DNA from: Streptomyces sp. TLI_105
Lineage (GTDB): Bacteria > Actinomycetota > Actinomycetes > Streptomycetales > Streptomycetaceae
Assembly: GCF_900105415.1 (NCBI RefSeq)
Contig: NZ_FNSM01000001.1
Coordinates: 4,368,501 to 4,432,500 of the forward strand
DNA: 64,000 bases
Direction: 5' to 3'
Shown: positions 1 through 64,000 of the stretch, in pieces
Layout of the letters: the number at the start of each line of letters is the position of its first letter
Numbering within the stretch: position 1 is the stretch's first letter
Translations under genes and position numbers: made by a program
The notes under the pieces: generated by a model
Databases searched by the model: none
What the model saw: the letters and a program-made list of their open reading frames with translations, nothing else
What the model was told of the DNA's origin: nothing

Positions 1-37
1 GGTCGCGGTACCCCTGACGCTCGCGGAGTGTCGCCAT
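1..37 (-). CDS. 5' end of a minus-strand gene (partial, uncertain)
   Basis: An ATG on the minus strand at 37 is preceded by a purine-rich AAGGGA about seven bases upstream, a plausible ribosome binding site. Only 12 codons (MATLRERQGYRD) fit before the window edge, so nothing can be said about function. It would follow the small minus-strand genes that begin at 1221. Confidence 0.3.
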   Translation of the reverse strand, partial: MATLRERQGYRD

Positions 38-77
38 GATCGAGTCCCTTCGTACGGGTGGGAACGGCCGCGGGTCC

Positions 78-365
78 TCACACCTCGTCGGCGTGGGTGG
101 TGCCGGCGCGTGAGGACGGGCTGCTGGTGGTGAGCCAGGAGAGGGCGGGTTCCGCGGTGGTTTCGGTGTCGACGGTGAGGTGGAGGCGCGTGCCGCCGTC
201 GGGAACGGGATAGCTGCGCTGTTCCGTCCCGGCGAAGGAGCGGCGGATGACCTGGGCGACCGCGCGGGCGGCTTCGGGGGTGGCGGCGACGATGCGGATC
301 TCGGCCTGTCCGGCCGAGGGCAGGGGCGCGGTGTCGGTGGGGTGCAAGGGTCGTGGTCCCTTCAC
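78..365 (-). CDS. small hypothetical protein, 95 aa
   Basis: This is a 95-residue soluble protein that I do not assign to a named family. Residues about 20-70 read as a compact alpha/beta unit (AEIRIVAATPEAARAVAQVI, then a Thr-Arg-Leu-His-Leu strand), which is coherent protein rather than a frame shadow. There is no signal peptide or membrane segment. It is the third of three or four small minus-strand genes that begin with the DUF5994 gene at 1221, and probably shares its transcript. Similar small proteins recur next to DUF5994-type genes in Streptomyces as far as I recall, but the role is unknown. Confidence 0.6.
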   Translation of the reverse strand: MKGPRPLHPTDTAPLPSAGQAEIRIVAATPEAARAVAQVIRRSFAGTEQRSYPVPDGGTRLHLTVDTETTAEPALSWLTTSSPSSRAGTTHADEV

Positions 366-452
366 GGGTGGGCGAGAGGCCGGCGGGCGGGTTGTCCCGG
401 GTGTCGGGTGCCCCGCCCGCGGCCTTCGGTCGGAGGAGTGGTCAGGGGGCGG

Positions 453-662
453 TCAGGGCCAGGTGCCCGTGCGCCTGCGGTGGGCGGCTCGCTCCGTCGG
501 CGTGGGGTGGCTGTGGCCGGGTGGCCGGCGGAGGGCCGGGAACGGGTCGCTGAAGCGGTGGGCGGCGATGCGCGCGTCGTGCTGGGCGTTGAGCCGGTGG
601 ATCAGGCGCGTGCCGAGCGCGATCAGCAGGGCGATCGCGGCGACCGCGATCAGGGTCTCCAT
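453..662 (-). CDS. small membrane protein, 69 aa
   Basis: This is a 69-residue protein with one N-terminal hydrophobic helix (about residues 3-20, LIAVAAIALLIALGTRLI) followed by a basic, Pro/Arg/His-rich cytoplasmic-type tail ending in TGTWP. The ATG lies only four bases after the stop of the upstream DUF5994 gene, so the two are almost certainly co-transcribed and perhaps translationally coupled. No catalytic motif is visible. I infer a small membrane-anchored accessory protein of unknown function. Confidence 0.6.
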   Translation of the reverse strand: METLIAVAAIALLIALGTRLIHRLNAQHDARIAAHRFSDPFPALRRPPGHSHPTPTERAAHRRRTGTWP

Positions 663-666
663 GACG

Positions 667-1221
667 TCACCTCCGCGGGTTTCCCGGCAGCGGGATCATC
701 CGCGCGCCGACGAGCGGGTGCCGGAGGGGCGGCGGGACGGACCCGCCGTCGGTCTCCCACGCGTCTTCGACGCTTCGGGTGTCGCGCGTGCGGCGACCGG
801 TCGCGGCTTCGTCGGACATCAGGGCACCGGCGGCCAGGACGCTGCCGGGGAGGGCTGCGGCGGTCATGAGCCGGGCGGCTGCGGCGGGTTCGGTCCCGGG
901 CGGGATCACCAGCAGGTCGCAGCGGCCGGTGGTGTAGGAGAGCAGGATCATCTTGTCGGGATCCTGTTCGGTGAACCAGCCCACGTGCACGATGTGTCCG
1001 GTGGCGGCGACCTTGTGCGGGACGACGGGCCAGCGGGTGGGGTTCACCGCGACGCGTGTGATGCGCCCGTACCGCTCCTCCAGCGCGTCGACCAGGGGCG
1101 GAAGTTCGGCGGCGAGGTCGCGCGTACGAGGCCACCAGGCGCCGTCCAGGAGGCCGGCGAGTGGGGTCTCCGGCGTCAGCGACAGGCGCGCCGGAAGCGT
1201 GGGCGCGAGGGCGGTGGTCAT
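667..1221 (-). CDS. DUF5994 family protein
   Basis: The 184-residue protein matches my recollection of the actinobacterial DUF5994 family: an RLSLTP start, the GLLDGAWWPRTRDL block, ITRVAVNPTRWPVVP, and a C-terminal CDLLVIPPGTEPAAAARLM block. The biochemical role is unknown. The start is taken at ATG 1221 because homology-like sequence begins directly after it, while the longer upstream open frame is Pro/Arg-rich noise. It leads a small minus-strand cluster (662-453, 365-78). A 22-bp perfect palindrome lies just upstream at 1240-1261. Confidence 0.7.
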   Translation of the reverse strand: MTTALAPTLPARLSLTPETPLAGLLDGAWWPRTRDLAAELPPLVDALEERYGRITRVAVNPTRWPVVPHKVAATGHIVHVGWFTEQDPDKMILLSYTTGRCDLLVIPPGTEPAAAARLMTAAALPGSVLAAGALMSDEAATGRRTRDTRSVEDAWETDGGSVPPPLRHPLVGARMIPLPGNPRR

Positions 1222-1655
1222 GATCGCGGACCCGTCTCCGGGCCGCCCTGCAGGGCGGCCCAGTGTATTGATCGCCGGAAACGACGTCCGCGTGGGAGCG
1301 GGTGTTCGAGTTACTCCCGGTATCTTCAGCCTACTCCGCGCCGGGGGCGGGCGAGCGGTCTCCGACCAGCTGATTTTCCGGATCGGGAACGCCTGCCCGG
1401 CCCGCGGTCGCGGGCGTGACCGCGGGCACGCGCGTGCCGGGAGAACCACGGCTGTATCTCGCCGGTCATGAGGTGTCGGCGGCCCCGCGCGGGCAGGCGG
1501 AGCGCTGGTTCGTACGGGCGACGCCGGGCACGTTACATCGGCACAATCCTTTTTCCCGACGCACGACACCGGCGGCACGGCGCGTGATCAACAACCGGTG
1601 CTCCGTGCCAATCTGCTCGGGCACGTAGTGGCTTGGAGCCGGAGGTACACCGCCC
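1222..1655. other. non-coding stretch between divergent genes
   Basis: This 434-base divergent intergenic region separates the DUF5994 gene (minus) from the XRE regulator gene (plus). It holds the palindrome at 1240-1261 and moderately AT-richer sequence near 1530-1600, where promoters for both directions could lie. I see no convincing gene in it. Confidence 0.5.
1240..1261. repeat. perfect 22-bp palindrome upstream of DUF5994 gene
   Basis: The two 11-base arms (GGGCCGCCCTG and its complement) are exact with no spacer, ending about 19 bases before the DUF5994 start codon. It could be an operator for a dimeric regulator, or a hairpin in the leader. Confidence 0.5.
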
Positions 1656-2510
1656 ATGGCGGCGAACAACAACCCCACCGTCACGGGACGACGACTGGGG
1701 GCGGAGCTGCGCCGGCTCCGTGAGGACCGCGGTATGACCGGCACGCAGGTCGCGGCGGAACTGCTGATCTCCCAGGCCAAGGTCAGTCACATGGAGACGG
1801 GCCGCCGTGCGGTCAGCCCCCGCGACGTACGCGATCTCTGCGTGCTCTACGGCGTCACCGACCAGCATCTCGTCGACCACCTGACGGCCCTGGCCAGGGA
1901 GTCGAGCCGACCGGGCTGGTGGCACTCCTACGGCGACATCCCCCACAGCGTCTACCTCGACCTGGAGGCGGTCGCCACCTCCATCCGAGCCTACGAGTCC
2001 ATGGTGGTCCCCGGCCTGCTGCAGACCCCCGCCTACGCCGCCGCGGTCATCGAGGAAACGATCCCCCTCGTCACGGTCGACCAGGCGGCCGCGCGACTGA
2101 AGGTGCGACTCCGCCGTCAGTACCGGATCTATGACCCCGCCCGCCGGTTGCATCTGTGGGTCGTCCTGGACGAATCGGCCCTGCGGCGCGTCGTCGGCAG
2201 CCGGGAGATCATGCGCGAGCAACTGGAGCACCTGCACGCGCTCAGCACCGAGCCGCACATCACCGTCGAGGTGCTCCCTCACAGCGCAGGCGCTCACCCA
2301 GGGCTGACGGGACAGTTCTCCATCCTGGAGTTCTCCGACACCCGTGAGGCGGTGGTGTACCTGGAGAGGTTCACCAGCGGCCTCTGCCTGGAGAAGACGT
2401 CCGACGTACAGCAGTACAGCGTGACGCACGCCCGGCTGCGGGCGCTGGCCCTCGCCCCGGAGCAGAGCCGGCACTTCATCACCGACGCCATCAAGCTCTA
2501 CGCGTCCTGA
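1656..2510 (+). CDS. XRE-family regulator with DUF5753 (WhiJ-like)
   Basis: The 284-residue protein has an N-terminal helix-turn-helix (about residues 10-70: LGAELRRLREDRGMTGTQVA, then SQAKVSHMETGRRAVSPRDV). A C-terminal DUF5753 ligand/interaction domain (about 95-275) contains YESMVVPGLLQTPAYAAAVI and EVLPHSAGAHPGL. This is the abundant Streptomyces family related to WhiJ, also annotated as Scr1-type antitoxin-like regulators. Members usually sit beside a small DUF397 gene; none is visible directly downstream here. It reads away from the DUF5994 cluster, and whether it controls that cluster is unknown. Confidence 0.85.
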   Translation: MAANNNPTVTGRRLGAELRRLREDRGMTGTQVAAELLISQAKVSHMETGRRAVSPRDVRDLCVLYGVTDQHLVDHLTALARESSRPGWWHSYGDIPHSVYLDLEAVATSIRAYESMVVPGLLQTPAYAAAVIEETIPLVTVDQAAARLKVRLRRQYRIYDPARRLHLWVVLDESALRRVVGSREIMREQLEHLHALSTEPHITVEVLPHSAGAHPGLTGQFSILEFSDTREAVVYLERFTSGLCLEKTSDVQQYSVTHARLRALALAPEQSRHFITDAIKLYAS

Positions 2511-2970
2511 GCCCAGAGGACGACGCGCTGGGCTGTGCGGACGCCTCGGAACCGACCCCCGGCCCGCACGCGGCCGGCATCGGGAAGAACCTGCCGCTGA
2601 TGCTGCGCCTTCTTGCGCTTTTCGTCCCGCGCGCCACGCCCATGCTGCGGCGCTCTTGATTCGACCCGGTCGGCGTACATCCGCGGTCACGTCGGGGTCG
2701 GGTTCATGAACGGGTGTGCGATGCCGCTTCGTGTGAGCTGATCGGATTTCACTCATCCGGCGATGTTCCGAATCGTCGGCAGCATGCAATTGCATATTTT
2801 CATCACGCCCGGTGGCGTCGAATACTTTTATATACATCCCCCCTCCTCGTTTTCTCCTGGCGTGGGTGCGGAAATTTTCCCGCGTAATATGCGGCCACAG
2901 CTAGAAGGCATTCCGGGTGATCCGTAGGCCCGGCGTGTGCCATGGCCCCCCCACAGAAAATGGCCTCTTG
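2511..2970 (+). other. non-coding region before the ice-binding-like gene
   Basis: No gene is seen in this stretch. It contains an unusually AT-rich block at about 2750-2890 for this genome, with a perfect 12-bp palindrome ATGCAATTGCAT (2784-2795) and TTTTATATACAT at about 2825, which is likely the promoter region of the secreted ice-binding-like protein. An AGAAGG motif at about 2903-2908 lies eight bases before an alternative GTG start at 2917. Confidence 0.5.
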
Positions 2971-4368
2971 ATGAAGCTGCACATCCCTCGAACGACTCAG
3001 CGCCGCATTCTGTCCGGCGGGCTGGCCTCGACCCTCTCCGCGACAGTTGCCGCCGTCATGGTCGCCGTGACGCCGACGCAGGCACTTGCCATCGCGACAC
3101 CAGTACCTCTGGGCACGACCGCCAGCTACTCCGTTCTGGCAGGGCAGGGAGTCACCAACACCGGCAGCTCGGTGCTCGATCACGACCTCGGGACGCACCC
3201 GAACCCGGCCATCACCGGCTTCCCGCCCGGCCTGGTGCTCGGCGCTGTGCACCCCGCGGACGCCGCGGCCGCCCAGGCCAAGAGCGATCTGATCGTGGCG
3301 TACAACAACGCGGCCGGCCAACTCACGGGCCAGGCGCCGGACTTCCCGCTCGCCGCAGGAATCGGCGGGGGCCAGGAGCTGCTTCCCGGCGTCCACAGGG
3401 CCACATCCGGTGTCGGCCTCACCGGTGACCTGATCCTGAACGCCGGGGGAAACCCCAACGCGGTCTGGGTGTTCCAAATCCCTGAAGCCCTGACGACGGC
3501 GCCCAACAGCAGGATTCTGCTCACGAACGGCGCTTCGCCGTGCAACGTCTACTGGCAGATCGGGAGTTCGGCGACCCTCGGCACCACCTCCACCTTCGTG
3601 GGCACCATCATGGCTCTGACCTCGATCTTCGTGAACCAGGGGGCGAGCGTCGAGGGTCGGGCGCTGGCCCGTGAGGGCGAGGTGACGCTCAACAACAACA
3701 GGATCTTCCTCGGCGGGTGCGCCACCGGCGGGACGACCACCGGCACGACCACCGGCACGACGACCGGAGCGACCACCGGCACGACGACCGGAGCGACGAC
3801 GGGCACGACCACCGGCACGACGACCGGAGCGACGACGGGCACGACCACCGGCACGACGGCGGGGGGGACCACCGGAGCGACGACGGGTACGACTCTGGGT
3901 CTGATCGGCGGCACCCTCATCGGCGGGCCCAGCGTCAACCTGGTGGGCGGTGGCACCTCGGGGAACATCGCGGGCAACACCTCCGGGAACACGGTGGGCA
4001 ACACCGCCGGGAACACCACTGGTGGTAACACATCGGGCAACAGCGCCGGGAACACGACCGGCGGCTCCATCACCGGCGGGAACGGCGGCAAGCCGGAGCA
4101 CGGTGGGCCCGAGCACGGTGGGCCCGAGCACGGTGGGCCCGAGCACGGTGGGCCCGAGCACGGTGGGCCGGAGCACGGTGGGCCGGAGCACGGTGGGCCC
4201 GAGCACGGTGGGCCCGAGCACGGTGGGCCGGAGCACGGTGGCCCCGACCATGGTGGGCCGGAGCACGGGCACGACGAGGGGCCCGGCAAGCCGGACCACG
4301 GCGACCACGGCGACCAGGCTGACGGGCACTACGGCTACGCCGACAAGCCCGCGGTCCACGAGGGCTGA
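2971..4368 (+). CDS. secreted ice-binding-fold (DUF3494) protein with repeat tail
   Basis: From ATG 2971 the product is 465 residues. A signal peptide (basic MKLHIPRTTQRR, then a hydrophobic stretch ending near TPTQALA) leads into a DUF3494 ice-binding-like beta-solenoid domain (about residues 38-250), with YSVLAGQGVTNTGSSV, ITGFPPG and the NAVWVFQI block typical of that fold. Next come about 60 residues of TTGTTTGA repeats, an Asn/Gly/Thr repeat region, and a tail of eleven (E/D)HGGP units ending in a His/Asp-rich segment. There is no LPXTG motif. GTG 2917, with a better ribosome site, is an alternative start. The fold is also used as an adhesion or surface domain, so antifreeze activity is not implied. 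Confidence 0.8.
   Translation: MKLHIPRTTQRRILSGGLASTLSATVAAVMVAVTPTQALAIATPVPLGTTASYSVLAGQGVTNTGSSVLDHDLGTHPNPAITGFPPGLVLGAVHPADAAAAQAKSDLIVAYNNAAGQLTGQAPDFPLAAGIGGGQELLPGVHRATSGVGLTGDLILNAGGNPNAVWVFQIPEALTTAPNSRILLTNGASPCNVYWQIGSSATLGTTSTFVGTIMALTSIFVNQGASVEGRALAREGEVTLNNNRIFLGGCATGGTTTGTTTGTTTGATTGTTTGATTGTTTGTTTGATTGTTTGTTAGGTTGATTGTTLGLIGGTLIGGPSVNLVGGGTSGNIAGNTSGNTVGNTAGNTTGGNTSGNSAGNTTGGSITGGNGGKPEHGGPEHGGPEHGGPEHGGPEHGGPEHGGPEHGGPEHGGPEHGGPEHGGPDHGGPEHGHDEGPGKPDHGDHGDQADGHYGYADKPAVHEG
4096..4260 (+). repeat. eleven tandem 15-bp coding repeats
   Basis: Eleven in-frame copies of a 15-base unit (GAGCACGGTGGGCCC with minor third-position variants) encode EHGGP, with the last unit DHGGP. 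Near-identity at the DNA level suggests recent slippage expansion, so copy number is likely variable between strains. Confidence 0.9.
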
Positions 4369-4402
4369 TCAGCAGGCCGCATCAGGACCGTTCATCGGAT
4401 GA

Positions 4403-4442
4403 CGGCGCGCGGCGGAATCCTCAGCGGTTCCGTCGTGCGCCG
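4403..4442 (+). terminator. hairpin after the ice-binding-like gene
   Basis: The arms CGGCGCGCGGCGGAA and TTCCGTCGTGCGCCG pair with few mismatches around a ten-base loop, about 35 bases after the stop codon. No U-tract is present, as is usual in Streptomyces. Confidence 0.5.
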
Positions 4443-4502
4443 CCGGTGAGAGACGCAGAGACTCAGGCGCGAGCAGCGCATACGTGAAGGACAGGGTGGG
4501 CG

Positions 4503-5225
4503 GTGTCGAGCGGAATCGAAACAGCGGCCGTGCAGGAACTTCAGCAGTGCGGTTCCGATCCGGCCCCCCTGCCACCAGAACACGACAGAGCGACCCCGCC
4601 GGACAGACGGCCCATGAGGGTCCGGGCGCTGAGAGCGGGGCTGCGCACGGCCGTGGCCCTGTGTCTGGTGACCACGCTGGTCCACGTCGTCATGGTGTTC
4701 CTTCACGTAGCCCCCTCCAACCCCGTATCGAAGCGGTACAGCCCACAGGTCAACGGATGGGTGTACCCCCTTTTCGAGCAGAATTGGCGACTTTTCGCAC
4801 CGGACCCCGATTCCTTCAACCGGAAGGTCCTGGCGAGAACTGCACAAACGGCCTCCGACGGATCGGTACGAGTGAGCCCATGGTTCGACCTGGCCGCCGT
4901 GGACAATGCCGCAGTCGACCACAACCCATTTCCGAGCCACACGGCTCAGAACCTTTTGCGCCGCGCCTGGAGCTCCTATGTCGAGACGCACGGAGGAAGC
5001 GACACGGCACGCTCGGAACGGGCGGTGATGATGCAGAAGTACCTGCGCAATATCGCCGCGGACCGCTTCGCCGCCCGCCACGCTGACGACACGTTCGACT
5101 TCGTTCAGCTTCGGGTCGTCACGACGCCCATCGCCGCTCCCGGCACCGCCGCCGGTGACCGCCCGCCGGTACCCACCGAGAACCGGCTCCTGCCCTGGTG
5201 GAAGGTGACCCCCCATGGGAAATGA
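4503..5225 (+). CDS. DUF5819 family membrane protein
   Basis: The 240-residue protein has a cytoplasmic N-terminus of about 45 residues, one transmembrane helix (about 46-66) and an extracellular domain with the family signature QNWRLFAPDPDSFN (about residue 93). DUF5819 proteins pair with HTTM-domain proteins; here the next gene overlaps this one by 11 bases, so the two are surely co-translated. The role is unknown, but the conserved pairing suggests a complex at the membrane. GTG 4503 is used as the start; ATG 4614 would remove 37 poorly conserved residues and keep the helix. Confidence 0.8.
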   Translation: MSSGIETAAVQELQQCGSDPAPLPPEHDRATPPDRRPMRVRALRAGLRTAVALCLVTTLVHVVMVFLHVAPSNPVSKRYSPQVNGWVYPLFEQNWRLFAPDPDSFNRKVLARTAQTASDGSVRVSPWFDLAAVDNAAVDHNPFPSHTAQNLLRRAWSSYVETHGGSDTARSERAVMMQKYLRNIAADRFAARHADDTFDFVQLRVVTTPIAAPGTAAGDRPPVPTENRLLPWWKVTPHGK

Positions 5226-6387
5226 GCAGCCCTCCCCTGTGGCAGCCGCGCTACAACGCCCCCAGAGTCCAGGGGCTTCGCTCATCGGAGCCGCCCATCA
5301 GTGGCTCCTCGGCCAGGTCAGCGCTCTGTGGGCCCTCCTCACCGGCCGCCCGGTGTCCCTGTATGCCGCCTCGGTGCTGCGCATCGGCTACGGACTGCTC
5401 TACCTGGTCTTCCTGCTCCGCGAGTTCCCGCACCGTGGAGAGATCTGGGGACCCGAATCCCCTTGGACGCCTGCGCTGGCGGAACAGCTCTTCGAGCAGA
5501 CGGGCTGGAACAGCGTCCTGATCCTGTCCGACAGCCCCGCCTATTTCGAGTTCTGCTACGCGATGGCCGTCGTCACGTCCGTACTGTTCGTCCTGGGCTG
5601 GCGGACCCGCGTCGTGTCCGTCCTCTTCGCCGTCGTGGTGATCTCGTTCCACGCGAGGTCGATCTTCATGACGGACGGGGGCGACAACCTGGTCCTGCTG
5701 ATGGCCATGTACCTCGTCCTGACCGCGTGTGGTCGGCGCTGGTCCCTGGACGCACGTCGCGACCGGCTCAAGTCGGCTCGTGCGGGCGACGTGCCGGAGC
5801 CGGTGCGGGGCTTGTACGCGCAGGAACTCCGCCACGCCCGCGTCACCTTGACCACCGTGGTGCACAACTGCGGCGTCTTCGTCATCGCCGCACAGGTCTG
5901 CTTCCTCTACGGATCGGCGGGCCTGTACAAGGTCCAGGGTTCCACCTGGGGCGGCGGCACCGCTCTGCACTACGCGCTGAACCTCGAACTGTTCCAGCCC
6001 TGGCCCGCGCTCTCCCACCTCGTGGACGATTTCCCGATGGTGATCGCGATCACCGGCTACGTCACGGTGCTCGTCCAGGTCGCCTTCCCGTTCGTGCTCT
6101 TCGGCCGGCTCAAGTACCCCGTTCTTGCCGTGCTGCTCGGGATGCACATCGGCATCGCCGTACTCATGGGGCTGCCGCTCTTCTCCGGCGCGATGATCAT
6201 CGCGGACGCCGTGTTCCTGCCCGACCGCTTCTACGCCTTCCTGCCCCGACTGTGGCGCCGCGCGGCACGGCGCACCGGAAGGCGGCAGGCGGCACCCGGC
6301 CGGGCCGCAGGATCGGCATCCGTACCCGCGCAGGGAAGACCGGAGCTACCCGCCCCGCAGGACCAGGCCGTTCCGAGTGGAGGGTAA
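5215..6387 (+). CDS. HTTM-domain membrane protein
   Basis: The 390-residue multi-pass protein carries an HTTM domain (horizontally transferred transmembrane domain, related to the vitamin K-dependent gamma-carboxylase membrane region). Visible landmarks are LYAASVLRIGYGLLYLVFLL (about 48-67), GWRTRVVSVLFAVVVISFHARS, the FMTDGGDNLVLLMAMYL helix and the LYGSAGLYKVQGSTWGGGTALHY segment. About seven helices are expected, with a Pro/Ala/Arg-rich cytoplasmic tail after residue 345. It overlaps the DUF5819 gene by 11 bases. Whether bacterial members carry out a carboxylation-like reaction is not established. A soluble partner with the DUF5819 fold would face the extracellular side. Confidence 0.85.
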   Translation: MGNEQPSPVAAALQRPQSPGASLIGAAHQWLLGQVSALWALLTGRPVSLYAASVLRIGYGLLYLVFLLREFPHRGEIWGPESPWTPALAEQLFEQTGWNSVLILSDSPAYFEFCYAMAVVTSVLFVLGWRTRVVSVLFAVVVISFHARSIFMTDGGDNLVLLMAMYLVLTACGRRWSLDARRDRLKSARAGDVPEPVRGLYAQELRHARVTLTTVVHNCGVFVIAAQVCFLYGSAGLYKVQGSTWGGGTALHYALNLELFQPWPALSHLVDDFPMVIAITGYVTVLVQVAFPFVLFGRLKYPVLAVLLGMHIGIAVLMGLPLFSGAMIIADAVFLPDRFYAFLPRLWRRAARRTGRRQAAPGRAAGSASVPAQGRPELPAPQDQAVPSGG

Positions 6388-6856
6388 AAGCGGTTCGGTC
6401 CAGGCGATGGGCCCTGTGGCGGACCTCCCGGAGGCTGGCCTCGGACGGGAGACGGTCCGGGCCTGCCGAGTCCCGTGCGCGTGCGAGCGTCTCCCGGCCG
6501 AGCTGCTCCAGGATCTGCCCCGGTTGCGCGTCAGGCTCCAGCCGGAGGCGCACCCGCGCGACGCTATGGCGCCGCGTAGGTGGTGCGGGAGTAGCCCCCA
6601 AGAGGTCTGGACAACGACGAAGCCCCAGGTCACTGACCTGGGGCTTCGTTCAAGAGCGTATGACGGGAATCGAACCCGCGCTATAAGCTTGGGAATCACC
6701 CGGCACTTGGGCTCGTCCATAGGGGCTGACCTGCGGAAATGCAACGGGCACAGCCTCGGCTCGGCTGCGTTGTCCGACCGCTGGTGACCGCTGTTCGCCG
6801 GCCCTACTGGCACGTTGTGGCACGGCTCGTGTCCACCTCCGGCCGCCCGGACACCG
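6388..6856. other. non-coding relic region containing an att-like tRNA fragment
   Basis: No intact gene is seen. Bases 6388-6600 are GC-rich and have no good reading frame. Bases 6601-6695 duplicate the 3' part and terminator of the tRNA-Gly gene at 10874-10944. Bases 6696-6856 resemble element-end sequence: 6804-6840 is similar to 9596-9630, which lies just downstream of an integrase relic. Confidence 0.5.
6601..6695. repeat. direct repeat of tRNA-Gly 3' half plus terminator (putative att site)
   Basis: These 95 bases match 10820-10914 with three mismatches (6613, 6619, 6659). The identity covers the tRNA from its anticodon loop to its 3' end and then its terminator hairpin (here 6617-6649, a perfect 16-bp stem), and stops abruptly at 6695. 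This is the signature left when an element integrates into the 3' half of a tRNA gene. The fragment lacks the 5' half and cannot make a tRNA. Confidence 0.8.
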
Positions 6857-7519
6857 TCAGGCGTCCGAGTGTCGTCCGAGGATCTCGCGGGCCCGCAGAC
6901 CGGCCTGGAAGCGGGACTGCGCGCCCAGCGAGGCCATGAGCGCGGCGACCCGTCGGCGGTAGGTTCGCAGGGACACTCCCAATCGGCGGGACGCGGCCTC
7001 GTCCGTATGACCGGCGGCCAGGGCCCGCAAGACGTCCCGCTCGGCGTCATCGAGACGGGGAAACGGCGTACGACGGTACGTGGCAAGGTCCGTCGAGGTC
7101 TCCCAGGCCGTCTCGAACAGGGCTCGCACCCCTGCCACCACGTCCGGTTCCTGGACGACGCTGTACACACGGGGTTCTCCTGCAGCGGACCGCGGTGCCG
7201 CCAGTACCGCGAGGCGCCGGTCGACGACGATCGCCTCGTGGGCCGGGGGTGCGGGTGAGATCCGGATCTCCGCGCCGGCCTCGCCAAGGCGCTTGAGCAG
7301 CTCCTGACCACTGGGGTCCCGGAAGACGCCGGGCCCGTACAACTTGCGCACCACGAGACCCGGCGAGAGCGTGCGAGGCGCGCGAGGGGCGGCAGCCGAC
7401 CACGTCTCGGGCTCCCCGGCGGTACAGAGGAACTCTTGCCGCACCCCCTCGAACAGGGCACCCGCACGCCGCGCCAGCTCGGCCTCGCCCCGCAGCGTCA
7501 CGATGCTTTTCTCCGTCAT
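6857..7519 (-). CDS. LuxR-type HTH transcriptional regulator
   Basis: The 220-residue protein has an N-terminal sensor-like region (about 1-140, with HEAIVVDRRLAVLAAP resembling the TrmB/phospholipase-D-like effector fold seen in this regulator class). A C-terminal LuxR-type helix-turn-helix follows (about 155-215: LDDAERDVLRALAAGHTDEA, then SRRLGVSLRTYRRRVAALM). There is no phosphoacceptor receiver domain. The start is ATG 7519. It is divergent from the aldo/keto reductase gene with only 57 bases between starts, so it most likely controls that gene. It lies inside the tRNA-flanked segment. Confidence 0.8.
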   Translation of the reverse strand: MTEKSIVTLRGEAELARRAGALFEGVRQEFLCTAGEPETWSAAAPRAPRTLSPGLVVRKLYGPGVFRDPSGQELLKRLGEAGAEIRISPAPPAHEAIVVDRRLAVLAAPRSAAGEPRVYSVVQEPDVVAGVRALFETAWETSTDLATYRRTPFPRLDDAERDVLRALAAGHTDEAASRRLGVSLRTYRRRVAALMASLGAQSRFQAGLRAREILGRHSDA

Positions 7520-7576
7520 GGCACCAAACTGCCATTCGTTCGCCTTCGACACGAGGCTTCTCGAGGATCTGGAAGC

Positions 7577-8446
7577 ATGACCACGACCCGTGAGAACCCG
7601 TCCGCCGCCTTCCTTCTCGGCGGAGACCTTCCCGTCGCCCGCCTGGGCTTCGGTGCCATGCGACTTCCGGCCCGGGAGATCGCCGGTCCCGCGAATGATC
7701 CGGAGACGTCGGCGGCCGTGCTGAGGCGGGCCGTCGAACTCGGGGTGAACCACATCGACACCGCCTGGTTCTACTTCCACGACGGGCTCTCGGCCAACGG
7801 CCTGATCCGTCGCGTCCTGCATCCCTATCCCGAGGACCTGGTCCTGGCGGTCAAGGTCGGCCCGGTCCGACACCCCGACGGCAGGTGGGGCGCCCCGGCC
7901 GGGCCCCGGGAACTCGTCGCCGGCGTCCACCGCACACTGCGGGAACTCGGCCAGGACCGCCTCGACCTCGTCTATCTGCGGCTCCACGAGGACGACGAAG
8001 CAGTTGCCGAACGATTCGGAGCGCTCGCCGCCCTCCGGGAGGAGGGGCTGATCCGGCACCTCGGCCTCAGCAACACGACCACCGGACAGCTCGCCAGTGC
8101 GCAGCGGATCGCCCCGGTGGCGGCGGTGCAGAACATGTACGGCCTCTTCCACCGCCGGCGCCCGGAAGTCCTCGACGCCTGCACCCGGCAGGGCATCGCG
8201 TTCGTGCCGTTCTTCTCTCTGGAAAGCCTGGGCCGCCCCGAGCCGGCCGAACCACTCGCCCGGATCGCCGCCCGGAACGGAGCCTCTCCCGAACAGGTCA
8301 AGCTGGCCTGGACGCTGGCCAGGTCACCGGTCGTCCTCGCGATTCCCGGCACTTCCTCGGTGGCCCACGTGGAGGACAACATCGCGGCGGCCGAACTACT
8401 TCTCGACCCGGAGGACCTTGCCGCCCTGGACGCCGTGTCGAACTGA
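7577..8446 (+). CDS. aldo/keto reductase family oxidoreductase
   Basis: This is a 289-residue NADPH-dependent aldo/keto reductase with a TIM-barrel. The family pattern is clear: LGFGAMRLP near residue 24, the catalytic region VNHIDTAWFYFHDGLSANGL (Asp and Tyr of the tetrad about residues 61-66), LVLAVKVG with the catalytic Lys, and a C-terminal IPGTSSVAHVEDNI cofactor-binding segment. The substrate is unknown. GGAAG lies directly before ATG 7577. It is divergent from the LuxR-type regulator. It may detoxify carbonyl compounds. Confidence 0.88.
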   Translation: MTTTRENPSAAFLLGGDLPVARLGFGAMRLPAREIAGPANDPETSAAVLRRAVELGVNHIDTAWFYFHDGLSANGLIRRVLHPYPEDLVLAVKVGPVRHPDGRWGAPAGPRELVAGVHRTLRELGQDRLDLVYLRLHEDDEAVAERFGALAALREEGLIRHLGLSNTTTGQLASAQRIAPVAAVQNMYGLFHRRRPEVLDACTRQGIAFVPFFSLESLGRPEPAEPLARIAARNGASPEQVKLAWTLARSPVVLAIPGTSSVAHVEDNIAAAELLLDPEDLAALDAVSN

Positions 8447-8455
8447 GTGGCGGGA

Positions 8456-8480
8456 CTGGACAACGACGAAACCCCAGGTC
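8456..8480. repeat. third, short copy of the tRNA-Gly downstream sequence
   Basis: Twenty-five bases beginning CTGGACAACGACGAA match 6608-6632 (one mismatch) and the corresponding bases of the 10820-10914 repeat. The copy breaks off in the middle of the terminator hairpin, so it is a scar and not a working terminator. It suggests an additional insertion or deletion event inside the segment. Confidence 0.65.
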
Positions 8481-8554
8481 GTGACGCCCCATGGACCCGC
8501 GCTTGCCCGCGACGCGTAACGCCGCCCTGAAGGCCAAGGATCTGGAACCGGGAT

Positions 8555-9214
8555 CTACCGGGGCCCGACGTCCACGAGGGCTCGACACAGCGCGGTGGCG
8601 TCCCCGACCGCCTGCCTGCAGTCGGCGTCCGAGATCACGAGCCCTTGGCCGAGGGGGACTGGAAGTCGGCACCCGGCGCAGGTACTTCTCGTCGACGACC
8701 CCGTCGTTGTGGGTGAGGCGTGGCGCGCAGCCCAGGTCCGGAGCAGCCGCTGCCAGGCGGGTGACTCCACCGAACCGCGTACGTCGGGGAAGCCGGCCGA
8801 GACGAAGAGGTCTGGCATGTCGTCGAGTCGCTGGAAGATGCTCCCCTTGCCGCGCAGCCGCTCTTCCGCGTCCGCGACGTGCTCATGGAACACGGAGGAT
8901 CCGAGTGCCTCGACGACACCCACAACGTTCTCGATCGTGTCGACCCAACTGCGGGTGAACACACCCTGCTCGCGCACGGCGGCCCGGATCTCGTCGGGCA
9001 GTGAGGCCAGTGCGTCGAGCCGGGCGGTTTCCGCCTGCAGCGCGTCGAAGGCGACGGTGGCCGCTGGCAGTCGACCGCACGAGGGGCAGTAGCGGTGCTC
9101 GCCGAAGACGCCGTAGCGGATCTCGCATCCCGCGCACGTCCGTGTACGGGCGAGCCGCTCTTCGTCGATCTCGGGCAGGGGGCGGGGATACCGGGGGCGG
9201 CTACGGAACGACAT
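8555..9214 (-). pseudogene. zinc-ribbon protein gene with two compensating frameshifts
   Basis: The open frame gives 219 residues with an N-terminal zinc ribbon (CAGCEIRY, then CPSCGRLP, about residues 27-50) and a helical body. Between about 8718 and 8655 the frame changes character to a Ser/Thr/Cys-rich stretch, while the neighbouring frame reads LTHNDGVVDEKYLRRVPTS. Restoring one C in the GCC-TC run near 8718 and removing one C from the C5 run at 8653-8657 gives a smooth protein that rejoins PLGQGLVISDADCRQ. This gene therefore either carries a frame-swapped window of about 20 residues, or the sequence has two homopolymer errors. The function is not known. Confidence 0.6.
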
Positions 9215-9402
9215 GGCGGGCCCAGCTGATCTACCAGCACTCCATCAAGGCCCACCAGCGCAAGCTTGCCGACGACATCGACGCCGACGTCTGCCGGCAG
9301 CGCGCGGCGGCGCGGAGTGTGGACAGTGGCTGCGCGACCGTCGCTGTCCACAAGTTTCCGCCCCCGCCTCCGGGTCCCGGCGGAGTCGCACGGTCGAGGT
9401 GA
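9214..9402 (+). pseudogene. C-terminal relic of a tyrosine recombinase (integrase)
   Basis: The plus frame beginning at 9214 reads WRAQLIYQHSIKAHQRKLAD and ends at a stop at 9402. The RAxLIYQHxxxxxxxxIAD-type pattern is the well-known C-terminal end of actinobacterial phage-type integrases and includes the active-site Tyr region. All upstream catalytic parts are missing; the relic starts where the divergent zinc-ribbon gene begins. It points towards the tRNA-Gly gene at 10874, the expected orientation for an integrase next to its attachment site. Confidence 0.6.
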
Positions 9403-9749
9403 TGCCCAGGGGGTGTCGTTGAGTGGCCGTGCCAACGAGAACGGACAGGCCCAGCCGGTGCAGCCGTCGTACCGCCGGCTGGGGCGTTCGAACCAGCCCC
9501 GGCCGGACGGCCCTACTTCTCCACTGACGCCTACCCGAGTCGGCCGTCTTCGTCACCATCTCTTCGGCCGCCTTGTCGTTTGCTGTCGACCGCCTCTACT
9601 GGCGCGTAATGGCACGCTCCTCCACCTGCGGGCGTGAGCGGGAAGCCGCTCGACCCATGTGTGATCCACTTCACGTCGAAGGGGGCGATGACTCCGCTCC
9701 GTGCCGTCGGTCATAGGTGCGAACGACATCGAAGCGAGGAAGGCCCACC
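9403..9749. other. non-coding region after the integrase relic
   Basis: No gene is supported. Bases 9596-9630 resemble 6804-6840 (CTACTGGC[G/A]CGT..TGGCACG core), as expected for attachment-site arms of related elements. AGGAAGG at about 9737-9743 is the ribosome binding site of the next gene. Confidence 0.4.
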
Positions 9750-10415
9750 ATGACCGACATGCTCACCGCACCCCGCCACGTCGTCTCCGCCGCGTCCGCC
9801 GCGCGATCCACGGCACGGTGGGCCCTGGCCGGCGGTGTGGTGGCGGGTCCGCTGTTCCTGGCGGTCGGACTCGCCCAGGGATGGGCGCGTGACGGTTTCG
9901 ACTTCACGCGGAACGCGATCAGTCAGCTCGCCCTCGGCGAGGCGGGTTGGATCCAGACGGCGAGTTTCGTACTCACCGGCGCGCTGCTGATCGCCGGCGC
10001 GACCGGCCTGCGGCGGGCGCTGCGCGGTGGCCTCGGCGGGACGTGGGGGCCGGCCCTGGTCGGCGTCTTCGGCGCCTCCTTCTGGGCCGCGGCGGCCTTC
10101 CCGGCCGATGGCGGAGCGGGCTTTCCCATCGGGGCGCCCGAGGCGGTCGTGATGAGCGGGCACGGCGCCGTCCACATGTTCGGCGGAATGATCGGCTACC
10201 TCGCCCTGTGCGCCACCTTCGTGGTGCTGGCCCGTCCGCTCGCAGCCCGGGGCCTTCGCGGCTGGGCCGTCGCGTCCCGCGTCGTGCCCGCGGTCGTCCT
10301 CGCCGGTTTCATGGCCTCGGCCGCCTCGGTCCTGGCATTCACCGTCGGCGCCGGCCTCGGCCTGCTGTGGCTGAGCGCGGTGACGGCCCGCCTGGCCGCC
10401 CCGGCCGACCGCTAG
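9750..10415 (+). CDS. DUF998 family membrane protein
   Basis: The 221-residue protein has about six transmembrane helices matching the DUF998 family: a first helix near residues 24-45 (ALAGGVVAGPLFLAVGL), then DFTRNAISQLALGEAGWIQTA, which is characteristic of the family, and four further hydrophobic segments with a short loop containing AFPADGGAGFP. The function of DUF998 proteins is not established. ATG 9750 is chosen because AGGAAGG lies seven bases upstream. Its position between the two tRNA-derived repeats suggests it arrived with, or was captured by, the inserted segment. Confidence 0.82.
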   Translation: MTDMLTAPRHVVSAASAARSTARWALAGGVVAGPLFLAVGLAQGWARDGFDFTRNAISQLALGEAGWIQTASFVLTGALLIAGATGLRRALRGGLGGTWGPALVGVFGASFWAAAAFPADGGAGFPIGAPEAVVMSGHGAVHMFGGMIGYLALCATFVVLARPLAARGLRGWAVASRVVPAVVLAGFMASAASVLAFTVGAGLGLLWLSAVTARLAAPADR

Positions 10416-10481
10416 CCGACCGCCGTTCCCTCCGGCATCATCGATACGACCAAGATCATCACGATACGAAACGGGGCATCC

Positions 10482-10694
10482 GTGACCGACGCAGTGAAGG
10501 GTCCTGCCAGCTACTTCCCCTCCATCGAGAAGAAGTACGGCCGCCCGATCGCCGAATGGAAGGACCTCATCCGGTCCTCCCCGTTGACCAAGCACATGGA
10601 GCTGGTCAACTGGCTCAAGTCCGAGCACGGCCTCGGCCACGGCCACGCCAACGCCCTCGTCGCCCACACCCTCGCCGAGGACAGCGGCAAGTGA
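10482..10694 (+). CDS. DUF4287 domain protein, 70 aa
   Basis: The 70-residue protein corresponds to the DUF4287 domain, with GPASYFPSIEKKYGRPIAEW at the start and HMELVNWLKSEHGLGHGHAN towards the end. The domain is small and helical and is found alone or fused to other domains; its biochemical role is unknown. The start is GTG 10482. It follows the DUF998 gene by 66 bases on the same strand and could share its transcript. It is the last gene before the tRNA-Gly attachment site. Confidence 0.8.
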   Translation: MTDAVKGPASYFPSIEKKYGRPIAEWKDLIRSSPLTKHMELVNWLKSEHGLGHGHANALVAHTLAEDSGK

Positions 10695-10819
10695 TCGGGC
10701 GCAAGTGATCGAGCGGGGGCGCCCAGGGCGTGACGGCACTCGGCCGGCCCAGGGGAATCAGCGGCTGATCTGACGCCGCATGAGGTCCCCCATGGCACGC
10801 GAATGGCACACGGTCCCCG

Positions 10820-10914
10820 AGAGGTCTGGACGACGACAAAGCCCCAGGTCACTGACCTGGGGCTTCGTTCAAGAGCGGATGACGGGAATCGAACCCGCGC
10901 TATAAGCTTGGGAA
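10820..10914. repeat. direct repeat including tRNA-Gly 3' half (second att-like copy)
   Basis: This copy of the 95-bp repeat at 6601-6695 is continuous with the intact tRNA-Gly gene. In an integration model it is the tRNA-proximal junction, and 6601-6695 is the distal junction. Confidence 0.8.
10839..10865 (-). terminator. terminator of tRNA-Gly
   Basis: This is a perfect 13-bp stem (AAGCCCCAGGTCA and complement) with a one-base centre, immediately downstream of the tRNA on the minus strand and followed by TTGTCGTCG. Confidence 0.8.
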
Positions 10915-10944
10915 GCTCATGTTCTACCATTAAACTACATCCGC
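10874..10944 (-). tRNA. tRNA-Gly (anticodon CCC)
   Basis: On the minus strand a full cloverleaf folds. The acceptor arm is GCGGATG/CATCCGC with all seven pairs, the D-arm is GTTT...GAAC, the anticodon stem is TGAGC/GCTTA with loop TTCCCAA (anticodon CCC), the T-arm is GCGGG/CCCGT with loop TTCGAAT, and the discriminator base is U, as usual for tRNA-Gly. CCA is not encoded. Its 3' half and terminator are duplicated at 6601-6695, marking it as an integration site. Confidence 0.93.
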
Positions 10945-11106
10945 GCAGCGGCCGGGTGATCCGTGCCGCATCGTTGCACACTGTACCCCATGTGCCACTT
11001 GAGGCGAAGCTCCCGCCTCCGGCTGTGCGGAGTGCCGCGTGGAGGGCACCCCCTTCATCCCCTAATGTGGCTGATCGTCCACCACATGTGTAGGGGAAGG
11101 GACTTG

Positions 11107-11280
11107 ATGGGTTCGATGGAGCGCACCGTCGTCCGTTGTGCCGAAGGGCATGTGTTCAGTACCGCCTCGTTCCCGCTTCAGCAGCTCGGTGCGGGGCGGA
11201 TCGGGCCCGGGCGGCTCATCCGGTGTCCGCGGTGTGCGCGGTTGCGGCATGCGGTGCCGGTGGAGGTCGGGCGGCGCTGA
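11107..11280 (+). CDS. small zinc-ribbon-like protein, 57 aa
   Basis: The 57-residue protein has two potential metal-binding pairs: a Cys-x-x-x-His (CAEGH, about residue 10) and CPRC (about residue 42), separated by a hydrophobic core. This arrangement suggests a single zinc ribbon. ATG 11107 has GGAAGGGAC directly upstream; a second ATG at 11116 is possible. There is no recognised family. It stands alone upstream of dcd and may bind nucleic acid or a protein partner. Confidence 0.7.
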   Translation: MGSMERTVVRCAEGHVFSTASFPLQQLGAGRIGPGRLIRCPRCARLRHAVPVEVGRR

Positions 11281-11350
11281 GCCGTGAGGTGCCGGGGCGC
11301 GGGCGCCTGCCGATTGGGGCAGGTCCGCGCCCTCTGCGTATCGTGGGGGC

Positions 11351-11926
11351 GTGCTTCTCTCAGACAAGGACATCCGGGCCGAGATCGATGCCGGACGGGT
11401 GCGCATCGACCCGTACGACGAATCCATGGTGCAGCCCTCGAGCATCGACGTGAGGCTTGACCGCTTCTTCCGGGTGTTCGAGAACCACCGCTACCCCCAC
11501 ATCGACCCCGCCGTCGAGCAGCTCGACCTGACGCGTGAGGTCGAGCCGGAGGGCGACGAGGCGTTCATCCTGCACCCGGGCGAGTTCGTGCTCGCCTCGA
11601 CCTACGAGGTCATCACCCTGCCGGACGACATCGCCTCGAGGCTCGAAGGGAAGAGCTCTCTCGGGCGGCTCGGGCTCGTCACGCACTCGACCGCCGGGTT
11701 CATCGACCCCGGTTTCTCGGGGCACGTGACCCTGGAGCTGTCGAACCTCGCCACCCTGCCGATCAAGCTCTGGCCGGGGATGAAGATCGGCCAGCTGTGC
11801 ATGTTCCGGCTGAGCTCGCCCGCCGAGTTCCCGTACGGGAGCGAGCGGTACGGCTCGCGGTACCAGGGCCAGCGGGGGCCGACGGCCTCCCGCTCCTACA
11901 TGAACTTCCATCGGACCCAGGTGTGA
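11351..11926 (+). CDS. dcd: dCTP deaminase
   Basis: The 191-residue enzyme has the usual length for dCTP deaminase, which converts dCTP to dUTP (and ammonia) for thymidylate synthesis. Clear family blocks are [16 protein letters not shown] at the start, [28 protein letters not shown], and the active-site/trimer segment [20 protein letters not shown] (about residues 115-135). The start is GTG 11351. A phosphoribosyltransferase gene follows 13 bases later, so the two form a small nucleotide-metabolism operon ended by the hairpin at 12457-12491. Confidence 0.96.
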
Positions 11927-11939
11927 GGCGGTCGCAGGC

Positions 11940-12437
11940 ATGAGTGAAGTACGCGAGAACCTGACGTACGAGGGCTTCGGCACCGCCGTCCGCGAGCTGG
12001 CGCAGACCATCGCCGACGACGGCTACGAGCCCGACATCGTGCTCTCCATCGCCCGCGGTGGCGTCTTCGTCGCCGGCGGTCTGGCCTACGCCCTGGACTG
12101 CAAGAACATCCACCTCGTGAACGTGGAGTTCTACACGGGTGTGGGGACCACGCTGGAGATGCCGGTCATGCTGGCGCCCGTCCCGGACGCGATCGACTTC
12201 TCCGACAAGAAGGTCCTGATCACCGACGACGTCGCCGACACCGGCAAGACGCTCAAGCTCGTCCACGACTTCTGCGTCGACCACGTCGCCGAGGTCCGCT
12301 CCGCCGTCATCTACGAGAAGTCCCACTCCCTCGTGAAGTGCGAGTACGTGTGGAAGAAGACCGACGAGTGGATCAACTTCCCGTGGAGCGTGGAGCCGCC
12401 CGTCGTGAAGCGTGAGGGCCAGGTCCTCGACGCCTGA
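11940..12437 (+). CDS. purine-type phosphoribosyltransferase
   Basis: This is a 165-residue type I phosphoribosyltransferase. The PRPP-binding motif VLITDDVADTGKTL (about residues 96-109) is intact, and the N-terminal PDIVLSIARGGVFVAGGLAY matches the hypoxanthine/xanthine-guanine subgroup. It probably salvages a purine base to its nucleotide using PRPP in the cytoplasm; the base preferred cannot be read from sequence. It follows dcd by 13 bases. The insert INFPWSVEPP near the C-terminus is typical of this short actinobacterial/archaeal-like form. Confidence 0.85.
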   Translation: MSEVRENLTYEGFGTAVRELAQTIADDGYEPDIVLSIARGGVFVAGGLAYALDCKNIHLVNVEFYTGVGTTLEMPVMLAPVPDAIDFSDKKVLITDDVADTGKTLKLVHDFCVDHVAEVRSAVIYEKSHSLVKCEYVWKKTDEWINFPWSVEPPVVKREGQVLDA

Positions 12438-12456
12438 GCCCACGGATACGGATGCG

Positions 12457-12491
12457 CGAAAGGCCCCCACCGGCGCGGTGGGGGCCTTTCG
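12457..12491. terminator. bidirectional terminator hairpin
   Basis: The 15-bp perfect stem CGAAAGGCCCCCACC (with complement) encloses a five-base loop. It lies between the convergent phosphoribosyltransferase (+) and Yip1-like (-) genes, and the AAA/TTT ends suit termination from both sides. Confidence 0.85.
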
Positions 12492-12508
12492 TACGTCGGA
12501 GGGGGGCG

Positions 12509-13360
12509 TTACAGCGTGCCCAGCTTGATCAGGCTCAGCAGCGCCACCAGCTGGATCGCCGACGCGCCCAGCGCCTTCGGCCACGGCAGGTCGTGGGAGC
12601 GGCTCACCATCAGGGTGAGGAGCGCGCCGAGCGCCAGCCAGGTCGCCCAGCCGAGGACCTGCACCAGGCCGTTCTCGCCGCCCAGGAAGAGCGCGAAGAG
12701 CAGGCGCGGCGCGTCCGTGATCGACATGATCAGCATCGAGAGGCCGACGGTCGGCTGCCAGGCCCCGTCGCCGCCCAGCTGGCGCGCGAGGGTGTGGGTG
12801 ACCGCGCCCAGGATCAGACCGCCCAGCACGAAGCCGAGGGCCGTCATCAGGACGTACGGGATCGTGCTGGAGATCGTCGCGTTGAGCGCCTCGTCGCGGG
12901 CCTTGTCGAAGCCGAAGATCGCGAGGAGCCCGTAGAGGAACGTGACGATCAGTGCCGGGCCCCAGACGGCGTGGTCCCGCATCCGCAGGAACGTGTCCGC
13001 CGGACGGAGCACGATGCCGCTCAGGAGCTGCTTCCAGGGGAGCCGGGGACCCGTCGGCACGGGGGGCGCGCCCGCGTCGTACGTCGCGGCGCCGCCGTAC
13101 GGGTCGTCGACGCTGAACATCTGGGTGTGGCCCGGGTTGTTCGCCGCCGCGTGCTGCTGCTGGTGCTGCGGGTCGCCGAAGTACTCCGGCTCCCCGTAGG
13201 CCTGCCCCTGCTGCTGCCCGTACGGCTGCCCCTGCGGCGGTTGCTGCCACTGCTGCTGCGGGTAGGGCGGCGGGGCCGCGTTGTACCCGTACGGCGCCTG
13301 CTGCGGTTGTTGTTGCGGGGGGCGGTTGTCCCGGCCGCGTCCGTTCCTGAATCCAGCCAC
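12509..13360 (-). CDS. Yip1-family membrane protein
   Basis: The product is 283 residues from GTG 13360. The N-terminal about 110 residues are Gln/Pro/Tyr-rich and disordered (QQQPQQAPYGYN and similar), followed by five transmembrane helices of a Yip1 domain (about 125-280), including LRPADTFLRMRDHAVWGPAL and IPYVLMTALGFVLGGLILGAV. The function of bacterial Yip1 proteins is unclear. An in-frame ATG at 13429 adds 23 weakly plausible residues and has AGGGG directly against it; 13360 is preferred because VAGFRNGRGRDN looks like the natural start. It is convergent with the dcd operon. Confidence 0.8.
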   Translation of the reverse strand: MAGFRNGRGRDNRPPQQQPQQAPYGYNAAPPPYPQQQWQQPPQGQPYGQQQGQAYGEPEYFGDPQHQQQHAAANNPGHTQMFSVDDPYGGAATYDAGAPPVPTGPRLPWKQLLSGIVLRPADTFLRMRDHAVWGPALIVTFLYGLLAIFGFDKARDEALNATISSTIPYVLMTALGFVLGGLILGAVTHTLARQLGGDGAWQPTVGLSMLIMSITDAPRLLFALFLGGENGLVQVLGWATWLALGALLTLMVSRSHDLPWPKALGASAIQLVALLSLIKLGTL

Positions 13361-13489
13361 GCCTTGAACGTACCCGCTTCCGCCGTGCGACCGCGCCTCA
13401 GGCCTGTCCTTGCCACCGAGCTGTGACATCCCCTAGGGGACGTGACGTGGTCCTCCTGCCGGCCGCACCGCCGAGGCGTCGTACGTACG

Positions 13490-13530
13490 CGAAGGGCCGC
13501 CCCGCGTTCTCACGCGGGGCGGCCCTTTCG
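13490..13530. terminator. terminator of the Fe-S oxidoreductase gene
   Basis: The stem CGAAGGGCCGCCCCGCG paired with CGCGGGGCGGCCCTTTCG (one bulge), with loop TTCTCA, lies 11 bases beyond the stop of the minus-strand gene ending at 13541. Confidence 0.8.
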
Positions 13531-13540
13531 TCCCTCGACC

Positions 13541-15799
13541 TCAGACGGCCGGCTCAGGCTCCTCGGCCGCCGGCTCCTCCTCCGGCTCGACCGGGGTCTT
13601 CACCGAGTCCAGGAGCAGCTGGGCGACGTCCACGACCGTGACGGACTCCTTGGCCTTGCCCTCGTTCTTCTTGCCGTTGACCGAGTCGGTCAGCATGACG
13701 AGGCAGAACGGGCAGGCGGTGGAGACGATGTCCGGGTTGAGGGACAGGGCCTCGTCGACGCGCTCGTTGTTGATGCGCTTGCCGATCCGCTCCTCCATCC
13801 ACATCCGCGCGCCGCCGGCGCCGCAGCAGAAGCCGCGCTCCTTGTGGCGGTGCATCTCCTGCTGGCGCAGGCCGGGGACGGCGGACATGATCTCGCGCGG
13901 CGGCGTGTAGACCTTGTTGTGCCGGCCCAGGTAGCAGGGGTCGTGGTAGGTGATGAGGCCCTCGACCGGGGTCACCGGGATCAGCTTGCCCTCGTCGATG
14001 AGGTGCTGGAGCAGCTGGGTGTGGTGGATGACCTCGTACTCGCCGCCGAGCTGCGGGTACTCGTTGGCGATGGTGTTGAAGCAGTGCGGGCAGGTCGAGA
14101 CGATCTTCTTGGCCGACTTCGGCTTCTTCGTCGACTCGTCCTCGTCGTCCTCGCCGAACGCCATGTTCAGCATCGCGACGTTCTCCTGGGCAAGCTGCTG
14201 GAACAGCGGCTCGTTGCCCAGACGGCGGGGGGAGTCACCGGTGCACTTCTCGTCGCCGCCCATGATCGCGAACTTGACGCCCGCGATGTGCAGCAGCTCC
14301 GCGAAGGCCTTGGTGGTCTTCTTGGCGCGGTCCTCCAGGGCGCCGGCGCAGCCGACCCAGTAGAGGTAGTCGAACTCGGAGAGGTCCTCCGCGTCCTTCC
14401 CGATGATCGGGACCTCGAAGTCGACCTCCTTGGTCCACTCGACGCGCTGCTTCTTCGCCAGGCCCCAGGGGTTGCCCTTCTTCTCCAGGTTCTTGAGCAT
14501 CGTGCCCGCCTCGGACGGGAACGCGGACTCGATCATCACCTGGTAGCGGCGCATGTCGACGATGTGGTCGATGTGCTCGATGTCGACCGGGCACTGCTCG
14601 ACGCAGGCGCCGCAGGTGGTGCAGGACCACAGGACGTCGGGGTCGATGACGCCGTTCTCCTCGGCGGTGCCGATGAGGGGGCGCTCGGCCTCCGCGATGG
14701 CCGACGCCGGGACGTCCTTGAGCTGCTCCTCCGACGCCTTCTCGTTGCCCTCCATGTCCTTGCCGCCGCCCGCGAGCAGGTACGGCGCCTTGGCGTGCGC
14801 GTGGTCGCGCAGCGACATGATGAGGAGCTTCGGGGAGAGCGGCTTGCCGGTGTTCCAGGCGGGGCACTGCGACTGGCAGCGGCCGCACTCGGTGCAGGTG
14901 GAGAAGTCGAGGATGCCCTTCCAGGAGAACTGCTCGACCTGGGAGACGCCGAAGACGGCGTCCTCGGCCGGGTCCTCCCAGTCGATCTCCTTGCCGGCCG
15001 TCGTCATCGGCTGGAGCGCGCCCAGGGCGGTGGAGCCGTCGGCGTTGCGCTTGAACCAGATGTTCGGGAAGCCGAGGAAGCGGTGCCAGGCGACGCCCAT
15101 GTTGGTGTTGAGCGAGACCGTGATCATCCAGGTGAAGGACGTGACGATCTTGAGCGCCGCGAAGCCGTAGGTGAGGTACTGGATCGTGCTCAGGTCCAGG
15201 CCGTCCAGGAGCGCGATCAGCGGGTACGAGGCGAAGAAGCCCGGCTCCCAGCCGGTCACGTGGTGCTGGACGCCTTCGAGGGCGCGGAGCGTCATGATGC
15301 AGACGCCGACGATCAGGATGACGGCCTCGACGAAGTACGCCTGGCCGGTCTTGGAGCCGGCGAAGCGGGACTTGCGGCCCGCCTTGGTCGGCTTGCTCAG
15401 CTGGCGGATGACGATGAGGGTCACGATGCCGAGGACCGTCATCAGGCCGAGGAACTCGGTGAAGATCTCGTACGGCAGCCAGTCACCGATGAACGGGATC
15501 AGCCAGTCGGCCTGGAAGAGCTGACCGAAGGCGTTCACGATGGTGAGGAGCAGCGAGAAGAAACCCACCGCCACGAACCAGTGCGCGAAGCCGACGATGC
15601 CCCAGCGGTTCATGCGCGTGTGGCCGAGGAATTCCTTGACCAGCGTGATGGTGCGCTGCTTGGGGTCACCGGTGCGCGTGCCGGCGGGTACCGGCTGACC
15701 GAGCCGCACGAAGCGGTAGATCTGCACGGTGGCGCGGCCGAACAGCGCGACGGCCACCACCGTGATGGCGATCGACACGATGATCGCGGCGAGTTGCAT
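13541..15799 (-). CDS. membrane Fe-S oxidoreductase (CCG-domain, HdrD/GlpC-like)
   Basis: The 752-residue protein has six or so N-terminal membrane helices (about 1-250) resembling a NarI-type haem b membrane domain. Two 4Fe-4S motifs follow (CTECGRCQSQCP about residue 308; CTTCGACVEQCP about residue 400), then two CCG cysteine-rich domains (CPHCFNTI, YHDPCYLGRHN, CCGAGGARMW) as in heterodisulfide reductase subunit D. A Glu/Pro-rich tail ends it. The architecture implies electron transfer between the quinone pool and a cytoplasmic redox partner. It is conserved in actinobacteria, where I believe the physiological donor is not settled. It is a single-gene unit. Confidence 0.9.
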   Translation of the reverse strand: MQLAAIIVSIAITVVAVALFGRATVQIYRFVRLGQPVPAGTRTGDPKQRTITLVKEFLGHTRMNRWGIVGFAHWFVAVGFFSLLLTIVNAFGQLFQADWLIPFIGDWLPYEIFTEFLGLMTVLGIVTLIVIRQLSKPTKAGRKSRFAGSKTGQAYFVEAVILIVGVCIMTLRALEGVQHHVTGWEPGFFASYPLIALLDGLDLSTIQYLTYGFAALKIVTSFTWMITVSLNTNMGVAWHRFLGFPNIWFKRNADGSTALGALQPMTTAGKEIDWEDPAEDAVFGVSQVEQFSWKGILDFSTCTECGRCQSQCPAWNTGKPLSPKLLIMSLRDHAHAKAPYLLAGGGKDMEGNEKASEEQLKDVPASAIAEAERPLIGTAEENGVIDPDVLWSCTTCGACVEQCPVDIEHIDHIVDMRRYQVMIESAFPSEAGTMLKNLEKKGNPWGLAKKQRVEWTKEVDFEVPIIGKDAEDLSEFDYLYWVGCAGALEDRAKKTTKAFAELLHIAGVKFAIMGGDEKCTGDSPRRLGNEPLFQQLAQENVAMLNMAFGEDDEDESTKKPKSAKKIVSTCPHCFNTIANEYPQLGGEYEVIHHTQLLQHLIDEGKLIPVTPVEGLITYHDPCYLGRHNKVYTPPREIMSAVPGLRQQEMHRHKERGFCCGAGGARMWMEERIGKRINNERVDEALSLNPDIVSTACPFCLVMLTDSVNGKKNEGKAKESVTVVDVAQLLLDSVKTPVEPEEEPAAEEPEPAV

Positions 15800-15906
15800 G
15801 ACGGGCTCCTCGGGCGGGCCTACTAAGCGGTAACTTATTGAGTTCCTGCTGAGATTACCCGGTCACGGCGCCGCGCTGTAGCGGCGCTCGCGGTGATATG
15901 TGTCGC

Positions 15907-16404
15907 TCAGGCAAACCTTGCCGCGCGACGCCTGCGTACTGCTGGAAGCGTACGCGCAAGGATCAGCAGATCCATCCCCAGCCAGTGGTGGTCCACATAG
16001 TGGAGGTCGAGCAGCTCGCGCTCCTCCCACGGCAGGTCCGAGCGGCCGCTGATCTGCCACGGTCCGGTGAGCCCCGGACGCACGGAGAGCCGGCGGCGGC
16101 CCTCGCCCGCGCACTCCCGGTGGGTCGGGGTCAGCGGGCACGGCCCGACGAGCGACATCCGGCCCGTGACGACGTGCAGCAGCAGCGGCAGCGCGGCCAG
16201 CGGGCTCTTCGTGCGGAAGGTCAGCATCGTGAAGGGCCGCCCCTTCAGGCCGGCCACCGTCCGGCGGCGCAGCAGCGCGCCGCTGCCGCCGAGGGAGACG
16301 GACAGGGCGGTGCCGACGATCAGCGGTGCCAGGGCGAGGAGCAGGAGCGTCCCGCCCGCCACGTCGAAGGCGCGTTTCGCCGTCATCACGCGCTGCGCCG
16401 TCAT
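15907..16404 (-). CDS. short bacterial sugar transferase (undecaprenyl-phosphate type)
   Basis: The 165-residue protein corresponds to the catalytic domain of polyprenyl-phosphate sugar-1-phosphate transferases (WcaJ/PglC type). One N-terminal hydrophobic helix (about 12-35) is followed by GRMSLVGPCPLTPTHREC and the SVRPGLTGPWQISGRSDLP signature, then LDLHYVDHHWLGMDLLIL. It lacks the N-terminal multi-pass region of large family members, like PglC-type monotopic enzymes. The usual FDxxxS-like N-terminal motif is only partial. GGAGG nine bases before ATG 16404 supports the start. No other glycan genes are nearby, so its glycan is unknown. Confidence 0.75.
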   Translation of the reverse strand: MTAQRVMTAKRAFDVAGGTLLLLALAPLIVGTALSVSLGGSGALLRRRTVAGLKGRPFTMLTFRTKSPLAALPLLLHVVTGRMSLVGPCPLTPTHRECAGEGRRRLSVRPGLTGPWQISGRSDLPWEERELLDLHYVDHHWLGMDLLILARTLPAVRRRRAARFA

Positions 16405-16512
16405 GCGGTCACACCCTCCGGCGGTAATCCTGGGATATGTCCGGACTCTCTCATGGGGATCGGGGCAAAGGGCGGGAGCGACGCGCCGATTGAGCGCCAC
16501 GGCCGATGAAGA

Positions 16513-16533
16513 GTTGAGTCGCCTCGACTCAGG
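16513..16533 (+). promoter_or_regulatory. HAIR element (HspR operator) upstream of dnaK
   Basis: GTTGAGT-N7-ACTCAGG is a close match to the HspR-associated inverted repeat CTTGAGT-N7-ACTCAAG, 75 bases upstream of the dnaK start. In Streptomyces HspR with DnaK as co-repressor binds such sites. Confidence 0.75.
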
Positions 16534-16564
16534 TCTGTTGACGTGGTTCGGTTCCTCGTGCATC

Positions 16565-16585
16565 CTTGAGTCAGTTCCACTCAAG
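16565..16585 (+). promoter_or_regulatory. perfect HAIR element (HspR operator) upstream of dnaK
   Basis: CTTGAGT-N7-ACTCAAG is present without mismatch, 22 bases before the dnaK ATG. With the copy at 16513 it gives a tandem operator for autoregulated heat-shock control of dnaK-grpE-dnaJ-hspR. Confidence 0.93.
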
Positions 16586-16607
16586 TCAGTCAGCTGGAGG
16601 AATCGAA

Positions 16608-18449
16608 ATGGCACGTGCGGTCGGCATCGACCTGGGCACGACTAACTCCGTCGTCAGCGTTCTGGAAGGCGGCGAGCCCACCGTCATCACCAACGCCGAG
16701 GGCGCCAGGACCACGCCGTCCGTCGTCGCCTTCGCGAAGAACGGCGAGGTGCTCGTCGGCGAGGTGGCCAAGCGTCAGGCCGTCACCAACGTCGACAGGA
16801 CCATCCGGTCGGTCAAGCGCCACATGGGCACCGACTGGAAGATCGACATCGACGGCAAGTCCTTCAACCCGCAGCAGATGAGCGCCTTCATCCTGCAGAA
16901 GCTCAAGCGCGACGCCGAGGCGTACCTGGGCGAGAAGGTCGTCGACGCGGTCATCACCGTCCCGGCGTACTTCAACGACTCCGAGCGTCAGGCCACCAAG
17001 GAGGCCGGTGAGATCGCGGGCCTCAACGTCCTGCGCATCGTCAACGAGCCGACCGCGGCCGCCCTGGCCTACGGCCTCGACAAGGACGACCAGACGATCC
17101 TCGTCTTCGACCTCGGTGGCGGCACCTTCGACGTGTCCCTCCTGGAGATCGGCGACGGCGTCGTCGAGGTGAAGGCCACCAACGGTGACAACCACCTCGG
17201 TGGTGACGACTGGGACCAGCGCGTCGTCGACTACCTGGTGACGCAGTTCCAGAACGGTCACGGCGTGGACCTGGCCAAGGACAAGATGGCCCTCCAGCGT
17301 CTGCGCGAGGCGGCCGAGAAGGCGAAGATCGAGCTCTCGTCCTCGACCGAGACCACGATCAACCTGCCCTACATCACGGCCTCCGCCGAGGGCCCGCTGC
17401 ACCTGGACGAGAAGCTCACGCGCGCCCAGTTCCAGCAGCTCACCTCGGACCTGCTCGACCGCTGCAAGGTGCCGTTCCACAACGTCATCAAGGACGCGGG
17501 CATCCAGCTCTCCGAGATCGACCACGTCGTCCTCGTCGGTGGCTCGACCCGCATGCCGGCCGTCGCCGAGCTCGTCAAGGAGCTGACCGGCGGTCAGGAC
17601 GCCAACAAGGGCGTCAACCCGGACGAGGTCGTCGCCATCGGCGCCGCGCTCCAGGCCGGTGTCCTCAAGGGTGAGGTCAAGGACGTCCTGCTCCTCGACG
17701 TGACCCCGCTGTCCCTCGGCATCGAGACCAAGGGCGGCATCATGACCAAGCTCATCGAGCGCAACACCACGATCCCGACCAAGCGGTCCGAGATCTTCAC
17801 GACGGCCGAGGACAACCAGCCGTCCGTGCAGATCCAGGTCTACCAGGGCGAGCGCGAGATCGCGGCGTACAACAAGAAGCTCGGCATGTTCGAGCTGACC
17901 GGTCTGCCGCCGGCCCCCCGTGGCGTCCCGCAGATCGAGGTCGCCTTCGACATCGACGCCAACGGCATCATGCACGTGACCGCGAAGGACCTGGGCACGG
18001 GCAAGGAGCAGAAGATGACCGTCACCGGCGGCTCCTCGCTGCCGAAGGACGAGGTCGACCGGATGCGCCAGGAGGCCGAGCAGTACGCGGACGAGGACCA
18101 CCGTCGCCGCGAGGCCGCCGAGTCCCGCAACCAGGGTGAGCAGCTCGTCTACCAGACGGAGAAGTTCATCAAGGACAACGAGGACAAGCTCCCCGGTGAC
18201 GTCAAGACCGAGGTCGAGGCCGCTCTCGCCGAGCTGAAGGAGAAGCTCAAGGGCGAGGACACCGCCGAGATCCGCACCGCCACCGAGAAGGTCGCGGCCG
18301 TCTCGCAGAAGCTCGGCCAGGCGCTGTACGCCGACGCCCAGGGCGCCCAGGCCGCCGGCGGCGACGCCGGTCAGGCCCAGGCGCAGGACGACGACGTCGT
18401 CGACGCCGAGATCGTCGACGAGGACAAGCCGAAGGGCGGCCAGGCGTGA
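16608..18449 (+). CDS. dnaK: chaperone protein DnaK (Hsp70)
   Basis: The 613-residue Hsp70 has the actinobacterial length. The ATPase domain (about 1-360) contains [33 protein letters not shown] and the [12 protein letters not shown] phosphate-2 loop; a substrate-binding domain (about 370-520) and helical lid follow, with a short acidic tail in place of the EEVD of eukaryotes. It folds and refolds proteins with GrpE and DnaJ and, in Streptomyces, is the co-repressor of HspR. GGAGG is eight bases before ATG 16608, and two HAIR operators precede it. The stop overlaps the grpE start by four bases. Confidence 0.98.
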
Positions 18450-19087
18450 CCGAGGAGACCCCGGGCTTCGAGGAGAAGCCCGACGTCCCCTCCGGCGCCA
18501 CCCCTGACGACGCCGCCGAGGCCGTCGAGTCCGAGGAGGACGCGACGGCCCCGGCCGGGGACGCAAGCAGCCAGAAGTCGGCACAGGCCGCGGGTCTCAC
18601 CGCCCAGCTGGACCAGGTGCGCTCCGCGCTCGACGAGCGCACCGCGGACCTCCAGCGGCTCCAGGCCGAGTACCAGAACTACCGCCGCCGCGTGGAGCGG
18701 GACCGGATCACGGTCAAGGAGATCGCCGTCGCGAGCCTCCTGTCCGAGCTCCTGCCCGTGCTCGACGACGTCGGCCGGGCCCGGGACCACGGCGAGCTCG
18801 TGGGCGGGTTCAAGTCGGTGGCCGAATCGCTGGAGACCGTCGTCGCCAAGATGGGTCTGCAGCAGTTCGGCAAGGAGGGCGAGCCCTTCGACCCGACGAT
18901 CCACGAGGCCCTGATGCACTCGTACGCGCCGGACGTCACCGAGACGACCTGCGTGGCGATCCTGCAGCCCGGGTATCGGATCGGCGAGCGGACCATCCGG
19001 CCCGCCCGCGTGGCCGTCGCCGAGCCCCAGCCGGGCGCGCAGGCGAAGGCGGAGGAGTCGGATGACTCCGAGAAGGACAGCGAGTAA
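18446..19087 (+). CDS. grpE: nucleotide exchange factor GrpE
   Basis: The 213-residue GrpE has an acidic, disordered N-terminus (about 1-50), a long dimerisation helix ([20 protein letters not shown], about 60-90) and the conserved C-terminal beta domain ([16 protein letters not shown] ... [21 protein letters not shown]). It promotes ADP release from DnaK. Its GTG start overlaps the dnaK stop (GTGA), so translation is coupled. It is second in the HspR-regulated operon, and dnaJ follows after 33 bases. Confidence 0.97.
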
Positions 19088-19120
19088 CAGCCGTACCCGC
19101 ACGCGGGAGGAGGGACGTCG

Positions 19121-20290
19121 ATGAGCACGAAGGACTTCGTCGAGAAGGACTACTACAAGGTTCTCGGCGTCCCCAAGGACGCCACCGAGGCCGAGATCAA
19201 GAAGGCGTACCGGAAGCTCGCCCGCGAGAACCATCCGGACGCCAACAAGGGTGACGCGAGCGCCGAGACGCGCTTCAAGGAGATCTCCGAGGCGAACGAC
19301 GTCCTCGGCGACCCCAAGAAGCGCAAGGAGTACGACGACGCCCGCGCCCTCTTCGGGAACGGCGGTTTCAGAGCCGGCGGACCGGGCGCCGGAGGTTCGT
19401 TCAACTTCGACCTGGGCGACCTCTTCGGGGGCGCCCAGGGCGGGGCGGGCGGCTTCGGCGGCGGCGGGCTCGGCGACGTCTTCGGAGGGCTGTTCAACCG
19501 CGGCGGGGGCACCGGCCGCACCCATCCCCGGCGCGGCCAGGACATCGAGTCCGAGGTGACGCTCAGCTTCACCGAGGCCATCGAGGGCGCGACCGTGCCG
19601 CTGCGGATGTCCAGCCAGCAGCCGTGCACCGCGTGTTCGGGCACCGGCGACAAGAACGGCACGCCCCGGGTGTGCCCGACCTGCGTCGGCACCGGGCAGG
19701 TCTCGCGCGGCAGCGGCGGCGGCTTCTCGCTCACCGACCCGTGCGTGGACTGCAAGGGCCGCGGCCTCATCGCCGAGAACCCCTGCGAGGTCTGCAAGGG
19801 CAGCGGGCGGGCCAAGTCCTCCCGCACCATGCAGGTCCGCATCCCGGCGGGTGTCAGCGACAACCAGAAGATCCGTCTGCGCGGCAAGGGCGCGCCGGGC
19901 GAGCGCGGCGGGCAGAACGGCGACCTGTACGTCGTCGTGCACGTCGACGACCACCCGGTCTTCGGCCGCAAGGACGACAACCTCACCGTCACGGTGCCGG
20001 TCTCCTTCTCGGAGGCGGCGCTCGGCGGCGAGATCAAGGTGCCGACCCTCGGCGGTCCCGCGGTCACCCTCAAGCTGCCCGCGGGCACCCCGAACGGCCG
20101 GACCATGCGCGCCCGGGGCAAGGGCGCGGTCCGCAAGGACGGCACGCGCGGCGACCTCCTGGTGACGGTCGAGGTGGCGGTGCCGAAGGAGCTGGACGAC
20201 AAGGCACGAGAGGCCCTGGAGACCTTCCGCGAGGCGACCGCCTCCGAGGATCCGCGGGCCGAGCTGTTCCAGGCCGCGAAGGGAGCGTGA
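19121..20290 (+). CDS. dnaJ: co-chaperone DnaJ
   Basis: The 389-residue type I J-protein has a J-domain (about 9-75) with the HPD motif in RENHPDANKG, a Gly/Phe-rich linker (about 85-150), four zinc-finger repeats (CTACSGTG, CPTCVGTG, CVDCKGRG, CEVCKGSG) and C-terminal substrate-binding domains. It stimulates DnaK ATPase and delivers clients. GGAGGAGGGA precedes ATG 19121. It is the operon-encoded DnaJ, and hspR begins three bases after its stop. Confidence 0.98.
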   Translation: MSTKDFVEKDYYKVLGVPKDATEAEIKKAYRKLARENHPDANKGDASAETRFKEISEANDVLGDPKKRKEYDDARALFGNGGFRAGGPGAGGSFNFDLGDLFGGAQGGAGGFGGGGLGDVFGGLFNRGGGTGRTHPRRGQDIESEVTLSFTEAIEGATVPLRMSSQQPCTACSGTGDKNGTPRVCPTCVGTGQVSRGSGGGFSLTDPCVDCKGRGLIAENPCEVCKGSGRAKSSRTMQVRIPAGVSDNQKIRLRGKGAPGERGGQNGDLYVVVHVDDHPVFGRKDDNLTVTVPVSFSEAALGGEIKVPTLGGPAVTLKLPAGTPNGRTMRARGKGAVRKDGTRGDLLVTVEVAVPKELDDKAREALETFREATASEDPRAELFQAAKGA

Positions 20291-20293
20291 CCC

Positions 20294-20755
20294 GTGGAAG
20301 GGCGCCGACGGCAGCCAGGTTTTAGCAACAGGGCGTTCGAACTGACCGACGAGTCGCCGGTGTACGTCATCTCGGTGGCGGCCCAGCTCTCCGGGCTGCA
20401 CCCGCAGACCCTGCGGCAGTACGACCGCCTGGGCCTGGTCTCCCCGGACCGCACGGCCGGGCGGGGCCGCCGCTACTCGGCCCGTGACATCGAGCTGCTC
20501 CGTCAGGTGCAGCAGCTGTCGCAGGACGAGGGCATCAACCTGGCCGGGATCAAGCGGATCATCGAACTGGAGAACCAGGTCGCGGCGCTCCAGGCCCGGG
20601 TGTCCGAGCTGTCGGCGGCGGTCGAGGGCGCGGCGGCGACGCTGCGCCAGCGCGAGGCCCAGGTGCACGCCTCGTACCGCCGGGACCTGGTGCCGTACAC
20701 CGACGTGCAGCAGGCGAGCGCCCTCGTGGTGTGGCGCCCGAAGCGGGGCGAGTAG
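20294..20755 (+). CDS. hspR: heat-shock repressor HspR (MerR family)
   Basis: This is a 153-residue MerR-family regulator. The winged helix-turn-helix (about 25-95) includes YVISVAAQLSGLHPQTLRQY, DRLGLVSPDRTAGRGRRYSA and DEGINLAGIKRIIELE, and a coiled coil (about 95-130) leads to a conserved C-terminus ending ALVVWRPKRGE. HspR represses dnaK, clpB and lon in Streptomyces by binding HAIR sites with DnaK. Two HAIR sites precede this operon and one precedes clpB at 23032, which fits. The GTG start follows dnaJ by three bases. The N-terminus is slightly longer than the S. coelicolor form as I remember it. Confidence 0.97.
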   Translation: MEGRRRQPGFSNRAFELTDESPVYVISVAAQLSGLHPQTLRQYDRLGLVSPDRTAGRGRRYSARDIELLRQVQQLSQDEGINLAGIKRIIELENQVAALQARVSELSAAVEGAAATLRQREAQVHASYRRDLVPYTDVQQASALVVWRPKRGE

Positions 20756-20767
20756 CACTTTCCCTGT

Positions 20768-20813
20768 CACGGCTGAGGCCCCCTCCACCCGGGTGGAGGG
20801 GGCCTCAGCCGTG
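20768..20813. terminator. bidirectional terminator after hspR
   Basis: A perfect 23-bp inverted repeat with no loop bases (CACGGCTGAGGCCCCCTCC and onward) lies between the convergent hspR (+) and LuxR-type (-) genes. Confidence 0.88.
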
Positions 20814-20823
20814 TCTCACGGGC

Positions 20824-21804
20824 TCAGTTGTCCCGTTCGAGGATGCCGGACTGGGCGATCAGATAGCCGAGCTGTGCGCGGCTGCCGCTGCCGAGGGCGG
20901 CGGCGAGCTTGGCGATGTGCGCCCGGCAGGTCCGCACGTTCATCCCGAGCCGGCGGGCGATGGCCTCGTCGACGTGCCCCTCGACGAGGAGCCGGGCGAT
21001 GGAGCGCTGGACGCCGCCGATGCCGTCGGTCTTGATGTCGTACGGGATCTCCTCCCGTATCGGCACCGCCAGCTGCCAGAACTGGTCGAAGACGCCGCCG
21101 AGGTAGGCGACCAGACCGGGGTGGCGCAGCTCCAGGGCGACCTGGCGGTCGCTGCGGGCCGGGATGAAGGCGACCTCGCGGTCGACGATGATCAGCCGGT
21201 CGATGATCTCTTCGAGGGTGCGGACCTGGACCTCGGGGCCGACGTGCTCCAGATAGGTCAGCGTGAGCTCGGTGTGGCGCGCGGTGTGCTGGTAGAGCGT
21301 GCGCATGCTGATGCCGCGTCCCAGGAGCGGGGAGACGCGGTCGAGGGCCTCGCTGAGGGCCTGGGCGGGCCGCCCGCCGCCCGGCTGGACGGTGAGGAGT
21401 TCCTGGCGGCAGTTGGCCACGACGCGGTCGAGGGTCGAGTTGATGCGGTCGATGCCCTCGAGGACGGTGATGGCGTGGGTGGTGGGGGAGTCGTGGGCGC
21501 TGATGGCCATGAACGGCTCGAAGGCGTCCGACAGGGCGACGGTGCGCCGCCGGCGGTCGAGTATCTCCCGTTCGATCGGCTGGAGCAGCTGGGCGAGCGC
21601 CGCGGAGGGGGGAACCGGACGCAGCCACTGCGCGTCGTCGGGGTCGGGGTGGAGCAGGGACAGGTCGAGGAGGCAGGGTGCCTCGACCGCCTCTGACCGG
21701 GGTATTCGCCCGGTGCGCAGAGCGGCCGCATACAGCTCGGAGCCCGCTTCGCACAGTTCGGCGTGCGAATGAGGGTGACCTGTTTCGTCCGCTTGTTTCC
21801 GCAT
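20824..21804 (-). CDS. LuxR-type regulator divergent from a DPGW-repeat peptide gene
   Basis: The 326-residue regulator has a long helical N-terminal sensor part (about 1-150), a middle TrmB/phospholipase-D-like segment (DRLIIVDREVAFIPARSDRQ, about 195-225) and a C-terminal LuxR-type helix-turn-helix (about 262-315: QRSIARLLVEGHVDEAIARR, then LGMNVRTCRAHIAKLAAALG). It has no receiver domain. The ATG at 21804 follows GGGGGT by six bases; 21828 is an in-frame alternative. It is divergent from the DPGW peptide gene with a 7-7-7 inverted repeat between them, so I infer it controls that gene and may respond to its product. The ligand is unknown. Confidence 0.8.
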   Translation of the reverse strand: MRKQADETGHPHSHAELCEAGSELYAAALRTGRIPRSEAVEAPCLLDLSLLHPDPDDAQWLRPVPPSAALAQLLQPIEREILDRRRRTVALSDAFEPFMAISAHDSPTTHAITVLEGIDRINSTLDRVVANCRQELLTVQPGGGRPAQALSEALDRVSPLLGRGISMRTLYQHTARHTELTLTYLEHVGPEVQVRTLEEIIDRLIIVDREVAFIPARSDRQVALELRHPGLVAYLGGVFDQFWQLAVPIREEIPYDIKTDGIGGVQRSIARLLVEGHVDEAIARRLGMNVRTCRAHIAKLAAALGSGSRAQLGYLIAQSGILERDN

Positions 21805-21869
21805 ATGTACACCCCCAGGCTCCTGCATCTCAGGAACATGATGCCTGGGTTTGGTGGTGCAGGCGCAGA

Positions 21870-21890
21870 GAGTAAGCCATCGTCTTACTC
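21870..21890. promoter_or_regulatory. inverted repeat in the LuxR/peptide divergent region (putative operator)
   Basis: GAGTAAG and CTTACTC form perfect seven-base arms separated by seven bases, in the 130-base region between the divergent starts 21804 and 21935. Size and place suit a dimeric HTH regulator. It is not the HAIR sequence. Confidence 0.55.
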
Positions 21891-21934
21891 GCGGGGGTTG
21901 GAAAAGAGACGTTGCCTTCAAGTGAGGTTGCTCG

Positions 21935-22150
21935 GTGATGATGAAGAAGCTCATACGCGCGGCGGCCGGACTCGCCTTCATCGCGGCCGCCACAGTGGGC
22001 GCGGGAGTGGCCCTTGACCCGGGCTGGCACTCGGAGCCGGCGCAGGTGCAGGCCGCTCAGCTCGACCCGGGCTGGCACCTCGCGGCCCCCACGCTCCTCG
22101 ATGACCCGGGCTGGAGCGTGGCCCCCGCGCAGGACCCCGGCTGGAACTAG
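21935..22150 (+). CDS. exported small peptide precursor with four DPGW motifs
   Basis: The 71-residue product starts MMMKKL (GTG 21935, ATG 21938 or ATG 21941; GAGG at about 21925). It has a signal peptide (MMMKKLIRAA, then a hydrophobic stretch to about residue 26, VGAGVA), followed by a 45-residue mature part with four DPGW motifs at residues 28, 44, 57 and 67. The spacing shortens regularly: 16, 13 and 10 residues. Two are DPGWH, then DPGWS and terminal DPGWN. There is no cysteine. I do not recognise a family. It is divergent from a LuxR-type regulator, and a Rieske-like gene follows nine bases later. It may be a precursor of repeated signalling or modified peptides. Confidence 0.75.
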   Translation: MMMKKLIRAAAGLAFIAAATVGAGVALDPGWHSEPAQVQAAQLDPGWHLAAPTLLDDPGWSVAPAQDPGWN

Positions 22151-22158
22151 TCGGGCAC

Positions 22159-22476
22159 ATGAATGTTCCCGATGACCCCAGGTTCCGCCGGGAGATGGCC
22201 TCGGCCTATCGCTCCGGCTGGCACTTCGTCGATCTCGCCACGGCAATCCCCCACCGTGGCGACTCGCTGAAGGTCACCCTCTTCGGAGAGCCGATCGTCG
22301 TCGCCCGCGAGCAGGACGAAGACGTCCGCGCGTACCGCTGTCTGCGCCGTCCCCGCGGCGCTCCGCAGCCCATCCGCTGTGCCATCCGGTACGGCATGAT
22401 CTTCGTCAACCTCGATCAGCGGGACCACCAGCTGATCGAAGCAGAGGCCATCACCGCCACCCCCCGCAGTGCCTGA
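22159..22476 (+). CDS. short Rieske-like protein lacking cluster ligands
   Basis: The 105-residue protein resembles the N-terminal Rieske domain of ring-hydroxylating oxygenases: SGWHFVDLATAIPHRGDSLK, VTLFGEPIVVARE and later YGMIFVNLD have the right order. The Cys-x-His and Cys-x2-His ligands are not present; where CPHRGAP is expected it has CLRRPRGAP, and the second pair is missing. It is therefore unlikely to hold a 2Fe-2S cluster. It starts nine bases after the DPGW peptide stop and is probably co-transcribed, suggesting a binding, maturation or immunity role for the peptide. The family assignment is by recollection of pattern. Confidence 0.65.
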   Translation: MNVPDDPRFRREMASAYRSGWHFVDLATAIPHRGDSLKVTLFGEPIVVAREQDEDVRAYRCLRRPRGAPQPIRCAIRYGMIFVNLDQRDHQLIEAEAITATPRSA

Positions 22477-22518
22477 GCGATTCCCCCGTCGTTGTAGATC
22501 GCTCCGGCACTTCCCCCA

Positions 22519-22563
22519 CACAGCGGCGCCATCGCGGACCTGAAACGCGATGGCGCCGCTGTG
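22519..22563. terminator. strong hairpin between convergent genes
   Basis: Perfect 18-bp arms (CACAGCGGCGCCATCGCG and complement) with a nine-base loop lie between the Rieske-like gene (+) and the PPOX-family gene (-). Confidence 0.88.
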
Positions 22564-22589
22564 CTTTCCGTTTTTCCCCGCCCGTGCGG

Positions 22590-22994
22590 TCAGGCGCGGC
22601 CCATCGCCCGGGTGAGGGCGATCTCGATGACGACCCGGTCCGGGTTCGGGGCCGGCGTGCGGCCGTAGCGCTCGGCGTAGCGGGCGACGGCGTCCGCGAC
22701 CGTCTCGGCCTCCGTACGGATGCGGGCGACGCCCTCCAGGGTGGCCCAGCGCCCCTTGTCGACCTGGCAGACCGCGACCCGCGCCCCGTCCGCGCCCGCC
22801 GCCAGGACGTTGGCGACCTTCCGGCTGTTCTTGTTGGTGATCACGCGCGCGTACCCGCCCTCGGGGTCGTACGTGACGCCGACCGCGACGACGTGCGGCG
22901 TGCCGTCCGGGCGCGGGGTGGTCAGGGTGCACATGTGGTACTCGCGCCAGAAGCTCAGGTACGAGTCGGAGGGGTTCCTGGGGTCTGTGGCCAT
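22590..22994 (-). CDS. PPOX-class F420/FMN-dependent oxidoreductase
   Basis: The 134-residue protein has the split-barrel flavin/deazaflavin-binding fold of the pyridoxamine-phosphate-oxidase superfamily, close to the Rv1155-like group of actinobacteria: FWREYHMCTLTTPRPDGTPH at the start, VGVTYDPE, ITNKNSRKVANVLA (phosphate-binding Lys/Arg) and VDKGRWATLEGVARI. It probably acts as a cytoplasmic dimer using coenzyme F420 or FMN; the substrate is unknown. Its start is 122 bases from clpB on the opposite strand, and the clpB HAIR operator lies between them, so HspR could influence both. Confidence 0.85.
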   Translation of the reverse strand: MATDPRNPSDSYLSFWREYHMCTLTTPRPDGTPHVVAVGVTYDPEGGYARVITNKNSRKVANVLAAGADGARVAVCQVDKGRWATLEGVARIRTEAETVADAVARYAERYGRTPAPNPDRVVIEIALTRAMGRA

Positions 22995-23031
22995 GCCCGG
23001 AAACTACCCGCGGGAGGGCTCCCTCCGACAC

Positions 23032-23052
23032 CTTGAGCGGAGGCGACTCAAC
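23032..23052 (+). promoter_or_regulatory. HAIR element (HspR operator) upstream of clpB
   Basis: CTTGAGC-N7-ACTCAAC matches the HAIR consensus with one change in each arm, 65 bases before the clpB start. It places clpB in the HspR regulon with the nearby dnaK operon. Confidence 0.85.
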
Positions 23053-23116
23053 TTTGTGTACCCTGGAGAGGTCATAGGAGGAGAGGACCCACGACAATCC
23101 AGAAGGAGCCCCGCAC

Positions 23117-25708
<2,592 letters not shown>

Positions 25709-25725
25709 CCGTCCCCGGCGGGCCG

Positions 25726-25749
25726 GGGCCTGTCCTTCGGATCAGGCCC
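25726..25749. terminator. terminator after clpB
   Basis: The arms GGGCCTG and CAGGCCC enclose TCCTTCGGAT. The loop sequence CGGATCAGG also occurs in the larger inverted repeat at 32234-32311, suggesting a recurrent Streptomyces intergenic motif. Confidence 0.6.
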
Positions 25750-26177
25750 TACAGGTCGAAGGAGCCGAGGTGTACGAGGGCGGTGCCGCCGTCCTCGTAC
25801 ACCACCTTCACGTCGACGTAGAGCGCCTGGTCGAAGTCCACGTCCAGGCAGAGGTCCCCGTCGCAGGAGACGGGCGGCCTGCCGCTCGGATAGGTGGTTC
25901 TCAGCCAGTCGGCGACCCCGGCGCGCGGCATGCGGAAGTCCACCGTGATGTACGAGTCCTGCCAGTGCGTCCCGGTGCAGCGGGCGTCCTCGGCGCCCGC
26001 CGGAAGCCTGCCGCGGGCGAACTCCATCGCATCGGCGCAGTCCACCGGCTGCGTCCTGCTGCCCTCGCCGAGGGAGTAGGCGCCCCAGGCCAGGAACGTG
26101 ACGGGCAGCCCGCAGAGCGCCAGGAGCCCCACGACGAGCCAGATCCACCGCCGGGATTTCTTCTTCGTGTCCCCCAT
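25749..26177 (-). CDS. membrane-anchored hypothetical protein
   Basis: The 142-residue protein has a short basic cytoplasmic N-terminus (MGDTKKKSRR), one transmembrane helix (about 11-33) and an extracytoplasmic domain with four cysteines (CADAM, RCTGT, SCDGDLC) that could form two disulfides. I recognise no family. The C-terminus reads DVDFDQALYVDVKVVYEDGG, a beta-rich end. The start is ATG 26177; GTG 26183 is two codons upstream. It is convergent with clpB and diverges from the YbjN gene. Confidence 0.7.
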   Translation of the reverse strand: MGDTKKKSRRWIWLVVGLLALCGLPVTFLAWGAYSLGEGSRTQPVDCADAMEFARGRLPAGAEDARCTGTHWQDSYITVDFRMPRAGVADWLRTTYPSGRPPVSCDGDLCLDVDFDQALYVDVKVVYEDGGTALVHLGSFDL

Positions 26178-26294
26178 GGGCACGAGATCATGTCAGCCGG
26201 GAGCGGATCTTGCCTCTTCCGGACCGGCGGGGCTTGCCACGTACCGCCCGGCATGGGGGAGGATGGCGAGCATCCGTACGAAGGGAAATACACG

Positions 26295-26843
26295 GTGAGC
26301 ATCGACCCGTCCTCGATTCCGAATTTCGGGGGCCAGCCCCAGCCTCAGGCCGCAGGACCGGCGGGCCCCGTCGTCCCCGACCAGGACCTCGTCAAGCAGC
26401 TCCTCGACCAGATGGAACTCAAGTACGTCGTCGACGACGAGGGTGACCTCGCGGCGCCGTGGGAGGAGTTCCGCACGTACTTCATGTTCCGCGGCGAGGG
26501 CGAGCAGCAGGTCTTCTCGGTGCGGACGTTCTACGACCGCCCGCACTCGGCCGACGACCGCGCGAAGGTCCTCGACGCGATCGACGACTGGAACCGCCGC
26601 ACCCTGTGGCCCAAGGTCTACACCCACCTGCACGAGGAGGAGGACGGCTCCGCCACCCTCCGCCTCATCGGCGAGGCCCAGATGCTGATCGGCACCGGCG
26701 TCGCCCTGGAGCACTTCGTGTCCTCCACGGTCAGCTGGGTCCGCGCGTCGATCGAGTTCGACAAGTGGATCGTCGAGCAGTTCGGCCTGGAGTCCCCGGA
26801 GGCCAAGGCCGAGGGCGCCGAGGGCGGCGACGAGGAGGCCTGA
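26295..26843 (+). CDS. YbjN domain-containing protein
   Basis: The 182-residue cytoplasmic protein has a YbjN (type III secretion chaperone-like fold) domain over about residues 35-165, with LDQMELKYVVDDEGDLAAPW, TYFMFRGEGEQQVFSVRTFY and the DDWNRRTLWPKVYTHL block. The C-terminus is acidic (Glu/Ala-rich). In Enterobacteria YbjN affects stress and motility; in actinobacteria the role is undefined. AAGGGA precedes GTG 26295. A strong hairpin follows at 26869-26909. Confidence 0.85.
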   Translation: MSIDPSSIPNFGGQPQPQAAGPAGPVVPDQDLVKQLLDQMELKYVVDDEGDLAAPWEEFRTYFMFRGEGEQQVFSVRTFYDRPHSADDRAKVLDAIDDWNRRTLWPKVYTHLHEEEDGSATLRLIGEAQMLIGTGVALEHFVSSTVSWVRASIEFDKWIVEQFGLESPEAKAEGAEGGDEEA

Positions 26844-26868
26844 GCCTACCCGTCCCGCGCAGGACGCC

Positions 26869-26909
26869 CGCGAGAGCCCGGACCCCTCCGAGGGGCCCGG
26901 GCTCTCGCG
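26869..26909. terminator. bidirectional terminator
   Basis: Nearly perfect arms CGCGAGAGCCCGGACCCC and GGGGCCCGGGCTCTCGCG enclose a five-base loop, between the convergent YbjN and aminotransferase genes. Confidence 0.85.
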
Positions 26910-26928
26910 CGTTCCGGGGCGTGTCGAC

Positions 26929-28122
26929 TCAGGCGAGGCGCTTGAGGCGGGAGACGGCCTCCTCCAGGACCTCGGTCTTCTTGCAGAAGGCGAAGCGGAC
27001 GAAGGGGGCGCCCTCCTCGCGGTGGTCGTAGAAGACCGCGTTGGGGATGGCGACGACGCCCGCGCGCTCCGGGAGGGAGCGGCAGAAGGCGAAGCCGTCG
27101 GTGGCGCCGAGGGGGCGGATGTCGGTGGTGACGAAGTAGGTGCCGGCCGGGCGGTAGACCTCGAAGCCCGCCTGTACGAGGCCCTCGCTCAGCAGGTCCC
27201 GCTTGGCGCGCAGGTCGGCGCGCAGGCCGTCGAAGTAGGCGGCGGGGAGCCGGAGGGCCTCGGCGATCGCGTACTGGAAGGGGCCCGAGGAGACGTACGT
27301 GAGGAACTGCTTGGCCGAGCGGACGGCGGAGGTCAGCTCGGGGCTCGCGGTGATCCAGCCGACCTTCCAGCCCGTGAACGAGAACGTCTTGCCGCTGGAA
27401 CCGATGGTGACCGTGCGCTCCCGCATGCCGGGCAGGCTCGCGATCGGCAGGTGCTCGGCCCCGTCGAAGACCAGGTGCTCGTACACCTCGTCCGTGACGA
27501 CCAGCAGGTCCCGCTCGACCGCCAGCTCGGCGACGGCGGTCAGTTCGGCCCGGGTGAGGACCGTGCCGGTGGGGTTGTGCGGGGTGTTGAGCAGGATCAG
27601 CCGGGTCCGGTCGGTGACGGCGGCCCGCAGCTCGTCGAGGTCGAGGACGAAGCGTCGTTCGGCGGCTCCGTCGCGGACGCCCTCGTGGGGGCGGAGGGTG
27701 ACGGGGACCCTGGTGCCGCCGGCCATCGCGATGCAGGCGGCGTACGAGTCGTAGTACGGCTCCAGGGCGATCACCTCGTCGCCCGGCTCGACCAGGGCGA
27801 GCAGGGCCGCCGCGATCGCCTCGGTGGCGCCCGCCGTGACGAGGACCTCGGCGTCGGGGTCGTACGCGAGGCCGTACCGCTCCCGCTGGTGGTCGGCGAT
27901 CGCCGACCGCAGCTCGGGGACGCCGGGGCCGGGCGGGTACTGGTTGCCGCGGCCGTCCCGCAGCGCGCGGACCGCCGCCTCCCGGATCTCCTCCGGGCCG
28001 TCGGTGTCGGGGAAGCCCTGACCGAGGTTGATCGACCCGGTCCTGGCGGCGAGCGCGGACATCTCGGCGAAGATCGTCGTCCCGAACTCGGCGAGGCGGC
28101 GATTGAGCAGCGGTCGTGTCAT
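26929..28122 (-). CDS. PLP-dependent class I aminotransferase
   Basis: The 397-residue fold-type I aminotransferase has INLGQGFPDTDGPEEI, a YPPGPGVPELR segment, LLNTPHNPTGTVL (substrate carboxylate/PLP ring region), VTDEVYEHLVFD and the catalytic Lys in SSGKTFSFTGWKVGW. The QGFPD and HNPTG sequences place it with the kynurenine/glutamine or methionine aminotransferase-like (YbdL/DapC-like) group; the exact substrate cannot be read off. ATG 28122 has AGGA upstream; ATG 28131 is three codons longer. It is 14 kb away from the kynurenine operon, so a link is only possible. Confidence 0.88.
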   Translation of the reverse strand: MTRPLLNRRLAEFGTTIFAEMSALAARTGSINLGQGFPDTDGPEEIREAAVRALRDGRGNQYPPGPGVPELRSAIADHQRERYGLAYDPDAEVLVTAGATEAIAAALLALVEPGDEVIALEPYYDSYAACIAMAGGTRVPVTLRPHEGVRDGAAERRFVLDLDELRAAVTDRTRLILLNTPHNPTGTVLTRAELTAVAELAVERDLLVVTDEVYEHLVFDGAEHLPIASLPGMRERTVTIGSSGKTFSFTGWKVGWITASPELTSAVRSAKQFLTYVSSGPFQYAIAEALRLPAAYFDGLRADLRAKRDLLSEGLVQAGFEVYRPAGTYFVTTDIRPLGATDGFAFCRSLPERAGVVAIPNAVFYDHREEGAPFVRFAFCKKTEVLEEAVSRLKRLA

Positions 28123-28140
28123 GACCGCCATCCTGGGGCC

Positions 28141-28169
28141 AAGCTCTGGACTTGCTCAAGTGCGCTTTG
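28141..28169 (+). repeat. 29-bp repeat, copy 1, upstream of Ser/Cys-tail protein gene
   Basis: AAGCTCTGGACTTGCTCAAG and nine more bases recur at 28484-28512 with three mismatches. Each copy lies about 30-55 bases upstream of one of the two tandem small membrane protein genes. Confidence 0.7.
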
Positions 28170-28199
28170 GGGGGTGTCCGGGGAGGGGATCGCCCTGGC

Positions 28200-28484
28200 A
28201 TGGACATCGCATTCTTCATCCTCGGGATCGCGGCCGTGATCGCGATCGTGGTGTGGATCGTCGCGCGCACGCTGAGCGGGACGACGCGGGTGAGCCGCGG
28301 CGGCGGCAGTGACAGCTGGTGGGCCGGTTCCTCGTCCTCCTCGTCCTCCTCGTCCTCCTCGTCTTCTTCCTCCTCTTCCTGCTCCTCGTCCTCGTCGTCC
28401 TCCTGCTCCACCTCGTCGTGTTCGAGCTCCTCCTGCTCGTCGTCCTCGTGTTCCAGCTGCTCCAGCTCGTCCTCGTGCAGCTGA
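28200..28484 (+). CDS. small membrane protein with long Ser/Cys-rich tail
   Basis: The 94-residue product has an N-terminal membrane helix (MDIAFFILGIAAVIAIVVWI), a short linker with Gly and Trp (SRGGGSDSWWAG) and a tail of about 50 residues made almost only of serine with nine or so cysteines and one threonine, encoded by TCC/TCG/TCT and TGC codons. GGGGAGGGGATC precedes ATG 28200. The topology suggests an inner-membrane anchor with a cysteine-rich tail. It is followed directly by a second gene of the same layout with a Gly/Cys/Ser tail. I know no function; the tail could be a phase artefact, but the shared upstream repeat argues for a real gene. Confidence 0.55.
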   Translation: MDIAFFILGIAAVIAIVVWIVARTLSGTTRVSRGGGSDSWWAGSSSSSSSSSSSSSSSSSCSSSSSSSCSTSSCSSSSCSSSSCSSCSSSSSCS

Positions 28485-28512
28485 AGCTCTGGACTCGCTC
28501 AAGTCGGCTTTG
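28484..28512 (+). repeat. 29-bp repeat, copy 2, upstream of Gly/Cys-tail protein gene
   Basis: This is the second copy of the 28141-28169 repeat. It begins at the last base of the preceding stop codon. It probably contains a promoter or regulatory site, or marks a tandem gene duplication. Confidence 0.7.
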
Positions 28513-28565
28513 ACGGGATGTCGGACCGGGCATCCCCCTCGCACAGAAGAACGGGGGTAGTACTG

Positions 28566-28778
28566 ATGGGATTCTTCATTCTCCTCTTCGTCGTGTTCGT
28601 GGTGATCGGAGTGTTCTCCGGCACCCGTAAGGGCGGGAGCAAGCGGCGCGGCGGACACAAGCGCCGGGGCGGCAGCAGCTGGGCCGACGGCGGTGGCGGC
28701 TGCGGCGGGAGCAGCTCCTGTGGTTCCGGCAGCTCGTGCGGGTCCGGTTGCGGTGGTGGGGGCTGCGGCGGCAGCTGA
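28566..28778 (+). CDS. small membrane protein with Gly/Ser/Cys-rich tail
   Basis: The 70-residue product has one N-terminal helix (MGFFILLFVVFVVIGVF), a basic linker (RKGGSKRRGGHKRRGG) and a tail of glycine, serine and seven cysteines ending CGGGGCGGS. Layout and upstream 29-bp repeat match the gene at 28200, so the two are probably tandem paralogues that diverged in the tail. Gly/Cys-rich C-terminal tails occur in other small bacterial membrane proteins of unknown role. The start is ATG 28566. Confidence 0.65.
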   Translation: MGFFILLFVVFVVIGVFSGTRKGGSKRRGGHKRRGGSSWADGGGGCGGSSSCGSGSSCGSGCGGGGCGGS

Positions 28779-28995
28779 TTGAACAAGTGAACTGCTGGGT
28801 CCCCGAAGGGGTTGGAAACCACGGCAAGTTGGGTAAAAACGCTGCGAGTCGCCCGGCACACATGGTTCTCTCGCTCCTGACAGAGACAGCCCTCGGACCG
28901 TGTGTGGACCCGAGCCGGCGATTCCCCACTCCCGTAGAACCCTTCTCCGGGGCGCCCCCGGCCCACCCGTCAAACCGTGTTTGCGGAGCCGACCC

Positions 28996-29514
28996 ATGCT
29001 CACCACCCTGAAGACCTCCTACACCGATACGCGCGCGGCAGATCTGGCCTGGGCCCTCGGGCGCGAGCCGCTGCCCGCGCTCGCCGTGCTCGATCTCGAA
29101 CTCTCCGGAGCCAAGCTGCAGTTGAGACTGCTCGGCGCCTCTCATCAGGTCCTCCTGGAGGAGGAGGGGCGCCACTGCTCGGAGACCGTGGCCTGCATGC
29201 CGGGCAGCAGCACCCCGCTCCCGCTCGGCGTGTCCAAGCGCGTCGGCGAATGGGAGTACGAATTCGCGGCGCGCGTCGAGACGCTCACGCACGGCTCCTT
29301 CGCGGGCCGTGCGCAGGAGCTGCTCGCGCTCGTCGCCGACCACCCGAACGGACTCGCGGGGACCTTCCCCGGCTCGCCGCACGCCTTCACGGCGATGCTG
29401 GCGCAGCGTCACGAGGGTCAGGTGCGGTGGCGCACCTGGCACGCCTACCCGCAGGAGGGGCAGCTCGTGGTGACCAGGACCCGCCTCGGCGTATGTATGC
29501 CCGCAACGCTCTGA
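28996..29514 (+). CDS. DUF2617 family protein
   Basis: The 172-residue protein fits DUF2617 in length and sequence: LTTLKTSYTDTRAADLAWAL at the start, LDLELSGAKLQLRLLGASHQ, SKRVGEWEYEFAARVETL, and the C-terminal WRTWHAYPQEGQLVVTRT. The function is unknown. The family is characteristically next to a membrane spermidine-synthase-like gene in Streptomyces, as here (76 bases downstream), so I infer a shared process. The start is ATG 28996. Confidence 0.85.
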   Translation: MLTTLKTSYTDTRAADLAWALGREPLPALAVLDLELSGAKLQLRLLGASHQVLLEEEGRHCSETVACMPGSSTPLPLGVSKRVGEWEYEFAARVETLTHGSFAGRAQELLALVADHPNGLAGTFPGSPHAFTAMLAQRHEGQVRWRTWHAYPQEGQLVVTRTRLGVCMPATL

Positions 29515-29589
29515 TGCGCCCTCCCAAAGCACCATGTGCACTCGTGTGGGTGACAAAGGGTGCGACGGTCGTGACGTAGCGTTACGGGC

Positions 29590-31272
29590 ATGATCGAGCC
29601 GACCGTGACCATGCCACCCAAGAGGGTGCGCCGGCCGCCCGTGCGGCGGTCCGTGCGGCCGCCGCGCGAGGCGGTCCGGTTCCCGGTCCTCGCGGTCGTC
29701 TTCGTCTGCGCCGCCTGCGGCCTGGTCTACGAGCTCGAACTCGTCGCCCTCGCCTCCTACTTGATCGGCGACTCGGTCACCCAGGCCTCCGTCGTGCTCT
29801 CCGTGATGGTCTTCGCGATGGGGGTGGGCTCGCTCCTCGCCAAGCGGCTGCGCTGTCGCGCCGCCGTCGGCTTCGGCCTGGTCGAGGCCGGGCTCGCGCT
29901 GATCGGCGGCTGCTCGGCGATGGTGCTGTACGCGGCCTTCGCCTGGCTGGGCGAATCGCGGTACGTGCTGGTGGCGTTCTCCCTCGCCATCGGGGTGCTC
30001 ATCGGCGCCGAGATCCCGCTCCTGATGTCGCTCATACAGCGGGCGGGACGAGAACGTGCCGGGCGGACCGGGCGACAGGCCCCGTTCGGGGAGCAGGACG
30101 ACGCCGCCGGGACGGTCGCCGACCTCTTCGCCGCCGACTACGTCGGCGCGCTCGTCGGCGGCCTCGCCTTCCCCTTCCTGCTGCTGCCCTGGCTCGGCCA
30201 GCTCACCGGCGCGCTCGTCACCGGCGCGGTCAACGCGGTCGCGGGCGGCGGCCTCGTCCTCTGGGTGTTCCGCCGCGACCTGACCCGCCGGTCCCGGGCC
30301 CTGCTCGTGGCCGTGAACCTGTGCGTCCTGACCGTCCTCGCCACCGCGACCGTCCTCGTCGACGACTTCGAACAGGCCGCGCGCCGCGCCGTGTACGGGG
30401 ACCGGGTGCGGGTCGCCGTCCACACCGACCTCCAGGAGGTCGTGGTGACCGGGGACCGCGAGGAACCGCCCGACCTGTTCCTCGACGGGCGCCTGCGGGT
30501 GGCCGGCCGGGACGAGTACCGCTACCACGAGGCGCTCGTGCACCCCGCGATGAACGGCGCGCACGCGCGCGTGCTGATCGTCGGCGGCGGCGACGGGATG
30601 GCCGCCCGCGAGACCCTGCGCTACGCCGGGGTCCGCTCCGTCACCGTCGTCGAGCTCGACCCGGGGGTCGTCCGCCTCGCCCGTACGGACCCGGCGCTCG
30701 CCAGGCTCAACGCACAGGCCTTCCAAGACCCCCGCGTCCACGTCGTCTACGCGGACGCGTTCAACTGGCTGAGGGGCGCCGCCGATCGTCTGCAGGAACG
30801 GTACGACGTGGTGATCTCCGACCTGCCCGACCCGGGGATCACCCCCAGCACCAAGCTCTACTCGGAGGAGTTCTACGGCCTGGTGGCCCGGGTGCTCACC
30901 GCCCCCGGACGGTTCGTCGTGCACGCCGGATCGGCCACCGACCGGCCCCGCACCTACTGGACCGTCGACGCCACCCTGCGCGCCGCCGGCTTCGCGACCA
31001 GCCCGTTCAGCGCGGCCGGCCGCACCCCCGGCTTCGCCGCCGGACCCGACCGCGCCGACCGCGCCGGCCGCACGGGGCGGGGGCCCCGGGACTGGGGCTT
31101 CCTCCTGGCCGTACGGGGCGACCGGCCGCCCGCCCTCGGCCTCGCCCCCGGCGCGCCCCGGCTGCGCTCGCTCGGCGCCGGGACCCTGGAGGCCGCCGCG
31201 CGCCGCGCCGAAGGGACCCGCGGCGCCGCACCGCCGCCCTCGACCCTGGTGCACCCCCGGTACGGGGCCTGA
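29590..31272 (+). CDS. membrane spermidine-synthase-like protein
   Basis: The 560-residue protein is a fusion: seven or so transmembrane helices (about 30-265, beginning [20 protein letters not shown]) and a cytoplasmic Rossmann domain of the polyamine aminopropyltransferase family (about 290-480) with [31 protein letters not shown] and [10 protein letters not shown]. The Asp of DLPDP matches the catalytic acid region of aminopropyltransferases. It may make a polyamine or methylate/aminopropylate another substrate; several such fusions are not true spermidine synthases. It follows DUF2617 by 76 bases. The C-terminus is Arg/Gly/Pro-rich and poorly ordered. Confidence 0.87.
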
Positions 31273-31335
31273 CGGAGGACACCCCTCGGGGCGAACAGGC
31301 GACGCCGCGCCCCCGCCTGAGTAGGCTCGGCTTCC

Positions 31336-32208
31336 ATGGAGCATGAGGTGTTCGTTCCCGTCCCGGCCGGAGCCCTGCGCGCGACGCTCACGGACCCGGC
31401 CCGCGTGGTGCGCTGCGTGCCCGGTCTCCAGCGGGACGCCGACGAGGAGGCCGGACCCCTCACGGGCCGGCTGAAGGTGCGGGTCGGCGGCAACACCATC
31501 ACCTACCGGGGCGCCCTCAAGGTCGTCGAGCGGGACGGGGCCATCACCTACGAGGGGGAGGGCACCGAGGTGCGGGGCAAGGGCTCGGCCGAGCTGTCCC
31601 TCACCGTCGTCCTCACCCCGGTGGCCGAGGGGACCAGCCTGAGCTTCACCGGCGCCCTCACGGCGACCGGCCGGCTCGCCGACGCGACGGACGAGGCACG
31701 CTCCACGGCGGGCGCCAGGCTCCTCGACAAGTTCGTGGAGGCGGTGGCCGCGCTGGCGGAGGAGACCTCCAAGGCGTCGGAGCAGCGGGACGCGGCTCCG
31801 GAAGGGGTCTCGGAGGAGCCGGACGCCCCTCCGGAAGAGGCCCCGGAAGAGGCCAGTGACGACGACGGGGTCGACGACGGGGTGGAGGAACCGCCCGGGA
31901 GGGGCGCCGTCTTCGACGCCCCGGTGCCGCCCCCGCCCCTCGACCCGCTCCTCGACGAGGGCTTCGGCGACACCCCGATCGAGTTCCCCTCCCCGCAGCC
32001 CGCCGCCGAGGCCGCCCACGCCCGCCGGACCATGATCGGGCGGTCCGCAGAGGAGGTCGACCACGCGCCTCCACGCGGCCGGTACGCCCCCGTCCCCGCC
32101 CCCGAGGCGACGAGCGCCGGCGCCACCCTGCGCTGGATCGCGCCGGCCGCGGCCCTCGCGCTCGCCTCGGCCGTCGTCGTCGGCCGGGCGCTGCGCCGCC
32201 GCCGCTGA
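31336..32208 (+). CDS. CoxG-like SRPBCC protein with C-terminal membrane anchor
   Basis: The 290-residue protein has an N-terminal SRPBCC domain of the carbon monoxide dehydrogenase subunit G type (about 1-145: MEHEVFVPVPAGALRATLTD, VRCVPGL, LTGRLKVRVGGNTITYRG, GKGSAELSL). A long acidic Glu/Pro-rich linker (about 150-260) and one C-terminal membrane helix (TLRWIAPAAALALASAVVVG) follow. There are no CO-dehydrogenase genes nearby, so a role in CODH assembly is not implied; related proteins recruit partners to membranes. The start is ATG 31336. Confidence 0.78.
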   Translation: MEHEVFVPVPAGALRATLTDPARVVRCVPGLQRDADEEAGPLTGRLKVRVGGNTITYRGALKVVERDGAITYEGEGTEVRGKGSAELSLTVVLTPVAEGTSLSFTGALTATGRLADATDEARSTAGARLLDKFVEAVAALAEETSKASEQRDAAPEGVSEEPDAPPEEAPEEASDDDGVDDGVEEPPGRGAVFDAPVPPPPLDPLLDEGFGDTPIEFPSPQPAAEAAHARRTMIGRSAEEVDHAPPRGRYAPVPAPEATSAGATLRWIAPAAALALASAVVVGRALRRRR

Positions 32209-32233
32209 AACGGCTCCATGGGGGCTAGGGGGT

Positions 32234-32311
32234 GTCTTGTCGATCAGGCCGGATCAGGGAGCGGCGTCTGGCGCCGTGCCTCGCTTCCTGATCCGGTCTG
32301 ATCCGAAAGAC
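32234..32311. repeat. long imperfect inverted repeat before aldose epimerase gene
   Basis: GTCTTGTCGATCAGGCCGGA and onward is mirrored by the right arm TCCTGATCCGGTCTGATCCGAAAGAC with few mismatches around a GC-rich centre. It can act as terminator for the upstream gene. The core CGGATCAGG recurs after clpB (25738-25746). Confidence 0.65.
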
Positions 32312-32329
32312 ATGCCCTAGGGTCGGGAC

Positions 32330-33121
32330 GTGAGCATGCAGACGCGACTGACGGCGGGCGACGCCGAGTTGACCATCGACCCCGAACACGGCTGCCGCAT
32401 CGGGAGCCTGCGCATCGGCGGCACCGAACTGCTGCGCCAGGGCGAGCGGTACGGAAGCTTCCCGATGGCGCCCTGGTGCGGACGGACCGAGAACGGCCGC
32501 TTCCGCAACGGCGCCATCACGCACCAGCTGCCGATCAACGCCGCCCCGCACGCCATCCACGGCACCGTCCGCGACCTCGCCTGGAAGACCGCCCGGACCT
32601 CCGCGACCGAGGCCGTCTTCACCTGCGAGCTCGGCGACCCCTGGCCGTACCAGGGCCGGGTCACCCAGGTCTTCGAGCTGGCCGAGGACTCCCTCACCCT
32701 CCGCTTCGGCGTCGAGACCTACGACGACTCCTTCCCGGCGCAGGCCGGCTGGCACCCCTGGTTCCTGCGCAACCTGGGCCGGGGCGGTCAGGACGTACGG
32801 ATCGACTTCACGCCCGTCTGGCAGGAGGAGCGCGGGAGCGACCACCTCCCCACCGGCCGCCGCATCGACCCCGTTCCCGGCCCCTGGGACGACTGCTTCG
32901 GCATGCCCGGCGGCGTCGACGTCACCCTCACCTGGCCGGAGGAGCTGGAGCTGAAGGTCGCGAGCCGCGCCGAGTGGGTCGTGATCTACGACGAGCCCGA
33001 GGAGGCGGTCTGCGTCGAGCCGCAGTCCGGCCCGCCGAACGGCCTCAACACCCGTCCGCGCCTGGTCACCCCGATCGACCCCCTGGAGATCGAGAGCACC
33101 TGGAGCTGGCGTCGGCTGTGA
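32330..33121 (+). CDS. aldose 1-epimerase family protein
   Basis: This 263-residue protein has the galactose-mutarotase beta-sandwich fold. It shows MAPWCGRTENGRF (substrate Arg region), NAAPHAIHGTVRDLAW with the conserved catalytic-type His, QAGWHPWFLRNLG with the second His, and a late acidic residue in VCVEPQSGPPNGLN (catalytic Glu). It interconverts anomers of an aldose or sugar phosphate in the cytoplasm; the sugar is unknown. The start is GTG 32330, with ATG 32336 as an alternative. It runs directly into pyrE (33 bases). Confidence 0.87.
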   Translation: MSMQTRLTAGDAELTIDPEHGCRIGSLRIGGTELLRQGERYGSFPMAPWCGRTENGRFRNGAITHQLPINAAPHAIHGTVRDLAWKTARTSATEAVFTCELGDPWPYQGRVTQVFELAEDSLTLRFGVETYDDSFPAQAGWHPWFLRNLGRGGQDVRIDFTPVWQEERGSDHLPTGRRIDPVPGPWDDCFGMPGGVDVTLTWPEELELKVASRAEWVVIYDEPEEAVCVEPQSGPPNGLNTRPRLVTPIDPLEIESTWSWRRL

Positions 33122-33154
33122 AAGCCGCGAAAGACGCCCCTTAAGCTGCTGAGC

Positions 33155-33694
33155 ATGACTGACGTACGCGCTGAGCTGCTCCAGCAGATCAAGGACAAGG
33201 CCGTGGTGCACGGCAAGGTGACCCTCTCCTCGGGTCTGGAAGCCGACTACTACATCGACCTGCGTCGCATCACGCTGGACGGCGAGGCCGCGCCGATGGT
33301 GGGTCAGGTCATGCTCGACCTCACGGCCGACCTGGACTTCGACTGCGTCGGCGGACTCACCCTGGGCGCCGACCCGGTCGCGACCTCGATGCTGCACGCC
33401 TCCGCCGCGCGCGGGCAGCGCCTGGACGCCTTCGTCGTGCGCAAGGCGCAGAAGGCGCACGGCATGCAGCGCCGCATCGAGGGCACGGACGTCAAGGGCC
33501 GCCGCTGTCTCGTCGTCGAGGACACCTCGACCACCGGCGGCTCGCCGCTGACCGCGGTCGAGGCCGTCCGCGAGGCGGGCGGCGAGGTCGTCGCCGTGGC
33601 GACGATCGTGGACCGGGGCGCCGCCGGCGCCATCGCCGAGGCGGGGCTGCCGTACCTCACCGGCTACCAGCTGGCGGATCTCGGCCTGGCGTAA
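33155..33694 (+). CDS. pyrE: orotate phosphoribosyltransferase
   Basis: The 179-residue enzyme joins orotate and PRPP to give OMP, the fifth step of pyrimidine synthesis. It shows GKVTLSSGLEADYYIDLR at about 20, GGLTLGADPVATSM, the flexible-loop lysines in VVRKAQKAHGMQRRIEG and the PRPP-binding motif CLVVEDTSTTGGSPL (about residues 118-132). It is a type I phosphoribosyltransferase of normal length. It probably shares a transcript with the aldose epimerase gene. The hairpin at 33759-33798 ends the unit. Confidence 0.96.
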   Translation: MTDVRAELLQQIKDKAVVHGKVTLSSGLEADYYIDLRRITLDGEAAPMVGQVMLDLTADLDFDCVGGLTLGADPVATSMLHASAARGQRLDAFVVRKAQKAHGMQRRIEGTDVKGRRCLVVEDTSTTGGSPLTAVEAVREAGGEVVAVATIVDRGAAGAIAEAGLPYLTGYQLADLGLA

Positions 33695-33758
33695 CCGCCG
33701 CGAAGTCGTGACTTAGGGCCTGGACTCCTGGCAAACCCGTCCTGACCTGGTCTTTTGT

Positions 33759-33798
33759 CGAGGGGTGGGGTGTTTCACGTGAAACACCCCACCCCTCG
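33759..33798. terminator. perfect 40-bp palindrome containing a parS-consensus site
   Basis: Two exact 20-base arms with no loop form a strong hairpin 65 bases after pyrE. Its centre, 33772-33785, reads GTTTCACGTGAAAC, identical to the Streptomyces ParB-binding parS consensus. It may serve both as terminator and as a chromosome-segregation site. Confidence 0.85.
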
Positions 33799-33916
33799 GC
33801 ATGTCACGCCCGTGGGAGCCCGGACAAGAGTCTGGAAAGATGGGCCGCGACGATGACGTCGCCCCTAGGTCAGGGACAGCAACGCACACACCCCGCACAT
33901 CACAAGGAGCGGACGA

Positions 33917-34939
33917 ATGCCCATCGCAACCCCCGAGGTCTACAACGAGATGCTCGACCGGGCGAAGGCTGGCAAGTTCGCCTACCCGGCCATCAACGTG
34001 ACCTCGTCCCAGACCCTGCACGCGGCGCTGCGCGGCTTCGCGGAGGCCGAGAGCGACGGCATCATCCAGATCTCGACCGGCGGTGCCGAGTTCCTGGGCG
34101 GTCAGTACAACAAGGACATGGTCACCGGCGCCGTCGCCCTGGCCGAGTTCGCGCACATCGTCGCCGCGAAGTACGACATCACGGTCGCCCTCCACACCGA
34201 CCACTGCCCGAAGGGCAAGCTGGACGGCTACGTCCGTCCGCTGCTCGACATCTCCGCCGAGCGCGTCGCCAAGGGTCTGAACCCGCTGTTCCAGTCGCAC
34301 ATGTGGGACGGCTCCGCCGAGACCCTCGCCGACAACCTGGCCATCGGCCAGGAGCTGCTCGCGAAGGCCGCCGCCGCCAAGATCATCCTTGAGGTCGAGA
34401 TCACCCCGACCGGCGGCGAGGAGGACGGCGTCAGCCACGAGATCAACGACGAGCTGTACACCACCGTCGACGACGCCATCCGCACCGCCGAGGCCCTCGG
34501 CCTGGGCGAGAAGGGCCGCTACCTGCTGGCCGCGTCCTTCGGCAACGTGCACGGCGTCTACAAGCCGGGCAACGTCGTGCTCCGCCCCGAGCTCCTCAAG
34601 GACCTCCAGGCGGGCGTCGCCGCCAAGTTCGGCAAGGCCGACCCGTTCGACTTCGTCTTCCACGGCGGCTCGGGCTCGACGGCCGAGGAGATCGCCACCG
34701 CCCTTGAGAACGGCGTCGTGAAGATGAACCTCGACACCGACACGCAGTACGCCTTCACCCGCCCGGTCGTGGACCACATGTTCCGCAACTACGACGGTGT
34801 CCTGAAGGTCGACGGCGAGGTCGGCAAGAAGTCCACCTACGACCCGCGCACCTGGGGCAAGCTGGCCGAGGCCGGCATGGCCGTCCGCGTGACCGAGGCG
34901 TGCGCCGCGCTGCGCTCGACCGGCACGAAGCTGAAGTAA
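33917..34939 (+). CDS. fba: class II fructose-bisphosphate aldolase
   Basis: The 340-residue zinc-dependent class II aldolase interconverts fructose 1,6-bisphosphate with DHAP and glyceraldehyde 3-phosphate. Visible features are FAYPAINVTSSQTLHAALRG, the catalytic Asp and zinc His in VALHTDHCPKGK (about residue 96), HMWDGSAETL, VEIEITPTGGEEDG-like zinc Glu region, NVHGVYKPGNVVL (zinc His) and FHGGSGS (zinc/phosphate). AAGGAG is eight bases before ATG 33917. It is monocistronic, with hairpins on both sides, and the long actinobacterial/E. coli FbaA-type length is normal. Confidence 0.97.
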   Translation: MPIATPEVYNEMLDRAKAGKFAYPAINVTSSQTLHAALRGFAEAESDGIIQISTGGAEFLGGQYNKDMVTGAVALAEFAHIVAAKYDITVALHTDHCPKGKLDGYVRPLLDISAERVAKGLNPLFQSHMWDGSAETLADNLAIGQELLAKAAAAKIILEVEITPTGGEEDGVSHEINDELYTTVDDAIRTAEALGLGEKGRYLLAASFGNVHGVYKPGNVVLRPELLKDLQAGVAAKFGKADPFDFVFHGGSGSTAEEIATALENGVVKMNLDTDTQYAFTRPVVDHMFRNYDGVLKVDGEVGKKSTYDPRTWGKLAEAGMAVRVTEACAALRSTGTKLK

Positions 34940-34970
34940 GTGCCTGACCGAGCTGGAACAAGCCTGTGAC

Positions 34971-35009
34971 CGACGGGCCCGGCACCTCCCTGAGGTGCCG
35001 GGCCCGTCG
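34971..35009 (+). terminator. terminator of fba
   Basis: The arms CGACGGGCCCGGCACCTC and GAGGTGCCGGGCCCGTCG pair perfectly across a three-base centre, 31 bases after the fba stop. Confidence 0.88.
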
Positions 35010-35032
35010 TGCGTCCGTCGACGGGAGGCCTG

Positions 35033-36193
35033 ATGTACGACTTCGACCGGCAGATAGACCGGCAAGGGACCTGGTCGGTTCAGTGGGACGGGATCGCGGA
35101 CCGCTTCGGCGTCCCCGGTCTGCTGCCCTTCACCATCTCCGACATGGACTTCGCCTCCCCGCCGGAGGTCCTCGCGGCCCTGCGCGAGCGCGTCGACCAC
35201 GGGGTCTTCGGCTACACCGACTGGCGCCTCGGGGAGTTCCGGGAGGCGATACGCCACTGGTACGCGACCCGGTACGGCGCCGAGATCGACCCCGGGACGC
35301 TGGTGTACGCGCCCTCCGTGCTCTCCCAGCTCTCGCAGCTCCTCCAGATGTGGACGGAACCCGGCGACGGCGTGGTCGTCCACACCCCCACCTACGACGG
35401 CTTCCGCAAGGCCGTCACCGGGCTCGGCCGCGAGCTGCGGGGCGTCCCGGTCGACGACCCGGCGGCCCTGGAGCGGGAGCTCGCCCGGCCGGACAGCCGG
35501 ATGCTGCTGCTCTGCTCCCCGCACAACCCGACCGGCCGGGTGTGGACGCAGGAGGAGCTCACCGTCTTCGCCGAGCTGGCCGAGCGGTACGGCGCGGCCG
35601 TCGTCAGCGACGAGATCCACGCCGATCTGACGACCGAGGGCCACCGGCACGTCCCCTGGACGCGGATCGCCGAGCCCGGGCGGGGCCGCCGCTGGGCCCT
35701 GATCACCTCCGGCACGAAGGCCTTCAACTTTCCGGCGCTCTCCGGCTCGTACGGCATGATCGGCGATCCCGACGAGCGCGAGGCGTTCGTCCGGCGCATG
35801 GAGACCGGCGAGGGGCTCGCCTCGCCCGCGGTGCTCTCCCTGACCGCGCACATCGCCGCGTACCGGCGGGGCGCGGCCTGGCTGGACGAGCTGCGCGGAT
35901 ACGTGGCGGGGACGATGGACATGGTCCGGGAGCGCCTTGCCGAAGGGCTGCCGGAGGTCGACTGGACGCCTCCGCAGGCCGGCTACCTGGCCTGGATCGA
36001 CCTGCGGCCGCTCGGCGTCGAGGAGAGCCGGCTCCAGGAGGAGCTGGTGGCGGTGGAGAAGGTCGCGATCATGCCGGGCGGGGTGTACGGCACGCCCGGC
36101 TTCGTCCGGCTGAACGTCGGCTGCCCCAGGGACAAGGCCGAGCGGGGCGTGGACGCGCTGGTCAGGACGGCGGCGCGACTGCGCCGCGGCTGA
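35033..36193 (+). CDS. MalY/PatB-type PLP aminotransferase (C-S lyase-like)
   Basis: The 386-residue fold-type I PLP enzyme is of the MalY/PatB family. It has LPFTISDMDFASPPEVLAAL, GVFGYTDWRLGEFREAI, CSPHNPTGRVWTQEEL, VVSDEIHADLTTEGHRHVP and the catalytic Lys in TSGTKAFNFPALSGSYG. Family members cleave cystathionine or cysteine conjugates to pyruvate, ammonia and a thiol, and MalY of E. coli also has regulatory function. GGGAGG directly upstream supports ATG 35033. No sulfur-metabolism genes are adjacent. Confidence 0.88.
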   Translation: MYDFDRQIDRQGTWSVQWDGIADRFGVPGLLPFTISDMDFASPPEVLAALRERVDHGVFGYTDWRLGEFREAIRHWYATRYGAEIDPGTLVYAPSVLSQLSQLLQMWTEPGDGVVVHTPTYDGFRKAVTGLGRELRGVPVDDPAALERELARPDSRMLLLCSPHNPTGRVWTQEELTVFAELAERYGAAVVSDEIHADLTTEGHRHVPWTRIAEPGRGRRWALITSGTKAFNFPALSGSYGMIGDPDEREAFVRRMETGEGLASPAVLSLTAHIAAYRRGAAWLDELRGYVAGTMDMVRERLAEGLPEVDWTPPQAGYLAWIDLRPLGVEESRLQEELVAVEKVAIMPGGVYGTPGFVRLNVGCPRDKAERGVDALVRTAARLRRG

Positions 36194-36409
36194 CGGAGCC
36201 TCCGGCCGCGGCTGACCGGGAGCCTCCGACGGAGGGGACCGGCCGTGCGGGGCGGGCCATCTCGGGGCGGGGGTTGCCCGTGCGGTGCGGGCCGTCCCCG
36301 GGCGGGCGGGGATACCGGGAGGCGCGCTGTCGGTCGCGTGATCTAGTCTGCGCTGACCGAGCCCCGACTCCGTGGGCCGGAGGCCATGTTTCTGGGGGGT
36401 CTCTTCCTC

Positions 36410-38386
36410 GTGCGCAAGCGCACTCTCTCTGCCGCGACCTCGTTCGCGGTCCTCGTCAGCTCCGCGGCGCTGGTCGCGGGTACGGCGGGTCAGGCGGCCG
36501 CCGACTCGATCGTCCCGCTGAACGTCGGAACCATCGGCGACATGGTCGTCGACGGTGCCCACCAGCGCCTGTTCTTCAGCGACACGTACAACAACCGCGT
36601 CGTCGTCACCGACTTCACGGGCCGCTTCGTCCAGGCCGTCGACAACCTGCCCTACGTCCGCGACCTCGACCTCTCCGCCGACTCGGCCACGCTGTACGCG
36701 GCGGTGCAGAACGCGGACAAGATCGTCGCCATCGACACGGCGCAGCCGGGCGTCACCGCCGAGTACCCCACGGGCGAGGGCACCAAGCCCTCGACCGTCG
36801 CCGCCGCCGCCGGCCGCCTCTGGTTCGGCTACGGCGAGAACTGGGACTCGGAGCTGGGGTCCGTCGATCTGACCACGGCCACGCCGACCGTGGCCCTGGC
36901 CCTCACGACGGGCGCCGACTGGTCGGCCCCGCCCACGCTCCGCACCGACCCGGCGGCGCCGGACACGCTCGTCGCCGCCGACGGCACCATCAGCTCGGGC
37001 CCGATCGTCGTGTACGACACCGGTTCGGGCAAGCCGGTCGTCCGCACGTCCACGAAGCGCGACGGGTTCGTGAAGGACATCGAGATCGCCCCCGACGGCA
37101 AGAGCGTCGTCGCGGCGGACCGGGTCACCTCGCTCACCCGGCTCAGCCTGACCGACCTCTCCGAGCAGGAGCACTTCCCGGTGTCCGGGTCCGCGGAGAA
37201 GGTGGCCGTCGCCCCGGACGGCACCGTGGCCGGCCAGACGTGGGACAGTGACGACGTCGGCGACACCTTCGTCTTCGCGGGCGGCTCCGCGACCCCGCCG
37301 AGCGTCCGGGACACGAAGGCCTGGGCGGCGTACGGCACGATCATGTACGGCGGGATCGAGTGGGCCCCCGACAGCACCCGGCTCTTCGTGCCGGTGCAGG
37401 AGCCGGGCCAGTCGGCGTACTCGCTCCGGATCTACACGTCGCCGAAGCTCCACACCGTCTCCGTGACAGTGAAGGCCCCGGCCACCGCGCCGATCAACAA
37501 GCCGCTCACCGTCTCCGGCTCGATCGCCTCCACGCTGCGGCTGCCGGCCGGCACTCCGCTCACCGTGACGCGGTACGACGCGGAGAACCCGGCCGGCAAG
37601 GCGCTCGGGATGCGGACGACCGCGTCGAACGGCACGTTCTCGTTCCCGGACACCCCGGCCGCGGCCGGGAAGGTCTCGTACAAGGTGGCGTACCCGGGCG
37701 ACGCCAAGCACGCGTACTCCACCGGGACGGCCGCCGTGCAGGTGGCGCCCTTCCCGACGTACCTGAAGCTGGACCAGAACCGCCGCACGGTCGCCTACGG
37801 CACCAACGTCACGTACACGGCCTCTCTCGGCTGGACGCACCGGAACCGCGTCGTGGAGATCTGGGCGGACCCGTACGGCCCGGAGCCCAAGCGGCTGCTC
37901 AAGCGCGGCACGGTCGACTCGGCGGGCAAGCTGTCGGTGACGACGAGGATGACCCGTGACACCTGGGTGACCGCCGACTTCGCCGGCGACACCCGCTCCG
38001 GCAGGGCCCACGTCGGGTCCACCGTGTACACGCGGGCCGGCGTGACGACCACGCTGTCCCGGCACTACAAGTGGTCCAAGATCGGCACCATCTGGTACCA
38101 GACGTACCACCAGACCGCCGACCCGCTGGTCACCGCGTGGAACAACCCATACCCGGGCCGCAAGACCAAGTACGAGGTCCAGGTCTGGTACCAGGGCGCC
38201 TGGCGCACCGGTGGCGAGGACTACGTGACGCTGAACAGCGGCGGCATGGCGTACATCGCGTTCGACGGCGACGGAGCGGCCGGCATCCGGGCCCGGGTCC
38301 GCACGGGGTATGTGGACAGCACGTCCGGCGACAACGTGAACACCACGTCCTTCGGGGCGTGGAAGTACTTCACCTTCACCCGCTGA
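36410..38386 (+). CDS. secreted beta-propeller protein with Ig-like domains
   Basis: From GTG 36410 the product is 658 residues: a signal peptide (VRKRTLSAATSFAVLVSSAA, cleavage near GQAAA), a YncE/SMP-30-like beta-propeller (about 35-340, with repeated ...DGKSVVAADRVTSL-type blades), then two or three Ig-like/Big_3-type repeats (about 345-500: KPLTVSGSIAS ... TPLTVTRYDAENPAGK) and a C-terminal beta-rich domain (about 500-658). GGGGGG lies ten bases before GTG 36410; ATG 36386 is an in-frame alternative. It is probably an extracellular binding protein; no catalytic residues are recognised. Upstream 36194-36409 is GC-rich non-coding. Confidence 0.78.
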   Translation: MRKRTLSAATSFAVLVSSAALVAGTAGQAAADSIVPLNVGTIGDMVVDGAHQRLFFSDTYNNRVVVTDFTGRFVQAVDNLPYVRDLDLSADSATLYAAVQNADKIVAIDTAQPGVTAEYPTGEGTKPSTVAAAAGRLWFGYGENWDSELGSVDLTTATPTVALALTTGADWSAPPTLRTDPAAPDTLVAADGTISSGPIVVYDTGSGKPVVRTSTKRDGFVKDIEIAPDGKSVVAADRVTSLTRLSLTDLSEQEHFPVSGSAEKVAVAPDGTVAGQTWDSDDVGDTFVFAGGSATPPSVRDTKAWAAYGTIMYGGIEWAPDSTRLFVPVQEPGQSAYSLRIYTSPKLHTVSVTVKAPATAPINKPLTVSGSIASTLRLPAGTPLTVTRYDAENPAGKALGMRTTASNGTFSFPDTPAAAGKVSYKVAYPGDAKHAYSTGTAAVQVAPFPTYLKLDQNRRTVAYGTNVTYTASLGWTHRNRVVEIWADPYGPEPKRLLKRGTVDSAGKLSVTTRMTRDTWVTADFAGDTRSGRAHVGSTVYTRAGVTTTLSRHYKWSKIGTIWYQTYHQTADPLVTAWNNPYPGRKTKYEVQVWYQGAWRTGGEDYVTLNSGGMAYIAFDGDGAAGIRARVRTGYVDSTSGDNVNTTSFGAWKYFTFTR

Positions 38387-38409
38387 CCGCCGGAGCCCGT
38401 CCCGAAAGC

Positions 38410-38449
38410 AGCCCCGTCCACCGTTTCCCCGGATCCGGTGGGCGGGGCT
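38410..38449 (+). terminator. terminator hairpin
   Basis: The arms AGCCCCGTCCACCG and CGGTGGGCGGGGCT (one mismatch) enclose a 12-base loop, 24 bases after the secreted beta-propeller gene. Confidence 0.75.
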
Positions 38450-38474
38450 TCGGCGTTCGCGGGATCATGCAGGC

Positions 38475-39983
38475 ATGGACATCCGGATGAGCTCCGGTAC
38501 GGGACGCTGGATCGTCTTCACGACCGTGCTCGGGTCCGGGATGGCGCTGCTCGACTCGACCGTCGTCAATGTCGCCCTGCCGCACATCGGCGAGGACCTG
38601 GGCGCCGACCTCGCCGTCCTCCAGTGGACGGTCAACGCCTACATGCTGACGCTGGCCGGGCTGATCCTGCTCGGCGGCTCGCTCGGCGACCGGTTCGGGC
38701 GGCGCCGGGTCTTCGTGATCGGGGTGGTGTGGTTTGCGGCGGCCTCGCTGCTCTGCGGCCTCGCCCCGAATGCCGGGGTGCTGATCGGGGCCCGCGCCCT
38801 GCAGGGGGTGGGCGGGGCGCTGCTCACGCCAGGCTCCCTCGCGCTGATCCAGGCGAGCTTCCACGAGGACGACCGGGCGCGGGCCGTCGGGCTCTGGTCG
38901 GGCTTCGGCGGTGTGGGCGCGGCGATCGGCCCATTCGTGGGCGGCTGGCTGGTGGACGGCCCCGGCTGGCGGTGGGTGTTCCTGCTGAACGTGCCGCTCG
39001 CCGCCGTCTGCGTGCCGGTCGCCCTGCGGCACGTGCCGGAGTCGCGGGACGAGACCGCGCACGGCCGCTTCGACGTGCTCGGCGCGGTCCTGGGCGCGGC
39101 GGCGCTCGCCCTCGTCACGTACGCGCTGATCGGCGCGGCCTGGTGGGCCGGGGTGGCCGGGGTGCTGCTCGGGGCCGGGTTCGTGACGGTGGAGCGGCGG
39201 CGTGGGGAGCGGGCGATGGTGCCGCTGTCGATCTTCCGCTCCCGCGTGTTCACCGCGGTCAACCTGGTCACCCTGTGCGTGTACGCGGCGTTCGCCGGTT
39301 TCTTCTTCCTGGCGACCCTCCAGCTCCAGGTGGTCTCCGGCTACTCGGCGCTCGGCGCCGGTATGGCCCTGCTGCCGACGACCGTCCTCATGCTGCTGCT
39401 CTCCGCGAAGTCCGGGGAGCTGGGGGAGCGGATCGGGCCCCGGATCCCGCTCACCGTGGGGCCGCTGCTGTGCGCCGGCGGGATGCTGCTGATGCTGCGG
39501 GTCGGGGAGAACGCCTCGTACCTGACGGATGTGCTGCCCGCGATGCTCGTCCTGGGGCTCGGCATGACGGCCCTGGTCGCCCCGCTGACCGCGACCGTCC
39601 TCGCCTCGGTGGACGTGTCCAGGGCGGGCCTCGCGAGCGGCATCAACAACGCGGCCGCCCGCGCGGCCGGGCTGATCGCGGTGGCCGCGCTGCCGCTGCT
39701 CGCCGGGATGGGCCCGGAGGCGTACCGCTCGGCGGAGGAGTTCGGGGAGACGTTCCGGCGGGCGATGCCGATGTGCGCGGGGATTCTGGTCGTGGGCGCG
39801 GTGCTGGCCTGGACGACCATGCGGACCCCGGCCGCGTCGGCGGGCTGCCACCCGGGGTGCAGGGTCCACTGCGGGGTGCAGGCCCCGCCCCTGGACCCGG
39901 GCCGACGGGACGTCCCCGCCCGGGAGACGGACGGCGGGGCGGGTGGCTCTGCCCGGGGCGGGGACGGCGGGGCGGGGTCCTGA
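38475..39983 (+). CDS. DHA2-family MFS transporter
   Basis: The 502-residue drug:H+ antiporter is of the 14-helix type. It shows LDSTVVNVALPHIGEDLG in helix 1 (motif D1), LLGGSLGDRFGRRR (motif A), ALQGVGGALLTPGSLALI and GWRWVFLLNVP (motif C region). A 50-residue Gly/Ala/Arg tail with PAASAGCHPGCRVHCG ends it. Such proteins export toxic or secondary-metabolite-like compounds across the membrane. No TetR or MarR regulator is adjacent, and its substrate is unknown. The C-terminal Cys-rich tail is unusual for the family but I have seen it in Streptomyces homologues. Confidence 0.88.
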   Translation: MDIRMSSGTGRWIVFTTVLGSGMALLDSTVVNVALPHIGEDLGADLAVLQWTVNAYMLTLAGLILLGGSLGDRFGRRRVFVIGVVWFAAASLLCGLAPNAGVLIGARALQGVGGALLTPGSLALIQASFHEDDRARAVGLWSGFGGVGAAIGPFVGGWLVDGPGWRWVFLLNVPLAAVCVPVALRHVPESRDETAHGRFDVLGAVLGAAALALVTYALIGAAWWAGVAGVLLGAGFVTVERRRGERAMVPLSIFRSRVFTAVNLVTLCVYAAFAGFFFLATLQLQVVSGYSALGAGMALLPTTVLMLLLSAKSGELGERIGPRIPLTVGPLLCAGGMLLMLRVGENASYLTDVLPAMLVLGLGMTALVAPLTATVLASVDVSRAGLASGINNAAARAAGLIAVAALPLLAGMGPEAYRSAEEFGETFRRAMPMCAGILVVGAVLAWTTMRTPAASAGCHPGCRVHCGVQAPPLDPGRRDVPARETDGGAGGSARGGDGGAGS

Positions 39984-39997
39984 GGCAGACTGGGCCC

Positions 39998-40411
39998 ATG
40001 GCCATCCACGAGAACCTCCTGGGGGGACCGGCCCCCACCCACCTGCCCGACGAGCCGGGTCCGCGCGAGCTGCTCGCGAGCGGTACGGCGCCGGCGGACG
40101 TCGCCGCGAAGTACCCGACCTCCTCGCTCGCCTGGGCCCGGCTCGCCGACGACGCCTACGAGCGCGGCGCGGTCGTCGAGTCGTACGCCTACGCCCGTAC
40201 CGGCTACCACCGCGGCCTGGACGCGCTGCGCCGCAACGGCTGGAAGGGCCACGGCCCGGTGCCGTGGGAGCACGAGCCGAACCGCGGCTTCCTGCGCGCC
40301 CTGCACGCCCTGGCCCGGGCGGCCGGTGACATCGGCGAGAAGGACGAGTACGAGCGCTGCACGACCTTCCTGCGCGACTCCTCGGAGACGGCGGCGGAGA
40401 CCCTCGGCTGA
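39998..40411 (+). CDS. DUF3151 family protein
   Basis: The 137-residue helical protein matches DUF3151, an actinobacteria-specific family: MAIHENLLGGPAPTHLPDE, then ALRRNGWKGHGPVPWEHEPN and GFLRALHALARAAGDIGEKD, with TPR-like helices (SLAWARLADDAYERGAVVES). The function is unknown. It starts 15 bases after the MFS gene stop and is ended by the hairpin at 40428-40464. In many Streptomyces it lies just downstream of fba, so this place near fba is conserved order. Confidence 0.85.
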   Translation: MAIHENLLGGPAPTHLPDEPGPRELLASGTAPADVAAKYPTSSLAWARLADDAYERGAVVESYAYARTGYHRGLDALRRNGWKGHGPVPWEHEPNRGFLRALHALARAAGDIGEKDEYERCTTFLRDSSETAAETLG

Positions 40412-40427
40412 CGCTCCCCGCGACCGT

Positions 40428-40464
40428 GAACGCCCTTTCTCCGCCATGAGGGGAAAGGGCGTTC
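40428..40464 (+). terminator. terminator after DUF3151 gene
   Basis: The arms GAACGCCCTTTC and GAAAGGGCGTTC enclose a 13-base loop; the stem is nearly perfect. Confidence 0.8.
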
Positions 40465-40515
40465 GAGTCGGCGGGTACGATCCCCCGGACCGCAGGATTC
40501 AGGGGGGAGTCTGTC

Positions 40516-41391
40516 GTGGGAAAACGCGCCTTACCCGCAGGACGGCGGGGAACGAGGAAGAAGCGCAGGTCAGGACCCCGTCTCGTCCTTCCGGCCCTGG
40601 CCCTGGTGACGGTCTCGCTCGGCGCCGGGGCAGCTTTCGCCCACTTCCGGGGCCAGGACGCCGACGGGACGGCGGCGCCCGGAGCGGTGCGGCCGACGAC
40701 GGCCCCGCCGGGCCCCCGGCCCACGACGGCGAAGCCCACGCCCGAGCCGACGCCGAAGCCCACCCCGAAGCCGACGCCCAAGAAGGCGCCGCCCCCCGCG
40801 CCCCCGCCGAAGGGGACCATCGTCCCGCAGTCCGGCTCCGGCACCTTCACCACCGCGCAGGCCTCGGGCGAGCCCGTCGGCCACAGCGGCACCCTGCGCC
40901 GCTACCGGGTCCAGGTCGAGGACGGCATCGCGCTCTCGGCGCGCGAGACGGCCGCGGAGATCCAGCGGATCCTGGCCCATCCGCGCGGCTGGGCCGCGCA
41001 CGGCCGGGGCCGGTTCCAGCTGGTCTCGGAGAACGCCGACTTCGTCATCAGGATCGCCACCCCGGACACCGCCGACGCGCTCTGCGCGCGGCAGGGCTAC
41101 CACACCCACGGCGAGCTGAACTGTGAGACCGCCGACGGCGTCGTGGTGAACCTCAAGCGGTGGATGCTCGGCTCGCCGACCTTCGTGGGGGAGCCGGCGG
41201 AGTACCGGCACCTGATCATCAACCACGAGGTGGGACACGAGATCGGCATCCGCTCGCACATGGGCTGCGCGGGCCCGGGCAGGCTCGCGCCCGCGATGAT
41301 GCAGCAGATCAAGGGCCTGAACGGCTGTCGATCGAACGCTTTTCCGTATGACGAAGAGGGGATCTACATCACGGGCCCGATCGTGTCATGA
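40516..41391 (+). CDS. DUF3152 secreted metalloprotease-like protein (TTA codon)
   Basis: The 291-residue protein has a basic N-terminus and signal/anchor helix (about 21-43), a Thr/Pro/Lys-rich linker (TPEPTPKPTPKPTPKK) and a DUF3152 domain (about 90-291). The domain carries the zincin motif INHEVGHEIGIRSHMGC (HExxH plus a third His) and paired cysteines (ALCARQG, LNCETADG), consistent with an extracellular zinc peptidase-like fold. Codon 6 is TTA (40531-40533), so translation should depend on the bldA tRNA and thus be tied to development. The start is GTG 40516. The target is unknown. Confidence 0.85.
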   Translation: MGKRALPAGRRGTRKKRRSGPRLVLPALALVTVSLGAGAAFAHFRGQDADGTAAPGAVRPTTAPPGPRPTTAKPTPEPTPKPTPKPTPKKAPPPAPPPKGTIVPQSGSGTFTTAQASGEPVGHSGTLRRYRVQVEDGIALSARETAAEIQRILAHPRGWAAHGRGRFQLVSENADFVIRIATPDTADALCARQGYHTHGELNCETADGVVVNLKRWMLGSPTFVGEPAEYRHLIINHEVGHEIGIRSHMGCAGPGRLAPAMMQQIKGLNGCRSNAFPYDEEGIYITGPIVS

Positions 41392-41512
41392 TGCGCTTGG
41401 GACGCGCGCGAAGAAGCACGCCTCCCGAGGGGACCGGAGCTCCCGTGGCGCACAGCAGAGCGCACACGGTGGAGCGGACCGCTACCCGGTAGCCCGTATC
41501 GAGGAGACAGAA

Positions 41513-42364
41513 ATGTCCACCTTCCCCGATGCCTCCGGAGCCGGCTCGGTCGTCGACGACCCGAACCTCGACTTCGCGGGTACGACGCCGTACGAGGACT
41601 ACGTCCAGGCGGACGTCCTCACCCACCTCCAGCACCTGCGCTCGGACGACCCCGGCGAGATGGTCTTCCTGGTCACGACCCAGGTCATGGAGCTGTGGTT
41701 CACGGTGATCGTCCACGAGTGGGAGACCGCGAGCCGCGCCCTGCGCGAGGACCGGGTCCCCGTCGCGATGGACGCGCTCAAGCGCTCGGTGCGCGAGCTG
41801 GAGGCCCTCAACCACTCCTGGCGGCCGCTCGCCCAGCTCACGCCCGGCCAGTTCAACGCCTACCGGGCGGCGCTCGGCGAGGGCTCCGGCTTCCAGTCGG
41901 CGATGTACCGGCGGATGGAGTTCCTGCTCGGCGAGAAGTCCGCGTCCATGCTCGTCCCGCACCGGGGCGCGCCCCGCGTCCACGCCGAGCTGGAGAAGGC
42001 GCTGCACGAGCCCAGCCTGTACGACGAGGTCCTCGGGTTCCTCGCCCGGCGCGGCCTGCCCGTGCCGGCGTCGGTCCTCGGCCGTGACCTGGCGCAGCGG
42101 TACGAGCCCTCGCCCGAGGTCGAGGCGGTCTGGGCCGGGATCTACGCGGACGCCGACCAGAACGGCGAGCTCGTCCGGCTCGGCGAGGCCCTGAGCGACG
42201 TCGCCGAACTGGTCTGGCGCTGGCGCAACGACCACCTGGTGGCGACCCGGCGCGCGATGGGCGCGAAGACCGGCACCGGCGGCTCCGCGGGCGTGGCCTG
42301 GCTGGAGAAGCGGGCCCAGAAGAACGTGTTCCCCGAGCTCTGGACGGCCCGCAGCCATGTCTGA
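41513..42364 (+). CDS. kynA: tryptophan 2,3-dioxygenase
   Basis: The 283-residue haem dioxygenase oxidises L-tryptophan to N-formylkynurenine. Family blocks are TPYEDYVQADVLTHLQHLRS, FLVTTQVMELWFTVIVHEW (substrate pocket), GEGSGFQSAMYRRMEFLLG and LVWRWRNDHLVATRRAMGAK, with TGGSAGVAWL near the C-terminus as in all TDOs. GAGGAGACAG precedes ATG 41513. It overlaps the kynureninase gene by eight bases, and a hydrolase gene follows, giving a kynurenine operon to anthranilate. Confidence 0.95.
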   Translation: MSTFPDASGAGSVVDDPNLDFAGTTPYEDYVQADVLTHLQHLRSDDPGEMVFLVTTQVMELWFTVIVHEWETASRALREDRVPVAMDALKRSVRELEALNHSWRPLAQLTPGQFNAYRAALGEGSGFQSAMYRRMEFLLGEKSASMLVPHRGAPRVHAELEKALHEPSLYDEVLGFLARRGLPVPASVLGRDLAQRYEPSPEVEAVWAGIYADADQNGELVRLGEALSDVAELVWRWRNDHLVATRRAMGAKTGTGGSAGVAWLEKRAQKNVFPELWTARSHV

Positions 42365-43613
42365 GTCGTACGAGAAGAAGGCCGCGGGCCCGGACGCCGC
42401 CGACGGCCTCCACCGGAGCGACCTCCATGAGCGGGCCCTCGCCCTCGACGCCGCCGACGGCCTCGCCGGGCACCGCGCGAAGTTCGCCCTCGACGAGGAC
42501 ACCGTCTACCTGGACGGCAACTCGCTGGGCGCCCTGCCCGCGCACGTCCCGGCCCGCATGGCCGACGTCATCACCCGCGAGTGGGGCGAGCTGCGCATCC
42601 GCTCCTGGGACGAGTCCGGCTGGTGGACCGCGCCCGAGCGGATCGGCGACCGGATCGCCCCGATCGTCGGCGCCGCCCCGGGGCAGATCGTGGTCGGCGA
42701 CTCGACGAGCGTGAACGTCTTCAAGGCGGTCGTCGCGGCCGCCCGGCTGAACGGCGACGAACGCGACGAGATCCTCGTCGACGCGACGACCTTTCCCACG
42801 GACGGGTACATCGCCGAGTCCGCGGCGCGGCTGACGGGTCACGAGATCGTGGCCTGCGACCCGGCCGACATGGCGGCCGCGGTGAGCGGCCGCACGGCCC
42901 TCGCGCTCGTCAACCACGTCGACTACCGCACGGGCCGGCTCCAGGACCTGCCCGGGCTCACCGCCGCGCTCCACGCGGCGGGCGCGCTCGCGGTCTGGGA
43001 CCTGTGCCACAGCGCGGGCGCCCTGCCCGTCGGCCTGGACGCCCACGGGGTCGACCTGGCCGTCGGCTGCACCTACAAGTACTTGAACGGCGGCCCCGGT
43101 TCGCCCGCGTACCTGTACGTCGCCGAGCGCCACCAGGCCGCCTTCGACTCACCGCTGCCCGGCTGGAACTCGCACGCCGACCCGTTCGGCATGACCCCCG
43201 GCTACGAGGCGGCGTCCGGCGCGCTCCGGGGCCGGGTCGGCACGCCCGACATCCTGTCCATGCTGGCCCTCGAAGCGGCGCTCGACGTCTGGGACGGCGT
43301 CGCGGTCGAGGACGTCCGGGCCAAGTCGCTGGCGTTGACGGACTTCTTCCTGGAGTGCGTCGAGGCGTACGTCCCCGAGGGCGGCGTCACCTCCGTGACC
43401 CCCGGGGCACACGGCGAGCGCGGCAGCCAGGTGGCGCTGCGCTGCGCGGACGCGCCCGCCGTCATGGCGGAGCTGATCAAGCGCGGGGTCGTGGGCGACC
43501 TGCGCCGTCCGGACGTCCTGCGGTTCGGCTTCACCCCGCTGTACGTGGGCTTCGCGGACGCGGAGCGGGCGGCCCGGATCCTCGCGGACGTCCTCGCGGG
43601 CCTCGGCGGCTGA
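42357..43613 (+). CDS. kynU: kynureninase
   Basis: The 418-residue PLP enzyme cleaves kynurenine to anthranilate and alanine. It shows VYLDGNSLGALPAHVPAR (about 50), GDSTSVNVFKAVVAAARL, WDLCHSAGALPVGLDAHGVD and the PLP-lysine in GCTYKYLNGGPGSPAYLYV (about residue 240), the hallmark of kynureninase. The start overlaps the TDO stop by eight bases. Anthranilate made here can feed tryptophan resynthesis or secondary metabolism. Confidence 0.95.
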   Translation: MSESYEKKAAGPDAADGLHRSDLHERALALDAADGLAGHRAKFALDEDTVYLDGNSLGALPAHVPARMADVITREWGELRIRSWDESGWWTAPERIGDRIAPIVGAAPGQIVVGDSTSVNVFKAVVAAARLNGDERDEILVDATTFPTDGYIAESAARLTGHEIVACDPADMAAAVSGRTALALVNHVDYRTGRLQDLPGLTAALHAAGALAVWDLCHSAGALPVGLDAHGVDLAVGCTYKYLNGGPGSPAYLYVAERHQAAFDSPLPGWNSHADPFGMTPGYEAASGALRGRVGTPDILSMLALEAALDVWDGVAVEDVRAKSLALTDFFLECVEAYVPEGGVTSVTPGAHGERGSQVALRCADAPAVMAELIKRGVVGDLRRPDVLRFGFTPLYVGFADAERAARILADVLAGLGG

Positions 43614-43707
43614 TCGGATGAGCGCCTGATCTGCGGGGGGTTCCGGTGCTGGTACCGTCCCCGCAGGTCAGGCCAATTCGGCCCCGCACCCGAGAGGTTG
43701 GAACAGC

Positions 43708-44577
43708 ATGCCGGACCCCGCCGCGCGCGATGCCGCCGAAGAGGCGTCGGCCTTCTCGCACCCGGCCGTCGCCCCGGACGCCACCGCCGCGTACGGCGAC
43801 CACCCGGACCAGGTGGTCGACTTCTACGCCCCGCGCGACGGGCGCACCCGGGCCCCGCTCGTCGTCGCCCTGCACGGCGGCGCCTGGCGGGCGCCGTACG
43901 ACCGGCAGCACCTGACCCCCTTCGTGGACTTCCTGGCCCGCCGGGGCTTCGCCGTGGCGAACGTCGAGTACCGGCGCGGCCCCGGCCTCCCCCGTCAGGG
44001 CGGTACGGCCCCGGTCGCCGGGCGCTGGCCGGAGACCTTCGACGACGTGGCGGCGGCGCTCGACGCCATGGCGGACCTGGTCGCCGCGCACCTCCCGCAG
44101 GCCGACCCGCGGCGGACCGTCCTCACCGGCCACTCGGCGGGCGGCCACCTCGCGCTGTGGGCCGCCGCCCGGCACGTCCTGCCCGCCGGCTCCCCGTGGC
44201 GCCTCCCCGCCCCGCCGGAGCTGCGCGGGGTCGTCGCCCTCGCCCCGATCTCCCACTTCGGGCGGGCGGTGGAGCTCGGGGTGTGCGGCGGCGCGGTCAC
44301 GGAGCTGCTCGGCGGCGAGTCCTCGTACGAGGAGCGCGCGGCCTTCGCGGACCCCTCCGTCCTCCTTCCGACCGGCATCGCGACCACCGTCGTCCAGGGC
44401 CGCGAGGACACCGACGTGCCGTACGCGGTGGCCGAGGCGTACGCGGAGGCGGCGGCGAAGGCGGGCGAGGGGGTCGGCCTGACGCTCCTGGAGGGCATCG
44501 GCCACTTCCCGCTGATCGACCCGGCGGCGGACGCGTGCGCGGTGGTGGCGGAGGAGATCGCCCAGCTGGCGTGGTGA
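43708..44577 (+). CDS. alpha/beta hydrolase, probable arylformamidase
   Basis: The 289-residue alpha/beta hydrolase has an oxyanion-hole HGGAWRAPYDRQH (about residue 55), the nucleophile elbow GHSAGGHLAL (about 141) and late catalytic Asp and His in GREDTDVPYAV and GIGHFPLID. HGGAW is typical of the eukaryotic-type arylformamidase/BD-FAE hydrolases. Its place directly after tryptophan dioxygenase and kynureninase suggests it hydrolyses N-formylkynurenine to kynurenine, the missing middle step. That assignment is by context; the metal-dependent KynB fold is not used here. Confidence 0.8.
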   Translation: MPDPAARDAAEEASAFSHPAVAPDATAAYGDHPDQVVDFYAPRDGRTRAPLVVALHGGAWRAPYDRQHLTPFVDFLARRGFAVANVEYRRGPGLPRQGGTAPVAGRWPETFDDVAAALDAMADLVAAHLPQADPRRTVLTGHSAGGHLALWAAARHVLPAGSPWRLPAPPELRGVVALAPISHFGRAVELGVCGGAVTELLGGESSYEERAAFADPSVLLPTGIATTVVQGREDTDVPYAVAEAYAEAAAKAGEGVGLTLLEGIGHFPLIDPAADACAVVAEEIAQLAW

Positions 44578-44674
44578 CCCCGGAATTCCGGATTCCCGTA
44601 CAACCCTTCGAATCGATCGCGAGTCTCATCGGGCACAGCACTCACGTGCCCGATCTTCTCGTGGGGGTTTCACC

Positions 44675-46894
44675 TTGCAGCTCCGTTCCACCGGCGCCCG
44701 TCTCGCCACCGCCGTCACGGTCGTCCTCGCCGTCACCGCCCTCGGCGCCGGCACGCTCGCCACTGCCCCGGCCGCGTTCGCGGCGACCTCGGCCTCCTCC
44801 GAGCAGGCCGCCGCGACCCTTCCCGTCTTCCCCGAGGGCTCCGAGCTCGCGGGCGTGGGTGCCACTGGCTTCCTCAGCTCCTCCTTCGACGAGTCCTACA
44901 CGAGGAACCTGCTCTGGACGCCGTACGACGGCGGGGCCTCTACCGAGATCCAGCAGCCCGAGGGCGGCGGCGTCTTCGTGGCCGGCAGCGACGTCGTGGT
45001 CATCGGCGACGCGAGCTGGAACCTCGAAATGCGTTCCATCACCCTGCGGAACATGGCCGACCCCGCAGCCCCGGCCGTGTCCATCGACCTCGGCGCGCTG
45101 AACGGCACCTACGTGACCGTGCTGAGCCCGACGAGCGTGCTCGCGCAGATCATGACGGAGCAGGGCTGGGAACTGCACGTCGTGACCAAGGACGGCGCCA
45201 CGACGACCAGTCGTAAGGTCGAAGGTCTGCCGGAGGACGCCAGCGAGTTCGTCGGCTCGACGACTCACGACGGTTCCGTCCTCGTCGGATACGCGACGGG
45301 TCCGGAGGGCGCGCGGACCGGCGGCCGGGCTCTGATCGACGTGGCGGCCGGGACGGTGACCGAGACCTACGCTTCCGCCGAGTCCGGGTACGACTTCACC
45401 AGCCTGATGTTCTCCGGCTCTCACGTGGCCTGGCTCGACTACGACAGCACCAGCGGGCTGTACGTCACCTCCGTCGACCGCAAGACGGGCGACAGGAAGA
45501 AAACCGTCCTGGGCGTCCGCGACGGCAAGTGGTACTACGAGCTCGTCGGGGACCGGCTGGTCTACGGCAATCCCTCGAAGGCCGCCCTGGCCGTCTCCCT
45601 GACCGGCGGCGAGACCCTCGAACTCGGCGTCACGGCGTCGTCCTCGGCGGCTGCGGCGGACGGCAGCGCCGTCCTGCGCGGCAGCCGGGCCGCCGACGGC
45701 GACGGCCTGTTCCGCGTCGCGGCTGGTGCGGACGGCACCCCGACCGTCACCAAGGTCGCCGAGACGGGCACGCCGGTGGCCGAGCAGCCGCTGGCGATCG
45801 ACGAGGTCCACGTCCCCGACACGGCGGACCTGGACAAGACCGGCGGCAAGGTGACCCTGGGCTGGACGCTGTCGCGCGCCGACGCCTACCTGGACGTCAC
45901 GCTCACGCACGTCGCCACCGGCAAGGAGTTCAAGAAGCGCCTGACCGCGCCCGCGTCCGGCACCCTGTTCTCCTTCGACTGGGACGGCGTCATCGACGGG
46001 GTCGACGCGCCGAACGGCACGTACGGCGTGGAGGCCGAGGCGACGCTGCTCGACGGCACCGGCGAGCCCGCCTACCAGGGCTGGCTCATGAACGTCGTCC
46101 GCGCGGCCGACCCGCACGACTACACGAACAACGGCTCCACCGACGTCCTCGCCCGGGACGCCGCCGGCGTGCTGTGGCGCGACGACCTGCGGGACCGTCC
46201 GGTGAACGGCCAGGTGGCACCGGCGAAGCGCACGAAGCTGGGCGCGGGCTTCCAGGCGTACAACGCCATCGAGGCCGCCGGGAACCTCGCGGGCGGACCG
46301 GCCGGCGACTTCGTCGCCCGCGACACCACCGGCGTCCTGTGGAGCTTCCTCGGCAAGGGCGACGGCACCTTCGTCAACCGGACCCGGATCGGCGCCGGCT
46401 GGGGCGCCTACAACAAGATCGCGGCCGGCTCCGACCTGACCGGCGACGGCCGCCCCGACCTCGTCGCCGTCGACGGCGCGGGCGCGCTCTGGCTCCACAA
46501 GGCCACCGGCAAGTGGGACGCCCCCTACGCGGCCCGCGTGCGGCTCGCCTCCGCCGGCTTCAACACGTACAACCAGCTCACGGCCGTCGGCGACGTGGCG
46601 GGCACCGTCGCGGGCGACGTCGTCGCGCGCGACACGGCGGGCGTGCTGTGGCTGTTCCCCGGCAAGGGCGACGGCACGTTCGCCCCGCGCGTCCGGATCG
46701 GCGGCGGCTGGGGCGTCTTCTCCCAGCTCGTCGGCGCCGGCGACCTCGACAACGACGGGCGCCCGGACCTGATCGCGTACGGGTCGGGCGGCACGTACGT
46801 CTACCACTCGACGGGCTCCGTCACCACTCCCTTCAGCCGTCGGACGACGTCGCTGTACGCGGGCGAGGGCACCAAGTTCAACAGCATCGCCTGA
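44675..46894 (+). CDS. secreted FG-GAP/VCBS repeat protein
   Basis: The 739-residue exported protein starts at TTG 44675 with GGGGG five bases upstream. It has a signal peptide to about residue 37 (TAPAAFAAT), a beta-propeller-like middle (about 50-360), an Ig/FlgD-like domain (about 365-470, LFSFDWDGVIDGVDAPNGTY) and a C-terminal FG-GAP/VCBS region (about 480-735) with repeats such as GDGRPDLVAVDGAGALWLHK, calcium-binding DxDxDG-like loops and YNKIAAGSDLTG. Such proteins are common secreted proteins in Streptomyces with no known enzyme activity; a binding or adhesion role is likely. Confidence 0.85.
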   Translation: MQLRSTGARLATAVTVVLAVTALGAGTLATAPAAFAATSASSEQAAATLPVFPEGSELAGVGATGFLSSSFDESYTRNLLWTPYDGGASTEIQQPEGGGVFVAGSDVVVIGDASWNLEMRSITLRNMADPAAPAVSIDLGALNGTYVTVLSPTSVLAQIMTEQGWELHVVTKDGATTTSRKVEGLPEDASEFVGSTTHDGSVLVGYATGPEGARTGGRALIDVAAGTVTETYASAESGYDFTSLMFSGSHVAWLDYDSTSGLYVTSVDRKTGDRKKTVLGVRDGKWYYELVGDRLVYGNPSKAALAVSLTGGETLELGVTASSSAAAADGSAVLRGSRAADGDGLFRVAAGADGTPTVTKVAETGTPVAEQPLAIDEVHVPDTADLDKTGGKVTLGWTLSRADAYLDVTLTHVATGKEFKKRLTAPASGTLFSFDWDGVIDGVDAPNGTYGVEAEATLLDGTGEPAYQGWLMNVVRAADPHDYTNNGSTDVLARDAAGVLWRDDLRDRPVNGQVAPAKRTKLGAGFQAYNAIEAAGNLAGGPAGDFVARDTTGVLWSFLGKGDGTFVNRTRIGAGWGAYNKIAAGSDLTGDGRPDLVAVDGAGALWLHKATGKWDAPYAARVRLASAGFNTYNQLTAVGDVAGTVAGDVVARDTAGVLWLFPGKGDGTFAPRVRIGGGWGVFSQLVGAGDLDNDGRPDLIAYGSGGTYVYHSTGSVTTPFSRRTTSLYAGEGTKFNSIA

Positions 46895-46980
46895 GGGCCG
46901 CCCTAGTCCTCAAGGGGGACCCGGAAGGATCCGCATCCAGCGGGACGACCGGGTCCCCCGCCCCCCGTACCGTTTTCGGT

Positions 46981-48294
46981 GTGACCCAGACACAGTCCAC
47001 CGAGACGAGCCGCAGCCCCGAGTTCCGCCTGGTGCAGGTGGCGCTCGGCGGCCTGCGCCAGGAACTCTTCCACGACGCCTTCGCCTACCGGCCGCTCCCG
47101 CGCATGGAGGTGAACAGCGGGCCGACGCGCTTCCTGCCGGAGCGGATACGGGCGTACGCCGGTCTGCTGCCGCACGCGGTCGTCGCCTTCGCGGCGCTGA
47201 TCGTCTTCGCCATCGGGATGGATCGCTTCCACGGCGCCATCGGTTCGTTCGGGGCCCTGACCGCCTTCGTGCCGGCCGCGATCGTGCTGCTCACCCTGGT
47301 CCGGCCGGTCCTCGCCTTCTGGGCCGCGCTCGGCACGGCCCCCTTCGTGGGGTACCTCGCCGGCTACGAGTCCGGCTGGCCCTGGGCGGCGAACTCGCTG
47401 GCCGCGCACCTCGTGGTCCTCGTCGTCGTCGCCGCCCGCACCCGGCCCCGTACCGCCGCGTGGATGTGGCTGGTGACGGCGGGCTACTGCCTCTTCGCCG
47501 AGACGTTCCTCGGGATCGGGACCGGCTCCGAGTCGGTACCGCTGCTGTTCGTCGCCGCCCTCGCCCTGCTCACCGTCACCGTCTTCCAGGTCCGCCGCCA
47601 GGCGACCCGCGAGGTCACCGCCCAGCAGACCGTCACCGCGCAGGAGCGTTCGAAGCGGACCCTCCTGGAGGAGCGGACGACCATCGCGCGGGAGCTGCAC
47701 GACGTCGTCGCCCACCACATGTCGGTGGTCGCCATCCAGGCGGAGGCCGCGCCGTACCGGGTGGAGAACCCGCCGCCGGAGCTGGAGCAGGCGTTCCTCA
47801 CCATCCGGGAGAACGCCGTCGCCGCGCTGACCGAGCTGCGCCGCATCCTCGGGGTCGTCCGGGCCGAGGACTACGAGGCGCCCGACGCGCCGCAGCCGAC
47901 CCTCGGCGACCTGGACGCGCTCGTCGACAACGTCCGCGAGGCCGGGCTCGACGTGACGAAGACGGTGACCGGCGCGGTGCGCGAGCTGCCGCAGGGCGTG
48001 GAGCTCTCCGCGTACCGGATCGTCCAGGAGGCCCTGTCGAACGTGCTGCGGCACGCGCCGGGCGCGGCCGCGAAGGTCGAGGTCAGCTACGTTCTCGGCG
48101 GTCTCGGTCTGCGCATCGCCAACGGCCCGGCGCGCGGTCTCGTCAAGCCTTCGCCGGGCGCCGGGCACGGCATCACCGGCATGCGGGAGCGTGTGACGAT
48201 GCTGGGCGGGGAGATGACGGCCGAGGCGACCGACGACGGTGGCTACGAGGTGACGGCCTTCGTCCCCGTGAGCCGTGAGGAGGCCGCGCAGTGA
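46981..48294 (+). CDS. sensor histidine kinase (NarL-type system)
   Basis: The 437-residue kinase has five or six N-terminal membrane helices (about 60-190) without a large extracellular sensor, a HisKA_3 dimerisation/phosphoacceptor domain (ERTTIARELHDVVAHHMSVV, acceptor His in ELHDVVAHH, about residue 240) and a HATPase_c domain with GHGITGMRERVTMLGGEM. It phosphorylates the response regulator encoded next, whose start overlaps its stop (GTGA). The signal is unknown; intramembrane-sensing kinases of this type often sense envelope stress. The start is GTG 46981. Confidence 0.92.
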   Translation: MTQTQSTETSRSPEFRLVQVALGGLRQELFHDAFAYRPLPRMEVNSGPTRFLPERIRAYAGLLPHAVVAFAALIVFAIGMDRFHGAIGSFGALTAFVPAAIVLLTLVRPVLAFWAALGTAPFVGYLAGYESGWPWAANSLAAHLVVLVVVAARTRPRTAAWMWLVTAGYCLFAETFLGIGTGSESVPLLFVAALALLTVTVFQVRRQATREVTAQQTVTAQERSKRTLLEERTTIARELHDVVAHHMSVVAIQAEAAPYRVENPPPELEQAFLTIRENAVAALTELRRILGVVRAEDYEAPDAPQPTLGDLDALVDNVREAGLDVTKTVTGAVRELPQGVELSAYRIVQEALSNVLRHAPGAAAKVEVSYVLGGLGLRIANGPARGLVKPSPGAGHGITGMRERVTMLGGEMTAEATDDGGYEVTAFVPVSREEAAQ

Positions 48295-48950
48295 TCCGCG
48301 TACTGATCGTCGACGACCAGATGATGGTCCGCGAGGGCTTCTCCGTACTGCTCGGCGCGATGCCGGACATCGAGGTCGTCGGCGAGGCGGTCAACGGCCG
48401 GGAGGCGATCGCGCAGGTCGCCGCCCTCCGGCCCGACGTGGTGCTCATGGACATCCGGATGCCCGAGCTGAACGGCATCGAGGCCACCCGGGAGATCGTC
48501 GCCGCCGACGCGGACGCGAAGGTGCTGGTCCTGACCACCTTCGACCTCGACGAGTACGTGTACCAGGCGCTGCGCGCCGGGGCCTCCGGCTTCCTCCTCA
48601 AGGACGCCTCGGCCCGGCAGCTCGCGGACGGCGTCCGGGTGGTCGCGGCCGGCGAGGCGCTGCTGGCGCCGACCGTCACCAAGCGGCTGATCACCGAGTT
48701 CGCGAAGGCGCCGGGCTCTCCGCGCCCGCCCGCGATGGCGCAGATCGGGGAGCTGACCGAGCGGGAGACGGAGGTCCTGGTCCTCATCGCGCAGGGCCTG
48801 TCGAACGCCGAGATCGCCGACCACCTCGTCGTCGCCGAGTCGACGATCAAGACGCACGTCAGCCGGATCCTGGTGAAGCTGGGCCTGCGCGACCGCACGC
48901 AGGCGGCGGTCTTCGCGTACGAGGCGGGGTTGGTGCGGGTCGGCGGGTAG
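48291..48950 (+). CDS. LuxR/NarL-family response regulator
   Basis: The 219-residue regulator has a receiver domain (1-120) with the acidic pair Asp8-Asp9, phosphoacceptor Asp54 (VVLMDIRMPE) and Lys in FLLKDASARQ, and a LuxR HTH (about 150-210: LTERETEVLVLIAQGLSNAE, then TIKTHVSRILVKLGLRDRTQ). It is the partner of the adjacent kinase, with translational coupling. Neighbours are a P450 and a divergent ABC exporter, but no target can be inferred from sequence. Confidence 0.94.
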   Translation: MIRVLIVDDQMMVREGFSVLLGAMPDIEVVGEAVNGREAIAQVAALRPDVVLMDIRMPELNGIEATREIVAADADAKVLVLTTFDLDEYVYQALRAGASGFLLKDASARQLADGVRVVAAGEALLAPTVTKRLITEFAKAPGSPRPPAMAQIGELTERETEVLVLIAQGLSNAEIADHLVVAESTIKTHVSRILVKLGLRDRTQAAVFAYEAGLVRVGG

Positions 48951-48959
48951 CGTCCGTCC

Positions 48960-50147
48960 ATGGAAGCCTCTTACGACCCCTGGTCGGCGGAGTTCGTCGC
49001 CGACCCGTATCCCGCCTACGCCGAGCTGCGCGCCGCCGGCCGCGCCCACTGGCACGCCCCCACCCGCCAGTGGCTGATCCCGCACCACGCGGACGTGTCG
49101 GCCCTCCTCCGGGACCGGCGCCTGGGCCGGACGTACACCCACCGCTTCACGCACGAGGAGTTCGGGCGGGAGGCGCCGGACGCCGCGTACGAGCCGTTCC
49201 ACACGCTCAACGACCACGGGCTGCTCGATCTGGAGGCGGCCGACCACACCCGGATCCGGCGGCTGGTGTCGAAGGCGTTCACGCCGAGGACGGTGGAGGA
49301 CCTGGCGCCGACGGTACGGGGCCTCGCCGCCGGTCTCGTCGGTGACCTGGTGGCGGCGGGCGGCGGCGATCTGCTGTCCGTCGTCGCCGAGCCGCTGCCG
49401 GTCGCGGTGATCGCCGAGATGCTCGGCATCCCGGCCGAGGACGAGGAGCGGGGGCGGCTGCGGCCCTGGTCGGCGGCGATCTGCGGGATGTTCGAGCTGA
49501 ACCCCTCGGAGGAGACGGCCCGGCGGGCGGTCGAGGCCTCGGTGGAGTTCTCGGACTATCTGCGGGAGCTGATCGCGCGGCGGCGGAAGAGCCCGGGAAA
49601 TGACCTGATTTCATCCCTGATCGCGGTGGAGGAGCTGACGGAGCAGGAGATGATCTCCACCTGTGTCCTGCTCCTCAACGCGGGCCACGAGGCCACGGTG
49701 AACACCACGGTCAACGGCTGGTGGACGCTGCTCAGGGAGGGCGTCCGGCCGGATCCCGAAAAGTTGTCCACAGCTGTGGAAGAACTTCTGCGCTACGACA
49801 CCCCGCTCCAGATGTTCGAGCGCTGGGTCCTCGACGACATCGAGCTCGACGGCGTCACCCTCCCGCGCGGCTCCGAGGTCGCCCTCCTCTTCGGCTCCGC
49901 CAACCGCGACCCCGCCCGCTTCGGCCCCACCGCCGACGTCCTCGACCTCGAACGGGCCGACAACCCGCACATCACCTTCGGCGCCGGCATCCACTACTGC
50001 CTCGGAGCCCCGCTCGCCCGCCTCGAACTGACCGCCGTCTTCGGTGAGTTGCTGAGGCAGGCGCCGGGGCTGAGGCTCGCGGCGGAACCGGTGTGGAAGC
50101 CGGGGTACGTCATCCGGGGCTTCGAGGAACTGCTCGTGGAGGTGTGA
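48960..50147 (+). CDS. cytochrome P450
   Basis: This is a 395-residue bacterial class I P450. The I-helix oxygen-binding motif is AGHEAT (about residue 240), the K-helix ExxR is EELLRY (about 277) and the haem signature FGAGIHYCLGAPLARLEL (about 340) includes the Cys ligand. It resembles the CYP107/CYP105-type group of actinobacteria. The substrate is unknown. It needs a ferredoxin and reductase, and none is adjacent. ATG 48960 starts ten bases after the response regulator stop, so it may be read with the two-component genes. It is convergent with the ABC permease gene, with three bases between them. Confidence 0.93.
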   Translation: MEASYDPWSAEFVADPYPAYAELRAAGRAHWHAPTRQWLIPHHADVSALLRDRRLGRTYTHRFTHEEFGREAPDAAYEPFHTLNDHGLLDLEAADHTRIRRLVSKAFTPRTVEDLAPTVRGLAAGLVGDLVAAGGGDLLSVVAEPLPVAVIAEMLGIPAEDEERGRLRPWSAAICGMFELNPSEETARRAVEASVEFSDYLRELIARRRKSPGNDLISSLIAVEELTEQEMISTCVLLLNAGHEATVNTTVNGWWTLLREGVRPDPEKLSTAVEELLRYDTPLQMFERWVLDDIELDGVTLPRGSEVALLFGSANRDPARFGPTADVLDLERADNPHITFGAGIHYCLGAPLARLELTAVFGELLRQAPGLRLAAEPVWKPGYVIRGFEELLVEV

Positions 50148-50150
50148 CGC

Positions 50151-51719
50151 TCAACCGCTGACGTCCCGGCGGCGCAGCCCCGCCAGGCCCGTCGCCGTCA
50201 GGGCCGCCGCCAGGGCCGTCAGGACCAGGACCGGGGTCCAGGTCATGTCCGGGCCCGGCAGCCTCGGCAGGTGCCCGAAGGGGGAGACGTCCAGGACGGC
50301 CTGCGGCAGGTCCAGGGCGGGGCCGATCCAGCCGAGGGCCAGGCAGAGCCCGGCCACGCCCCACGCGGCGGTCGCGGCCTTCGGGGCGGCGCCCCAGAGC
50401 AGGACCGCGAGCCCGGCGAGCGTCCAGACGCCCGGGAGCTGGACGAGTGCGGCGCCCAGGATCGGGCCGGGCTCGTGTCCGTACGCGAGGGTCAGGCCGA
50501 GCCCGCCGAGGACCAGGATCAGGGCCGAGCCGCCGAAGGCGATCACCAGGTGCCCGGCGGCCCAGCGGAGCCGGCCGAGGGAGCCCGCGAGGAGCGGCTC
50601 GGCCCGGCCCGAGGTCTCCTCCCCGTGCGGCCGCAGCACGGACCCGACCGCGTACAGCGCCGCGAGCATCCCGAGGAGGGAGACCATGGTGGCGAGGAAG
50701 GCGTCGGTCAGCGCGCTCTGGCCGCCCATCCGCTCGAAGATCTCCCGGGCCCGTTCGTTGTCGCCGACGATGTCGGCCGCGCCCTCGGCCATCCCGCCGA
50801 AGACGAGCCCGCCGAGCAGGAAGCCGAGGGACCAGCCGAGGAGCGTGCCGCGCTGGAGCCGCCAGGCGAGCGCCCCGGCGGTGGCGAGACGGCCTTCGGC
50901 CGGGCCCAGCCGGGTCGGGAGGAAGCTCGCGCCGACGTCCCTGCGGGCGGTCAGGGCGTACGCCGCCGCCGTCTGGACCAGGGCGGCGGCGAGGATCAGG
51001 AGCAGCACCCACCAGCGCTCGTCGGCGAAGGCGCGGACGTGTTCGGCCCAGCCGACCGGCGAGACCCAGGTGAGCACCGACGAACCGTCCGCCGTGCCGG
51101 AGTCGCCGGCCGCCCGCAGGACGAACGCCAGGCCCAGGACGGCGGCCGACAGGCCCTTGGCGAGCCGGGCGCTCTCCGTGAACTGGGCGGCGAGCGCGGC
51201 CGTGGTCGCGAAGACCATGCCGGTGCCGCCGATCGCCAGGCCGAGCGCGAGCGCCCCGGCGGCGCCCTGTCCGGCGAGGCCGGCGGTGACGACGAGGGCG
51301 ACGGCCGTGTTGAGGGTGAGGGCGGCGAGGAGCGCCGCCGTCAGCGGGGCCCGGCGGCCCACCGCCCCTGCGGACAGCATCTCCTGACGGCCCGTCTCCT
51401 CTTCCTCGCGGGTGTGCCGGACCACCACGATCAGGCTGGCGACGGCGGCGAGGACCGCGCCGAAGGTGCCGAAGCGCCAGGCGACGAGCCCGCCGAGGGA
51501 GTCGCCGAAGACCGGCCCGTACAGGGCGCGCATCGAGCTGTTGGCGGTCATGGAGGCGGCGAGCTCGGCGCGCTCGGCGGCCGTGCCGTACAGCCCCTCC
51601 AGGGATCCGGCGCCGCTCGCGACCATGCCGCCGGTGACGAGGGCCCAGACGGGGAGCGTCAGCCGGTCGCGGCGCAGCGCGAGCCGGGTGAGGACGCCGG
51701 TGCCGGCGAGCGCGGTCAT
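50151..51719 (-). CDS. ABC transporter permease (ABC-2 exporter type)
   Basis: The 522-residue protein has about 12 transmembrane helices in two similar halves (each beginning with a hydrophobic pair, then a long loop), as in ABC-2-type polyketide/antibiotic exporter permeases. Landmarks are [40 protein letters not shown] and [20 protein letters not shown], the last being repeated-type motifs before membrane helices. It forms the membrane part of an exporter with the ATPase encoded just upstream, overlapping by four bases. The substrate is unknown. Confidence 0.88.
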
Positions 51720-52618
51720 CGGACGGCCTCCTCGTCGGCGTAGTGACGGAGGAAGAGCTCCTCCAGGGTGGGCGGGGTGGAGGTCAGGCTCCGTACGCCC
51801 GAGGCCGTCAGGGAGCGGAGGACGGCGTCGAGCTTGTCGGTGTCGACCTGGAACCTCACGCGGCTTCCCTGCGCGTCGAAGCCGTGGACGCCCGTCAGGT
51901 GGGCGAGGCCGTTGGGCGGTCCGGCGAGTTCGGCGGTGACGCTGGTACGGGTCAGGTGCCGCAGCTGCGCGAGCGAACCCGACTCGACGGTCCGGCCCTT
52001 GCGGACGATGCTGATCCGGTCGCAGAGGGCCTCGACCTCGCTGAGGATGTGGCTCGACAGCAGGACGGTCCGGCCCCGGTCGCGGGCCTCCTCGACACAG
52101 CTCTGGAAGACCTCCTCCATCAGCGGGTCGAGGCCGCTGGTCGGCTCGTCGAGGACGAGCAGGTCGACGTCGGCGGCGAAGGCGGCGACCAGGGCGACCT
52201 TCTGCCGGTTGCCCTTGGAGTAGGTGCGGCCCTTCTTGGTGGGGTCGAGCTCGAAGCGTTCGATCAGCTCGGCCCGCCGGGCCTTGTCCAGGCGGCCGCC
52301 CCCGCGCAGCCTGCCGTACAGGTCGATGACCTCGCCGCCGGAGAGGTTGCGCCAGAGCGTCACGTCGCCGGGGACGTACGCGATCCGGCGGTGGAGCTCG
52401 ACGGCGTCGCGCCAGGGGTCGCGGCCGAGGAGCCGGGCGGCGCCGGAGTCGGGCCGCAGCAGGCCCAGGAGGGCCCGGATGGTGGTGGACTTCCCGGCGC
52501 CGTTGGGGCCGAGGAAACCGTGGACCTCGCCGGTCTCGACGGCGAGGTCGAGGCCGTCGAGGGCGTGGGTGCGCCCGAAGGACTTGTGGAGTCCGATGAC
52601 GCTGATTGCCTTCGTCAT
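51716..52618 (-). CDS. ABC transporter ATP-binding protein
   Basis: The 300-residue ATPase has Walker [17 protein letters not shown] (about residue 38), a Q-loop, LSGGEV- and [17 protein letters not shown] signature region, Walker [21 protein letters not shown] and the switch His in [15 protein letters not shown]. The signature is SKGNRQKV rather than LSGGQ, as in DrrA-like drug-exporter ATPases. It energises the exporter with the downstream permease. The gene is divergent from a MarR/GbsR-like regulator, with a palindromic operator between the two. Confidence 0.93.
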
Positions 52619-52638
52619 GGTTCTGAACGTACGGTAGT

Positions 52639-52654
52639 TTCACAAATTTGTGAA
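52639..52654. promoter_or_regulatory. 16-bp perfect palindrome, probable operator
   Basis: TTCACAAATTTGTGAA lies midway between the divergent ABC exporter (start 52618) and regulator (start 52681), flanked by looser arms ACGGT...ACCGT. The AT-rich palindrome suits a winged-HTH dimer. TATAAAGT at about 52668 may be the regulator's -10 region. Confidence 0.75.
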
Positions 52655-52680
52655 GTTAAGGAACCGTATAAAGTCTGAGG

Positions 52681-53193
52681 ATGGGTGAGAGCGAGATGAC
52701 GACGAGGACCGACGGGGCCGACGCGGCCGACGACGAGGCGGTCTCCCGCTTCGTGGAGCGCTTCGCCGCCGAGATGACCGCTGCCGGCATGCAGCGCATG
52801 GCGAGCCGCGTCTTCGCGGCGCTCCTCGCCTCCGAGACGGCCTCCATGACCTCGGCCGAGCTGGCCGAACAGCTGCGGATCAGCCCGGCCGCCGTCTCCG
52901 GAGCGATCGGCTACCTCGCCCGGGTCGGCATGGTCAGCCGCGAGCGCGACCCCGGCACCCGCCGGGAGCGGTACGTCCTCCACAACGAGCTCTGGTACGA
53001 GACCTTCACCCGCCGCGACCAGACCCTCACCCGCTGGGAGAAGGCCCTCGACGAGGGCGCCGCGACCCTCGGAACGGACAGCGCGGCGGGCCGCCGCATC
53101 GCGGAGACGGCCGAGTTCTTCGCCTTCCTGCACGGCGAGATGGCCGGGATCATGGACCGCTGGCGCGCCCACAAGGAGGCGCAGGCGGGCTGA
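52681..53193 (+). CDS. MarR/GbsR-like transcriptional regulator
   Basis: The 170-residue winged-HTH protein has the DNA-binding core (about 35-100: MQRMASRVFAALLASETASM, then AELAEQLRISPAAVSGAIGY, LARVGMVSRERDPG), with the beta-wing, and a C-terminal helical dimerisation region. It resembles GbsR/MarR-family regulators that control adjacent exporters. It is divergent from the ABC exporter genes with a palindrome between, so it most likely represses them and responds to the exported compound. The start is ATG 52681; ATG 52696 is a possible alternative. Confidence 0.87.
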   Translation: MGESEMTTRTDGADAADDEAVSRFVERFAAEMTAAGMQRMASRVFAALLASETASMTSAELAEQLRISPAAVSGAIGYLARVGMVSRERDPGTRRERYVLHNELWYETFTRRDQTLTRWEKALDEGAATLGTDSAAGRRIAETAEFFAFLHGEMAGIMDRWRAHKEAQAG

Positions 53194-54591
53194 TCAGGGG
53201 GCCCGGGTCTCCAGCGGCGGGGCGAGCCGGTCCAGGAGCGCGGTGAACTCCGGCCGGCCGTCCGTCGCCCAGTACGGCCCCGCCGGCCACAGCGGGCGCC
53301 CCTCGATCCAGGGCACGACGAACGGCATGCGACCGTCGGGGGTGAAGTCCCGCCAGCCGTGCAGCCAGGCGGTGCCGACGGGCCGGGGCGGCAGCCCGCG
53401 GCGCGGCTCCTTCGGCGGGCCGGGCGGAATCAGCGGGAGCAGCCCCTCGGGCTGGACGTACAGACCGCCGTGCACGGGGAACAGCACCAGGACGGGACCG
53501 CCGCCCTGCGGGTCGTACAGCAGGACGTACCGGCGCGGGGTGGGCGGGGAGGAGGTCGCGGCCCGGGCCATCAGCCGCGCCGCGGGCCTGCCGGTGACCA
53601 GCAGGCCGTAGCAGGAGTACACGAGAGCGCCCAGGACCAGCAGACCGATGGCGTACAGCTTCACGGCGCCCTCCTCCGGCGGTCCGGTCAGCGCGACCGC
53701 GCCGACGGCCGCGCAGAACGCGAGCGCGACCAGCACCCGGGTCGTTCCGGCGGCTCGCCGCAGGCTCCGCACCCGCCACCAGGCCACCTTGCGCACGTCC
53801 GCCTCCGGGCGGAGCGCCTTGCCCGGCGGCATGGCCTGGCGCCGGGCGTGGGCGGCGAGCACCGCGTACGTCGGCCCGGACGCGGGACGCGCCTGGTCGA
53901 GCCGTACGGAACGGCCGTGCACGGTGACGGGCACGTCCACGGCGTCGGGCACGTCCACGGCCACGGGTCCGGTGACAGGCACGTCCGCGGCCACGGCCAC
54001 GGGCCCGGTGACAGGCACGGGCGCCGGCTCCTGAGGCTGCCTCGGGGCCGCCCGGAGCATCAGCCCCTCCGACTCCGCGCGCGCGACGATCCGGCGGCGC
54101 ACACGCGCGCCGCGCAGCGGCTTCGCCCAGATCAGCTCCCCGCCGCCGGGCGGGGCGAGGACCCCGCCCCTGCGCGGGTCGCCGCACCACCACAGGACGC
54201 CGTCCGGACCCGGCCGCAGCAGCTCGTAGCGCTGCCGGGTCGTGATCACCGTCAGCGGCCACGCCTCGCCGCCGTCCGGGGAGCGCAGCACGACGCTCGT
54301 CGCGTACCGGCTCTGGCCGACCGCCACGGCGGGGTGAGCCGACCAGACGCCCGCGCCGAGGGCCCGCCGCATCCGCCGCGCGAGGACCAGCGAGCCGATC
54401 CCGCCGCCCACCGAGACGATCCCGAGCGCGAGGACCCAGGAGACCGGGCCGGAGACCCCGATGATCCCGGTGATCCCGACGGCGGCGGCCAGGGCGAGCG
54501 TCACGACCCCCACGACGATCAGCCGCCCCGCTCTTCGCCGGTACCGCTCCAGCGCCCCCGCCGTCGCCTCGACGCCCAGCGCACCCGTCAT
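53194..54591 (-). CDS. membrane protein of unknown function
   Basis: The 465-residue protein has two N-terminal helices (about 24-70), a soluble stretch with QSRYATSVVLRSPDGGEAWP and a run of PVTGPVAV/DVPDAVDV-like repeats (about 205-235), a second helix pair (about 300-350) and a C-terminal domain with GGLYVQPEGLLPLIPPGPPK. The layout, with two membrane pairs around a linker, recalls Streptomyces membrane proteins of unknown role; I recognise no domain. GGGGGAC is six bases before ATG 54591. It is convergent with the MarR/GbsR gene, with no gap. Confidence 0.7.
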   Translation of the reverse strand: MTGALGVEATAGALERYRRRAGRLIVVGVVTLALAAAVGITGIIGVSGPVSWVLALGIVSVGGGIGSLVLARRMRRALGAGVWSAHPAVAVGQSRYATSVVLRSPDGGEAWPLTVITTRQRYELLRPGPDGVLWWCGDPRRGGVLAPPGGGELIWAKPLRGARVRRRIVARAESEGLMLRAAPRQPQEPAPVPVTGPVAVAADVPVTGPVAVDVPDAVDVPVTVHGRSVRLDQARPASGPTYAVLAAHARRQAMPPGKALRPEADVRKVAWWRVRSLRRAAGTTRVLVALAFCAAVGAVALTGPPEEGAVKLYAIGLLVLGALVYSCYGLLVTGRPAARLMARAATSSPPTPRRYVLLYDPQGGGPVLVLFPVHGGLYVQPEGLLPLIPPGPPKEPRRGLPPRPVGTAWLHGWRDFTPDGRMPFVVPWIEGRPLWPAGPYWATDGRPEFTALLDRLAPPLETRAP

Positions 54592-54679
54592 CGCACGTCC
54601 CCCGCCCACCCGGTCGATGTCAGCTGACGCTAGGCCCTGCACGGTGCGAAGCGCCAGCCGCAATCCGGCGGGCGTCGGC

Positions 54680-55483
54680 CTACGCCGTGTCCCGGGGCAG
54701 GGTCAGCCCCCACGCCCCCGCCCGGACCGTCCACGTCCGCCGCCGCACCGGCCCCGCGACCCGGCCGTCCGCGCGGTAGCGGAAGTCGGGGCCCGAGACG
54801 GTGAGGGCGTGGGCGACGGCGTGGCGCGGCGGGGCCGCCGACGGGTGGACGGTCACCTCCGCCGTACCGCCCGCGGAGCGGACCGACAGGCCCTCCACCG
54901 GCGCGTCGACGTCGGCGAGCAGCACCCCGTCCGCCTCCACCCGCAGCGGGTGGAGGCGGACGGCGAGGGCCGAGGGGGCCGGCCGGACGAGGGTGCGGAC
55001 GAGGGAGCGGCAGGTGCCCCAGACGGACGGCGCCGCCGGGGCGAGATCGGGCAGGCCCGGCACCAGGAGGTCACCGAGGACGACGCCGTCGCTGTCGTCG
55101 ACGAGCAGGTCGAGACGGCGCACGGCCCCGTGGAGGACCGCCCGCGCCGCCGCCGGCGTGGAGCGCGGCACGCCGAGCGCGTGGGCCACCTCCAGGTCGT
55201 CCGGGGCGCCGATCGGGACGAGCGAGAGGGCCCCCTCGGCGAGCTCCCGCTCGCGGTGCAGCAGGGCCACCGTGCGGAGCAGCGCGCGGTCGTCGCCGAG
55301 GACGACGAGGCGCCGGGAGCCGCGCCGGGCCAGGGCCCGGCAGAATTCCTCGGGGTCGTCCGGCAGGCAGATCTTCGCCTCCGCGCCCGCGGACAGCACG
55401 TCTTTCGCGATCCGTACGGACTCGCCGTCATTTCGGCGGGCGACCGGGTCGACGATGACCAGCAGCTGGTCGTGATCCGACAC
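54680..55483 (-). CDS. diacylglycerol kinase family protein
   Basis: The 267-residue protein resembles the diacylglycerol/sphingosine kinase-like fold: LLVIVDPVARRNDGESVRIA at the start, LVVLGDDRALLRTVALLHRE in place of the usual GGDGT motif, and LVPIGAPDDLEVAHALGVP (usually LxPxGTxNDxA). The GGDGT glycines are replaced by GDDRA, so catalysis is doubtful; it may be a degenerate lipid kinase. GGAAGGA precedes GTG 55483. It is divergent from purA, a neighbour pair I recall as conserved in Streptomyces. Confidence 0.78.
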   Translation of the reverse strand: MSDHDQLLVIVDPVARRNDGESVRIAKDVLSAGAEAKICLPDDPEEFCRALARRGSRRLVVLGDDRALLRTVALLHRERELAEGALSLVPIGAPDDLEVAHALGVPRSTPAAARAVLHGAVRRLDLLVDDSDGVVLGDLLVPGLPDLAPAAPSVWGTCRSLVRTLVRPAPSALAVRLHPLRVEADGVLLADVDAPVEGLSVRSAGGTAEVTVHPSAAPPRHAVAHALTVSGPDFRYRADGRVAGPVRRRTWTVRAGAWGLTLPRDTA

Positions 55484-55517
55484 CTCGGTCCTTCCTCGGG
55501 TAGCATCTTTGTGCAAG

Positions 55518-55545
55518 AGCCCCTTGCGCTATTGCGCCAGGGGCT
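55518..55545. promoter_or_regulatory. hairpin in the purA/DGK-like divergent region
   Basis: AGCCCCTTGCGC and GCGCCAGGGGCT form 12-base arms (one mismatch) with a four-base loop, 82 bases before the purA start. It resembles a terminator, so it could attenuate purA transcription or separate the divergent units. Confidence 0.5.
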
Positions 55546-55626
55546 TCGTCTATTCCGGGGCACACCGGTGAGGCGGCGTACGCCCCCTGACCTTGGACAT
55601 GCCCCACCCGGAAGGGGTGTACGCCT

Positions 55627-56910
55627 GTGCCCGCACTTGTGCTGCTCGGTGCTCAGTGGGGTGACGAGGGCAAGGGAAAGGCCACCGACCTCCTCGGTGG
55701 ATCCGTGGACTACGTGGTGCGTTACCAGGGCGGCAACAATGCCGGCCACACGGTCGTCGTCGGCGACCAGAAGTACGCACTGCATCTCCTCCCTTCCGGA
55801 ATCCTCTCCCCGGGGTGCACCCCGGTGATCGGAAACGGTGTCGTCGTCGACCCGGCGGTCCTGCTCTCCGAGCTGAGCGGACTGAACGAGCGCGGCGTGG
55901 ACACGTCGAAGCTCCTGATCAGCGGCAACGCCCACCTGATCACCCCGTACAACGTCACCCTCGACAAGGTGACGGAACGGTTCCTCGGCAAGCGCAAGAT
56001 CGGCACCACGGGTCGCGGCATCGGCCCGACCTACGCCGACAAGATCAACCGCGTCGGCATCCGGGTCCAGGACCTGTACGACGAGTCGATCCTCACCCAG
56101 AAGGTCGAAGCGGCCCTGGAGGGGAAGAACCAGCTCCTCGCCAAGCTGTACAACCGCCGCGCGATCGACGCCGCGCAGATCGTCGAGGAGATGCTCCAGT
56201 ACGCGGAGCAGATCAAGCCGTACGTCGCGGACACCACCCTGATCCTCAACAACGCGCTCGACGAGGACAAGGTCGTGCTCTTCGAGGGCGGCCAGGGCAC
56301 GCTCCTGGACGTCGACCACGGCACGTACCCCTTCGTCACCTCCTCGAACCCGACCGCGGGCGGCGCCTGCACGGGTGCGGGCGTGGGCCCGACGAAGATC
56401 TCCCGCGTCATCGGCATCCTCAAGGCGTACACGACCCGCGTCGGCGCCGGCCCGTTCCCGACGGAGCTGTTCGACGAGGACGGCGAGGCGCTGCGGCGCA
56501 TCGGCGGCGAGCGCGGTGTCACCACCGGCCGTGACCGCCGCTGCGGCTGGTTCGACGCGGTCATCGCCCGCTACGCGACCCGGGTCAACGGCCTGACGGA
56601 CTTCTTCCTCACCAAGCTCGACGTGCTGACGGGCTGGGAGCAGATCCCGGTCTGCGTCGCGTACGAGATCGACGGCAAGCGCGTCGAGGAGCTGCCGTAC
56701 TCGCAGACCGACTTCCACCACGCGAAGCCGATCTACGAGATGCTGCCGGGCTGGTCCGAGGACATCACCAAGGCGAAGACCTTCGCGGACCTGCCGAAGA
56801 ACGCGCAGGCGTACGTGAAGGCGCTGGAGGAGATGTCGGGCGCCCCGATCTCCGCGATCGGCGTGGGCCCCGGCCGCACGGAGACGATCGAGATCAACTC
56901 GTTCCTGTAG
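55627..56910 (+). CDS. purA: adenylosuccinate synthetase
   Basis: The 427-residue enzyme makes adenylosuccinate from IMP, aspartate and GTP, the first committed step to AMP. It has the P-loop QWGDEGKGK (about residue 10) with the catalytic Asp, NAGHTVVVG with the catalytic His41, [35 protein letters not shown] and [12 protein letters not shown] near the C-terminus. Length and motifs are normal. The start is GTG 55627 at the first Met of the family ([11 protein letters not shown]). It is monocistronic, followed by the hairpin at 56926-56977. Confidence 0.98.
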
Positions 56911-56925
56911 GAAGCACCCGCAGGC

Positions 56926-56977
56926 CGCCGCGCGCCGTCCGCGCCCCTACTCCACGGGGGGCGGGCGGCGCGCGGCG
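56926..56977 (+). terminator. terminator of purA
   Basis: The arms CGCCGCGCGCC and GGCGCGCGGCG pair at the ends of a GC-rich stem-loop 16 bases after purA. The following 57000-57171 is non-coding as far as I can tell. Confidence 0.75.
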
Positions 56978-57171
56978 CTGTGTCCGGACCCGCGGAGGAG
57001 CCCAGGGGTTCCGGGGATCGGCCGTGCGGGTCCAGGCGATGCCGTCCGCCCCGCACGCGTCCTCCGACGAGGTCTCGTCGAGCACGGTTCCCGCCGGTCT
57101 GCCGAGCCGGGGCGAGTGGTGGAGCTCCAGCCGCATGCGCAGTCGCTCCACCGGCGGATCCGCACGGATCG

Positions 57172-58002
57172 TCAGGAGTCGACCTTCGTGTCCCGGCCGA
57201 CCTTCTCCCAGGTCGTCAGGTCGGAACGGACCTGCTCCAGGTGCGCGTGGATCGCGTCGATCGAGTCGGAGCCGAGGGCGAGCCGCAGCGGGGTCTCGTC
57301 GGCGTTCAGGGCGGCGAGGACGGCCGCGGCGGCCTTGGCCGGGTCGCCCTCCTCGGTGCCCCCGCCGGTCTCGACGTAGGTGCGGGTGGCGCCGACCGTC
57401 TCGGCGTAGTCCTCGATGGAGCCCCCGCTGACGCCGCCCTTCCCGAGGAGGCTGGTGCGGAAGGCGCCGGGCTCGACGACGAGGACGTCGATGCCGAGCG
57501 GGCGGACCTCGGTGGCGAGGGCCTCGGAGAGGCCCTCCAGGGCGAACTTGGTCGCGCTGTAGGCGCCGAAGCCGGGCAGCGACATCTGCCCGCCCATGCT
57601 GCTGACCTGCACGATCGCGCCCGAGCGGCGGGCCCGCATGTGGGGCAGGACGGCGCGGGTGAGGGCGGCGGGGCCGAAGACGTGCACGTCGAAGAGGGAG
57701 CGGAGCTCCTCGTCGGTGGTCTCCTCGACGGAGCCGACGTGGGTGCGGCCCGCGTTGTTGACGAGGACGTCGACGCGGCCGTGGCGCTCGACGAGCTCGG
57801 CGACGACCCGGTCGACCGCCGCCGCGTCGGTGACGTCCAGGGCGACCGGGTCGACCTGGTCGGGGTGGGCGGCGACCAGGTCGTCCAGGGTCTCGGTGCG
57901 GCGGGCCGCGGCGACGACGACGTCGCCGGCGGCGATCGCGGCCTCGGCGAAGGCGCGCCCGAAGCCGCTGTTCGCGCCGGTGATCAGCCAGACCTTGCTC
58001 AT
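57172..58002 (-). CDS. SDR-family oxidoreductase
   Basis: The 276-residue classical short-chain dehydrogenase has cofactor-binding TGANSGFGRAFAEA (about residue 8) and an Arg pair (AARRTE) that favours NADP(H), VLNNAG-type VLVNNAGRTH, and the active-site Ser-Tyr-Lys in IVQVSSMGGQMSLPGFGAYS and ATKFALEG. It resembles the large group of Streptomyces SDRs regulated by adjacent divergent HTH regulators. The substrate is unknown. It is divergent from a LysR gene, with 101 bases between the starts. Confidence 0.92.
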   Translation of the reverse strand: MSKVWLITGANSGFGRAFAEAAIAAGDVVVAAARRTETLDDLVAAHPDQVDPVALDVTDAAAVDRVVAELVERHGRVDVLVNNAGRTHVGSVEETTDEELRSLFDVHVFGPAALTRAVLPHMRARRSGAIVQVSSMGGQMSLPGFGAYSATKFALEGLSEALATEVRPLGIDVLVVEPGAFRTSLLGKGGVSGGSIEDYAETVGATRTYVETGGGTEEGDPAKAAAAVLAALNADETPLRLALGSDSIDAIHAHLEQVRSDLTTWEKVGRDTKVDS

Positions 58003-58103
58003 GTTCGTGCTCCCCCTCGTGGGCCCCGCCGGGTGGCGGTTCGCTGTCTCGACAAGCTTGGGACGGCGGGACGTTGTCCGTCCAAGATCCGACGTGATAA
58101 CCC

Positions 58104-59009
58104 ATGGCTATGGATGTGCACGGGCGGGATCTGCGGTACTTCCTCGCGGTCGCCGAGGAGCTCCACTTCACGCGGGCCGCCGAGCGGCTGTACGTCTCGC
58201 AGCCCGCGCTCAGCAAGCAGATCCGCGCCCTGGAGCGGCAGCTCGGCGCGCCGCTCTTCGACCGAGGCCGGCAGGGCGTGGCCCTCACCCCCGCCGGCAC
58301 GGCCCTGCTGCCGCACGCGCGGGCCGTGCTCGCCGCGTGGGACGAGGGCCGGGAGGCGTTACGGCAGGCCAGGGCGGCCGCCGACGGCACCCTGGTCGTC
58401 GGCATGAGCACCAGCCCCGGCCGCGGCGGGCTGCTGCCCGCGATCCGGTCCCGGTTCACCGAGGCGCACCCGGAGGCCCGGCTCAGGCTGCGCCAGGTGG
58501 GCTGGGAGGACCCGACGGCGGGCCTCGCGGACGGCACCAGCGATGTGGCCTTCGTGTGGCTGCCGCTGGCCGGGGCGGACCGTTTCCGCTGGGTCGTCGT
58601 CGCGACCGAGCCCCGCCTCGTCGCCCTGCCCGAGGCGCATCCCCTGGCCGCCCGGGACGACCTGGACTTCGCCGAGCTCCTCGACGAACCCTTCCTCGCC
58701 CTTCCCGCCACCGGCCCCGAGCTCCGCGACCACTGGCTGGCCGTGGACGCCCGGGGCGGCCGCCCGCCGGTCGTCGGCGCCGAGATCGCCAGCGCGGACG
58801 AGGCGTACGAGGCGCTGGTCGACGGCCTCGGCGTCTGCCTGGTCGCCGCCGGGAACGCCTCGCTCCTCACCCGCGGCGGCGTCGTGACCCGCCCCGTCCG
58901 CGGCGTCACCCCGAGCCGCTTCGCCCTCGCCTGGCGCACCACCGACCCCCGCCCCCTGGTCCACGACTACGCCCGCGCGGCCTCCGATGTCGTCTCGCGC
59001 GAGGCCTGA
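58104..59009 (+). CDS. LysR-family regulator with a TTA codon
   Basis: The 301-residue LTTR has an N-terminal winged HTH (about 6-65: LRYFLAVAEELHFTRAAERL, then SQPALSKQIRALERQLGAPL) and a periplasmic-binding-like effector domain (about 95-295). Codon 86 is TTA (58359-58361), so full expression should need the bldA tRNA and be linked to later growth. It is divergent from the SDR gene and most likely regulates it. ATG 58104 is used; ATG 58110 is two codons downstream. The rare codon is in the hinge region after the HTH. Confidence 0.92.
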   Translation: MAMDVHGRDLRYFLAVAEELHFTRAAERLYVSQPALSKQIRALERQLGAPLFDRGRQGVALTPAGTALLPHARAVLAAWDEGREALRQARAAADGTLVVGMSTSPGRGGLLPAIRSRFTEAHPEARLRLRQVGWEDPTAGLADGTSDVAFVWLPLAGADRFRWVVVATEPRLVALPEAHPLAARDDLDFAELLDEPFLALPATGPELRDHWLAVDARGGRPPVVGAEIASADEAYEALVDGLGVCLVAAGNASLLTRGGVVTRPVRGVTPSRFALAWRTTDPRPLVHDYARAASDVVSREA

Positions 59010-59083
59010 ACTCGCCTTGTTTCAAAGGGTGGTTGGGTGCTTAATGGGGCTCCGTTTCAGCTCGGCACAGCACAGGGGGAAGC

Positions 59084-59722
59084 ATGGGAACACCGCCACC
59101 GCCGGCCTCACCGCCACCGCCGCCCGACCGCCCGTGGCAGACCAGGGACGCCGCGCCGACCGTCGCCGCGCCGACGGCTCTTCCGCTGGTCATCAGCAAG
59201 CGGCTGCTCTGGGTGAACGGCGCGGCGTACCCCCTGGAGAACATCGTCCGCGTCTACACGTTCGTCCTCCGGCCCCGCAAGGTCGAGGCCGTCCGCGTGT
59301 TCGTGAAACGGGTGGCGCTCACGCTGCTCGTGGCGCTCGGGATCAGCCTCTTCGCCTTCCTGGCCAACGGATTCAGCTCGGGCCGGGAGCCGTCCGCGTT
59401 CGCCGGCTTCCTGCTGCAGATTTCCTTCCTGGGCGTCCTCGGCGCGCTGATCTGGGCCCTGGTCGACATGCTGGCCGTCGTCACCGCGTCCGCGCACGAC
59501 GTCCTGGCCATCGAGACGAACGGCCGGTCGACCGCGATGGTCTCCGGGGAGCCCCGGTACCTGAACGAACTCGTCGTACGGATCGCGTCCGCGATCGACA
59601 AGCCGGACGCGGAGCTCACGGTCACGGTGGGGGCGCTGACGATCAGCAACCCCAGCAACTACTACTTCGGCGACGCCGTGAACATCTACGGCGGCGACGG
59701 CCACACGGGGGTGTCCAAGTGA
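59084..59722 (+). CDS. DUF6232 family membrane protein with C-terminal amyloid-like motif
   Basis: The 212-residue protein has a Pro-rich N-terminus, a DUF6232-type beta strand region (LPLVISKRLLWVNGAAYPLE, about 37-56, then IVRVYTFVLRPRKVE), two membrane helices (about 75-135) and a cytoplasmic domain. The C-terminus ends NYYFGDAVNIYGGDGHTGVSK, a motif repeated with variation at the N-terminus of the next protein. The next start overlaps this stop by four bases. DUF6232 is of unknown role. I infer that the shared motif could allow the two proteins to assemble. Confidence 0.78.
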   Translation: MGTPPPPASPPPPPDRPWQTRDAAPTVAAPTALPLVISKRLLWVNGAAYPLENIVRVYTFVLRPRKVEAVRVFVKRVALTLLVALGISLFAFLANGFSSGREPSAFAGFLLQISFLGVLGALIWALVDMLAVVTASAHDVLAIETNGRSTAMVSGEPRYLNELVVRIASAIDKPDAELTVTVGALTISNPSNYYFGDAVNIYGGDGHTGVSK

Positions 59723-60057
59723 CCGGCGACAACAACTACTACGGGGACGCGGTCCACATCAACGGCGGCCGGGGCCACACCGGCATCGTCCACCACCATC
59801 ACGCCCCGCGGGCCACCCTGGAGGAGACGCTGCGAGCCGTCGTGGAGCTGGCGCGGGCGCTGCGCGGCGAGGTGCCGGAGGAGGACCGCGCCTCCATCGA
59901 CGACGCGCTGCCCGTCCTCGCCGACGGTCCGTCCGCCGAGCCGGCGGCCCGCCGACGCTCGCTGATGGCGCTCGCTGCGGTCGCCGCCACCGTCGGCGCC
60001 ATCGGCCAGCCCCTCCTGGACTCCGTCCGGGCCGCGCTCGAACTCATCGCGCGCTAG
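59719..60057 (+). CDS. small membrane protein with N-terminal amyloid-like motif
   Basis: The 112-residue protein begins with NNYYGDAVHINGGRGHTGIV and a His run, matching the C-terminal tail of the upstream DUF6232 protein. A helical region follows (about 33-75, ATLEETLRAVVELARALRGE), then a C-terminal hydrophobic segment (about 82-112, SLMALAAVAATVGAIGQPLL). GTG 59719 overlaps the preceding stop (GTGA), so translation is coupled. The layout, with a motif at the N-terminus plus a possible membrane-active effector, resembles bacterial amyloid-signalling partners. No known domain is recognised. It is convergent with the kinase gene, three bases away. Confidence 0.75.
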   Translation: MTGDNNYYGDAVHINGGRGHTGIVHHHHAPRATLEETLRAVVELARALRGEVPEEDRASIDDALPVLADGPSAEPAARRRSLMALAAVAATVGAIGQPLLDSVRAALELIAR

Positions 60058-60060
60058 GAG

Positions 60061-61941
60061 TCACTCCCGGACGAACTCGGCCGGTTCCCCGTCCGCCGTC
60101 ATCCCGTACACCTGGAGCCGCTCCCTGCCCTGCCACTGGACGAGGCGGAGGTTGCTGGAGCCGTTCTCGGCGCAGTCCGGGTCCCAGCTTGCCGGGTCGC
60201 GGGTCTCCGGGCCGAGGACGAGGAGGGAGCCCGCGCTGCCGACGACGGCGGTGGTCGCGCAGTCGACGTCGTCGGCGAGCAGGTTCCCCTGGTCGTCCAT
60301 GCGCGGGTACGACTGCTCGAAGCGCACGAGCGGGGCGCCGACCGGGCCCTGGGTGATGGTGACCCGGTAGGACCAGCGGTCGGGTTCGGGCTGGGTCACC
60401 GTGTCCGGCGCCTGCTTCCAGGTGCCGACGTAGGCGGCGGGGACGACGTCCGTGCCGGACCTGACCCGGCGGAAGGTGCTCCTGGCGACGCCGGAGCCCC
60501 ATTCGACGACGTCGGTCGAGCGCAGCCTGAGGGTCTGGCGGGCGGCCGGGGTGCAGCGCTGGGCGGGGATGCTCGCGGTGATCTCGGCCTCGCCGAGGAC
60601 GAGTTCGCCGTCGGTGGCGGAGACCAGGGTGGACCGGCCGATGCACAGCAGTTCGCCGGTGACGTGGGTGTAGACGGCGGCCTTGGCGCCCGCGGGGCCC
60701 TGCGTGATCTCGATCCGGCTGGTCTCGTAGGGCGCGTTCGCCGTGCCCTTGAGGACGCCTTCCCAGGCGCCGAGGAAGGCGGCGGGGACGATCCCGGCGG
60801 GAGGACGGCCAGTGCCGCCCTTCCCACCGCCGACCGCCGTGCCGCCGGAGTCGTCGCCCCGACCGGGCCAGTAGGCGTACGCGACGGTGGCCGCCGCCGC
60901 GACGGCGAGGGCCGTGACGGCGGCGAGGAGGACGGTGCGGCCCCGGCGCCGGTGCGCGGAAGGCGCGGTGGGCTCGGCGGGCTCGGTGGAGGCGGTGCCG
61001 GCCGGCGGGGGAGTGTCGGAGGCGGCCGGGGCGCCCTCCACGGGGGCGGAACCCTCCGCTTCGAGCAGCTGCGCCGCGTGCCGCCCGAGCCGCGCCAGGA
61101 CGTCCGCCGGGAGCCAGGGGTCGGCGACCGGCAGGGTCTCGACGATCTCGGTCGCCGTGGGCCGGGCCGCCGGGTCCTTGGCGAGACAGGCCCGGATGAG
61201 TCCGGAGAGCTCGGGCGGCAGGTCCGTCAGGTCGGGCTCGTCGTGGGCGATGCGGAACATGGTGGCGTGGACGCCGCTGTCCGCCGTGCCGAAGGGGGCG
61301 CGGCCGGTCGCCGCGTACGCGAGCACGGACCCGAGGCAGAAGACCTCCGACGCGGGGCCGACGTGGTCGCCGCGGACCTGCTCGGGCGACATGAAGCCGG
61401 GGGAGCCGACGACCGCCCCGGTGGTGGTCAGGTTGCCGCCGTCGGCGACGGTGTCGACGGCGCGGGCGATGCCGAAGTCGATGATTCGCGGCCCGTCGAC
61501 GGTCAGCAGCACGTTGGACGGTTTGAGGTCGCGGTGGACGAGCCCGGCGGCGTGGATGTGGTCGAGGGCGCGGGCGAGCCCGGACGCCAGGGCCCGTACG
61601 GTCGCGGGCGGCAGCGGCCCGAACTCGTCGCCGACGACGGTCCGCAGCGAAGGACCCGGTACGTATCCGATGGCGACCCACGGCGAGTCGGCGGTGGTGT
61701 CCGAGCCGAGGACGGGCGCGGTGCCGGTGCCGCCGACCCGTTCCAGGGCGGCGACCTCGCGGGCGAAGCGGCGCCGGAACTCGTCCTGGGCGGCCAGCTC
61801 CGCGTGCACCACCTTGACCGCGACGGTCCGCCCGCCGGCCGAGCGCGCCAGGAACACCCGGCCCATCCCGCCGACCCCGAGGCGGCCGATCAGGCGGAAC
61901 GGGCCGACGCTGACCGGATCTTCCGCGTTCAATGACTCCAC
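60061..61941 (-). CDS. membrane Ser/Thr protein kinase
   Basis: The 626-residue Hanks-type kinase has a kinase domain (about 10-275) with GVGGMGRVFLARS (P-loop), VAVKVVH (catalytic Lys), GLVHRDLKPSNVLL (catalytic loop Asp) and IDFGIARAV (DFG). A Pro/Ala-rich juxtamembrane region, one membrane helix (about 335-358) and an extracellular C-terminal part with two similar beta-rich repeats (each with AAFLGAWEGVL- and AAYVGTWKQAP-like starts) follow. No PASTA domains are present. The extracellular part has paired cysteines. It probably senses an external ligand. ATG 61941 is the start. The next gene upstream on this strand (61976-63502) may share its transcript. Confidence 0.9.
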   Translation of the reverse strand: MESLNAEDPVSVGPFRLIGRLGVGGMGRVFLARSAGGRTVAVKVVHAELAAQDEFRRRFAREVAALERVGGTGTAPVLGSDTTADSPWVAIGYVPGPSLRTVVGDEFGPLPPATVRALASGLARALDHIHAAGLVHRDLKPSNVLLTVDGPRIIDFGIARAVDTVADGGNLTTTGAVVGSPGFMSPEQVRGDHVGPASEVFCLGSVLAYAATGRAPFGTADSGVHATMFRIAHDEPDLTDLPPELSGLIRACLAKDPAARPTATEIVETLPVADPWLPADVLARLGRHAAQLLEAEGSAPVEGAPAASDTPPPAGTASTEPAEPTAPSAHRRRGRTVLLAAVTALAVAAAATVAYAYWPGRGDDSGGTAVGGGKGGTGRPPAGIVPAAFLGAWEGVLKGTANAPYETSRIEITQGPAGAKAAVYTHVTGELLCIGRSTLVSATDGELVLGEAEITASIPAQRCTPAARQTLRLRSTDVVEWGSGVARSTFRRVRSGTDVVPAAYVGTWKQAPDTVTQPEPDRWSYRVTITQGPVGAPLVRFEQSYPRMDDQGNLLADDVDCATTAVVGSAGSLLVLGPETRDPASWDPDCAENGSSNLRLVQWQGRERLQVYGMTADGEPAEFVRE

Positions 61942-61975
61942 GTCGCCAGAGCATGCCAGACGGCGAGATCGGCGA

Positions 61976-63502
61976 TCAGCCCTCTCCGCAGACCGGAAGC
62001 CCCTTCGGGGTCGCGCAGGGCAGGTGTCCGTGCGCGCTGATGACGTCCTGGCCGCGTCCCGACCGGAGGTACGTGAGGAAGCTGGAGGTCAGGGAGTCGG
62101 TCGGGGGCAGACCCCAGGTGTAGGCGTACTCGATCTCCCGGTACGGGTAGCCGGACTCGCCCAGTTCCTCCACGAGGGGCCGCCGTCCGTCGACGGCCAC
62201 CCGGTGCAGGCCCTTGCGTCCTTCGGTGGCGCGGAGTTCGGAGTAGCCGACGGCGCCGGGGAGCTTGGCGACGGTGGCGAGGACCTGCTCGGTGGAGTCG
62301 AGTTCGCACCGGATGACCTTCGACTCGGGGTCGTCGGAGGTCTGGCAGTCCTGCGAGGAGTTGGCGGGCTCGTTGCGGTCGAGGACCCGGCGCTGGAAGA
62401 CCTGGCGGGTGCCGGAGTTGGCGTCCCGGCTGACGAGGAGGACCGGTCGGTCGAGGCCGGGGACGAGCTGCCCCCAGTTGCGTATCTCGCCCCGGTAGAC
62501 GCGGCGGACCTGGTCGAGGGTGAGGTCGTCGACGGGTGTCCCGTCGTTCACGACGAGGGTGAACAGGGAGACGGCGACCATGTTCTCCCGCAGTTCGGGG
62601 AAGCCGCCGGGCTTGCGTCCGTCGGAGAAGGCGATGACCGCGTCCTTCTTGGGCCCGGCCTGGGCGAGCTCCCGGATCCCGGCGGTCGAGCCGTGCACGT
62701 CCACGGTCACGGTGGAGCCCTCGCAGTCCTTCTCGTACTGCCGGGCCGCCTCCCGCAGGGCGGGGGCGAAGGCCGTCGAGCCGGTGACGGTGAGGGTGCC
62801 CCGGGCGCAGCCGATGGGCGGCGGGGTCTGCTCGCGGACGATCAGCGCGGCCAGGGCCACGACGCAGGCGGTCAGGACGACGGTGACGTTCCGCGCGGTC
62901 GGGCTGAACCTGGCGGGCTTCTCGTCGGGCGTGGTGCTCCGGTTGCGCCGGATCGTGCCGCCCTGGAGGCTTCCGTCGATCTTGATGTCCCGGTCGGCGA
63001 CGCCGCCGGAGAGCTGGACGAGCAGCTTGAAGTACTGCCCGCGTTCGAGGGCCACCTTGGGGACGAGGACGGCGTTGTCGTCCCGGCCGAGCTTGGGGGT
63101 GCGCTCCAGGTCGTCCCGGACGGATTCCCAGCCGGCCGGGACGGTGGCGACCACGCCCTGGACGGTCCGCTCGCCGAAGGTGATCTTCAGGCCGTGGGGT
63201 TCGGTGGAGGCGCCGTAGTCCTCGGAGCTGATGTCGAGCTCGCGGTCGTTCTCGATGCGCAGGAGGACGAGGGTGGAGCCGTTCGCGGGCGCGGCCATCC
63301 CCACGACCTGGCCCTCCCGCACCGTCATGACCTCGCTGTCCTGGTTTTCCTCCCGGTGGAGCGGGGTGTTGAGCTGCACGCGGTAGCCGAGCCGCTTGCG
63401 CTGGGGCGAGAACCGGTCGATCCAGACGACGGCGAGCGTGACCAGGACACCGACGAGGGCCGTCCCCACGGCGATGACGTTCTCTGCGGTAATCCACTCC
63501 AT
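61976..63502 (-). CDS. membrane-tethered PstS-like substrate-binding protein
   Basis: The 508-residue protein has an N-terminal membrane helix (about 10-28), a cytoplasmic/soluble beta-rich part (about 30-200), a second membrane helix (about 208-228) and a C-terminal PBP-like type 2 domain (about 240-500). It shows LTVTGSTAFAPALREAARQY, the phosphate-type VDVHGSTAGIRELAQAGPKK, RVYRGEIRNWGQLVPGL and SRDANSGTRQVFQRRV, as in PstS. It is not an ordinary lipoprotein and there are no pst transporter genes nearby, so it may sense or present a phosphate-like ligand. The kinase gene follows 34 bases later. Confidence 0.83.
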   Translation of the reverse strand: MEWITAENVIAVGTALVGVLVTLAVVWIDRFSPQRKRLGYRVQLNTPLHREENQDSEVMTVREGQVVGMAAPANGSTLVLLRIENDRELDISSEDYGASTEPHGLKITFGERTVQGVVATVPAGWESVRDDLERTPKLGRDDNAVLVPKVALERGQYFKLLVQLSGGVADRDIKIDGSLQGGTIRRNRSTTPDEKPARFSPTARNVTVVLTACVVALAALIVREQTPPPIGCARGTLTVTGSTAFAPALREAARQYEKDCEGSTVTVDVHGSTAGIRELAQAGPKKDAVIAFSDGRKPGGFPELRENMVAVSLFTLVVNDGTPVDDLTLDQVRRVYRGEIRNWGQLVPGLDRPVLLVSRDANSGTRQVFQRRVLDRNEPANSSQDCQTSDDPESKVIRCELDSTEQVLATVAKLPGAVGYSELRATEGRKGLHRVAVDGRRPLVEELGESGYPYREIEYAYTWGLPPTDSLTSSFLTYLRSGRGQDVISAHGHLPCATPKGLPVCGEG

Positions 63503-63674
63503 GGCCGGGACGGTACGTACGCCAGTGCGAGGACGAGGGCGGTGTAGCGGCCCGCCACCTGGACTTCGCCCTTCGTTCAGGGAGGGCTACTCGGGTGGAC
63601 GGGCATGGGTTGCCGGGGGTCTGGAGCGTGGGTGTAATGGGCCACGAGGGGGCCTTCCGTGTGAGGAGTACCCC

Positions 63675-64000
63675 ATGCGCTCGATGCGTGTCGTCGAAGT
63701 GACCGCCTACGGAGGACCCGAGGTCCTCAGAATGGCCCGCCGGCCCGAGCCGGAGGCCGGGGCCGTCCCGGGCAGGGTGCGGGTGCGGCTGAAGGCGGCC
63801 GGAGTGAACCAGGCGGACCTGCGGATCCGCGCCGGCCGGTACGCCGACGCGGTCGGCGACCTCAGGCCCCCGTTCGTCCTGGGGACGGACTTCGCGGGCA
63901 AGCTCCTCGACCCCGCGCCCGGGATGGAGCCCGGCACCCGGGTGGCCGGTTTCGTGCCCTGGTTCGAGATGCTGACGGGCGACGGCACGTACGCGGAGAT
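63675..64000 (+). CDS. quinone-oxidoreductase-type alcohol dehydrogenase (partial)
   Basis: The 5' part (about 108 codons) of a zinc-independent medium-chain dehydrogenase reaches the window end. VVEVTAYGGPEVLRM and VRVRLKAAGVNQADLRIRAG (the GxNxxDxxxRxG-type quinone reductase signature), then PFVLGTDFAGKLLDPAPGM, identify the GroES-like N-terminal domain. GAGGAG precedes ATG 63675, with ATG 63684 as an alternative. The Rossmann domain lies beyond the window, so cofactor and substrate cannot be judged. It is divergent from the PstS-like gene, with 172 bases between. Confidence 0.85.
   Translation, partial: MRSMRVVEVTAYGGPEVLRMARRPEPEAGAVPGRVRVRLKAAGVNQADLRIRAGRYADAVGDLRPPFVLGTDFAGKLLDPAPGMEPGTRVAGFVPWFEMLTGDGTYAE

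Follow-up and report, generated by a model that had tools for sequence, protein, structure and literature searches.

Regulator R1 and the small exported-type protein encoded next to it are likely to form a signalling pair, in which a species-specific linear peptide signal acts on R1 as its intracellular receptor, with export, processing and re-uptake of the peptide being suggested by the anatomy of the locus. On a wider scale, we lean towards an undescribed peptide language of Streptomyces and other Actinomycetes: exported precursors would give off highly variable [DEN]-x-x-W words, usually present in more than one copy, and TrmB/LuxR-type receptors would decode them by a rule at receptor residue 136 (Met-Ser, Val-Thr, Leu-Pro), such that species and paralogues would use private channels controlling antibiotics and development.

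Organization of the locus

The window (the whole stretch of 64,000 nucleotides from Streptomyces sp. TLI_105 that was analysed) displays the gene order dnaK-grpE-dnaJ-hspR-R1-precursor-Rieske-like-PPOX-clpB according to the list of open reading frames, with PPOX (F420-type) assigned by family scan and the heat-shock genes being, as we take them by recognition, dnaK, grpE, dnaJ, hspR and clpB. R1 (20,824–21,804, minus strand) reads away from the precursor gene (21,935–22,150, plus strand), as stated in the preliminary description, and the gene for a Rieske-like protein (22,159–22,476, plus strand) follows closely, its start codon lying nine bases on, i.e., eight bases after the precursor stop codon. 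All three genes occur together, with the precursor transcribed divergently from R1, at 217/217 R1 loci examined (203 distinct regulators after removal of 14 duplicates). Retention of the regulator with loss of the precursor, which had been named as an argument against the proposal, was seen at 0 of the 217 loci. Neither a processing protease nor an importer was recognized in the hspR-to-clpB interval of the window.

R1 comprises 326 amino acids from the ATG at 21,804, with an N-terminal winged-helix-like part, a long helix, a predicted PLD/TrmB-like sensor domain (residues 109–250; 21,055–21,480, minus strand; structure model and fold matches) and a C-terminal LuxR-type helix-turn-helix (HTH; residues 258–322; 20,839–21,033, minus strand). 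The latter is indicated by a GerE match (Pfam, 18 bits, below the cut-off of 23.5) and by fold matches within residues 254–326. In the model, the winged-helix part and the PLD-like effector domain correspond to the architecture of the TrmB family, and no membrane segment is apparent. Pfam scans of R1 up to E 1 revealed neither TPR families nor an autoinducer-binding domain, the sensor part being PLD-like; a fold family missing from the VIA list was not taken as a missing fold. Owing to the predicted TrmB/PLD-like sensor domain, the earlier designation of the regulator as receptor-less has to be abandoned.

The precursor (71 amino acids) possesses a basic and hydrophobic N-terminus of the exported type, from which export via the Sec route may be presumed. 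As described previously and now confirmed by the list of open reading frames and the translation, it carries four DPGW words on the plus strand, starting at residues 28 (22,016–22,027), 44 (22,064–22,075), 57 (22,103–22,114) and 67 (22,133–22,144) and thus spaced 16, 13 and 10 residues apart. Family scans yielded no family above cut-off for this protein.

Words and selection across Streptomyces loci

The R1 loci display 42 word forms of the type [DEN]-x-x-W with 1–12 copies per precursor, the word differing from species to species. Among them are DPAW, DPTW, NSTW, NTSW and NSSW (L107, L128 and L132–L134, obtained by reading the sequences) as well as DTAW, DSVW and DSKW (L243, L268 and L239), each of the latter three fitting R1 residue 136 (see below). 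A detector defined as an exported-type open reading frame containing [DEN]xxW upstream of the regulator was positive at 203/203 distinct loci, compared to 21/203 opposite strands, 16/203 triplet shuffles, 4/147 stretches 1 kb away and 2/147 opposite strands of the latter; accordingly, the precursor frame is not a product of chance. At least two identical words were present at 152/203 true loci versus 1/700 control stretches. Since 46/203 precursors hold a single word, several copies are not essential, and given the control rate of the detector a lone word may be a chance call in about one of ten loci.

All copies were identical in 146 of the 157 multi-copy precursors, versus 4.2 expected by random draw, and an overlapping set of listed proteins gave 96 word-homogeneous cases among 100. 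The word copies within precursors differ by 704 synonymous versus 31 nonsynonymous codon changes, while the linker codons +2 to +4 show 420 synonymous versus 1436 nonsynonymous changes, the residues following W being variable. The word is under purifying selection inside a precursor, as judged from these codon comparisons. Recent DNA duplication as cause of the identical words is ruled out by the 704 synonymous differences between copies. The repeats had been proposed to release several related peptides; because they share one identical core word, a precursor would instead supply many copies of a single core.

Co-variation of R1 residue 136 with the word

The second position of the word is mirrored by residue 136 of R1 (codon 21,397–21,399, minus strand; Leu in the window, where word position 2 is Pro). 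Ser in the word pairs with Met at residue 136 (94/94), Thr with Val (51/51) and Pro with Leu (20/20), and if Val, Ile or Ala are allowed for words with Ile, Leu or Val, the rule, which was derived from the same data, holds in 203/203 regulators. Of the 326 columns of R1, residue 136 is the single one to reach family-wise significance for position 2 (permutation, 0/5000). Of the 101 independent pairs, all of which were used, 12 differ at position 2, and 10 of these also differ at residue 136, versus 1 of the 89 others; a tree built without residues 106–254 gave 15/17 versus 1/84 over the same total (p 7e-15). By parsimony over 404 branches, word position 2 changes 25 times, 16 of them on a branch that also carries a change of residue 136, and switches between Ser and Thr are matched by a Met-Val switch in 15/15 cases.

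No such tracking is seen in the neighbouring regulators, R3 having Val in 71/71 and R2 being mixed in 81. Upstream of R3 (78 loci), a loose filter produced 22 candidates for own peptides and no shared [DEN]xxW word among them. The R3 candidates that were read resembled antisense open reading frames. For word position 3, distance-stratified permutation gave A153 as best column (family-wise 0.023), with R145 at 0.117, and the column list from the other tree includes sites outside the sensor domain, e.g., E323; a tracking of position 3 by R1 columns is no more than suggestive. As far as sequences can tell, there is strong reason to assume that the sensor domain of R1 recognizes the word. With the pair at every R1 locus examined, purifying selection on the word and a co-varying regulator residue, the inference of peptide signalling put forward in the preliminary description is supported.

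Distant regulators and paralogues

For distant regulators, peptides were searched with three progressively laxer filters and by eye; none was detected nearby in 16 of 44 cases, and 26 of the 28 regulators with a peptide have a [DEN]xxW word, the false-positive rate of this search not being controlled separately. Residue 136 is Met in 8/9 regulators with Ser words and in 0/15 with Thr words (p 1.2e-5), a table of n = 24 in which L009, L164, L168, L170, L173, L175 and L196 were found after residue 136 was known and L197 is counted as DSSW. The code drifts, since residue 136 opposite the Thr words of distant relatives is Val in 7, Leu in 6 and Ala or Ile in one case each, and it is Ala with one Ser word. 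Outside this table stand L011 (DVIW, Val), L187 (DDDW, Leu), L181 (GFDW, Cys) and L177 (STIW, Val). The home genome itself, including its paralogues, harbours the words DPGW, DTGW, DTSW and DVIW.

Rieske-like protein

The Rieske-like protein (105 amino acids) is present at 217/217 Streptomyces loci, but CxH or CxxH motifs occur in 0/217 of these proteins; a functional Rieske cluster is ruled out by the missing ligands. Cys 61 and Cys 74 are conserved in about 99 %. For the protein from the window, the Pfam Rieske match (17.2 bits) is below cut-off and that to NCBIfam GbcA far below (28.1 bits versus 670 for the whole enzyme), and the structure model (mean pLDDT 67.7) retrieved a Foldseek list led by Rieske proteins with E 0.5 and worse. 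The gene is absent (E 1e-6) in 27 of 29 genomes without R1. Its proposed membership in the cassette applies to Streptomyces, where it accompanied the locus throughout; since no relative (E 0.05) was detected in the surroundings of the 44 distant regulators examined, it does not belong to the core pair.

Intergenic region and possible physiological role

A conserved block of the divergent intergenic region contains the inverted repeat TCCTG-N5-CAGGA (21,821–21,835), a candidate operator, with the consensus of aligned loci having the same arms and a spacer of 6. Since the pattern is not enriched genome-wide (12+15 matches versus 20+31 for the backward pattern), no regulon was predicted. A scan for sigma-70 promoters found 0. 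In S. coelicolor, the R1 orthologue is probably SCO3664, judging from gene order only; the S. coelicolor locus was not among the 80 loci kept of 511. Insertion in SCO3664 is stated to raise actinorhodin more than 50-fold (PMC6585502).

Proposed mechanism and alternative explanations

The precursor would leave the cell via the Sec route and be cleaved around the repeats to yield several copies of a short peptide with the core D-P-G-W (generally [DEN]-x-x-W), which would re-enter the cytoplasm, probably by an oligopeptide permease. There, the TrmB/PLD-like sensor domain of R1 would recognize the word, with position 2 being read by residue 136 or its close surroundings and position 3 possibly in the region of residues 143–153. 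Binding may alter the action of the LuxR-type HTH at promoters, probably including the shared divergent region with the inverted repeat. With words differing between species, only kin would share the signal.

In the window, as in L202, L203, L204 and L211, the locus is flanked by hspR and clpB, a position which would suit an R1 that reports on the secretory capacity of the cell or on protein stress and not on cell density, with the unexported precursor serving as its intracellular ligand. The recognition data would fit such a sensor equally, but we regard it as unlikely, as a private stress sensor leaves the 42 words across species unexplained and the home genome has its paralogous pairs at other places on the chromosome. 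We consider it quite improbable that the precursor acts as a secreted effector or antimicrobial, or gives rise to a modified peptide, with R1 doing no more than monitoring this product for feedback: no modification enzyme, immunity protein or dedicated exporter was recognized among the hspR-clpB genes looked at, the F420-type PPOX, conceivable together with the Rieske-like protein as a modifying partner, was not found in four of the five named relatives checked, and the conservation within the precursor centres on a core of four residues matching a regulator residue, even though the precursor is of the exported type, repeated and variable and has cysteine-bearing forms in the distant relatives L168, L171 and L173.

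Adjacent genes with seemingly joint gain and loss, as reflected by the absence of the Rieske-like gene from 27/29 R1-less genomes, might also change together through linkage, joint inheritance or transfer, without any contact between residue 136 and the word. This would be expected to apply to the equally linked R2 and R3, which do not track the word, and it is rendered highly improbable by the single column passing for position 2 and by the agreement of independent pairs, sensor-less tree and distant regulators. That the open reading frame is no real gene, or its repeats a compositional accident, can practically be dismissed: GC-rich DNA does yield long chance frames, and the protein lacks a family above cut-off, but the detector separates true loci from controls (at most 21/203) and synonymous changes dominate in the words.

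If R1 indeed reads a private linear peptide in most Streptomyces, this would provide a new handle on the timing of antibiotic production in these bacteria, because the words are readable from the genome and can be obtained as synthetic peptides. For an otherwise orphan regulator, the residue-136 rule would allow the ligand to be predicted, and the recurrent switches, Ser to Thr in the word along with Met to Val in the receptor, would represent many natural experiments on the co-change of signal and receptor.

Comparison with known signalling systems

Signalling by gamma-butyrolactones and ArpA-type receptors relies on a diffusible signal which controls secondary metabolism and development in Streptomyces. 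It combines a small molecule with a TetR-type receptor, whereas the R1 locus combines a gene-encoded peptide with a TrmB/LuxR-type receptor. Neither the word nor the regulator-precursor pair is described among the matches listed in the open PMC literature, judged mostly by title and start of abstract and with subscription papers mostly outside. Among these matches, PMC12112392 is the single Streptomyces paper containing 'DPGW'. Actinobacterial signals are characterized as typically enzyme-made small molecules (PMC10075063) and as generally cyclic or modified peptides and gamma-butyrolactones (PMC4748050). The BldK-dependent signal of S. coelicolor is reported as a permease-imported peptide of 655 Da, presumed to govern development (PMC9640686). 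An oligopeptide permease would likewise be a plausible import route for the peptide of the R1 locus; none of the masses of short DTIW-type peptides calculated by hand gives 655 Da, and a link to the BldK-dependent signal is not claimed.

With LuxR solos and AHL-responsive LuxR receptors, R1 shares the C-terminal LuxR-type HTH, but it has no match to an autoinducer-binding domain and a gene-encoded peptide beside it. LuxR solos are reported to be frequent in Gram-positive bacteria (PMC9659744). Archaeal TrmB and TrmBL2 resemble R1 in the succession of a winged-helix part and a PLD-like effector domain; however, TrmB has a sugar-binding domain (according to the PDB title), whereas R1 adds a LuxR-type HTH and its co-varying partner is a peptide. 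A single exported precursor bearing several pheromone copies is known from the yeast alpha-factor. Apart from this likeness, the proteins are unrelated, and the yeast receptor resides on the surface.

Quorum sensing by gene-encoded peptides has been described mostly in Bacillota, including the RRNPP examples Rap/Phr, PlcR/PapR, PrgX and Rgg/SHP, in which peptide and receptor vary in matched fashion; ComX is another variable pheromone. RRNPP systems are defined by an adjacent small exported propeptide, a cytoplasmic one-protein receptor-regulator of 250–500 amino acids and a short linear peptide (PMC10075063). R1 is a TrmB/PLD-like protein with LuxR-type HTH from the phylum Actinomycetota, and its lack of a TPR match rules out membership in this family, but the R1 locus shares with it the gene for an exported-type propeptide (by N-terminus) adjoining that of the receptor (217/217).

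Gene organization and repeated word

The regulator R1 and the exported-type precursor encoded divergently from it form a conserved pair, the repeated word of which is under selection and co-varies with a residue of the R1 sensor domain. ORF reading of the window (C1:4368501–4432500 of the 8.88 Mb home genome G000) bears out the three-gene layout of the preliminary description: (i) R1, a TrmB/LuxR-type regulator of 326 aa with a predicted PLD/TrmB-like sensor domain and a C-terminal LuxR-type HTH (20824–21804, minus strand), (ii) the precursor of 71 aa (21935–22150, plus strand), and (iii) a Rieske-like protein of 105 aa (22159–22476, plus strand), starting 8 bases past the precursor stop. The four DPGW motifs claimed for the precursor are indeed present at residues 28, 44, 57 and 67; no Pfam or NCBIfam family was assigned to it above cut-off. 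The intergenic block contains an inverted repeat, TCCTG-N5-CAGGA (21821–21835; consensus spacer 6), as candidate operator, a pattern for which genome-wide support was not found.

Protein search retrieved 15 close precursor relatives, each carrying three or four [DE]xxW words. In genome-wide searches of the genus Streptomyces, R1 matches at E 1e-20 or better occurred in 144 of 150 genomes, and R1-type orthologues at E 1.3e-116 or better in 121 (hand count). Examination of 110 of these 121 orthologue loci and addition of loci from further searches yielded 217 loci with 203 distinct regulators. All 217 possess a divergent exported-type ORF with an [DEN]xxW word beside R1. Between species, 42 word forms were encountered at 1 to 12 copies per precursor, including DPGW, DPSW, EPSW, DSGW, DTGW, DIGW and DLVW as well as DSTW, DSSW, DTVW, DSKW, DTRW and NSSW. 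A word was also present in all of the 120 precursor relatives listed out of 344, a protein set overlapping the locus set, and 96 of the 100 multi-copy precursors among these 120 were homogeneous in word. Five precursors (P0140, P0173, P0180, P0201, P0203) are filed in UniRef as "5'-nucleotidase", apparently a propagated misannotation.

The detector for exported-type ORF and word responded to 203/203 true loci, versus 21/203 opposite strands, 16/203 triplet shuffles, and, 1 kb further off, 4/147 stretches and 2/147 of their opposite strands. At least two identical words were found in 152 of the 203 true loci versus 1 of 700 control stretches. All words were identical in 146 of 157 multi-copy precursors, compared to 4.2 homogeneous precursors on average (maximum 11 in 1000 draws) upon random draw from the word pool. 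Recent duplication could in principle yield such uniformity, but comparison of copies (828 pairs) gave 704 synonymous vs 31 nonsynonymous changes in the word codons and 420 vs 1436 in the linker codons +2 to +4 after the Trp; thus, the word is kept by selection rather than by recent duplication.

The Rieske-like protein is encoded at 217/217 loci, in no case with a CxH or CxxH motif; of 29 genomes without R1, 27 also lack this protein. The first of the two exceptions (G061) retains the Rieske-like gene and a peptide with two DTGW words; its R1 match spans residues 10–168 only, representing a natural truncation (L284). The other is a weak match of 39 % identity. The fold prediction was of low confidence, with weak matches to Rieske folds. 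Since the protein cannot hold the usual cluster, one may guess that it serves the neighbouring peptide structurally or in its delivery.

Co-variation of regulator and word

Residue 136 of R1, a strand residue of the PLD-like domain, tracks word position 2: Ser is matched by Met (94/94), Thr by Val (51/51) and Pro by Leu (20/20), Ile by Val (21) or Ile (2), Leu by Val (8), Ala (2) or Ile (1), and Val by Val (4). Shared ancestry was removed by independent pairing of tips (101 pairs), upon which residue 136 changed in 10 of 12 pairs with a position-2 change vs 1 of the remaining 89. With a tree built without residues 106–254, the values were 15/17 vs 1/84 (p 7e-15). In a distance-stratified permutation taking the maximum over 326 columns, the residue-136 result was reached in 0 of 5000 permutations, the next column (R209) standing at 0.333. 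Parsimony assigned 25 position-2 and 20 residue-136 changes, 16 of them to the same branch (of 404), and all 15 Ser–Thr switches are accompanied by a Met–Val switch.

The signal at word position 3 is weaker. Arg at residue 145 occurs in 0/23 regulators whose word carries Lys/Arg at position 3 vs 122/180 otherwise, uncorrected for ancestry, and family-wise permutation gave 0.023 for A153 and 0.117 for R145. With the second tree E152 leads, but columns outside the sensor domain are also listed, so distance may still confound this signal.

Further regulators (R2, R3) usually adjoin R1 in tandem (80 named loci), allowing an influence of species or linkage to be assessed. R3 has Val at residue 136 in 71/71 regardless of the word, and R2 is mixed at this position (in 81), while R1 obeys the rule in 72/72 of the named loci kept as distinct; the co-ordinated change is therefore peculiar to R1 and not due to species or linkage. 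A peptide of its own was not detected for R3.

As an outside test, 44 distant regulators (about 32–43 % identity) were inspected, their peptides being located by increasingly lax filters and by eye. Of these, 28 had a peptide no more than about 1.5 kb away, in 26 cases with an [DEN]xxW word. Where the second word residue was Ser or Thr (24 cases), Met occurred with Ser in 8/9 and with Thr in 0/15 (p 1.2e-5; 2.8e-5 without two near-identical orthologues), a test not fully blind because 7 of the 24 peptides were located once residue 136 was known. Thr words were accompanied by Val (7), Leu (6, all from family f22), Ala (1) or Ile (1).

Beside a 33 % identical regulator, locus L181 (3496–3795, regulator set to the minus strand) encodes a precursor with three GFDWG repeats, possibly a different word type. 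The window itself harbours a distant R1 relative at about 6896–7507 (minus strand; about 30 %, E 3.5e-13), beside which no such peptide was found under the filters applied.

Distribution and paralogues

Regulator matches at E 1e-25 were obtained in 76 of 393 Actinomycete genomes (13 of 124 genera). A family scan of 150 genomes yielded matches at E 1e-60 from 39 genomes (4 of 17 genera), those outside the home genus sharing 40–50 % identity. In f22, the peptide gene lies 3' of its regulator and is convergent with it, and the word often lies at or just past an A-x-A site, a placement suggesting that the N-terminus is fixed, exactly or nearly so, by signal peptidase. In some f22 precursors (L168, L171, L173) the sequence DSSWGCGG is followed by one more Cys, and ring formation would be possible.

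In the home genome, 4 of the 5 closest regulators have their own word alongside (DPGW for R1, DTGW x3, DTSW, DVIW). One paralogous pair at about 4.520–4.523 Mb of C1 (L003, L008, L022) comprises a regulator sharing 40 % identity with R1 and a precursor that bears DTGW three times; next in order come genes for an HMGL-like aldolase and a cupin.

Physiological context and proposed signalling

In S. parvulus and two relatives (L211, L202, L203) the gene order is clpB, Rieske-like, peptide, R1, R2, R3, hspR, the R3–hspR interval being large enough for an additional gene; L204 contains two R2-type genes. Taking clpB to be SCO3661 and hspR to be SCO3668 in S. coelicolor, SCO3664 fits the presumed R1 by gene-order counting alone. 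Insertion mutants of SCO3664, termed "regulator", are listed among those with more than 50-fold more actinorhodin (PMC6585502), and an S. coelicolor table names SCO3665 and SCO3666 as LuxR-family (PMC3282765).

Most likely, the precursor would be exported and cleaved, and the peptide would be taken up again into the cell and bound by R1, with binding altering transcription; differing words would keep the signal private to kin. Such a mode of action is akin to that of the RRNPP systems of Bacillota. TPR, a defining feature of RRNPP receptors, was looked for in R1 and not found. No description of the pair or its words was found in searches of the open literature. We rate the system as RRNPP-like yet distinct: a probable peptide signal with an intracellular receptor, of a class apparently undescribed for peptides in the open literature.
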